Source: Patescibacteria group bacterium (GTDB taxonomy: Bacteria > Patescibacteriota > Gracilibacteria > UM-FILTER-43-11). From it: a stretch of DNA of 34,122 nucleotides. The position numbers were made by a program, and so were the translations under genes. The notes under the pieces were generated by a model, which saw only the letters and a program-made list of their open reading frames with translations, was not told the origin of the DNA and searched no databases. The stretch covers positions 1-34,122 of the forward strand of contig JAHJFD010000045.1 of the NCBI GenBank assembly GCA_018825145.1, written 5' to 3'. Positions 1-34,122 of the stretch are shown here, one piece after another. Each line of letters starts with the position of its first letter. Positions within the stretch are counted from its first letter, which is position 1.

Positions 1-1271
1 TCTTTCGGGTCGTAAATATTGCGGCCGTCCAGAAGCAGATTACCTTTCATCAGGGATTTCAGTTCTTTCAGATCCACGGTCCGGAACTCATCCCATTCGG
101 TCAGAACCAGAATCACGTCGGCACCGCTCGCGGCGTCGAAAGCGCTTTTACAGTAGTTCAGATTCACGCTGGCAAAATTCCGTCTGGCGTTTTCCATTGC
201 CACAGGGTCAAAAGTCCTTACAATTCCTCCCTCCGCCTGAATGCGTTTGATTACTTTGATGCTGGGGGCGTCGCGCATATCATCGGTACGGGGTTTAAAG
301 GCCAGTCCCCAAACGGCAATGGTTTTTCCCTCCATGTCCGGAAAGTGCCTATGGAGTTTTTCAAAAATCAATTCCTTTTGCCGTTCATTCACCTGCTCGG
401 CCGCTTCCAGGATTCTGAAATCGTAATTGTATTCTTTTCCTTTCTGAATCAGGGCCTGCACGTCTTTGGGGAAGCAGCTTCCGCCATAACCTATACCGGC
501 ATGCAGAAAGCGGGAACCGATTCTGGAATCCATGCCGATTCCTTTTGCCACGGTCCGTATATCGGCGCCGGACCGTTCACAAAAGTTGGCCATTTCGTTA
601 ATAAAACTGATTTTAACGGCCAGAAAGCTGTTGGCGGCGTATTTAATGACTTCCGCGCTCTTTATGTCGGTGAAGAGCAGGGGGCGGCCGGTGCGGGTAA
701 GGGGGCGGTAAATCTTTTCCATTACTGTCCTGGCGCGGTCATTTTCTACCCCCACCACAATACGTTCGGGATTCATAGTGTCTTTTATGGCCGCTCCTTC
801 ACGCAGAAATTCAGGATTGCTGACGATGTCGAAGGTGGCATCGGATCCGCGCTTATCGATTTCGGCCTGAATGATTTTTTTACATTCAGAACCGGTTCCG
901 ACAGGCACCGTGGATTTATTGACAAAGATTTTATGGCCGCTGACATTTTCACCAAAGCTTTTAGCCACCTGACGCACGTACTGCAAATCGGCTTTGTGGT
1001 CTTTATCGGGTGGTGTGCCCACGGCGCTGAAGAGCACATCGGCGAATTCCACGCCTTTCCTGATATCGGACGAAAAATGCAGACGGCCTTCACGCTGATT
1101 GTGCCTTACCATTTCTTCCAGTCCGGGCTCGTAAATAGGCATGATGCCATTTTTCAGATTATCGATCTTTTGCCTGTCGATATCCACTCCCATTACGTCA
1201 AAACCCATTTCGGCAAAACATGTTCCTGTCACAAGGCCCACGTAGCCGGTGCCGACAACCGTGATTTTCAT
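1..1271 (-). CDS. ugd: UDP-glucose 6-dehydrogenase, C-terminus cut by window edge
   Basis: Oxidises UDP-glucose to UDP-glucuronate with NAD+ in the cytoplasm, feeding capsule or cell-surface polysaccharide synthesis. The frame is open from the ATG at 1271 to the window edge (423 codons visible), so only a short C-terminal piece is missing. The N-terminus MKITVVGTGYVGLVTG is the Rossmann NAD-binding loop. GYGGSCFPKD holds the catalytic cysteine (about residue 266), preceded by the AANSFLAVKISFINE helix typical of the central dimer domain. The C-terminal UDP-binding domain contains GLAFKPRTDDMRDAPS. All key family motifs are intact. The upstream region 1272-1434 is shared divergently with the small membrane protein gene at 1435. 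An open frame on the opposite strand (345-1277) is a shadow of this gene. Confidence 0.97.
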   Translation of the reverse strand, partial: MKITVVGTGYVGLVTGTCFAEMGFDVMGVDIDRQKIDNLKNGIMPIYEPGLEEMVRHNQREGRLHFSSDIRKGVEFADVLFSAVGTPPDKDHKADLQYVRQVAKSFGENVSGHKIFVNKSTVPVGTGSECKKIIQAEIDKRGSDATFDIVSNPEFLREGAAIKDTMNPERIVVGVENDRARTVMEKIYRPLTRTGRPLLFTDIKSAEVIKYAANSFLAVKISFINEMANFCERSGADIRTVAKGIGMDSRIGSRFLHAGIGYGGSCFPKDVQALIQKGKEYNYDFRILEAAEQVNERQKELIFEKLHRHFPDMEGKTIAVWGLAFKPRTDDMRDAPSIKVIKRIQAEGGIVRTFDPVAMENARRNFASVNLNYCKSAFDAASGADVILVLTEWDEFRTVDLKELKSLMKGNLLLDGRNIYDPK

Positions 1272-1320
1272 GATTGATCCGCATTAAAAAAATAAACCGG
1301 TTGTTATCTTACACAAATAT

Positions 1321-1381
1321 CGGTTCACGGTAAAATGCCGAACTGTCATAATTTTTCTTAAACTACGGTTCTCAGTAAAAT
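1321..1381. repeat. Imperfect direct repeat in a divergent intergenic region
   Basis: Two copies of CGGTTC-x-C-x-GTAAAAT lie at 1321-1336 and 1366-1381, 14 of 16 bases identical and 45 bases apart. They sit between the divergent ugd and 4-helix membrane protein genes, just upstream of the extended -10 at 1398-1406. The arrangement would suit a regulator binding twice on one DNA face, but no regulator can be named. Confidence 0.4.
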
Positions 1382-1397
1382 CCGGATTTTTGAAATG

Positions 1398-1406
1398 TGG
1401 TACAAT
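1398..1406 (+). promoter_or_regulatory. Extended -10 promoter
   Basis: TGGTACAAT (TGn plus -10 TACAAT at 1401-1406), with no convincing -35. Transcription would begin near 1413. This lies downstream of the in-frame ATG at 1390, so translation must begin at the ATG at 1435. Confidence 0.6.
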
Positions 1407-1434
1407 TAAACAGGTATCAAGTAACACAAACAAA

Positions 1435-1809
1435 ATGGAACTATCAATTTTAGCGGCGAAGATTATTTCGCTCTTATATCTCGCGGCCGGTATCAGCGCG
1501 CTTTCCGGTCAGATGACTTTTAAAGGAATCCTGGAGGATCTGATGGCTTCCCGCGCTCTCAGTTTTGCCATGGGTTTTGTGGCGCTTATTGTAGGAGTGC
1601 TTTTGGTGACTTACCATAACATTTGGGTAAAAGACTGGACTGTGCTTATTACCATTATCGGCTGGGCCGCGCTTATCAAGGGGTTCATGTTTATCGCATA
1701 CCCCGACAGCCTCAGCTGGTTCAGGGGTTGGTTTAAAAATTCTCAGGCATTCGGTGTTTTGGCCATTGCCATCAGTCTTCTGTTCGGATATTTTGGATTT
1801 GTCGCCTAA
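1435..1809 (+). CDS. Small 4-helix integral membrane protein (paralogue A)
   Basis: A 124-residue protein of unknown function made almost entirely of hydrophobic segments, consistent with four transmembrane helices and short loops. It is clearly paralogous to the gene at 4963. Both share an N-terminus of the form M-[ED]-L-S-I, a central TYHNIWVKDW / TFHNNWVKSW loop, a following TIIGW-x-ALIKG segment and a C-terminal FGYFGF. The ATG at 1435 is chosen over an in-frame ATG at 1390 because it aligns with the paralogue's start and because the extended -10 at 1398-1406 would put the transcript start after 1390. The leader is A-rich with no Shine-Dalgarno sequence. The gene opens a block with the ECF-S-like and hydrogenase genes downstream. 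I do not recognise a named family. Confidence 0.85.
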   Translation: MELSILAAKIISLLYLAAGISALSGQMTFKGILEDLMASRALSFAMGFVALIVGVLLVTYHNIWVKDWTVLITIIGWAALIKGFMFIAYPDSLSWFRGWFKNSQAFGVLAIAISLLFGYFGFVA

Positions 1810-1835
1810 AGGAATCTATTAAAATAAACCCAAAA

Positions 1836-2348
1836 ATGAAAATAACGAGTTTAGCGTGCCGTGCTTTAACGATAACCAGGTCCAGACTGATTCTTTTCGT
1901 CTTGTTGCTGGCTCTGGCGATTGTGCTACCCGGTTTTATCCATAATCAGTGGATCACGGGGCCGATTGTGAACGCCTCTCTTATTCTCGCGGCAGTCTGC
2001 GTTGGGCCGATGGAGGCTGTAGTCCTTGGGCTGATGCCCAGTACAATGGCTCTGAGCAGCGGCTTACTACCGCTCCCGCTCGCGCCTATGGTTCCTTTTA
2101 TTATGGTAAGTAACGCGGTGCTGATTCTTTCTTTCCGGTATCTGGCTGTAAAAAATTATGCGGTCAGAATTTTGGTGGCGGCCTTTTTAAAGTACGCCTT
2201 TTTAAATCTCATTTTGATTTTTCTGATGGATCGGCTTCTTGGGGCGGACTTAGTCAGTCGTATTTCCGTTATGATGAGCTGGCCGCAATTTGTGACCGCT
2301 CTTATTGGCGGGCTGATCGTTTATCCACTTATTAAGGCAAAAAAATGA
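1836..2348 (+). CDS. Hydrogenase-associated ECF-S-like membrane protein
   Basis: A 170-residue membrane protein with about five or six hydrophobic helices. The motif GPIVNASLILAAVCVGPME, followed by a segment ending GLLPLPLAPMVPFIMVSN, resembles ECF-transporter S-components and the small membrane proteins found next to [FeFe]-hydrogenases in various anaerobes, some of which databases label 'iron hydrogenase'. Its stop codon overlaps the hydrogenase start by 4 bases (ATGA at 2345-2348), implying translational coupling and a shared role. Possible roles are membrane anchoring of the hydrogenase or movement of a small substrate. No ECF ATPase or EcfT gene is in the window, so transport is not shown. 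Membrane location and linkage are solid; the exact family is inferred. Confidence 0.75.
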   Translation: MKITSLACRALTITRSRLILFVLLLALAIVLPGFIHNQWITGPIVNASLILAAVCVGPMEAVVLGLMPSTMALSSGLLPLPLAPMVPFIMVSNAVLILSFRYLAVKNYAVRILVAAFLKYAFLNLILIFLMDRLLGADLVSRISVMMSWPQFVTALIGGLIVYPLIKAKK

Positions 2349-3694
2349 GTTGTGAAGAAGATCAGAAAAGGGAAGGCCAATTTCACCGAATGCGAGAGGC
2401 CATTCAGTTTGATCGTGAAAAGTGCATCGCCTGCACGGCCTGCGTGATGAGCTGCAATAAAGTCGGTATCAATTTTCTGAAGATTAAGGAGGAAGGCGGT
2501 AAGAAGCATGTCGAATACAATTGCGATTCCGGTGTGGACTGTATTTATTGCGGTCAGTGCACATTCCTTTGCCCGGTGGACGCGATTTATGAGCAGAAAA
2601 ATATCGACGAAGCTGAAAGGGCGCTCAGGGATAAAAGCAAGATCACCATAGTCCAGATGGCCCCGTCTGTGCGGGCGAGTATCGGCGAGGAATTCGGTCA
2701 GCCTCCCGGAACCAATGTCCAGAAAAAAATGTACACCGCCCTCCGCAAAATTGGTTTTGATAAGATTTTTGATGTTACCATGGGTGCCGATATTACCACA
2801 TACACGGAAGCCATGGAGCTGGCGGACCGTATCAAAAACGGAGGGGTCATGCCCATGTTCACTTCCTGCTGTCCAAGCTGGGTGAAGTACGCTGAGTTTT
2901 ATCATCCCGAAATCATTCCCAATCTCACGACCGCGCGTTCGCCGCACATCCATTCCGGCGGAGCTTACAAAACCTGGTGGGCGGAAAAAGAGGGGATTGA
3001 TCCCAAAAATATTGTCGTAGTTTCTTTAATGCCCTGTACTTCAAAAAAATATGAGGCAAAACTGGAGAAGCTAAAAATTGATGGCGTTTATCCGGTCGAT
3101 ATCGTGCTAACTGCCAGAGAAACGGCTGACTTGCTCAAAAAACACAACATTGATCTGATGAGCCTTGAAGAAAGTGAAGTGGATTCCTGTGGCGCTTTTT
3201 CCGGCGCGGGAATCGTTTACGGTGCGGCGGGCGGCGTGATGGAATCCGCCCTCAGAAGCGCTCATTATTTTTTGACGGGCGAAGAAATCGATCAGATAGA
3301 ATACAAAGATGTCCGTGATTCGGAGGGTGTCAAAAAGGCGACTGTCGATATCGGCGGAAAAAAACTGAACGTTGCCGTCATTTATTTAACCAAAAATGCG
3401 GTTCCGATTATTGAGGAAGTTCTGAAGAACCCGAAAGCATACGATTACATTGAAGTGATGGCTTGCCCTGGTGGGTGTGTCGGGGGCGGGGGACAGCCAA
3501 AGCCCACCAACGCGAAAATAATCGCCGAACGGAAAAAAGCGCTCTATCATATCGATGACAAAACCAAAATCCGGAAGGCGCATCAGAATCCGGTGGTGAA
3601 GGAATTTTTTGAAGACTACCTTGCCAAATTACCGAAGGAAAAATCATCATCGATTATTCACACCCATTTCAGAAAGCGGGAGAAATTTGAATAA
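2345..3694 (+). CDS. [FeFe]-hydrogenase, two [4Fe-4S] clusters plus H-cluster domain
   Basis: Reversible H2 oxidation/proton reduction, 449 residues, cytoplasmic. Residues 20-80 hold two 4Fe-4S ferredoxin motifs: C27-x2-C30-x2-C33-x3-C37 and C66-x2-C69-x2-C72-x3-C76. The H-cluster domain has all three ligand motifs: L1 TSCCPSW (173-179), L2 MPCTSKKYE (229-237) and L3 MACPGGCVGGGGQP (372-385). All four H-cluster cysteines (176, 231, 374, 378) and the L1 proton-relay cysteine (175) appear present. The segment usually reading KSP in group A enzymes reads ARSPHIHSGG here (from residue 197), so the lysine near the diiron site is an arginine. DSCGAFSGAG (from 280) also departs from the usual form. 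Coupled to the upstream membrane protein by an ATGA overlap. The HydE/F/G maturases are not in this window. Catalytic or sensory role cannot be decided from sequence alone. Confidence 0.95.
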   Translation: MSCEEDQKREGQFHRMREAIQFDREKCIACTACVMSCNKVGINFLKIKEEGGKKHVEYNCDSGVDCIYCGQCTFLCPVDAIYEQKNIDEAERALRDKSKITIVQMAPSVRASIGEEFGQPPGTNVQKKMYTALRKIGFDKIFDVTMGADITTYTEAMELADRIKNGGVMPMFTSCCPSWVKYAEFYHPEIIPNLTTARSPHIHSGGAYKTWWAEKEGIDPKNIVVVSLMPCTSKKYEAKLEKLKIDGVYPVDIVLTARETADLLKKHNIDLMSLEESEVDSCGAFSGAGIVYGAAGGVMESALRSAHYFLTGEEIDQIEYKDVRDSEGVKKATVDIGGKKLNVAVIYLTKNAVPIIEEVLKNPKAYDYIEVMACPGGCVGGGGQPKPTNAKIIAERKKALYHIDDKTKIRKAHQNPVVKEFFEDYLAKLPKEKSSSIIHTHFRKREKFE

Positions 3695-3726
3695 TGCCCC
3701 ATTACTATTCAGTTATGAATGGCGCA

Positions 3727-3735
3727 TGATATAAT
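3727..3735 (+). promoter_or_regulatory. Extended -10 promoter
   Basis: TGATATAAT with consensus TATAAT at 3730-3735 and no clear -35. It predicts a transcript starting near 3742 and a leader of about 12 bases before the ATG at 3754. The TSUP gene can therefore be expressed independently of the hydrogenase pair. Confidence 0.65.
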
Positions 3736-3753
3736 CCTGAATGAAATAAAAAA

Positions 3754-4845
3754 ATGGCCAAAAGAAATATCCACAATGTTGACCGGCTGCTTAGGGTCCT
3801 GCTTGCGATGGGGCTGGCTTTGTGTGGTTATTTCACAGCGGGTCCTCGTTTCGAAATGCTGTTTTATGGACTGGCCGTTATCCTTGTTCTCAACGCGCTT
3901 GTCGGAATAAGCGCTACGTATATACTTTTCAACATCAACACCAGGGAAAGCTTTGAACGCAGGCTCTGGCTGGAGGGCATACTCATATATTCCATTGTTT
4001 TTGTAGCACTGATTCCCCTGTATTTACGGGGTGAGTTTGCTGAGTTTGACCATCAGCTTTTTCTGGCGACAGGAATAGGTTTTGTGGCTCAGCTGATCGA
4101 CGGATCTTTGGGGATGGCTTACGGTATCACTTCCAATACTTTTCTTCTGAGCTTCGGTATTCCTCCGGTTGTCAGCAGTGCGAGTATCCACACGGCCGAG
4201 ATCTTCACAGCCGGGGCCGAGGGGGTGGCGCACCTGCGGGCCGGTAATGTGGATAAAGGAATTCTGAAATATCTTATTATTCCGGGAGTGCTCGGTGCGA
4301 TTGCAGGCGCTTATCTGTTAACCAGTATACCCGGGGATCTTATTTTGCCTTTCATTTCAGTTTACCTGTTTATTATGGGCTTCCTTCTTATTGAAAAAGC
4401 TTTTGAACGTAAACCTCTGATTATTAAAACATTTATTTTCTTCCGGGATAAGCTCATGCGGGCAAGAAGCGAACGATGGGGGCGCAAACTTACCCCCTTT
4501 GGATTTGTGGGTGGCATACTGGATTCCATTGGCGGCGGAGGTTGGGGGCCGCTGATTACCCTGACTTTGTTTTTTAAGGGCGAGAATCTAAGAAAGGCTA
4601 TCGGTTCCGTGATCCTGAGTGAATTTTTTGTGGCAGTTGCAGCTTCCGCCGCTTTACTGGCCGCTATTCATCTTGAATACTGGCAGACAATTGTCGGTTT
4701 AATTATTGGCGGTCTTTTGGCGGTTCCGCTTGGCCCATACTTAACCAAAAAACTTCCTTATAAACCTCTGATGATTCTTGTGGGACTCCTGGTTACCCTG
4801 CTCAGTCTGAAAAACCTGATCAGCTTCTTTTTGTCGCAAGTATAA
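3754..4845 (+). CDS. DUF2892-TSUP (TauE/SafE) membrane permease
   Basis: A 363-residue membrane protein. Residues 1-65 match the DUF2892/YgaP-type two-helix domain (KRNIHNVDRLLRVLLAMGLA, then NALVGISATYILFNINT). From about residue 95 it is a TauE/SafE (TSUP) permease with the two typical inverted halves: FVAQLIDGSLGMAYGITSNT and GFVGGILDSIGGGGWGPLIT. TSUP proteins export or import sulfite, sulfoacetate, thiosulfate or other small anions. In other bacteria DUF2892 often accompanies rhodanese domains, which would fit sulfur chemistry, but no rhodanese is present here. It lies between the hydrogenase and the second 4-helix paralogue with its own promoter. The substrate is unknown. Confidence 0.93.
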   Translation: MAKRNIHNVDRLLRVLLAMGLALCGYFTAGPRFEMLFYGLAVILVLNALVGISATYILFNINTRESFERRLWLEGILIYSIVFVALIPLYLRGEFAEFDHQLFLATGIGFVAQLIDGSLGMAYGITSNTFLLSFGIPPVVSSASIHTAEIFTAGAEGVAHLRAGNVDKGILKYLIIPGVLGAIAGAYLLTSIPGDLILPFISVYLFIMGFLLIEKAFERKPLIIKTFIFFRDKLMRARSERWGRKLTPFGFVGGILDSIGGGGWGPLITLTLFFKGENLRKAIGSVILSEFFVAVAASAALLAAIHLEYWQTIVGLIIGGLLAVPLGPYLTKKLPYKPLMILVGLLVTLLSLKNLISFFLSQV

Positions 4846-4923
4846 AAAGTTAATCTTTTCTGAATTTATGCAGGTAAGTTCTGAAAGACGATTGATTCGG
4901 ATCTTTATCCAAAAAAATAAGTG

Positions 4924-4932
4924 TGTTATGTT
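4924..4932 (+). promoter_or_regulatory. Probable extended -10 promoter
   Basis: TGTTATGTT (TGn plus TATGTT at 4927-4932) stands 31 bases before the ATG at 4963, in an otherwise AT-rich intergenic stretch with no other visible signal. Confidence 0.4.
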
Positions 4933-4962
4933 TTAATCAAATATTTTTTAACAAAATAAAAT

Positions 4963-5346
4963 ATGGATCTTTCTATTTTTGTGGCCCAGGTGGCTGCCAT
5001 CATTTACCTGTCAGTCGGTATAGGTATGCTTTTAGATAAAAAATACTATGCGAAGTTCCTGGACGGATTCTCAAAAGATACAACCGCTATGTATGTTGGA
5101 GGTTTTATAGCTCTGGTTGCAGGTTTCGCTTTGGTTACTTTTCATAATAACTGGGTAAAAAGCTGGGAAGTTTTGGTTACTATTATCGGTTGGCTTGCTC
5201 TGATTAAAGGTGTGATGCTCTTAGCTTTTCCGACCACCTTTTTTAATATAACCAAATCATGGGTTAACGGTAAAATCATAACCAGTTACGCTTTTGTAGC
5301 CATTGTTCTTGGCCTTGTTTTCGGGTACTTTGGTTTTATAATTTAG
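4963..5346 (+). CDS. Small 4-helix integral membrane protein (paralogue B)
   Basis: A 127-residue protein, paralogous along its full length to the gene at 1435. It starts MDLSIFVAQVAAIIYLSVGI and contains TFHNNWVKSWEVLVTIIGW, then LALIKGVMLLAFP, and ends in VFGYFGFII. Four hydrophobic helices are visible. The invariant polar loop (H-N-x-W-V-K-x-W) in mid-membrane context is the only obvious candidate for a functional site. The two copies flank the hydrogenase/TSUP block, suggesting a duplication retained with that block. Function unknown. The leader AACAAAATAAAAT lacks a Shine-Dalgarno sequence. Confidence 0.85.
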   Translation: MDLSIFVAQVAAIIYLSVGIGMLLDKKYYAKFLDGFSKDTTAMYVGGFIALVAGFALVTFHNNWVKSWEVLVTIIGWLALIKGVMLLAFPTTFFNITKSWVNGKIITSYAFVAIVLGLVFGYFGFII

Positions 5347-5438
5347 TTCCAAATTTTTTCTGAATGATTTTTTGTTGCCTTTTTATAGAAAATTTATTTA
5401 TACTTAAGTTAAGTTTATTTCTTTAAAACAAAATTCTT

Positions 5439-5531
5439 ATGCCCACAAAAAAGAAAGTGGTAAAAAAGAAAGTAGCTAAGAAGAAAGTAGCTAAGAAGAA
5501 ACCTGCAAAGAAGGTTTCCAAGAAAAGATAA
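5439..5531 (+). CDS. 30-residue lysine-rich basic protein
   Basis: ATG at 5439, stop TAA at 5529-5531. The product begins MPTKKKVVKKK and then repeats KVAKK-type units, ending KPAKKVSKKR. About 60 percent of residues are lysine and there are no acidic residues. It resembles the basic tails of histone H1-like proteins and of some HU homologues, so DNA or RNA binding is likely, but no folded domain is present. An AT-rich upstream region and a strong terminator at 5557-5578 make it a free-standing transcription unit, which argues that this very short ORF is real. Family membership cannot be assigned. Confidence 0.72.
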   Translation: MPTKKKVVKKKVAKKKVAKKKPAKKVSKKR

Positions 5532-5556
5532 TTTCTTTTTTCATTATATTGTTAAG

Positions 5557-5578
5557 CCCCGCCTCTGGCGGGGTTTTT
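5557..5578 (+). terminator. Rho-independent terminator
   Basis: Perfect 7-bp stem CCCCGCC (5557-5563) / GGCGGGG (5567-5573), loop TCT, followed by five T. It is placed 25 bases after the Lys-rich gene. Confidence 0.92.
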
Positions 5579-5621
5579 CATTGGCGCGCGTATGCTATGA
5601 TTGGTTTTGATTATTTAGCAA

Positions 5622-6770
5622 ATGAATCCTTTCTCAATTATTTTCAGAATTATCGGTTTCTTCTCGGTCTGTGCCGACCCTTTTGAAAGAAAGGTTGATC
5701 GTTTTCTGAAAAATGTACGCGCGCGTTCCAAAGAAGATCTTGAAAAACTTATACAGGAGGATCTGGTGAAGCTGACTATTTTTCTTGAATACAAATTCAA
5801 AGGATACAAAATACTCAAAAGGCGCCATCGGAGAAAACTTTATGAGCACGAATATTTAATCGCGAAAGATTTTGTTTTCTTTTTTGACACGCGGAAGAAG
5901 TCGATAGCTGAGCGGCAGAAGTCACTCGATATTCCATCGGAATTTAAGAAGGATGAAAAAATGACTTACCTGCTCGGAATCATGAGCTATCTGAGTCCCG
6001 GTAAAAAACTTCAGTATCAGGAATCGGCGACTTTTGAAAAACTCCTGCGCGATCCGACTTCCGAAATGCTGGTGGGGGACTGCAACCAGATCACTACCTT
6101 ATACATTTATCTTTATTCACTTCGTTTTCCGGTGGGCGATTTAAATGTGAAGATCCTGCCGGGACATATTTGCCTGCATTACAAGGGAATCGATATTGAA
6201 ACGACCAATGCCACTTTGGCCAGTTATGACGATTATGTTTTTTTGAGTGATGTGGAAGAAATCGTGGCGGCGAATCTTCTGGATATTCCTGATCCTTCCG
6301 AGAGGCAGTTTGAAATCAGTTCTGCCAATATGCTCAAGAGCGCTGAGCTTGCCTTTCATTTTTCCAGTCACAGGGCGACGGTCGAAAAAAATCTTTTTAT
6401 CGCGTATCACAATATGGCGGTTTATTACGCGAAGCAGAAAAATTTTTCCAAAGCCGCGCTTTTTGCAAATAAGTCAGGCAATACAAAACTGCAGAAACAG
6501 GTCGCTCAGATGGAGGCGACTGATCATCTGAAGTCGAAGCGATATCGGAAGGCTCTGGAGAAATTCCAAAAGATAGGTGATGCGCAGGGTGAAAAGGTTT
6601 GCTATCAGAATGAACTTGTTGACCTTATTGATAAAACTAAATCATGTAAAACAGTTGGTGACTATAAAAATCATAAATCGACTTTACGGCGAATGAAGGA
6701 ATTGGGGTTGAGGGCGGGCAATCAAAAGGTGGTGGATTTTGTGAATGATATTCTGAAGAAACTGGCATGA
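5622..6770 (+). CDS. Transglutaminase-like protein with TPR-like C-terminal region
   Basis: A 382-residue protein. The middle region carries a transglutaminase-like (papain-fold) signature: GDCNQITTLYIYLYSL with Cys154, LPGHICLHY with His182, and KGIDIETTNA supplying the acidic residue near 191. The order Cys-His-Asp and their spacing match the catalytic triad of the family. From about residue 250 the protein becomes helical with repeats such as AYHNMAVYYAKQKNFSKAAL and SKRYRKALEKFQKIGDA, consistent with TPR units. SirB1-type proteins pair a similar core with TPRs. The N-terminus is a short hydrophobic stretch (IIFRIIGFFSVC), too weak to call an anchor. The stop overlaps the next gene's start (ATGA at 6767-6770). 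Substrate unknown: protease, amidase or transglutaminase activity are all open. Confidence 0.75.
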   Translation: MNPFSIIFRIIGFFSVCADPFERKVDRFLKNVRARSKEDLEKLIQEDLVKLTIFLEYKFKGYKILKRRHRRKLYEHEYLIAKDFVFFFDTRKKSIAERQKSLDIPSEFKKDEKMTYLLGIMSYLSPGKKLQYQESATFEKLLRDPTSEMLVGDCNQITTLYIYLYSLRFPVGDLNVKILPGHICLHYKGIDIETTNATLASYDDYVFLSDVEEIVAANLLDIPDPSERQFEISSANMLKSAELAFHFSSHRATVEKNLFIAYHNMAVYYAKQKNFSKAALFANKSGNTKLQKQVAQMEATDHLKSKRYRKALEKFQKIGDAQGEKVCYQNELVDLIDKTKSCKTVGDYKNHKSTLRRMKELGLRAGNQKVVDFVNDILKKLA

Positions 6771-7306
6771 AAAAACCTCCTTCAACTGAAAGCCTGCCGG
6801 CAGTTCCCGAAATATGCAGTTTTGAGGGAGGTCTGAAGAAAGCTCGCGTGCAGATCGCTGAGCTTTTGAAAGAAAAAGATTATGTTGTCATGGCGATCAA
6901 TGGATCCGGTCCTGAGGTCGGAAAAACTTTTTTGACGGGTGAGATTGCCAGAGGATTTCTTGAAGAAGGTGTGCCGATTGGTATATGCACAGATAACGGC
7001 AATTTTGTTTGCGCCGAGGAGCAGTTGGCAACTACCCAGGCTCTGCTTGAAAAATGCGATCGTGGAATCTATATTCTTGGCGCCTGGGAGGCTTCGCATG
7101 GTTGCAAAAAATACGGTAAGACTGACGTGCGGGCAGGATATGATGAGATGCTTAAAGAGGCGGCTCGGAAAATTGGTTTATCTTTGAGCAAGGTTGATAT
7201 CTGGGTGGCAATCTATAAAAAAGATAAACCTTTTCATATTGTAAAGAAAAAAAGGGATGATCCATATGACCCTTTTGAAGATATCATTATTTGTAACGAT
7301 CAATAA
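6767..7306 (+). CDS. P-loop nucleotide-binding protein of unknown function
   Basis: A 179-residue protein. AINGSGPEVGKTFLTGEIAR (from residue 43) is a Walker A-like loop at the end of a hydrophobic strand (YVVMA). The spacing is unusual, with one extra residue between the first glycine and the GKT compared with GxxxxGKT. Further strands (VPIGICTDNG, GIYILGAWEA, VDIWVAIY) fit an alpha/beta P-loop fold, possibly of kinase type. It is translationally coupled to the upstream transglutaminase-like protein by an ATGA overlap, so the two probably work together. It ends 2 bases before the convergent macB-like permease gene. No specific substrate motif is recognisable. Confidence 0.65.
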   Translation: MKKPPSTESLPAVPEICSFEGGLKKARVQIAELLKEKDYVVMAINGSGPEVGKTFLTGEIARGFLEEGVPIGICTDNGNFVCAEEQLATTQALLEKCDRGIYILGAWEASHGCKKYGKTDVRAGYDEMLKEAARKIGLSLSKVDIWVAIYKKDKPFHIVKKKRDDPYDPFEDIIICNDQ

Positions 7307-7308
7307 TC

Positions 7309-8550
7309 CTATTCGTATCGTAAAGCTTCAATCGGGCTCTTGCTGGCCGCCTGTCGGGCGGGGTACAAGCCGAAGATCAGACCGATTGCGGCTGCCACTC
7401 CAACACCAAGGGCAACGGCGGACATCGGGAAGAAGAACCTCCAGCTAACAAAGCCTCCGATTTCCCTGATTCCGAATCCTACAACCCATGTGAGCGCGGC
7501 GCCGATTGCGATTCCGATTATTCCTCCGAGAATCGTAAGAATTACCGCTTCGATTAAGAATTGAGTGATAATATCAGTTTTTGTTGCTCCAATTGCTTTA
7601 CGCAAGCCGATTTCCCTTGTTCTTTCCGTAACGGAAACGAGCATGATATTCATAATTCCTATGCCTCCAACGAGTAAGGAAATGGCGGCTACCGCAATTA
7701 GTAAAAGGGTCAAAACTGAAGTCACACTACCAATAATTTCCATGGCGTCCTCCATAGTCCCCACGTGAAAGTCATCTTTGTCAGGGTCTGTAATACCGTG
7801 CATTTCTCTTAGTGTGATTTTGATATCTTCAGCGATAAGAGGGACCAGCTCTTCAGTTTCGGCCTCTACAAGTATCGCGTGATAATGACTTATACCCATC
7901 AAAATCTTTTGGACCGTGGTATAAGGCATCACAACAATATCGTCGACGTCCATCATCATTTTGACACCTGTTGGAGGGAGGACGCCTATAACTTTTACAT
8001 TTATATTCTTGATTTTTATCCTTTGGCCAATAGCATCTGAATCGCCAAATAGTTCCTCTTTTACATTTGATCCAATAACTGCAACTCGTGCCATTTGTTT
8101 AACATCGGAATCACTAAACATTGCTCCTTCTTCGGGCTCTACATCCATAATATCCATCCATAGCTGATCTGCGCCTTCAATCAGGGTTCGCATCTTTTCG
8201 TTTTGATACGATATGGTTCCATTCATATATACGAAAGGCGCGACTTCATTATTGCCGCGTACGTTATTTTTGTTTTTTATCGCCGTGACCTCCCTGTCTT
8301 TCAGCGATTCCGTATACACTTCGGCAAAATCCGAAAGTCCCTGCGGCATACGCCCAGGCTCCACAGACAAAGTGCGTGATCCCATTCCACGAATCTGATC
8401 CAGTATCAGATCTTCCGCCCCTTTACCTATGGCCATAACCATGATTATGGCCATGATACCGATTACAATACCTAATATCGTTAAAGCGGAACGTGATTTA
8501 TGTGTTCTGAGTCCTCCGGCGGCGATTTTGAATTGCGGGAATAGTCTCAT
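7309..8550 (-). CDS. MacB-type ABC transporter permease
   Basis: A 413-residue inner-membrane permease of the MacB/FtsX superfamily. The N-terminal cytoplasmic amphipathic segment and first helix read FKIAAGGLRTHKSRSALTIL, then GIVIGIMAIIMVMA. A large extracytoplasmic MacB-PCD domain spans about residues 50-270. Three C-terminal helices follow, with the conserved GGIGIMNIMLVSVTERTREI cytoplasmic loop and a terminal GLYPARQAASKSPIEALRYE. It is the third gene of a tight operon, with 3 bases to the ATPase and 3 bases from that to the adaptor. In diderms such systems export peptides, lipids or antibiotics through TolC; in a monoderm-like CPR cell they would act alone. ATPase and permease are separate, unlike E. 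coli MacB. Confidence 0.95.
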   Translation of the reverse strand: MRLFPQFKIAAGGLRTHKSRSALTILGIVIGIMAIIMVMAIGKGAEDLILDQIRGMGSRTLSVEPGRMPQGLSDFAEVYTESLKDREVTAIKNKNNVRGNNEVAPFVYMNGTISYQNEKMRTLIEGADQLWMDIMDVEPEEGAMFSDSDVKQMARVAVIGSNVKEELFGDSDAIGQRIKIKNINVKVIGVLPPTGVKMMMDVDDIVVMPYTTVQKILMGISHYHAILVEAETEELVPLIAEDIKITLREMHGITDPDKDDFHVGTMEDAMEIIGSVTSVLTLLLIAVAAISLLVGGIGIMNIMLVSVTERTREIGLRKAIGATKTDIITQFLIEAVILTILGGIIGIAIGAALTWVVGFGIREIGGFVSWRFFFPMSAVALGVGVAAAIGLIFGLYPARQAASKSPIEALRYE

Positions 8551-8553
8551 TTC

Positions 8554-9273
8554 TTATTTTTTGAATCCGTGATTAGCATCGTGTCTTTTGTGCACTTTGT
8601 GATCAGACTTAATTTGTCCGTCAATGATCTTGATGATCCTTTTTGCGTGTTCAGCAGTGTAAGTTTCGTGAGTTATCAGGATAATTGTGTAGCCGAATTT
8701 TTGATTTAACTCTTGTAGTGTTTTCATGATCAAAGCGCCGGATTTTGAATCCAGATTGCCTGTCGGTTCATCGGCAAAAATAACGCGTGCATCGTTAACA
8801 AGTGCCCTTGCTATAGCCACTCTTTGTTTTTCACCACCCGAAAGCTGAGAAGTTTCGTGCTTCAGCCTGTGTTCCAGACCGACGGCTTTGATGGCTTTCA
8901 TAATCAGCTCGTGCCATTCTTTTTCGGGGCGATCCGAATAGATCAGGGGGAGTTTTACGTTTTCGTAAACGTTCGTTCGCGGAAGCAGATTAAAAGCCTG
9001 AAATACAAAGCCCATTTCCTTGTTTCGAATATGAGCAATTTCGTCTTCCGTGTAGTCGTCCATTCCCTTTCCGTTAAAAAGACAGGTTCCGCTGGTTTGT
9101 GGGTCAAGAAAGCCGATGATGTGAAGCAGGGTTGATTTACCTGATCCTGAGGGACCCATAATGGCGACAAATTCACCTTCCTCAATATCAAAAGTCATTC
9201 CTTTAAGCACTTCCAGAGGAACGGTCTCGTGGTTATAGATTTTTTTGATATTTTTTGCTTCAATTATGGCCAT
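8554..9273 (-). CDS. ABC transporter ATPase (LolD/MacB type)
   Basis: A 239-residue cytoplasmic ATPase energising the neighbouring permease. Walker A GPSGSGKST is at 40-48, the Q-loop lies near VFQAFNLLPRTNVYENV, the signature is LSGGEKQ at 144-150, Walker B is VIFADEP at 164-170, and the H-loop histidine is in LITHE. The ALP-type insertion and the short length match the LolD/MacB/FtsE subfamily. It is the middle gene of the adaptor-ATPase-permease operon. Its C-terminus carries a short basic extension after the usual end. The leader is AT-rich without a Shine-Dalgarno sequence. Confidence 0.96.
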   Translation of the reverse strand: MAIIEAKNIKKIYNHETVPLEVLKGMTFDIEEGEFVAIMGPSGSGKSTLLHIIGFLDPQTSGTCLFNGKGMDDYTEDEIAHIRNKEMGFVFQAFNLLPRTNVYENVKLPLIYSDRPEKEWHELIMKAIKAVGLEHRLKHETSQLSGGEKQRVAIARALVNDARVIFADEPTGNLDSKSGALIMKTLQELNQKFGYTIILITHETYTAEHAKRIIKIIDGQIKSDHKVHKRHDANHGFKK

Positions 9274-9276
9274 AAT

Positions 9277-11061
9277 TTATTCTTCGATGGAAAGGACTAC
9301 TTCATCACCTTCATTTATTCCTTCAAGTATTTCGATTGTACCATCAGATCCTCGAAGGCCGGTTTGTACTTCCACTTCTTCGATTAAGTATTCATTTTTA
9401 AGGATTTTGAGGTATTTTTTTCCGTTTTTGGATATAACGGCTCTTTGAGGTACAGTAATCACCATTTCCCGTTTGTTGGTCATAATGTCAAGATTCGCTG
9501 TCATACCGGATTTAATTCTTTCATCTTCCCTGGTGAACTCCAGAGTAACTTTGTAAGTCGGAATTCCTTCAATAATCGTTTCCGCCGGATCAACTCCGGT
9601 AACTCTGGCTTCGAATTCTTTTTCATCGCCGTAAGCGTCCAGGGTCACTTTGCTTGGGTCTCCGATTTCGATTTTTGCAATGTCGATTTCGGCCACGTAT
9701 GTTTCGATTTTATAGTTTTTATCGCTGATGATGGAAACAAATGTTACGCGGCTGGTTGAATAAGGCGAACTTGGAAAAACCACTTCGCCCACCTTTGCTT
9801 CCATTTTGGTAACCAGGCCGGTAATAGGCGCGTAAAGAACTGTTTTATCCAGCTGAGCTTTATAGTTTTGAACTACAGCCTGCTGGCTTGAGACCTGTGC
9901 CCTTTGTGAGGCAAGGTAAGCTTCCGCCTGTCGGACCATTGCTTCCTGGGCTTTGATTTGTTCATTCGTGGAACCTGCCTGTTTCAGCCTGAGTTCGTCT
10001 GCCGCGCTGGCTAAATTGTTTTTAGCCGTGTTGACGGCGTTTTCGGCTGTTGTAATCAGGTTCTGATTGGCCGCCTTCTGAAGGCTGATCGATTGCTCGT
10101 GCCCTGTGAGCGTGTCGATTTGAGTACCGACGCTGGTTTTTTCAGTGTCCAATTTCGTCAGATCCGTTGAGCTTATGTTGCTGGTAATAGGTATAGTGTT
10201 TAGGGCGTTCTTGACCTTTTGCAGCGCGCTTATAGATTCTTTAAGAGCATTTTCAATCTCCTGACCTGAAGCACTAAGACTTAGGTTTTGCACCTTTCCG
10301 TAAACGCCGCCGTTTAAAGTACTGATGTACTGCCTGATCCATCCGCCGGCGTTGGCGGTTCCCAGCAATTCATAAACAGCCGTTGCTTTTGCCGTTTCGA
10401 TGGAGTATTTGTCCTGATATGATTCTGTAAAATAAACTGACTGAATATCGGAAAGGGTGAGCAAAGCGCTTTTGCCCGCGTCTGCGGCAGTCGGCAAAGC
10501 TGTGCGGGCAGCTTCGTAAACGCCGGTCAGGTCAGCTTCGTTTTTTGCGTCTACGTTATTCAGATTGCTCTGGGCATCGGTTAAGGATTTTCTGGCATTT
10601 TCTAAGGCCGTTTGACTTAACTGGATTTCTTCGGGCCTTGTTCCTTTTTTGATTTCTTCCAGTTTTGCCTTTTGTACGTCCAGGGCTGCCTGGTATTGCT
10701 GAACCAGGGCATTGGCACCTGTCACTCCGGCATAAGCTTGATTGAGCTGGGCCTGCAAATCCGCACTACTCAGACTTATCAGTTTTTGTCCTGCAATTAC
10801 GCGATCACCTACATCAGCAAAGATTTCGTTTACCTTTCCGCTTATTTCGAAGCTCAGATTTACGCTTTCGGATGGCTCCACGCTTCCGGTAACACTGACT
10901 TCCTGAATCAGATCCTTCTTAACGGCTTTCATTGTTTGGATATCGACGACTTTTTCTCTGGTCATCGAAAAAGTCACCCAGCCGGCGGCAATCAAAATGA
11001 GAATCGTAGGAATAATGTAGAGCTTTCTTTTGTAGAAGGGTGTTTTCTTGGGCATAGGCAT
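9277..11061 (-). CDS. MacA/HlyD-family periplasmic adaptor with long helical insertion
   Basis: A 594-residue adaptor subunit for the ABC transporter encoded just downstream. One N-terminal membrane anchor (LYIIPTILILIAAGWVTF) is followed by a lipoyl/biotinyl half-motif (SGKVNEIFADVGDRVIAGQK), a coiled-coil hairpin, the second lipoyl half (LYAPITGLVTKMEAKVGEVV), then beta-barrel and membrane-proximal domains. Family members are usually 370-420 residues. The excess is an Ala/Ser/Thr-rich helical insertion in the middle of the hairpin, roughly residues 170-330. An extended adaptor may cross a thick outer layer, or it may be lineage decoration. The start at 11061 is 11 bases after the predicted transcript start; Met3 (11055) is an alternative. 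Confidence 0.9.
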   Translation of the reverse strand: MPMPKKTPFYKRKLYIIPTILILIAAGWVTFSMTREKVVDIQTMKAVKKDLIQEVSVTGSVEPSESVNLSFEISGKVNEIFADVGDRVIAGQKLISLSSADLQAQLNQAYAGVTGANALVQQYQAALDVQKAKLEEIKKGTRPEEIQLSQTALENARKSLTDAQSNLNNVDAKNEADLTGVYEAARTALPTAADAGKSALLTLSDIQSVYFTESYQDKYSIETAKATAVYELLGTANAGGWIRQYISTLNGGVYGKVQNLSLSASGQEIENALKESISALQKVKNALNTIPITSNISSTDLTKLDTEKTSVGTQIDTLTGHEQSISLQKAANQNLITTAENAVNTAKNNLASAADELRLKQAGSTNEQIKAQEAMVRQAEAYLASQRAQVSSQQAVVQNYKAQLDKTVLYAPITGLVTKMEAKVGEVVFPSSPYSTSRVTFVSIISDKNYKIETYVAEIDIAKIEIGDPSKVTLDAYGDEKEFEARVTGVDPAETIIEGIPTYKVTLEFTREDERIKSGMTANLDIMTNKREMVITVPQRAVISKNGKKYLKILKNEYLIEEVEVQTGLRGSDGTIEILEGINEGDEVVLSIEE

Positions 11062-11078
11062 TTCAATATAGTCTGTTT

Positions 11079-11107
11079 ATTATATCACTTTTTGGCTTTA
11101 TTTTCAA
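11079..11107 (-). promoter_or_regulatory. Promoter of the macA-like operon
   Basis: On the minus strand: -35 TTGAAA (11102-11107), a 17-base spacer, and -10 TATAAT (11079-11084) preceded by TGA, so it is also an extended -10. Predicted start near 11072. It interleaves with the divergent promoter at 11116-11124. Confidence 0.8.
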
Positions 11108-11115
11108 TAGCTCTC

Positions 11116-11124
11116 TGATATAAT
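11116..11124 (+). promoter_or_regulatory. Extended -10 promoter overlapping a false start
   Basis: TGATATAAT, with TATAAT at 11119-11124. The upstream in-frame ATG at 11123 lies inside this box and cannot be on the transcript, which fixes translation of the U32 gene at the ATG at 11138, about 7 bases after the predicted start. Confidence 0.7.
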
Positions 11125-11137
11125 GTTTTCACTTTTT

Positions 11138-12388
11138 ATGAAGAAACCCGAAGTACTTGCACCGGCCGGTGATTTGGAAAAACTCAGAGTGGCTTATATG
11201 TATGGAGCGGATGCCTGTTATATGGGCATGAAGTCAGTCAGTATGCGCGTAAAAGGCAGTACCATGGACATCGATGATATTGAAGAGGCCCTTCGGATTA
11301 CCCGTGCTCTGGGTAAGAAGCTTTATCTTACAATGAACATTTATGCCCATGAGAACAAGATGAATTTTTTGGAGAAAGAGATCGCAAGACTCAAAGAGCT
11401 GAAAAAGAAAAATCTTATTCCCGACGGCCTGCTTATTTCTGATCCGGGCATCATGATGCATGTCAGGCAGGAGTGCCCCTGGATTGATATTCATGTATCC
11501 ACTCAGGCCAATACCCTTAATTCATCGGCCTGCGAATTCTGGGCGAAGCTTGGAGTCACCCGCGTCGTTCTGGGAAGGGAAGTTTCCCTTCGTGAAGTTA
11601 AACAGATTCGTGAAAAGCTCAAAGAGAAGGGGATTGATATAGAACTTGAGGCCTTTGTGCATGGAGCTATGTGCATGGCTTATTCCGGCAGGTGTCTTCT
11701 CTCCAACTTCATGAGCAGTCGTGATGCCAATGAGGGAATGTGCGCTCACAGTTGCCGATGGAATTATAAAATGTTCTATCTGGAAGAAAGTAAGCGACCC
11801 AATGAGTATATTCCTGTTTATGAAGATGATGAGGGGACGAGTATTATGAGCGCCAAAGATATGTGTATGGTCGAGCACATGGATGACGTGATCGATTCCG
11901 GTATCGATTCAGCGAAGATTGAGGGTCGGCACAAAACCGTTTTCTACACGGCTATTACTTCACGCATATATCGGCAGGCGATGGATTTGGCGGCTGATGG
12001 CAAGAAGCCGACTCCCGAACTTCTGGATCTGGCCGAAACCATCAACACACGCGGTTACTTCACCGGTTTCTGGTATGAAAAGCCTGGTGCGGAGGGCCAA
12101 AAATATACGGGTGACCTGGGTGATTACAATAGCAAATATTGTTTTGCCGGGGTGATCAGAAAAGTTGATGGCAACATGGCTGATATGGAGGTAAGAAATA
12201 CCCTGCGTAAAGGCGACCGGCTCGATATAATCACACCCACAACAAATATTCCGGCAGAACTTGATGAGTTTAGAAATGCGTCTGATGACCGGGTGATTGA
12301 TGTGGCGCATCCAGGGCAGGAATTTACCATTCGTTTTTCAGTGTCCGAAGAGGTGAAGGCGGGTTATGTGGTTCGGAAACACATCTGA
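11138..12388 (+). CDS. U32-family protein, TrhP (YegQ)-like tRNA U34 hydroxylase candidate
   Basis: A 416-residue cytoplasmic protein. The N-terminus KKPEVLAPAGDLEKLRVAYM and the signature ELEAFVHGAMCMAYSGRCLL, followed by SNFMSSRDANEGMCAHSCRW, identify the peptidase U32 family, whose conserved cysteines are all present (CMAYSGRC and C-x3-C). The length and the presence of the C-terminal U32 domain (MEVRNTLRKGDRLDIITP) match TrhP/YegQ, which makes 5-hydroxyuridine at tRNA position 34 using prephenate, rather than short UbiU/V-type members. The start at 11138 is set by the promoter (see 11116-11124). The shikimate-pathway fusion at 32122 would be consistent with a prephenate supply, but that link is inference. 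Confidence 0.88.
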   Translation: MKKPEVLAPAGDLEKLRVAYMYGADACYMGMKSVSMRVKGSTMDIDDIEEALRITRALGKKLYLTMNIYAHENKMNFLEKEIARLKELKKKNLIPDGLLISDPGIMMHVRQECPWIDIHVSTQANTLNSSACEFWAKLGVTRVVLGREVSLREVKQIREKLKEKGIDIELEAFVHGAMCMAYSGRCLLSNFMSSRDANEGMCAHSCRWNYKMFYLEESKRPNEYIPVYEDDEGTSIMSAKDMCMVEHMDDVIDSGIDSAKIEGRHKTVFYTAITSRIYRQAMDLAADGKKPTPELLDLAETINTRGYFTGFWYEKPGAEGQKYTGDLGDYNSKYCFAGVIRKVDGNMADMEVRNTLRKGDRLDIITPTTNIPAELDEFRNASDDRVIDVAHPGQEFTIRFSVSEEVKAGYVVRKHI

Positions 12389-12394
12389 GCAGGT

Positions 12395-12423
12395 TTGCCT
12401 TTTGCCCGGCTGGCGGTTATACT
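12395..12423 (+). promoter_or_regulatory. Promoter of the DUF378 gene
   Basis: -35 TTGCCT (12395-12400), 17-base spacer, -10 TATACT (12418-12423). Predicted start near 12430, which excludes an in-frame ATG at 12395 and selects the ATG at 12458. Confidence 0.6.
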
Positions 12424-12457
12424 TTTTTTGGAGTTTATTATTAATTTTGTCATTAAC

Positions 12458-12697
12458 ATGAAAAATAAAAGAATAATATGCGTGACAGCCTTTACCATTC
12501 TTATTATAGGAGGTCTGAATTGGGGATTAGTGGGCCTTGGAATGCTGACAGGATCCGACTTAAACGTGATTAATGCTCTTTTGGGTGGCTGGCCAACGCT
12601 TGAAGCAATTGTTTATTTGCTGGTCGGTCTCGCGGCTCTTAAGAAAGTCATTTGCATTTGTGCGAACAGACACTGCAGAGAAGGCGTATGCAGGTAA
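12458..12697 (+). CDS. DUF378 family small membrane protein
   Basis: A 79-residue membrane protein with two helices: CVTAFTILIIGGLNWGLVGL and LEAIVYLLVGLAALKKVI. The N-G-L-N-W-G-L-V-G core and the short second helix are characteristic of DUF378, whose function is unknown. The C-terminus is a Cys-rich tail (CICANRHCREGVCR, four cysteines), which could bind a metal or be oxidised; I do not know this as a general feature of the family. The start is chosen by promoter position and by the family's usual beginning just before the first helix. Confidence 0.82.
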   Translation: MKNKRIICVTAFTILIIGGLNWGLVGLGMLTGSDLNVINALLGGWPTLEAIVYLLVGLAALKKVICICANRHCREGVCR

Positions 12698-12729
12698 CAA
12701 ATTCACTGAGATAACTTTTTGTTTTCAAC

Positions 12730-12753
12730 CAGCCTTGGGCTGACATGTTTTTT
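12730..12753 (+). terminator. Weak hairpin with T-run
   Basis: CAGCC (12730-12734) / GGCTG (12738-12742), 3-base loop, then ACATG and six T. The stem is short and the T-run is set back 5 bases, so it is only a possible terminator for the DUF378 gene. Confidence 0.35.
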
Positions 12754-12813
12754 ATTTTTGAGCGACTGAAGTCAAATTACCATTGATGTTTTTTGTCCAC
12801 ATTTTTTGATGGC

Positions 12814-12842
12814 TTGTTTTAGCTTAAAAAATGTGTTATAAT
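12814..12842 (+). promoter_or_regulatory. Promoter of the RelA/SpoT-like gene
   Basis: -35 TTGTTT (12814-12819), 17-base spacer, consensus -10 TATAAT (12837-12842) with TGT just before it (extended -10). Predicted start near 12849; ATG at 12868. Confidence 0.75.
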
Positions 12843-12867
12843 TACTGGATTAGAAAACAAAAAATCA

Positions 12868-13671
12868 ATGCCATTTAACGCGCTAAAAACCGAAAGAGGA
12901 CGTGAATCAGGATTTTTTGAGAGGGTAGGGGAAACCAGAAAAAGTGTCGACAGACTTATCGATCACATTAACAATCCCCTTGTTCATGGGCCTCATTTGA
13001 CGACGGAACTATCCAGAAAACTTGCCGATGTCGGGGTCGATCAGGGGACTGACGATATTGATGCCATTCGTGCCATGGCTTCACGGGTTATGGAAACTCA
13101 TAACCGGGTTACCAGAGAAGTGGCGGAAGCAAGCGGCGGAACACCAACTGAGGCAGGCGAGCTGAAAAGCATGGATCGTATGCTGGAAAAAAGGCTGGAG
13201 CACGGCTCTTACAGAACGATTGGCGACGTAGTTCGCACGACTATTTTATTTGAAGATCTTGAATCACTTTATGAAGCTGTTATAGAACTTTATGAGCGTG
13301 TCGAAATTGTCGCGGTAAAAGACCGTTTCGTAAATATGCGTCCTTCAGGGTACAGGGACCTTCTCTTTAAAATAAGACTGGAAGATCCTGAAACAAGAGG
13401 GGATCATATAACCGAAATTCAGTTTCAGCTGGAAAGCATGCATGATGCCAAGGAAGATGAGCATCAGCTTTATAAAAAAAGACGTAAGTTGGAACATAAT
13501 CTTGTAGTATGTTATCAGGAGGATCCTGAAAATGAAGTCAGGATTGAAAGATTAAAAAGTGAAATTGTTGAGCTTCAGGAAAAGTCCCGTCAAATTTTCG
13601 ATAGTGCATGGGAACCTTTTAAGGGGAAGCTTGATGATTACAGGAAAGTAGCTGAAGAAATGGCCGCTTAG
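12868..13671 (+). CDS. RelA/SpoT-like nucleotide pyrophosphokinase domain protein
   Basis: A 267-residue protein. Residues 98-190 resemble the RelA/SpoT synthetase fold. LKSMDRMLEKRL (99-110) resembles the K-S-x2-R/S-x3-K element, IGDVVRTTI (118-126) supplies Asp120, RPSGYRDLLFKI (158-169) matches the NGYRSLH G-loop with Tyr162, and TEIQFQLESMHDAKEDEH (182-199) matches the EVQI motif with Glu183. There is no HD hydrolase, TGS or ACT domain, so it would be a stand-alone synthetase making (p)ppGpp, pppApp or a related product. The N-terminal 95 residues and the charged C-terminal helix (from about 195) are unassigned. The usual basic RxKD-like element is not obvious, so activity is uncertain. 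It converges with hflX: stop codons overlap in the four bases TTAG at 13668-13671. Confidence 0.75.
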   Translation: MPFNALKTERGRESGFFERVGETRKSVDRLIDHINNPLVHGPHLTTELSRKLADVGVDQGTDDIDAIRAMASRVMETHNRVTREVAEASGGTPTEAGELKSMDRMLEKRLEHGSYRTIGDVVRTTILFEDLESLYEAVIELYERVEIVAVKDRFVNMRPSGYRDLLFKIRLEDPETRGDHITEIQFQLESMHDAKEDEHQLYKKRRKLEHNLVVCYQEDPENEVRIERLKSEIVELQEKSRQIFDSAWEPFKGKLDDYRKVAEEMAA

Positions 13672-14759
13672 CCAAGTTTGTCCGCGATGCTGTTTTTCAG
13701 TGCATCGAGATTGATCTTTTTTTCAGCGGATATAAATATGGGTTTTAAGTGGCTGAATTCTTTCAGAATATTCTTTTTTCTTGTTTCCCCGAGAAGATCT
13801 ATTTTATTGAAAACATGAATGATGGATTTATCGGAGCATCGCAATTTTTTGAGAACTTCATCAACCACCCTTATTTTCCACTCTATTTCAAAGTCACTGC
13901 AGTCGATTACATGCAGAAGCATATCGGAATGGACAGTCTCTGCCAGAGTTGAGTCAAAGGCTTCGATCAGTTCGGGCGGCAGGTCGCGGATAAAGCCGAT
14001 TGTATCCGAAATCAGCACACTCTGATTGATATCCGGCAGATAAACCTTGCCGATACGGCTGTCCAGTGTGGCAAAAAGCTCATCTTTCACCTTTACTTTT
14101 TTGTTGGTCAGACTCTGAAGCAGGCGGGATTTTCCGGCATTGGTGTAACCCACGATGGCGGCTGTTTTAAAGCCCTGATCCTGTCTTTTGTTTCGCTGGC
14201 CCTCCTGGTTTTTGACGATTTTTTTCAGGTCTTCCTTTATTTTATGCTCACGGGCGGCGATGTGGCGTTTCATGATCTCGATATTGGTTTCACCCTGACC
14301 CCGGGTTCCGATTCCGCCGCCCTGTCTCATTAAATCCTGTCCCATTCTGAAAATACGGGGGCCAAGGTGCTTCAGGCTGGCCAGTTCAATCTGTAATTTG
14401 GCTTCTTTGGTGGTGGCGTGCTTCGAAAATATCTTTAAAATCAGATCAATCTTGTCCCATACCCTTATTTCATGTTTCCGAAAAACTCCTTCCAGGTTAT
14501 AAAGCTGTTGTGGTTTTAGGAGGTTGTTGATTATGACAAATTCAGCTCCGAGATCTAAAGAATCCTGAAGGATTTCTTCCACTTTTCCCTTACCTATATA
14601 TGTTTTGTAGTCGGGTACTTGTTTCTTTTGTATTTTTCGAACGATAACAAAGCCGCCGTAGGTCACCAGAAGGCTTTCGAGCTCATTTAAACGAGCCAGA
14701 CTTTCTTCAGGCGTGACATCCGGCCCTATAATGTCCACCAGTATTGCCCTGGGTAACAT
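13668..14759 (-). CDS. hflX: GTPase HflX
   Basis: A 363-residue ribosome-splitting GTPase of the Obg-HflX superfamily. The N-terminal domain contains YIGKGKVEEI, then the family hallmark GGGIGTRGQGETNIE (147-161). It is followed by G1 GYTNAGKS (204-211), G3 DTIGF, and G4 NKID. It is shorter than E. coli HflX (about 426), mostly from a trimmed C-terminus. It lies 3 bases downstream of the ferredoxin gene and is probably co-transcribed with it from the promoter at 15055-15083. Confidence 0.96.
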   Translation of the reverse strand: MLPRAILVDIIGPDVTPEESLARLNELESLLVTYGGFVIVRKIQKKQVPDYKTYIGKGKVEEILQDSLDLGAEFVIINNLLKPQQLYNLEGVFRKHEIRVWDKIDLILKIFSKHATTKEAKLQIELASLKHLGPRIFRMGQDLMRQGGGIGTRGQGETNIEIMKRHIAAREHKIKEDLKKIVKNQEGQRNKRQDQGFKTAAIVGYTNAGKSRLLQSLTNKKVKVKDELFATLDSRIGKVYLPDINQSVLISDTIGFIRDLPPELIEAFDSTLAETVHSDMLLHVIDCSDFEIEWKIRVVDEVLKKLRCSDKSIIHVFNKIDLLGETRKKNILKEFSHLKPIFISAEKKINLDALKNSIADKLG

Positions 14760-14762
14760 TAA

Positions 14763-15029
14763 CTAATAAATCAGTTCAATGTCCAGATCGGATTGGGCCC
14801 GGCACTGGCAGCTTAGACGCTGTCCTTCGGGCAGGTCCATCATCTTTTCGGTTTCAGTCTTTTCTGTTAGTTTTCCGGAATTTACTTTTATGGCACAAGT
14901 CTGGCAAATTCCCGCCCCATTGCAGGCGGCCACAATTTCGGCACCTTGTTCTTTCAGCTGGTGCATCAGGTCTTTTTCGGAATTTTCATCTACTTTGTAA
15001 TCTTTTCCGTTTACGTGAACAGTAACCAT
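14763..15029 (-). CDS. [2Fe-2S] ferredoxin, adrenodoxin-type
   Basis: An 88-residue electron carrier. Cluster ligands: C36-x5-C42-x2-C45 (AACNGAGICQTCAIKV) and C74 in GQRLSCQC. The C-x5-C-x2-C spacing marks the vertebrate/Isc adrenodoxin type rather than the plant type (C-x4-C). The ATG at 15029 begins directly with the beta-grasp strand VTVHVNGKDYKV. The longer reading from 15119 adds a non-conserved segment and would begin upstream of the predicted transcript start (about 15048). First gene of a pair with hflX. Partners may include Fe-S assembly or the hydrogenase; the sequence does not say which. Confidence 0.92.
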   Translation of the reverse strand: MVTVHVNGKDYKVDENSEKDLMHQLKEQGAEIVAACNGAGICQTCAIKVNSGKLTEKTETEKMMDLPEGQRLSCQCRAQSDLDIELIY

Positions 15030-15054
15030 AATGTTTTTGTTAATATCAGTGGTT

Positions 15055-15083
15055 ACTTTATCAGGATTATTTAAACAGTTCAA
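15055..15083 (-). promoter_or_regulatory. Promoter of the ferredoxin-hflX unit
   Basis: Minus strand: -35 TTGAAC (15078-15083), 17-base spacer, -10 TAAAGT (15055-15060) preceded by TGA. The predicted start is about 19 bases before the ATG at 15029. Confidence 0.65.
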
Positions 15084-15100
15084 TAATTCACAAAAAAAGC

Positions 15101-15129
15101 TTGCACAAAAAATTTGCACATGCTAATAT
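15101..15129 (+). promoter_or_regulatory. Strong promoter of the candidate RNA
   Basis: -35 TTGCAC (15101-15106), exactly 17 bases, -10 TAATAT (15124-15129), with TGC immediately before the -10. One of the best promoters in the window, with no protein gene starting directly behind it. Predicted transcript start near 15136. Confidence 0.8.
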
Positions 15130-15135
15130 GTCTAT

Positions 15136-15255
15136 TGGTCGTAGATAGCATGAAAGTTTGTTACGAGCCTACTCTTGTATCGGACGTAGATAACAAACCT
15201 CTGGTGCTACGAACCACCCTCCTCCTTCTGAGCCTTCCGGTTGGAGGATTTTTTT
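15136..15255 (+). ncRNA. Candidate structured RNA of about 120 nt (sRNA or attenuator leader)
   Basis: The stretch from the predicted start at 15136 to the terminator at 15255 folds well. The outer stem is GGT-CGTAG (15137-15144) with CTACG-a-ACC (15207-15215). The inner stem is GTTTGTTA (15156-15163) with TAACAAAC (15191-15198). An apical hairpin CC-TAC / GTA-tc-GG (15168-15183) has a TCTT loop. A separate 3' terminator hairpin follows. I do not recognise it as tmRNA, 4.5S, RNase P or a known riboswitch. A 36-codon ORF from the ATG at 15150 runs through the terminator and is probably spurious. The SLH gene starts 92 bases downstream, so it may be an independent sRNA or a terminating leader for that gene. 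Confidence 0.6.
15220..15255 (+). terminator. Rho-independent terminator of the candidate RNA
   Basis: TCCTCC (15220-15225) pairs with GGAGGA (15243-15248). The stem is extended on the inside by AGCC (15231-15234) / GGTT (15239-15242) around a TTCC loop, with five unpaired bases on the 5' side. Seven T follow at once. Confidence 0.75.
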
Positions 15256-15291
15256 ATTGATTGGGAAGTTTTTTGTCACACTTTTTAAGCT

Positions 15292-15318
15292 TGTTCGTAT
15301 TCGTTAGTGAACATGTTC
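15292..15318. promoter_or_regulatory. Candidate operator: GAACATGTTC palindrome with an extra half-site
   Basis: A perfect 10-bp palindrome at 15309-15318, with another TGTTC half-site at 15292-15296, in the short leader region of the SLH gene. Half-sites are like the Gram-positive LexA box (GAAC-N4-GTTC), but the central spacing is 2 instead of 4, so LexA binding is doubtful. Confidence 0.4.
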
Positions 15319-15346
15319 TTTTTATTATTTCTAAATTAAAAATACT

Positions 15347-16339
15347 ATGAACAAGAAATTATTTTCATTTCTGGCGTTATTCTCTTTTATTGCTACATCG
15401 ATTACTCCTACATCGATAGTCTTGGCGAGCGATGATTCAAATGGCCAAGTGCCTTGCGACCAGGTATCAGAAACATACGATAGTAGATGCGAAGGCAATA
15501 ACGATCAGTGGATATTGGAAGACAAGAGACATTATTTTATTGCTGAGTTAGAGGAAATTATCAATTATATTGAAGACACTGCAGATCGCGATCTCATTCA
15601 GCTTGCAATTGAAGCCCTGCATGAGGTTGATACACTTGATGATCTGATTTTTATTCTAGATGGACTACTTGAAAAAATTCAGGTTGATCATTTTCCGTCA
15701 ATTCGCCATGATGAACCGCCAATTGAAAATCATGAGGAATCGCCAGTGGAACATTATAATAATGAACCGCCAGCAGGATACGAAGATGAAGTAATTACCG
15801 TCTTCAAAAACAATCCATTTTCTGACACTGATATCAATAGTCTTTCCGGTAAGGCTGCTGCAGAATTATACAGAAGAGCTGTAATTGGCGGTTATCCGGA
15901 CGGTGAATTTAAGGGGTTTAAGCCTGTCAATCGTGCGGAAGCCGCCAAATTCCTACTTCTTTCTCGTTTTGGCGAAGTGGAAGATGTTGCCAACAACGGT
16001 CAGTTCGGTGATGTATTAGATGGGCAGTGGTACACAAAATATGTTGTAACCTCTGCCAATAAGGGCATTATAAAAGGGTATGCTGATGGATTGTTCAAAC
16101 CGGCAGATACAGTTAATACTGCCGAATTTCTGAAGATGCTAAGTATCACCTTTGATCTGGAAGAAAATCTTCCTCATTCATTCGCAGACGTTTCCAGTGA
16201 TCAGTGGTTCGCAAAATATGCCGGAGCCGCAGCTAAATACAAGCTTTTCCCTGAAAGAACTTCAAAGCTTATGCCGGCTCAGGAGTTAACGCGTGCGGAG
16301 GTAGCTGTTGCCATCTATCAATTTCTGTCCAACAGATAA
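15347..16339 (+). CDS. Secreted SLH-domain protein
   Basis: A 330-residue exported protein. The signal peptide FSFLALFSFIATSITPTSIV ends near LAS-DDS. An N-terminal acidic helical region follows (about 45-120, with FIAELEEIINYIEDTADRDL), then a Pro/Glu-rich linker. The C-terminal half contains two or three S-layer homology repeats: GGYPDGEFKGFKPVNRAEAA, KGYADGLFKPADTVNTAEF and FADVSSDQWFAKYAGAAAKY. SLH domains bind pyruvylated wall polymers, so the protein likely attaches to the cell surface. It is followed by a large inverted repeat and the sigma factor pair, suggesting an envelope-related regulon. The leader is A-rich without a Shine-Dalgarno sequence. Confidence 0.92.
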   Translation: MNKKLFSFLALFSFIATSITPTSIVLASDDSNGQVPCDQVSETYDSRCEGNNDQWILEDKRHYFIAELEEIINYIEDTADRDLIQLAIEALHEVDTLDDLIFILDGLLEKIQVDHFPSIRHDEPPIENHEESPVEHYNNEPPAGYEDEVITVFKNNPFSDTDINSLSGKAAAELYRRAVIGGYPDGEFKGFKPVNRAEAAKFLLLSRFGEVEDVANNGQFGDVLDGQWYTKYVVTSANKGIIKGYADGLFKPADTVNTAEFLKMLSITFDLEENLPHSFADVSSDQWFAKYAGAAAKYKLFPERTSKLMPAQELTRAEVAVAIYQFLSNR

Positions 16340-16381
16340 CAAAGAATAAGTTGTACTGGAAGTATTATTTCAACTAATCTA

Positions 16382-16432
16382 GGGGGGCGTCCGCCGCGCC
16401 TGTCTGCCGGTAGGCAGGGCGGACCTCCCCCC
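16382..16432. repeat. Nested inverted repeat containing a palindromic repeat element
   Basis: The outer arms GGGGGG (16382-16387) and CCCCCC (16427-16432) enclose GTCCGCC (16389-16395) / GGCGGAC (16418-16424) and a core CCTGTCTGCC-GGTAGGCAGG (16399-16418). The core differs at two positions from the perfect element at 17794-17817, and both changes leave G-U pairs in RNA. It sits between the SLH gene and the sigma factor, 19 bases before its start, without a T-run. It could block the start, protect mRNA ends, or be a mobile repeat. Confidence 0.8.
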
Positions 16433-16450
16433 GAGTGAAAAAAGTAGATA

Positions 16451-16984
16451 ATGGAAGAAAGAACTTCATTTAGCGCTTATTATAATCAATATAAACACAA
16501 GGTTTTTAGTTTTTTCTTCTATAGATTAAATGGTGACAGAGCGACTGCAGAAGATTTAACAGGTGATGTTTTTGTTAAGGCATATGAGCACTTTGATTCG
16601 TTTGACCACTCTAAAAAATTCTATTCATGGATCTTTGCCATCGTTCGCAATACTTTAATTGATTATTTTAGGACACAAAAAAATTATGCTGATCTGGAAG
16701 AGGGATTAGAAGTGTCTGATCAAAATTCGGAAGCCTTCGTCAGAAATGTAGACAATAATATGAAGATTGAGAAGGTTCATAAGGTACTCAGTGAGATTCC
16801 CGCCTTCCAAAAAGAGTGCATCTTGTTAAAGTTTTTAGGAGATCTGACAACCAAAGAGATTGCACTCGTTACCGAAAAATCAGAGGACAATATCAGGCAA
16901 TCGATATCACGCGCTCTAAGTAAGTTACGGGCAAGAAAAGAACTATATTATGTATTATTGTTATGTATTAGCGCATTACTATAA
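16451..16984 (+). CDS. ECF-type RNA polymerase sigma-70 factor
   Basis: A 177-residue sigma factor of regions 2 and 4 only. Region 2 spans about residues 10-75 (AEDLTGDVFVKAYEHFDSFD, SWIFAIVRNTLIDYFR) and region 4 about 115-165 (FQKECILLKFLGDLTTKEIA, DNIRQSISRALSKLR). An unusual short hydrophobic tail (YYVLLLCISALL) follows region 4. The stop overlaps the start of the next gene by one base (TAATG at 16981-16985), so the two are coupled, as with sigma/anti-sigma pairs. Targets are unknown; no strongly distinct promoter class stands out nearby. Confidence 0.95.
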   Translation: MEERTSFSAYYNQYKHKVFSFFFYRLNGDRATAEDLTGDVFVKAYEHFDSFDHSKKFYSWIFAIVRNTLIDYFRTQKNYADLEEGLEVSDQNSEAFVRNVDNNMKIEKVHKVLSEIPAFQKECILLKFLGDLTTKEIALVTEKSEDNIRQSISRALSKLRARKELYYVLLLCISALL

Positions 16985-18441
16985 TGAATAAGTCATCAGC
17001 AAAATTTAGACTCCCTATAAAGAGACTGTCAATTGCAGGGGATTTAAAGATACGTGCCAGGCTTTTTCAGGCCAGAGTACGCAGAAGTATACAATTTGGA
17101 CTTTCCCGCACATTATTGACTCGTATGTTTGCTCCTGTTTTAGCGGTTTTGATTATTTTGCCATTCGCAAAGATTGGCATAGATGGTTATGTTTACGCTA
17201 ATGAAAGCATTGTGCGTGGTGATTTTTTATACGGGTGGAAACGTGATATTGAGCTCGATAAGCTTCACGCCATGAGGAGTCCGGTTAACAGGGCTAATTA
17301 CTTCCTGCAGCTTTCGGAGTGGAGAATGAGGGAGGCGGATGTTGCCTTTGGAAGAGAAATGCGCGGTGAGTATAGTTTTTTGATTCCGTCTGCCAAGGCT
17401 GATGATGTGATAATCAGACTATCTGTTGGTAGTATATCGGAAGGGTTGATAGCTGAGGGTGTGCTGTTCTTTCAGAAGTCTATTTACGAAACAAAAAAGA
17501 TACCAAAGAATAAGCAATCGGTTGTACTTAGAAATATTAAAAAGACGCTAGCTAGCAATGCCTTTTTACTAGATGAAATGGCTGGGCAGATTACTGAAGA
17601 AAATAGTAAAAAGATTATCACCCCTATCAAAAATCAGTATCTTGAGATTGCCAGAGATTGGAAAATGGAAGCTTTCCCCAAGGAGCCGGTTCCACAAGAG
17701 CCGGTTCCACAAGAGCCGGTTCCACAAGAGCCACTGCCGAATGAGGTGACGCCATCGGAGCCCACCCTGGCGGATCAACCTGTCGAAGCTGAAGCCCTGC
17801 CTGCCGGCAGGCAGGGCGAAGGGCAGGAGGAAATGTCCTTTGTTGAGCCGGAGATGGTGGATTTTAGGTTTTATGGTGATAAGTGGAGGGAGGTGAATGA
17901 GCATCATGATAGATTTGATCAGGAAATAAAGCATTTTGAAGAAAATGATTGGGATTGGAATGAGGAGGAGATCAGACACTTTGAGGAAGAGGAGAGGCGT
18001 CTTAAAGAAGAAGAGGAAATGAGGCGTCGTGAGGCTGAAATGAGGAGATTTGAAGAGGAGTTCTTCCAGGAAGCTGAAAACCTGAAAAAGGACTGGTCTG
18101 ATGAATTTGCGCATGAAGAAGAGATTATTCAACCTGAGCCACCTCGTGAAGAAATCGTGCCACATCCCGAAGAACAACATCCCGAAGAACCACATCCTGA
18201 AGAGTCTCTGTCGGGTGGCTGCCCCGAGGAATTTCATCCTGTTTGCGGAGAGTTTCCATCACCTGACAAGTCAGGACCAAGGCAGGAAACCTTTCCTAAT
18301 GAATGTGAGCTTGTGAAGAGCGGCGCACACTTTTTGCATGGAGGGGAATGCGAATTTATTGCAAAAGAAGAGCTACGACCTCACGAGGAAAAAATGCGAC
18401 CACCTGAAGAGGAATTGCCACCACATGAGAATTTTGAATAG
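16984..18441 (+). CDS. Membrane partner of the ECF sigma factor: DUF5667-like, coiled coil, Kazal-like tail
   Basis: A 485-residue probable anti-sigma or surface regulator. A basic N-terminal region (1-42) is followed by one membrane helix (MFAPVLAVLIILPFAKIGID, about 48-67). An outside region (about 75-225) reads SIVRGDFLYGWKRDIELDK and RANYFLQLSEWRMREADVA, as in DUF5667 proteins that follow CPR sigma factors. A Pro/Glu linker with three EPVPQ units comes next, then a Glu/Arg-rich coiled coil (about 290-385). The Kazal-like segment has cysteines 413, 421, 441 and 456, with HPVCG and TFPNEC. An in-frame palindromic repeat at 17794-17817 codes for ALPAGRQG within the linker. The classic anti-sigma zinc motif is absent, so sigma binding is inferred from coupling. 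Confidence 0.8.
   Translation: MNKSSAKFRLPIKRLSIAGDLKIRARLFQARVRRSIQFGLSRTLLTRMFAPVLAVLIILPFAKIGIDGYVYANESIVRGDFLYGWKRDIELDKLHAMRSPVNRANYFLQLSEWRMREADVAFGREMRGEYSFLIPSAKADDVIIRLSVGSISEGLIAEGVLFFQKSIYETKKIPKNKQSVVLRNIKKTLASNAFLLDEMAGQITEENSKKIITPIKNQYLEIARDWKMEAFPKEPVPQEPVPQEPVPQEPLPNEVTPSEPTLADQPVEAEALPAGRQGEGQEEMSFVEPEMVDFRFYGDKWREVNEHHDRFDQEIKHFEENDWDWNEEEIRHFEEEERRLKEEEEMRRREAEMRRFEEEFFQEAENLKKDWSDEFAHEEEIIQPEPPREEIVPHPEEQHPEEPHPEESLSGGCPEEFHPVCGEFPSPDKSGPRQETFPNECELVKSGAHFLHGGECEFIAKEELRPHEEKMRPPEEELPPHENFE
17683..17727 (+). repeat. 15-base tandem repeat, three units, in coding sequence
   Basis: Three identical GAGCCGGTTCCACAA units (17683-17697, 17698-17712, 17713-17727), then a degenerate start of a fourth. 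They encode EPVPQ repeats in the linker of the sigma-partner protein. Exact identity suggests recent slippage expansion. Confidence 0.9.
17794..17817. repeat. 24-base perfect palindromic repeat element inside a gene
   Basis: A perfect palindrome with arms GCCCTGCCTGCC (17794-17805) and GGCAGGCAGGGC (17806-17817). Its length is a multiple of three and it is read as ALPAGRQG in the sigma-partner protein. A diverged copy forms the core of the inverted repeat at 16399-16418. From memory, GCCTGCCGGCAGGC palindromes and the peptide LPAGRQG recur in CPR genomes, pointing to a dispersed repeat family. Confidence 0.85.
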
Positions 18442-18442
18442 G

Positions 18443-19265
18443 CTATTTTTTCTCTGCGACATATATGTCTGCCTCTAGCATCTGCCCATTTTGATCTGAA
18501 AACGGCCGGGGTGCCCATGTACCAGCGGTTGATCCACATTTCCTGCCCATCGGCTGTAATAAACGGATAACCGTCATCCACTTCCGAGTTGACAGCCTCA
18601 ACGTTGACGGGATTTTGCCACTTGCCGTCGATATTGGTCAGCATCCAGATGTCCGTTCCGCCTTTTCCCCCTTCCTTTGAGGAGTGATAATAGAGTTCAT
18701 CATCATAAATGTGTAATTCACCCACTTCGAATTCCGGGTCAAAATCAGCATTCTTCCAGCTATTCCATTGATCATTTTTGCGTTTAGCCGAAAATCAATG
18801 AAGTCCTGTATAGCCTTCTCTGGCTGTGCAGAACAGCATTGTGTCATTCTGAACAAATTCACATCCGTCTAAAGCCAGTTTGCCGGGATTTTGCAGGATA
18901 ACCCTTTCGGCTTCCTGCCAGACTCCATCAGAATATTTTGAAACATATATCCCTGTTACTTCATCAAGTAGCTGTTTTTCCGGTGGTACACTCACGTCAG
19001 GAGTGAAGAAAAAGTACAACTCCTTTCTGTCTGCGGGTATAAAAGGGGAATCTTCCGCGCCTGTCGTGCTTACAGCGCCAAGCGGTACCGGCTTATTATA
19101 TTCATTAGAATGCAGGCGAGGTGGATGATAATCACTCTCAGGGGTCTCTTTAGCAGTACCGGGTGGTATTTTGCTATATCTGTTTATTACAGGTTGCTCT
19201 TTTTGACATCCGTTAATGATGATGAGAGTGATTACGGTTAATATGTATAATGCTCTTCTGTCCAT
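18443..19265 (-). pseudogene. Decayed lipoprotein gene of the PD40/WD40-like propeller type
   Basis: The ATG at 19265 begins a lipoprotein signal peptide (LTVITLIIINGC, lipobox Cys20). PD40-like propeller repeats follow: DSPFIPADRKELYFFF, VGELHIYDDELYYHSSKEGG and DDGYPFITADGQEMW. The frame is broken by an in-frame TGA at 18795-18797 in GYTGLH-*-FSAKRKND. From remembered relatives a Trp (TGG) would be expected there. The same frame then continues to FRSKW near 18486. The true C-terminus QMLEADIYVAEKK, ending in TAG at 18443-18445, lies in another frame, and roughly 35-40 residues expected between these points are missing. So there is one nonsense change plus one deletion with frame change. It ends 1 base from the convergent sigma-partner gene. 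The ORF at 18638-18862 is a shadow. Confidence 0.8.
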
Positions 19266-19342
19266 AGACGTTAAATGTAATTGTAATTCATTTTTATAAT
19301 ACGTTGCTTTAAAAAATATCAGAAGTCCACTATCATAGATTC

Positions 19343-20110
19343 ATGAAACTTATCAGCTGGAACGTTAACGGCATTCGGGCGGCAGTGAATAAAGGCTTTT
19401 TGGAGTGGTTTGAAAAGGAATCGCCCGATATTCTCTGTTTACAGGAGACTAAAGCTCATTCTGATCAGTTGGGTTTTGAACTCACTCATCCGAAGGGCTA
19501 TCACGCTTATTTCAGCTCATCGCAAGTCAAGAAGGGCTATAGTGGGGTGGCTACATATACAAAAAAAGAGCCAATCAAGATTACTGATGGCTTCGGCGTT
19601 GAGGAATTTGATCGTGAAGGACGCGTTATTGTAACGGAATTTAAAGAATTTACACTTTTTAACGTTTATTTTCCCAACGGAAAACAGAGTTCTGACCGAC
19701 TGAATTACAAATTGGAGTTCTATGAGGCTTTTTTGAAGCATATTGAAGCTTTGCGAAAGCAGGGGAAGAAGATCATTTTTTGTGGTGATCTTAATACGGC
19801 TCACAAAGAAGCCGACTTGGCCAGGCCCAGGGAAAATGAAGATGTTTCAGGGTTTTTGTCTATCGAGCGGAAATGGATCGACCGGGTGATCGAAAAAGGT
19901 TTTGTTGACAGTCTTCGTGAATTTCATAAGGAACCCCACCTATATACGTGGTGGTCCATGCGCTCGGGAGCCCGGGAAAGGAACGTAGGATGGAGGATTG
20001 ATTATATTTTTCTGCAGACGGAACTAAAAAAACATCTGAAAGACGCTTATGTCATGCCTGAGGTTATGGGTTCGGATCATTGTCCTGTAGCGATCGAACT
20101 CGATTTTTAA
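19343..20110 (+). CDS. xth: Exodeoxyribonuclease III
   Basis: A 255-residue AP endonuclease / 3'-5' exonuclease of base-excision repair. Family motifs in order: LISWNVNGIRAAV, DILCLQETKA (metal-binding Glu), GYSGVATYTKK, FCGDLNTAHKEADLARP (catalytic Asp and Asn), RNVGWRIDYIF and the terminal GSDHCPVAIELDF (catalytic Asp-His). Full length compared with bacterial ExoA/XthA. The leader lacks a Shine-Dalgarno sequence; the start directly precedes the first beta strand, as usual in the family. Confidence 0.97.
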   Translation: MKLISWNVNGIRAAVNKGFLEWFEKESPDILCLQETKAHSDQLGFELTHPKGYHAYFSSSQVKKGYSGVATYTKKEPIKITDGFGVEEFDREGRVIVTEFKEFTLFNVYFPNGKQSSDRLNYKLEFYEAFLKHIEALRKQGKKIIFCGDLNTAHKEADLARPRENEDVSGFLSIERKWIDRVIEKGFVDSLREFHKEPHLYTWWSMRSGARERNVGWRIDYIFLQTELKKHLKDAYVMPEVMGSDHCPVAIELDF

Positions 20111-20137
20111 GGAGTAGGGGGTTTTAAAAGAAATTTC

Positions 20138-20166
20138 TTGACAGTCAATTACCCGTAGATTAGAAT
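20138..20166 (+). promoter_or_regulatory. Near-consensus sigma-70 promoter
   Basis: -35 TTGACA (20138-20143), 17-base spacer, -10 TAGAAT (20161-20166). Predicted start near 20173. It is the strongest promoter in the window by consensus and serves the 46-residue ORF at 20207. Confidence 0.85.
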
Positions 20167-20206
20167 CTGGAACAGTTTTTCAATTTTTGCCTTATTTAAC
20201 CTAAAT

Positions 20207-20347
20207 ATGACCAATAGACATGCCAGTAAACAGCATGGACTCAGTGGCGTGAAGACGATGCAGCCCAAAAGTAAACTTCGTTGCCGAAGGAATAAAGCCA
20301 AAGCTGCTGTCAGAAAGGAAGAGCGGAGGAAGGTAATTAAATTTTAG
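20207..20347 (+). CDS. 46-residue basic protein
   Basis: ATG at 20207, stop TAG at 20345-20347. The product starts MTNRHASKQHGLSGVKTMQP and continues KSKLRCRRNKAKAAVRKEER, then RKVIKF. About a third of residues are Lys or Arg, with a single Cys, and the second half is likely helical. A near-consensus promoter at 20138-20166 with a 34-base leader points to high expression. Size and charge recall the smallest ribosomal proteins or a nucleic-acid-binding accessory, but it does not match bL34, bL36 or bS21 as I know them. Function unassigned. Confidence 0.7.
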   Translation: MTNRHASKQHGLSGVKTMQPKSKLRCRRNKAKAAVRKEERRKVIKF

Positions 20348-20362
20348 AGGCAGTGTTTTCTA

Positions 20363-20390
20363 TTGACATATTTCAAATTTCATATAAAAT
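20363..20390 (+). promoter_or_regulatory. Upstream promoter (P1) of the sigma4-HARE gene
   Basis: -35 TTGACA (20363-20368), 16-base spacer, -10 TAAAAT (20385-20390). Predicted start near 20397 gives a leader of about 124 bases, the longest predicted for a protein gene here. Confidence 0.7.
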
Positions 20391-20417
20391 AATACCCTTG
20401 TTCACAAATTTGTCATC

Positions 20418-20445
20418 TTGACGTTTTTGGAAGCGGTAGTATTAT
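20418..20445 (+). promoter_or_regulatory. Downstream promoter (P2) of the sigma4-HARE gene
   Basis: -35 TTGACG (20418-20423), 16-base spacer, -10 TATTAT (20440-20445). With P1 it makes a tandem promoter pair 55 bases apart. Confidence 0.55.
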
Positions 20446-20520
20446 GTTAATTGGCTCCCGGGAAACAAACCCCCTTGTGCCAAAGTTGCCTCTACATGTT
20501 ACGATTTAACCCCCCATTCA

Positions 20521-21624
20521 ATGACCACATCCGGACAAGCATCCACAGGAAATGCGAGCGGCGCGCTTGCTGTCCTGCAACAGGAGCACTTCAATTTAAA
20601 AGAGGTGATTGAGGATATGTTTCTGGTGCTGACTGATAAGGAGAAGGATGTTATTATCAAGCGTTTTAGTCTGGATAATAAACCCAGACAGACTTTGGAT
20701 AAAATAGGTAAACACTATGCGGTCACACGGGAACGAATCAGACAGATTGAAAATATTGCCCTTGGTAAACTCCGCCGAACGGTTAGTAATACCAAACTCA
20801 GATTAATTAACCGTTTAGCGAAGGAGATCATGAGCCAGGAGGGAGGAGTAATTCTTGAGACTGAAATTATCAACCGGATCCTCCAAAACATTTATACCGG
20901 CGACAAAGTTGATGGAAAGATAATCGTCCTTTCGCTCAATTGCGATGTGGATCTTAAAAAAGTGCCCCGCACCAATACCTCCGAAGCTTTCTGGATGCTT
21001 AAGGAATTGAGCACCGGAGAAGTCCGAAAAATTACTGAAGCTGGTCTTGCGGCACTTAAAAAGCACGGCAACGTAATGACCGAAGATCAGCTTATTTCAG
21101 CCGTTCAGAACCTAAGTTTATTCAAAAACAAGACTATTTCAAGTAAGCTCATTATTTCAAGCCTGACCACTGACAAAAGAGCCCGCAAGCTGGAAGAAAA
21201 ATGGGGCCTTATGGAATGGCGTCATGTCAACCCCCGTTCCATTCGTGACAAGGCTGAAATTGTTTTGGACAAAGCCAAAAAACCTCTTCATTTTGTTGAG
21301 ATCTCTAACCGTATTGGCGAGATTGGCTTTGACAAGAAGGTGGTAACCGTTCAGGCGGTACATAACGAACTCATTCGCTATGATCAGTTCGTACTGGTCG
21401 GTCGCGGTCTTTATGCCCTTTCCAAGTGGGGTTATGAACCGGGTACGGTTTCCGATGTCATTGAAAGACTGCTTGAGAAGAACGGACCTATGTCAAAAAA
21501 GCAGATCATCAAAGAAGTTCTGGACCAGCGTGATGTAAAAATAGGCACTATTTCCCTTAATTTACAGAAGAATCCTAATTTCATCCGTGTGGGTCGTGCC
21601 GTTTACTCGCTGGAAAGGAAATAA
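20521..21624 (+). CDS. Sigma region 4-like HTH fused to HARE-HTH domains
   Basis: A 367-residue transcription-linked protein. Residues 33-87 are a sigma-70 region 4-like helix-turn-helix: VLTDKEKDVIIKRFSLDNKP, then LDKIGKHYAVTRERIRQIEN. No region 2 is present, so it is not a stand-alone sigma factor. The C-terminal part has a HARE-HTH winged-helix domain (about 240-300: IVLDKAKKPLHFVEISNRIG, FVLVGRGLYALSKWGY) and a second similar winged helix to the end (IERLLEKNGPMSKKQIIKEV, FIRVGRAVYSLERK). The RNA polymerase delta subunit of Firmicutes also uses a HARE-HTH, so an RNA polymerase-associated regulator is plausible. Tandem promoters upstream and a strong terminator at 21641 make it monocistronic. 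Confidence 0.88.
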   Translation: MTTSGQASTGNASGALAVLQQEHFNLKEVIEDMFLVLTDKEKDVIIKRFSLDNKPRQTLDKIGKHYAVTRERIRQIENIALGKLRRTVSNTKLRLINRLAKEIMSQEGGVILETEIINRILQNIYTGDKVDGKIIVLSLNCDVDLKKVPRTNTSEAFWMLKELSTGEVRKITEAGLAALKKHGNVMTEDQLISAVQNLSLFKNKTISSKLIISSLTTDKRARKLEEKWGLMEWRHVNPRSIRDKAEIVLDKAKKPLHFVEISNRIGEIGFDKKVVTVQAVHNELIRYDQFVLVGRGLYALSKWGYEPGTVSDVIERLLEKNGPMSKKQIIKEVLDQRDVKIGTISLNLQKNPNFIRVGRAVYSLERK

Positions 21625-21640
21625 TGTTCAGATTTAAGTG

Positions 21641-21668
21641 AAAACCCCGCCTCAAAGCGGGGTTTTTT
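21641..21668 (+). terminator. Rho-independent terminator
   Basis: AAAACCCCGC (21641-21650) / GCGGGGTTTT (21657-21666), 6-base loop CTCAAA, T-run to 21668. It has the same CCCCGC...GCGGGG-T design as the terminator at 5557. Confidence 0.93.
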
Positions 21669-21756
21669 AGTGCTGTTTTTTCCTCGCTTATGGTCAGGAT
21701 TAGTTTATCACCAATAAAATAGACATGTGATTTGTGCTCAAATACCCCAAAGACTA

Positions 21757-21785
21757 TTGATTTTATGGCCTTTTTTTGCTATAAT
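21757..21785 (+). promoter_or_regulatory. Promoter of the pilin/PKD gene cluster
   Basis: -35 TTGATT (21757-21762), 17-base spacer, -10 TATAAT (21780-21785) with TGC directly upstream. Predicted start near 21792; ATG at 21812. It probably drives the three genes to 28893. Confidence 0.85.
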
Positions 21786-21811
21786 TATTAGAAAAATTAC
21801 GAAAAACAGAA

Positions 21812-22348
21812 ATGAATCCCATTATCAAATCCTTCATCAAATTCTTTATCACTGCCGGTGTCATTCTTTTTATCACGGTTTTTATACCTGTTAAACATTC
21901 ACAGGCAGCTATTTTTGAGGGCTCTGTGACAGATACGGAACTGCCCTTTGGCCTTTGCCTGGATGACCCGGGCAACAAGGACTGCGCGGGAATTGACTGC
22001 AGGAGTGAGGAAGACAAGAATAATCCGCTCTGTATTTCTGAAACTGCGGCGGGCACAGGTCTTGCAAAGACATCTTTGGCGGGAACCGGTATTACTCATA
22101 CGGAAAATTTTGGTGATTTTATAAAAAAGCTCGTGAATTTTTCTTTGCCGTATTTGGTTTTAGCCGCTTTCGTGGGCTATGTGGTGGCCGGTTTTATGTA
22201 TGTGACAGCTTTCGGCAATGATGAACAGCTTCAGAAGGCCAAGAAGATACTGATCTGGGTATCTGTAGGTCTTATTCTGGTCATTCTTTCATATGCCATT
22301 ACGAATCTACTTACCGGTGAGCTCGTTACGGGGCTTCAGGGAGAATAA
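21812..22348 (+). CDS. Pilin-like conjugal-transfer family protein (VirB2/TrbC-like hairpin)
   Basis: A 178-residue membrane/exported protein. The signal-like N-terminus is FFITAGVILFITVFIPVKHS. A short extracytoplasmic region with four cysteines (49, 58, 63, 74) follows, then two helices (about 112-132 and 146-166) separated by the polar loop AFGNDEQLQKAKKI. The hairpin is typical of the VirB2/TrbC-like pilin proteins that annotation pipelines in CPR and mycoplasmas label 'Mbov_0395 family'. The downstream protein at 22361 repeats this hairpin. The role is likely a structural membrane subunit of a surface appendage or secretion device. No VirB4, VirB6 or coupling ATPase is in the window, so a working type IV system is not shown. 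Confidence 0.8.
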   Translation: MNPIIKSFIKFFITAGVILFITVFIPVKHSQAAIFEGSVTDTELPFGLCLDDPGNKDCAGIDCRSEEDKNNPLCISETAAGTGLAKTSLAGTGITHTENFGDFIKKLVNFSLPYLVLAAFVGYVVAGFMYVTAFGNDEQLQKAKKILIWVSVGLILVILSYAITNLLTGELVTGLQGE

Positions 22349-22360
22349 AAAAAAGCTTAG

Positions 22361-25300
22361 ATGAAGAAAAAGATCCTAAAAATATCGCTCAAAGCACTGC
22401 TTGTGATTCTGATCTTTCTGATCAGTTTCCACTTTGCCGATGCTATTGCTCAGGGGCTGGAGTCGGGCGGCACAGGTCTTCAGATTGCGGGTACCGAAGA
22501 TGTCGTAATCAGCGGCGATATTGAAAAAAGGCCTCTTGGGGATGTGGTGAAGGCAATGGTCAATTATTTCATCGGCTTTCTTGGCTTTATTGCCGTTCTG
22601 ACTTTTGTTTACGCGGGTGTGCTCTGGGTGGTTTCAGGTGGTAACGATGAGCAGATCACAAAAGCCAGAAAGATCATGACTTATTCGTCTTTGGGCCTGG
22701 TGGTGGTTATTCTTTCATTTTCAATTGTACGCTTTATTACCAGTTCCGCCGGAGGCGGGCAGAGTTGTTCGACAACGGCGGATTGTGCCACCGGTTTCAT
22801 TTGTAATAGTCAAAATCTCTGTGAATCTGCAGGTGGCGAGGGCGGTGGGGCCATTTGCAGCAGTAATGCCGATTGCGCGACGGGGTTTGTATGTACCAGC
22901 GGTATCTGTAACATTCCTCAGGGTACCGGCTGTCTTTCCAGCCTGGATTGCGGACCGGGGCAATATTGTTCTTTTGGGGGGGCCTGCATCAGTGGCGCCA
23001 GCCTTGTCTGTAAAGATAATTCTGATTGCCCTTCGCCAAAGCAATGTGATCCATTCGGGTTTTGCCATAATCCGGCTTCCGGCTCCGGTTCCTCCTGTAC
23101 CGGCAACCCGGACTGCCCTACCGGTTACGTGTGTAACGGTGATTCAAATGTCTGTGAAATTCAGGGGACCGGCGGTCAAACCGGTACCGGCAGTGTGAGC
23201 GGCGGTGAAACGCAGGCTCTCAGCGAAGAAGCCATAAAATCGATTGATGAAACTGTGAACGGACTTGGCAGTGATCTTGCAGATATTCAAACGGAAATTA
23301 ACAAGCTTTCACAGGAAGATCAGGATGCGCTCAATAATTCCTTAAAAGCCGGAACCCTGGCCGATAAGATGGCAGGCGTTAATTCTCTTATCGCGGGTAG
23401 CGGAAATCCGGATGTTATTGCTGTTCTGGAAAAACTGCTCAGCGGTCTTCAGAGGCTTCAGCTTCTTCGGGAGGAGATGGACGATTTACGGGCAGTCATG
23501 CCGGAATCGGAAGAATCCATTTCGGCCTGGGACAAGGCTTCCGAGGCGCTTGACGAACTTATTGACGATCCTGTGAGCAGTATCAAGCTCAGGCGTTTTG
23601 AAAACATGTACCGTAATCTGAAAGATCTTATCCGGCAATTTCCTGTAGTTCAGTCCAGAATCAAGGCGGCGCCGGGTGAAGGCAATGTACCGTTCACGGT
23701 CACATTTGACGGCCTGGATTCCATTGATCCCACAGGCGGTACGGTTAGCGATTACAAATGGTCTTTTCTGGATAATTCAGGGAACCTTGTATCGCTTGGC
23801 AATTCGCCGGTAGTCATTCATGAATTCACTGAGCCAAATACCTATAGCATCCGGCTTCAGGTATCCACATCTAATAAGGACGCTTCCGGATATAAGACGG
23901 CTATGGACGGTATTTCCACTGTCAGAATCAAGGCCAGTCCGCCTGCTTCACGGGTGGCCTTCAGAATAAACGGAACGGAGGTTCGTGATGTTCATCATGT
24001 AACCCTGGAGGAGGCCAAAGCAGGTATCAGTTTTGATCCTTCTATCACGGTTCCGGCCCTCGGGCGAACCATCGAAAAGTATGAATGGTTTTACGGAGAT
24101 ACCGGTGATGAGGAGCGCAGTGTTCCGACTACCGTGGTTCATAGTTACAAGAAAGGGGGCGAATATTATGTGACGCTTAAGGTAACTGACAGCGCAGGGC
24201 AGTCAGATAAACGTGTGATTAAGCTTATTGTTAAGTCTCTGGCGGCAAGTATGGAATTTATGCCGGAAGAAGGTAACGTTAATACTGAATTCCGGTTCCG
24301 CGGAATCAACAGCCGTTCCGATGCCGGCAGTATTGATGAATACAAGTGGCAGATTACGGACGCGCAGGGTTTAGCGGTGGCAACCAGTACGCAGGAAAAT
24401 TTTTATCATACTTTCAGCATGCCCGGCAAATACAATGTGGAATTGACGGTTTCCGATACGGCCGGAGCTCAGGATAAAGGAATGCGCGTGCTCAACGTGT
24501 TTTCCCGTAAACCGGTTGCCAGTTTTGACTACAGCAAGCCCGCCCCCAATCATCCGAACACAGTCGAATTCAGCGCGGCCGGAAGTTACGACCCTGACCA
24601 GGGGGACCGTATTAATTATTCGTGGGATTTTAACGGTGACGGACAGTTCGAAGTGGTAGACAGCCAGGATGTAAGCGTTACCCAGACTTATAGCAGAGTT
24701 GGTGAGTATAAGGTAGTTTTACAAGTAATGGATTCTTTCGGACAAAGGAATCAGACGGAGAAGACGGTTTCGATTGATTCGGTTCTGGCCGGAGATGCCA
24801 TTATTGATAAGAAAGCCGCTCAGGTAGGTGAAGATATTACTTTTAAGGCTGATTGTAAGAACGCTATAGCATACCTGTGGGAATTCGGCGATGGTTTAAC
24901 GGCCAGTACCGAAAAAAATACCGTTACCCATAAGTATGACAAGAAAGGAAAATATAACGTTAAACTGAATTTCTTTGACCGGGATGACAACGATAATTTT
25001 GACACATCCTTTGTTTTGATCGGAGAAGGGGAAAGTCCCATTGCCGTGGCGGATGTTCTTGTGGACGGACGTAGTCAGCTGATTGTGGAAGATCTTTGCG
25101 GTGATGGGGTTGGCGGCTACATTGTAACCCGATCCGATAACCTTTCGCTTAGCGCCAGAAATTCTATCAATCGTGACGGCTCCAGCCGTTTACTTGTTTA
25201 CGATTGGAAGTTTTCCGGCGGGACCCGCAGTGATAAGCGTGATCTTACTCATCGTTTTGCTGAAATCAATCCATCTGATCAGTGCTCGACGGTTTCATTG

Positions 25301-26629
25301 GTGGTTCGTGATGAAATCAGCGGGCAGGCGAGTGATGAAGATACTTTTTATTTTAAGGTCGTCAATAACCTTCCCGGTATCACCGACTTTGTTGTCGAAA
25401 GCGAACCGGACAAGGAACTTATAACGCCCAGCAAAGTGAGGCTTAAAGTGACAGGTGCCAAGGATGAGGATGGCCAGATCAAGAAATATAAATGGTGGTA
25501 TTACCGTGAAGGATTTGAAGCCGAGCGTTTGGGGCTTCATTCCACAACTTCTCCGGAAACAGAAATGGTGATTACGGCACAGGGGCAGGCGGGCGTAAAA
25601 AACCGCTATTTCTTTGGAGTCGAGATTACTGACAACGACCACGGTATTTTTGACAGCACGGAGCGTTTTGGTGAAACAAGTTACCTTGATGTGACCAATG
25701 GCCCGAATCTTTCACCTGTGGCGGAATTTTCGGTCGACAAAACGACTATTGCGGTGGGTGATTCCATTTCTTTTGTTTCTCAGTCTTACGATCCGCAGGG
25801 GGATACTTTCCCCGGCAACTCTTTTCAGTGGGATTTTGACGGGGACGGAGCTTTTGATGATTCGACCAGCGGTCCGCAAGTGAATCGTCAGTTTAATACT
25901 CCCGGTGAATACGAGGTCAGACTCAAAGTTATTCATCGCGGACTTTCTTCCACAGTCCGCCGCACTGTTTTTGTTGAACCAACAAACAGCTATCCGCAGG
26001 CGGCCTTTGTTTACGAAGTAAACGGCAAAACTGTCAAATTCAGCGGCAATGCATCCCGTTATGATCCTGATCTGACTGACACTTCACTTCGCTTTAAATG
26101 GGATTTCGATGTACAAAAAGATTCGGACGGCAATGGCGTCAATGATGATGACGCTCAGTCAACGGAGATTGCCCCGACTTTCACCTTCGATACCGCTGAC
26201 CTGTACCGTGTAAAGCTTACAGTGCTGGACAGCCTTGGTAATGCGGGTGTGGTGGTGCGGGACGTCAATTTAAACCTCAGCGAATCACAAAGAGCCCAGA
26301 ACACGTATCGTTCATTAAAACTTTCAGCGCCCAATCAGTCCCTTACGACCCTTGATCTTACTATCTCGCCATTTAACATTTCGCGCGGTGAAACAGCGGA
26401 TATTATGGCAAGAGTTACAAATGCTGATAACTCGGGTTACTACGGAGATGTTTTCTTTGAAGTGCTTGAGGGGACCGGAGAATTCACGCCAAATCCTGTT
26501 TCGGCACTTGATGGCACAGCGACAGCCGTATTTACCGCTGTTGATTCAGGATCAGTACGCATTCGGGTAAAAGCTACTGGTACTTATTACGGTGATCTTA
26601 CTGAAGAAATAATTCTTAAAGTGGAATAA
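22361..26629 (+). CDS. Giant surface protein: pilin-like hairpin, Cys-rich repeats, about nine PKD domains
   Basis: 1422 residues. Signal helix 7-25. Pilin-like hairpin 71-126 (FIGFLGFIAVLTFVYAGVLW, then SGGNDEQITKARKI). Five Cys-rich repeats at 136-265, each C-x5-C-x5-C-x4-6-C (for example CSTTADCATGFICNSQNLC). A helical region lies at about 280-430. About nine PKD/Ig-like domains follow (about 435-1310), some canonical (SWDFNGDGQFEVV, LWEFGDG, QWDFDGDGAFDD) and some diverged. The last segment (about 1325-1422) resembles a Big-1/invasin Ig-like domain (ISPFNISRGETADIMARVTN). It is likely anchored by the hairpin with a long stalk outside the cell, for adhesion. The gap to the pilin gene is 12 bases, consistent with one operon. 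Confidence 0.88.
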   Translation: MKKKILKISLKALLVILIFLISFHFADAIAQGLESGGTGLQIAGTEDVVISGDIEKRPLGDVVKAMVNYFIGFLGFIAVLTFVYAGVLWVVSGGNDEQITKARKIMTYSSLGLVVVILSFSIVRFITSSAGGGQSCSTTADCATGFICNSQNLCESAGGEGGGAICSSNADCATGFVCTSGICNIPQGTGCLSSLDCGPGQYCSFGGACISGASLVCKDNSDCPSPKQCDPFGFCHNPASGSGSSCTGNPDCPTGYVCNGDSNVCEIQGTGGQTGTGSVSGGETQALSEEAIKSIDETVNGLGSDLADIQTEINKLSQEDQDALNNSLKAGTLADKMAGVNSLIAGSGNPDVIAVLEKLLSGLQRLQLLREEMDDLRAVMPESEESISAWDKASEALDELIDDPVSSIKLRRFENMYRNLKDLIRQFPVVQSRIKAAPGEGNVPFTVTFDGLDSIDPTGGTVSDYKWSFLDNSGNLVSLGNSPVVIHEFTEPNTYSIRLQVSTSNKDASGYKTAMDGISTVRIKASPPASRVAFRINGTEVRDVHHVTLEEAKAGISFDPSITVPALGRTIEKYEWFYGDTGDEERSVPTTVVHSYKKGGEYYVTLKVTDSAGQSDKRVIKLIVKSLAASMEFMPEEGNVNTEFRFRGINSRSDAGSIDEYKWQITDAQGLAVATSTQENFYHTFSMPGKYNVELTVSDTAGAQDKGMRVLNVFSRKPVASFDYSKPAPNHPNTVEFSAAGSYDPDQGDRINYSWDFNGDGQFEVVDSQDVSVTQTYSRVGEYKVVLQVMDSFGQRNQTEKTVSIDSVLAGDAIIDKKAAQVGEDITFKADCKNAIAYLWEFGDGLTASTEKNTVTHKYDKKGKYNVKLNFFDRDDNDNFDTSFVLIGEGESPIAVADVLVDGRSQLIVEDLCGDGVGGYIVTRSDNLSLSARNSINRDGSSRLLVYDWKFSGGTRSDKRDLTHRFAEINPSDQCSTVSLVVRDEISGQASDEDTFYFKVVNNLPGITDFVVESEPDKELITPSKVRLKVTGAKDEDGQIKKYKWWYYREGFEAERLGLHSTTSPETEMVITAQGQAGVKNRYFFGVEITDNDHGIFDSTERFGETSYLDVTNGPNLSPVAEFSVDKTTIAVGDSISFVSQSYDPQGDTFPGNSFQWDFDGDGAFDDSTSGPQVNRQFNTPGEYEVRLKVIHRGLSSTVRRTVFVEPTNSYPQAAFVYEVNGKTVKFSGNASRYDPDLTDTSLRFKWDFDVQKDSDGNGVNDDDAQSTEIAPTFTFDTADLYRVKLTVLDSLGNAGVVVRDVNLNLSESQRAQNTYRSLKLSAPNQSLTTLDLTISPFNISRGETADIMARVTNADNSGYYGDVFFEVLEGTGEFTPNPVSALDGTATAVFTAVDSGSVRIRVKATGTYYGDLTEEIILKVE

Positions 26630-26637
26630 ACGATTCA

Positions 26638-28893
26638 ATGCTCAAAAAACTTTTAAAATTATCGGCCATTCTGATTCTTTTGATTTTTGTGAGCGCATCC
26701 AATGCGTTGGCCAGCGGAAAAATGGAAGTTAAAATGGGTGATAAAGTAACCCTTCAGGCGGATGAGATTACCGGAGGAACCTTTAAATGGGTGGCCAAAA
26801 AGGGCAAAGAAATCATCACCACTCAGGGAACCTCTATTTTTAATTACACCTTTAATGAACAGGGGGAATATGATGTCACCCTGACCATTACTGATGCCGC
26901 CGGCGATTCTAAAAAAACCACCATCAAAGTGCTGGTTGGTGATCGGTATTCCGTTTTGGCGGATACCGGACTTGCTGAAGGCGAACAGATTGGCGTGTCC
27001 CTTTCGGTTGGTCTTGAAACGCTTCCGACCAAAACTTCTCAGCGCAGTGTGCATATTCTTGGCGATGAAGGGCGGGTAGTTTTCGATATCGGTGTTCGGG
27101 ATGATATTCTGGAATATCGTATCGATCGGAATATTTTTGTTGATTCCGATGGAAACGGCATTGCAAATGACGATATCGACAATTCTGATCACAGTTCCTA
27201 CCTTTTGGGCGGAGTGTGGCAAACCAAATATCTGGCTTCCGAGTCCAATAAAATTGCCGCCGAAGTGACTGTGGTAAATAAACAGGGGCAGAAGGCCAAG
27301 ACACAGATAGAAATAATTTTTGAGCCGGTTCCTGGCAAGGAAGGAAATGTGGTAGCTGTTCTTGATACTTTACCTATTCTGGATTCGGAGGATAAAAAAA
27401 TCTATGTTTACGACGAACTGGATACTGTTGCTTTTTACTCCCGCCGCAGTCAGGGGGATATTATTGAGTATCGAATCGACAAAAACATTTTTGTTGATTC
27501 GGACGGTGATGGCAATCCGGCCAATGATATCGATAACCGTACTGACAACTCCTTTAAAACCGGCGACGTCTGGACTACCGCCTACGAAAAAACGGATGAT
27601 CAGATCATTGCTCAGCTGATTGTGGTAGGAAAGGGCGGAGGCGGCAGCCGTATTCAACGGGAAATCAAATTCACCGAAAGGCCGGTTTTTACGGTTTCCG
27701 AGGTAACGGAAGCGGAATCGCCCATTCAGCTTAAAGCTGACAAGGAATTCGTTCAGAAGGGTGACCCCATCAATTTTACCGTGGAAGGCCTTGTCCAGGA
27801 TCTCAGCAGTTACATTTTTGACTGGGATTTTAACGGTGACGGCGAAGTCGATCAGACTGTGGAAGGCGACAATACGGTTTCTTACATTTATGACACTCCC
27901 GGCATTCAGCTGGCCAAAGTGCGCGTGCAGGATGATGCCGGTAATGAAGCTAATTTCAGTCTGGACGTTTTGGTGAAAGATACCGCCGTAACGACAGCGG
28001 ACTTTGAATATACCGTTGATGGAGGCGTGGTGACATTTGCCAACCTTTCAGTTGTCAGTCCTAACCTGACCAGTAAGATCCTTTCTTACACCTGGAGTTT
28101 TGGCGATACTGATCCGGCAAGCTATGAGGCGCAGAAAGATCAGATAGGCGTGCAGAATCCTGCCTATACATACGGCAAGTCCGGCACTTATATTGTTACC
28201 CTTACAGTGGTTGATTCTGATCAGGTGAGTAGCACTAAAACGCAGGAAGTGGTCATTGAGGGGGTCGCGGGAGAAGAAGGTGTACCGGCTGAAGTAGGTG
28301 AAGAGGCTGAGGTATCCGGTGAGGGCGGATCAATCATCTGGGCGATTGTGAAAGTCATCTTTTACATTATTCTGGCAGTTATTCTTTTGGTACTGCTTAT
28401 TGTTGTCGGCTTACTGGCCTTCCTTAAAATCCAGCATCCCGATCTGGTGTTTGAAGAACTTATTGATGAGCTCAGGATTAAGATTTTAGGCATGATCGGA
28501 GTTCATGAAATGGTTGAACCCGGCACCCAGCCTGAGGTTGGACCACAACAGAAGACAATTCCTGAAAGACCAGTTCAGGCCAAACCTGCTCCTGTTGAAG
28601 AGCCTGCTGAGGAACCAGCTGAAGAAGTAGGTGAAGAACCTGAGCCGGAAGCTCCCGCTGAAGAACCTCCGCTAGCCAAGGTGGAAGGCCCTGTTCCTGA
28701 CTGGTTAAAAAGCACCACACCTGCCGCAGTTACCAAAGCTGAACCGGAAGTGATTGAGGGTGAAGTTGAGGAAGAGCCTGTTGCTGAAGATGAGCCAGTT
28801 CCTGAGAAACCCGCCGCTGAACAGGAAGGTGAGGGTGGTAAAGGGGCCAACAAAGAAGAAGGGCCTGTGCCGGACTGGCTGAAAAACGCTTAA
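26638..28893 (+). CDS. PKD surface protein with C-terminal anchor and VPDWLK tail
   Basis: 751 residues. Signal peptide about 1-25 (AILILLIFVSASNALAS). A PKD-like domain lies at 30-105. Two tandem homologous modules (about 115-230 and 235-350) each carry EYRID[RK]NIFVDSDG[ND]G with an Asp-rich, EF-hand-like calcium loop. Two more PKD domains follow (about 360-550: IFDWDFNGDGEVDQ, YTWSFGDTDP). One membrane helix spans about 565-597, then a 150-residue Pro/Glu-rich tail expected inside the cell. EGPVPDWLK occurs twice in the tail, at about 682-691 and at the extreme C-terminus (741-749). The gap to the preceding gene is 8 bases. Opposite topology to its PKD neighbours. Likely a cell-surface protein that binds a partner inside through the VPDWLK motif. 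Confidence 0.87.
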   Translation: MLKKLLKLSAILILLIFVSASNALASGKMEVKMGDKVTLQADEITGGTFKWVAKKGKEIITTQGTSIFNYTFNEQGEYDVTLTITDAAGDSKKTTIKVLVGDRYSVLADTGLAEGEQIGVSLSVGLETLPTKTSQRSVHILGDEGRVVFDIGVRDDILEYRIDRNIFVDSDGNGIANDDIDNSDHSSYLLGGVWQTKYLASESNKIAAEVTVVNKQGQKAKTQIEIIFEPVPGKEGNVVAVLDTLPILDSEDKKIYVYDELDTVAFYSRRSQGDIIEYRIDKNIFVDSDGDGNPANDIDNRTDNSFKTGDVWTTAYEKTDDQIIAQLIVVGKGGGGSRIQREIKFTERPVFTVSEVTEAESPIQLKADKEFVQKGDPINFTVEGLVQDLSSYIFDWDFNGDGEVDQTVEGDNTVSYIYDTPGIQLAKVRVQDDAGNEANFSLDVLVKDTAVTTADFEYTVDGGVVTFANLSVVSPNLTSKILSYTWSFGDTDPASYEAQKDQIGVQNPAYTYGKSGTYIVTLTVVDSDQVSSTKTQEVVIEGVAGEEGVPAEVGEEAEVSGEGGSIIWAIVKVIFYIILAVILLVLLIVVGLLAFLKIQHPDLVFEELIDELRIKILGMIGVHEMVEPGTQPEVGPQQKTIPERPVQAKPAPVEEPAEEPAEEVGEEPEPEAPAEEPPLAKVEGPVPDWLKSTTPAAVTKAEPEVIEGEVEEEPVAEDEPVPEKPAAEQEGEGGKGANKEEGPVPDWLKNA

Positions 28894-28905
28894 GGCAGGA
28901 ATATT

Positions 28906-29730
28906 TTATATGGCGTGCAGAGTCGGTATTCGTTTTGAGTAAGTGGAAATGGATTTGATTCCCGCTTTTTTGGCGATTTCCATAGCTTCCTGAATGAATT
29001 GGCCGACATCTTTTGCCTTATGGGCGTCTGAACCGAAAGTGAAGTTATTTATGCCCACTTCCACAGCCCAGTTCAGTATGACGGGGTGTGGGAACAGCTC
29101 TTTACATTTTGTATCCATGCACTTGGTGTTGAGCTCCAGGCCTATTCCTTTTTCTTTCATTCTTTCCAGAATCGGGATGATGCGGTCCTTGTATTTTTCC
29201 GGCTGGAATGGGCCGTAAAATTTGTGGCCAAATTTCTTGTTGATATCGAAATGAGCTACGACGTCAAGATGTCCCCATTCGACTAGGCTCATCATATTAT
29301 CGAAATAAGCGTTGTAGGCTGTCTGTTCATCCGTTTTTGAATAGAGTTCGTCGGCAAACAGATGAGAGGAAATGATGACGCTTCTGACGATGTGAACGGA
29401 TCCGAGGATGAAATCAAAGTCAGTCTCTTTAACGAACTCAGTCAGCTCATCCATCCAATTCTCGACGTATTCCAGTTCCACTCCAAAACCAATACTGATG
29501 CCGGGGTGTTCTTTTTGAACATCATCGAGTTCGGCCTTAATTTTTCTGAATCTGTCCCTAGCTTCTTTGCTTCTGAAGATGCCTTTTCCTGTGTTTTTGT
29601 CGTGCAGTTCAGGATGATTCGTAATGCAGATCTCTTTTATACCCATTTCAATGGCCTTTTCGACAATCTTTCGGGTGTCTTCCCGGGAGTCGGGGGAAAA
29701 GTGGTTGTGAAGGTGGTAATCGATGAGCAT
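28906..29730 (-). CDS. PHP-domain phosphoesterase (histidinol-phosphatase-like)
   Basis: A 274-residue cytoplasmic metal-dependent phosphoesterase. The N-terminal HxH motif is in LIDYHLHNHFSPDSRED; further metal ligands are in ITNHPELHD, FGVELEYVEN, GSVHIV, VVAHFDINKKFGHKF and GSDAHKAKDVGQ. Layout and length match HisK/HisJ-type PHP phosphatases. No other histidine genes are near, so it may act on another phosphate ester. It is on the opposite strand between two PKD genes, converging with the gene at 26638 and diverging from that at 29774 through overlapping -10 boxes. Confidence 0.9.
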   Translation of the reverse strand: MLIDYHLHNHFSPDSREDTRKIVEKAIEMGIKEICITNHPELHDKNTGKGIFRSKEARDRFRKIKAELDDVQKEHPGISIGFGVELEYVENWMDELTEFVKETDFDFILGSVHIVRSVIISSHLFADELYSKTDEQTAYNAYFDNMMSLVEWGHLDVVAHFDINKKFGHKFYGPFQPEKYKDRIIPILERMKEKGIGLELNTKCMDTKCKELFPHPVILNWAVEVGINNFTFGSDAHKAKDVGQFIQEAMEIAKKAGIKSISTYSKRIPTLHAI

Positions 29731-29756
29731 TTTTGGCTTTGATTAATTGACGGCGT

Positions 29757-29769
29757 TGCTATAATTATA
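29757..29769. promoter_or_regulatory. Palindromic bidirectional -10 region
   Basis: TATAATTATA at 29760-29769 is a perfect palindrome giving -10 TATAAT on the plus strand (29760-29765, preceded by TGC) and on the minus strand (29764-29769). The two boxes share two bases. The plus-strand start would be near 29772, only 2 bases before the ATG at 29774; the minus-strand start would be near 29757, ahead of the ATG at 29730. Confidence 0.65.
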
Positions 29770-29773
29770 TACA

Positions 29774-32008
29774 ATGAGCCTTGAAAAAATAACAAAAAAC
29801 AAAATGCTAGGAGATGTCGATCAAAATAAGAATGTAAGTCCTCAGCCTGTGACTCCGGTTAATCCCGAGATGGCGGCTGTTCAGGCGAATCAGCCTGCGC
29901 CCGCGGCCACACCGGCTCCCGCTGTAAAAACAGCGGCAAGGCCTGGTGCGGTGCCTCCGAAAAAAATAGGCAAAGAGAAGATAGAAAAGTCAAAAAGCCG
30001 TTTTATTATGGGCTGTATGGGGGGATTCATCTTCCTTTTTGTTGTTTTTATTATTCTTATGGTTCTGATGATTTCCCGGAGCGGGGCGTCAAACCCTGTG
30101 ATGCAGGCCTTCGGGCTTGATCCGGGGGGTGTCAGGAATTTTCTCCAGGGGGTTGTTGGTTTTGCTTTTGGCATACTTTCGCTATTATTCCTCATCCTTC
30201 TTATTATCGGGCTATTCAGATTTCTCGGGGCTCAGAAATCTGACAAAGAAAAGCGGAGCAGGAACCTGAGAATGATGACGGTCAGTTCGGTGATGCTGGT
30301 TTTGATGGTGGGGATTTGGGTTGTGCTTGCCAACTACATCAGCCGCATTGAAATTGCCGCGGAAAAAATTATCGCTGAAATTGTGGTTGAGGAACCTAAA
30401 GATCTGAATAACCTGACGGCTCCGGTGGAAATAAAGTTCAGTGCCATCAATGTTGCCAAGGCGCTTGAAATGGGCGGTATCCGCATATCAAGTATGAACT
30501 GGGATCTGGATGGTGACGGCGAGTACGAAACGCCGGTTACCAGCCCTGAAGTCACTCACCTGTATGCCAGAAAGGGAACTTATACTGTTGGCTTACAGGT
30601 AAAGGTGGCTGGTGAAGATACTTATCGTGAGCCTTACACGCAGATTATTTCCATTCCTAACGCGGCCTTTGGGGCTGAACCTTCTACGGGTACGGCTCCG
30701 CTTGCAGTGGAGTTTGATGCCAGCGTTATTATTTCCAAATCCAATGTGGCCAGTCTGGACTGGGATTTTGATGGCGATGGCGTTTACGAACTGGAGGGTC
30801 CCGATAATCTTAGACCGCGATATACTTTCAGTCAGATTGGAGTTTATAAGGTCCATTTAAGAGCAATCGACAAGAATGACAATGTTGAAAACTACTATCG
30901 AAACATTGAGGTGACGGTTACCGACAAGCCTATTGTTTCTGCTGTAATCGATGTAACCCCCGGGCTTAGGGGGCCTATTCCTTTGCAGCTTCGCTTTGAT
31001 GCCAGTCGCTCTGTAGGACTTAAGGGGAAGATTATCAAATATCAGTGGGATTTTGGAGACGGTTCAGATCTGCAGTCCGGAAAGAGCACAACCCATGTAT
31101 TTAATAAGCCGGATTTTTATTCCGTGACGCTTAGTGTTGAAGATGAGCTCGGCAACAAAGCTACGAGTTCGGTCGAAATTGAGGCTCAGGCCATTTCTTC
31201 CGTCCCAGAGGCTGCCATCAGCTCCACGCCGGCGTTCTCCGCGGGACAGCCACTAACCGGTACGCTTCCGTTTAAAGTTGAATTTGACGCGTCGGGTTCC
31301 CAGGATGCCGACAATGATATTGTCCAGTATGAATGGGATTTTGACGGAGACGGAATAGTCGATCAGGAAGGGAAAAAAGTAAGTCATACCTTTGAAACAG
31401 CCGGCACTTATACGGTTGGTCTGACTGTCGAGGATTCAGAGGACCAAAAAAGTACCGCCTCTATGCAGGTGCTTGTGCAGGAGCCAGGTGTTCTTGCCGT
31501 TATTACCGCGACCCCCGAAGAAGGCACGGCACCGCTGACAGTAAAATTTGACGGCTCTTCATCCAGTGTTTATCAGGGGAATATTGTCAGTTACGAATGG
31601 GATTTTGGTGATGCCAGTCCGAAGACGATCACCGGTGCCATTGTTTCCCATAAATACACTTCGGTGGGGTCATACACAGCCAAGCTTAAAGTTCTTACCA
31701 ATAACAATGAATCCGCTTCCACATCGAAAATTATTTATGTCCGGGAAATTCCTTTAAAGGCCTGCTTTACACCAAGCAGGATGAGCGGGCTGGCTCCGCT
31801 GACCGTTGCTTTTGATTCCAAGTGTTCAACAGGGACCGTGTCCGGTTACAGCTGGCAATTCGGTGATGGTGTTGAAAGCAGCAGTAAGAATCCCACGCAT
31901 ACTTTTGAGTTCCCCGGTTCTTACACGGTGGTTCTTGAAGTGGCTGACAGCAAAAATAATGTGAGCACCTATCAGGAAATTATTGTGGCCGAAGGCGATG
32001 TTCAGTAA
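29774..32008 (+). CDS. PKD surface protein with N-terminal pilin-like membrane region
   Basis: 744 residues. A Pro/Ala-rich N-terminal region (about 20-65) is followed by three helices at about 77-101, 126-150 and 167-188. The last two resemble the pilin-like hairpin: a helix, a charged loop (GAQKSDKEKRSRNLRMM), then a helix. Six canonical PKD domains then run from about 205 to 740, with repeats such as MNWDLDGDGEYET, LDWDFDGDGVYEL, YQWDFGDGSD, YEWDFDGDGIVD, YEWDFGDAS and YSWQFGDGVE. They are more regular than those of the gene at 22361. The PKD part should face outward. The promoter at 29760 allows either near-leaderless translation from 29774 or use of Met11 (29804), whose A-rich leader looks like those of other genes here. 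Confidence 0.88.
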   Translation: MSLEKITKNKMLGDVDQNKNVSPQPVTPVNPEMAAVQANQPAPAATPAPAVKTAARPGAVPPKKIGKEKIEKSKSRFIMGCMGGFIFLFVVFIILMVLMISRSGASNPVMQAFGLDPGGVRNFLQGVVGFAFGILSLLFLILLIIGLFRFLGAQKSDKEKRSRNLRMMTVSSVMLVLMVGIWVVLANYISRIEIAAEKIIAEIVVEEPKDLNNLTAPVEIKFSAINVAKALEMGGIRISSMNWDLDGDGEYETPVTSPEVTHLYARKGTYTVGLQVKVAGEDTYREPYTQIISIPNAAFGAEPSTGTAPLAVEFDASVIISKSNVASLDWDFDGDGVYELEGPDNLRPRYTFSQIGVYKVHLRAIDKNDNVENYYRNIEVTVTDKPIVSAVIDVTPGLRGPIPLQLRFDASRSVGLKGKIIKYQWDFGDGSDLQSGKSTTHVFNKPDFYSVTLSVEDELGNKATSSVEIEAQAISSVPEAAISSTPAFSAGQPLTGTLPFKVEFDASGSQDADNDIVQYEWDFDGDGIVDQEGKKVSHTFETAGTYTVGLTVEDSEDQKSTASMQVLVQEPGVLAVITATPEEGTAPLTVKFDGSSSSVYQGNIVSYEWDFGDASPKTITGAIVSHKYTSVGSYTAKLKVLTNNNESASTSKIIYVREIPLKACFTPSRMSGLAPLTVAFDSKCSTGTVSGYSWQFGDGVESSSKNPTHTFEFPGSYTVVLEVADSKNNVSTYQEIIVAEGDVQ

Positions 32009-32017
32009 ACTTAAACT

Positions 32018-32116
32018 ATGAAAAACAATAAGAAGATCATCAAAATAATCGTGTATATTGCTATTGCGGCGCTTGTGTTCACTTCGCTTGCACCGTTTTT
32101 GGCGTCTATTAGCTGA
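32018..32116 (+). CDS. 32-residue single-helix membrane peptide
   Basis: ATG at 32018, TGA at 32114-32116. The sequence is a basic head (MKNNKKIIKI) then one hydrophobic helix (IVYIAIAALVFTSLAPFLAS). It lies 9 bases after the PKD gene and 5 bases before aroA-aroK, so it fits the operon spacing exactly. Basic head plus single helix recalls short DUF4044-like membrane peptides, but at this length similarity is not decisive. Function unknown. Confidence 0.6.
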   Translation: MKNNKKIIKIIVYIAIAALVFTSLAPFLASIS

Positions 32117-32121
32117 ACTTC

Positions 32122-33864
32122 ATGAATACAAGGGAGGTCATTCCGCTTAGGCAGAAGCTGGATTTAACGTTATCTCTTCCCGGTTCTAAGTCCGTGACCA
32201 ACAGGGCTCTTCTGTGCGCTTCTTTAGCAGTTGGAAATTCGCGCATTTATGGCGCTTTAAAATCGGATGACACCGAGGTGGTGCTGAGGGCTCTTGAAAA
32301 ATTCGGAGTCAAAATACGTGAAACCGAAAAATACATCGAAATTGTCGGTACAGGTGGAAAATTCAAAGGTAGAAAGGTTACAGTGAACCTTAATAATGCT
32401 GGCACGGCCACACGTTTTTTAACGGCCGTTTCTGTTCTTAGGGCCGGGGAAACCGTTATTACAGGCAGTCAGCGCATGCAGGAAAGGCCCATTGCCGATC
32501 TGGCGGATGGGCTCAGACAGATGGGGGCTGATATTCGGTATATGGGGGCTGATGGATGTCCGCCTCTTCAAATCTCTGAAATCCAAGTACCAAATTACAA
32601 ACAATATGTTGTTCGGATGAAAGGAGATAAGAGCAGTCAGTATTTTTCGGCCCTTCTGATGCTGGGGCCTATGCTCGGAAAGCCGCTTAGAATAGAGGTT
32701 ATTGGGGATCTTGTCTCCAAATCTTATGTCGATACAACCATTGCTGTGATGAAGCCTTTCGGGGTGAAGGTGAAAAATAATCAGTATCGATCATTTGAAA
32801 TCAGTCCGCAGAAGTACAAAGGGACGAATTATCCGGTGGAAGGGGACGCGACGGCCGCGACTTATTTCAGCGCACTGCACTTTTTGCATGGCGGAAGGCT
32901 TAAATTTTGCAATCTGGACTACAAAAAAGCCATTCAGGGGGATGTGAATTTTCCGGATGCATTGCGGCAGCTTAAAAGGGTAGCTTCCAGAACTATTGAC
33001 ATGGGAGCCATGCCGGACGCGGCCATGACGCTGGCGGTTTGCGCGGCATTTGCCAAAGGAACAACCAGGATCACGGGGCTTTCGACTTTACGAATTAAGG
33101 AAACCGATCGACTGGCAGCACTAAAAAATGAGCTGACAAAAGTGGGGGTGAAAGTAAAAACGACAAAAGATTCTATTACAATCAGTGGTGGGAAGTTCAG
33201 ATCTGCAAGCATTACCACCTACAACGATCATCGTATGGCTATGTGCTTTGCAGTGTTGGGAACAAAAGTTCCGGGCATTGTGATTGAGAATCCTGGCTGT
33301 ATAAAGAAGACTTACCCCGGCTTTTGGAATGATGTAGAAATGGCTTATTTAAGCCCAATAAAGCTTGGACAGAAAAATCTGCTTTTGACCGGAATGCGGT
33401 GCAGCGGAAAGACTTTTCATGGAAAGAGGATCGCAAAGAAGCTCGGCCGGAAATTTGTTGACTTGGATAATGAGATTGAAAGAACGGAAAATATGAAAAT
33501 CGAAAGATTGGTGGAGCTTAAGGGTTGGCCCTATTTCCGTAAAGTCGAACAAAAAATTTGTTCACAATTTGCGGGGGCGAAAAATCTGGTTATCGCGGCA
33601 GGCGGGGGAGTGGTTTTGAGTCCGAAAAATATGAGGGCTCTCAAAAACAATTCCGTGAACGTTTTTATTTTTGCCGACCCCGCTGTTTTAGCGGGTAGAA
33701 TTGTACGTGATCAGGGGCGTCCTTCGCTTACGGGCGATATATTGAAAAATGAAATTTATACGGTTTGGGAAGAACGTCGTGATCTGTATCTGAAATACGC
33801 GGATTATGTGTGGGATAATACGAATGGGAAGGCTTTACAAAATGTAGTTTGGGAGCTAAAATAA
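32122..33864 (+). CDS. aroA-aroK: Fused EPSP synthase-shikimate kinase
   Basis: A 580-residue bifunctional shikimate-pathway enzyme. Residues 1-410 are EPSP synthase: LSLPGSKSVTNRALLCAS (substrate-binding Lys-Ser-Arg), LNNAGTATRFLTA, SQRMQERPIADLADGLRQ, KGDKSSQYFSALLM, VEGDATAATYF (catalytic Asp), KETDRLAALKNEL (catalytic Glu) and YNDHRMAMCFAV. Residues 417-580 are shikimate kinase: P-loop TGMRCSGKT, FVDLDNEIE, the arginine in FRKVEQ, the AAGGGVV glycine loop, lid DQGRPSLTG and EERRDLYLKYAD. All named functional residues are present in both halves, so both steps should work. The two reactions are consecutive (shikimate to shikimate-3-phosphate to EPSP), with the order of domains reversed relative to the pathway. 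Confidence 0.96.
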   Translation: MNTREVIPLRQKLDLTLSLPGSKSVTNRALLCASLAVGNSRIYGALKSDDTEVVLRALEKFGVKIRETEKYIEIVGTGGKFKGRKVTVNLNNAGTATRFLTAVSVLRAGETVITGSQRMQERPIADLADGLRQMGADIRYMGADGCPPLQISEIQVPNYKQYVVRMKGDKSSQYFSALLMLGPMLGKPLRIEVIGDLVSKSYVDTTIAVMKPFGVKVKNNQYRSFEISPQKYKGTNYPVEGDATAATYFSALHFLHGGRLKFCNLDYKKAIQGDVNFPDALRQLKRVASRTIDMGAMPDAAMTLAVCAAFAKGTTRITGLSTLRIKETDRLAALKNELTKVGVKVKTTKDSITISGGKFRSASITTYNDHRMAMCFAVLGTKVPGIVIENPGCIKKTYPGFWNDVEMAYLSPIKLGQKNLLLTGMRCSGKTFHGKRIAKKLGRKFVDLDNEIERTENMKIERLVELKGWPYFRKVEQKICSQFAGAKNLVIAAGGGVVLSPKNMRALKNNSVNVFIFADPAVLAGRIVRDQGRPSLTGDILKNEIYTVWEERRDLYLKYADYVWDNTNGKALQNVVWELK

Positions 33865-33892
33865 CTTCTGATATTTTTTAGCTCTCCATTTT

Positions 33893-34096
33893 ATGTTTGA
33901 TCCAAAAGGGCCCGATAGAGAAGACCCAATTAGCGTAAGACTGCCTGAGTCTACATCTGAAGGCAATCAGCCACTTCTGAACGAAGATGGGTATGCAAAC
34001 CTTTCACGCCGCAGTCTGTATGAGCTTTTTAATTATGATCCTGATGCGATTAGAAGGCTTAGTATGCTTCTTGAACCGGAGGAAGAATTAAACTGA
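33893..34096 (+). CDS. Short hypothetical acidic protein
   Basis: A 67-residue ORF (MFDPKGPDREDPISVRLPES at the start; LSRRSLYELFNYDPDAIRRL later). It is acidic, soluble and likely helical in its second half, with no domain I recognise. It lies 28 bases after aroA-aroK, has normal codon use for the region and no competing ORF. Probably real; function unknown. Confidence 0.5.
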   Translation: MFDPKGPDREDPISVRLPESTSEGNQPLLNEDGYANLSRRSLYELFNYDPDAIRRLSMLLEPEEELN

Positions 34097-34122
34097 CCCA
34101 AAGTTATTCAGGAGCCGCTAAA

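Follow-up and report, generated by a model that had tools for sequence, protein, structure and literature searches.

The stretch of DNA analysed here (34,122 nucleotides; hereafter the window) contains a gap between two divergent genes in which a sequence-only reading had placed an unclassified structured RNA. Is there a genuine RNA gene in this gap and, if so, how might such an RNA act? The window is contig C52 of a 1.16 Mb genome, 93% complete, of an ultra-small bacterium that has not been cultured. The gap has the size and setting described: it spans 317 bp (15030-15346), with a 2Fe-2S ferredoxin gene on the minus strand on one side (14763-15029; Pfam Fer2, 1.4e-13) and an SLH-protein gene on the plus strand on the other. 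The divergent ferredoxin gene, upstream of and outside the RNA, marks the syntenic site in the family.

Promoter, terminator and gene boundaries

The RNA gene occupies positions 15135-15255 of the plus strand (about 120 nt); its start is placed from the promoter and the structure, and its end from the terminator. Read directly from the plus strand, the promoter consists of a -35 element, TTGCAC (15101-15106), and, 17 bp away, an extended -10 element, TGC-TAATAT (15121-15129; TGC at 15121-15123, TAATAT at 15124-15129). This promoter had already been recognised from the window, and it is conserved in homologues. A promoter is found at a fixed distance in 22 of the 23 other homologues that have upstream DNA, and TTGC occupies the same -35 place in 19 of the 22 that fit the promoter pattern. 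The usual form in homologues is TTGCA, a spacer of 16-18 bp and TGNTANNNT, with the RNA beginning 8-10 bases later; nearly all homologues have TTGC-16 to 18-TANNNT, mostly with TGN before TANNNT, 8-10 nt 5' of the conserved CGTAGATA. A generic promoter scan did not list the window promoter; this is explained by its weak match to the consensus.

The RNA body is followed by a C-rich linker (ACCCTCC.., 15216-15225, plus strand), whose conservation is restricted to the window's own family, and by an intrinsic terminator (15220-15255, plus strand) with a TCCTCC / GGAGGA stem and then seven T at 15249-15255, as first read. A hairpin and then a T run lie 3' of the RNA body in every homologue. A small ORF or leader peptide was also sought among the homologues; no shared or conserved ORF was found, and a small protein or leader peptide is rejected on this ground. 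Covarying structure, promoter and terminator occur together in several genomes, as is characteristic of a free-standing structured ncRNA gene.

A long hairpin with two inverted modules

The segment of the window that holds the RNA has a fold energy of -37.2 kcal/mol, where shuffled sequences average -27.3 (z -2.7; 2 of 200 shuffles fold equally well), the RNA body alone gives a fold energy z of -2.25, and single-sequence folding of several members gives only a modest gain over shuffles. Taken alone, the fold energy is only suggestive of a structured RNA; the case was therefore built comparatively.

Compensatory changes in relatives had been named beforehand as a check, and they are found: the helices covary in 24 sequences. 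In alignment A3, in which these sequences are fitted to the model structure and 20 pairs are counted, 96.0% of cells are paired (78.9% in shuffles) and 13 of the 20 pairs show two-sided changes. The covariation score is 0.529 against 0.183 in shuffles, and no shuffle out of 500 attains it; when the partner is slid by one to three columns, the signal collapses. Since A3 is fitted to the model structure, an independent MAFFT alignment (A1) matters; it has 96.7% of cells paired and a two-sided change in 9 pairs. In a tree-aware null devised here, in which substitutions are redistributed on the inferred tree (60 replicates), the top seven column pairs are all structural and five have E <= 0.05. 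One of the seven, 37-63, is absent from the model used for the alignment. As judged by comparison of sequences, covariation proves a hairpin structure beyond chance, and the locus is almost certainly a genuine structured RNA gene.

The hairpin begins with a basal helix, whose 5' arm GGUCG (15137-15141, plus strand, as are all elements below) pairs with 15210-15215 and leaves A15212 bulged; in homologue L042 the pair 15139/15213 has changed on both sides from U-A to C-G. Next comes the UAGA bulge of module 1 (15142-15145), invariant in 24 of 24 sequences. The outer helix has the 5' arm UAGCAU (15146-15151), which pairs with 15204-15209; its sequence is free and it covaries strongly, with columns 13-90, 14-89 and 15-88 exceeding every null value and 16-87 at E 0.017. 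On the 3' side the outer and basal arms together read GUGCUACGAACC (15204-15215), within which A15212 is the bulged A of module 1. The inner helix has the 5' arm GUUUGUUACG (15156-15165), which pairs with 15185-15186 and 15191-15198. Just 3' of this arm, A15166 is the bulged A of module 2, and beyond it lies the apical loop (15167-15184), which varies in length (8-27 nt) and sequence among homologues. The UAGA bulge of module 2 (15187-15190) is likewise invariant, and its register is set by the adjoining pair 15163/15191.

This register differs from the one first proposed. At column pair 33-70 (15163/15191, beside the inner bulge) the partners change together from A-U to G-C (AU 17, GC 6, GU 1), which makes the inner bulge UAGA rather than GAUA. 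In the outer module either register fits the data, and the same UAGA register is presumed there by analogy. In the outer stem so corrected, C15140-G15211 and G15141-C15210 pair, UAGA 15142-15145 bulges out, and pairing restarts at U15146-A15209 and continues to U15151/G15204. The sequence-only reading had proposed two stems, 15137-15144 (GGTCGTAG) with 15207-15215 (CTACGAACC) and 15156-15163 (GTTTGTTA) with 15191-15198 (TAACAAAC). The arms of both are present; the outer stem shifts register around the UAGA bulge, and the mirror-image bulge at 15187-15190 had been overlooked. An unclassified structured RNA is supported, while its pairing register had been wrong and the twin modules missed.

The conserved letters are almost wholly two copies of one module, CG-UAGA-YR / YR-CG-A, made up of a four-base UAGA bulge, two C-G pairs and an opposed bulged A. 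The copies stand in inverted symmetry, one at the base of the hairpin and one near its tip. The helix between them is free in sequence and nearly constant in length (14/15): the 5' spacer is 13-17 nt, mostly 14, and the 3' spacer 14-16 nt, mostly 15. Module duplication and spacing are shown by the alignment.

Distribution and novelty of the family

A sequence search of 98 relatives returned clear copies within the window's family, plus a single one from a different family. Covariance models built from ten homologues (R1) and then from 24 (R2) detected the RNA in 24 and 25 genomes, respectively, of the 353 in the class (Peregrinibacteria/Gracilibacteria); the carriers belong to 8 families and have exactly one copy each. 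The window's own family carries it in 12 of 18 genomes. Members score at least 48.8 bits, while the best scores of 15 negatives re-searched with laxer filters are 15-18 bits, with E above 1; presence is therefore all or none. Outside the class, no match was obtained in a 380-genome sample of the phylum. When 84,980 species genomes were scanned for an exact pattern, 15 stretches were returned; the informative names among them are Candidatus Peregrinibacteria, Candidatus Gracilibacteria and Patescibacteria MAGs, and the others are named 'bacterium' only. A mobile-element, plasmid or phage origin is rejected, as searches of viral contigs, plasmids and phages gave no match to the RNA.

Members of the window's family mostly have the RNA close to a 2Fe-2S ferredoxin gene, with exonuclease III downstream of the RNA. 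The window differs in that the RNA and exonuclease III are separated by a block that includes the SLH protein and an ECF-type sigma factor; this block is an insertion confined to the window genome among the genomes compared. This block (15347-18441) also encodes an acidic protein without a Pfam match, and is missing at the syntenic site of relatives. Other families have differing neighbours, including tRNAs and convergent genes. In a congener (G002) no RNA is present and about 80 bp separate the ferredoxin gene from exonuclease III, the two facing each other, so the RNA is dispensable. The named genomes are MAGs, in which single absences may be assembly gaps, except in G002, which is a natural empty site.

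The sequence-only reading had matched the RNA to no class familiar to it, which agrees with Rfam 15: at the gathering threshold a search of the window gave 0 matches, relaxing to E of up to 10 added nothing beyond chance matches, and the same search of 20 homologous loci returned tRNAs only. No description of this RNA was found in the literature. It is well supported that window 15135-15255 founds a new RNA family, absent from Rfam.

Two local resemblances are rejected. The RNA has the word GUAGAU in common with the Cas12a crRNA repeat; here there is no UCUAC partner 5', the conserved partner being UACGA or UGCGA, and no cas genes were noticed among neighbouring ORFs. Likewise, CGUAGAUA is presumably a segment of the 690 region of 16S rRNA, but the genome's own 16S does not contain CGTAGANA in the 1.5 kb searched, which argues against mimicry of that segment.

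Possible modes of action

Invariant bulges at a fixed distance on a helix of free sequence point to a recogniser that has a pair of equivalent sites, the simplest case being a dimeric RNA-binding protein. The RNA forms one long hairpin with two inverted modules, 5'-CG[UAGA]YR.../...YRCG[A]-3', 14/15 nt apart, followed by the terminator hairpin. A dimeric RNA-binding protein, or one bound twice, would recognise the two modules as identical sites, and the intervening helix, free in sequence and fixed in length, would serve as a ruler. The RNA may titrate or modulate this protein, or may gain stability from it. We put at about even the chance that this free-standing gene encodes such a trans-acting RNA, with its transcription, protein binding and regulatory outcome all predicted from sequence. 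More tentatively, it may be the RNA half of an undescribed RNP regulator in the Candidate Phyla Radiation, acting as a ruler-like hairpin with two inverted UAGA-bulge sites and a putative dimeric protein as partner, in bacteria that nearly lack Shine-Dalgarno signals and in which searches did not find Hfq.

The proposed mechanism resembles that of CsrB/RsmZ-type RNAs, which sequester protein and whose motifs are read by a dimeric protein. In both, a single small RNA carries copies of the same motif at defined distances. CsrB/RsmZ-type RNAs have GGA in hairpin loops, whereas the motif here lies within a helix and consists of a UAGA bulge opposite an A, and the two sites are inverted and on opposite strands. 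A conserved GGA was not found in alignment A3.

A protein-binding RNA is favoured over two other readings, the first of which is a trans-acting antisense sRNA, in which the C-rich linker (ACCACCCTCCT) or the apical loop would pair with mRNAs and the hairpin would stabilise the molecule. The gene shares with Hfq-dependent trans-acting sRNAs an intergenic position, a sigma-70-like promoter and a Rho-independent terminator; CACCCTCCT (or CACCTCCTT) is also retained in most members of the window's family, while other free positions are scrambled. However, linker and loop are unconserved outside that family, and the tightly constrained internal structure with a loop of free sequence is the reverse of a seed-based sRNA. 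In addition, the CCTCC of the window sits within the terminator stem. The 16S rRNA keeps CACCTCCTTT, yet genes are almost without Shine-Dalgarno motifs: 0 of 24 window genes have one by eye, and 1 of 154 genes does in related loci (L077-L100), where the counts rest on mechanically chosen start codons. Anti-Shine-Dalgarno action is rejected, since despite CACCTCCTTT in 16S the genes almost never bear the partner motif. Hfq was found in 0 of 39 relatives' genomes, in which the controls were detected. Because loop and 3' linker are unconserved, Shine-Dalgarno motifs nearly absent and Hfq not found, a protein-binding RNA is preferred and antisense action is unlikely. Within the window's family, the 3' linker resembles the 3' tail of 16S rRNA (window 15217-15225; L086, which has CACCTCCTT, L078 and L085).

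Next in rank, and also improbable, is a free-standing metabolite-sensing or self-dimerising RNA, whose modules would dock together or form a small-molecule pocket. Invariant bulges and a fixed spacer would likewise be needed for this; neither a cis-regulated gene nor any conserved alternative pairing able to switch the terminator was seen, and sensing RNAs nearly always act in cis.

There is very little chance that the RNA is a housekeeping RNA, such as 6S or SRP RNA, that has diverged too far for the Rfam models. Like 6S RNA (RF00013), which acts by imitating a protein-binding site for RNA polymerase, it is a small hairpin RNA, free-standing and present once per genome, with a promoter of its own; unlike 6S, it has a body of about 85 nt, no large central bubble and no covariance match. 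6S identity is rejected, as RF00013 has no match at the locus, and a separate 6S gene is present over the Rfam cut-off in the RNA's own genome (G000:C51:14323-14485, 50.9 bits) and in several other carriers. The 6S gene of the window's genome has relatives in many genomes of the class.

With bacterial SRP RNA the resemblance is in size and a single long hairpin. SRP RNA itself was undetected in genomes of the class (39 searched with RF00169, the window's own included, and 20 with RF01854) in which the controls were detected, and this absence would leave room for a diverged form. SRP identity is nevertheless rejected: neither RF00169 nor RF01854 matches, there is no GGAA-capped Ffh-binding domain, and an SRP-like GGAA loop with AGG/AGCA sides is not among the invariant positions. 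The distribution is also patchy (25 of 353 genomes, and missing at the congener's syntenic site); an RNA in about 7% of class genomes is not a core RNP. As a separate matter, the class may have lost SRP RNA or may carry a strongly diverged form of it.

Least probable, and contradicted by the homologues, is a cis-acting leader, attenuator or riboswitch of the SLH-protein gene, which is co-directional with the RNA and 92 bp downstream of it. The SLH block is an insertion, and what follows the RNA in relatives is exonuclease III, a tRNA or some unrelated gene, in many cases encoded on the other strand at a distance of 3-50 bp. As downstream genes vary in identity and strand with no constant co-directional one, the RNA is free-standing and not a leader.

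Little seems to have been published on structured RNAs special to Peregrinibacteria/Gracilibacteria, and nothing relevant was found in the literature. The family offers a secondary structure backed by comparison, a motif that recurs in precise form and, within a single genus, a natural contrast between carrier and non-carrier. With the UAGA-bulge motif as a specific bait, an RNA-binding protein could be sought in this lineage, in which searches did not find Hfq. Elsewhere in the window, positions 22361-32008 encode, one after another, very large proteins that are secreted or membrane-bound and, by eye, look rich in PKD-like repeats.
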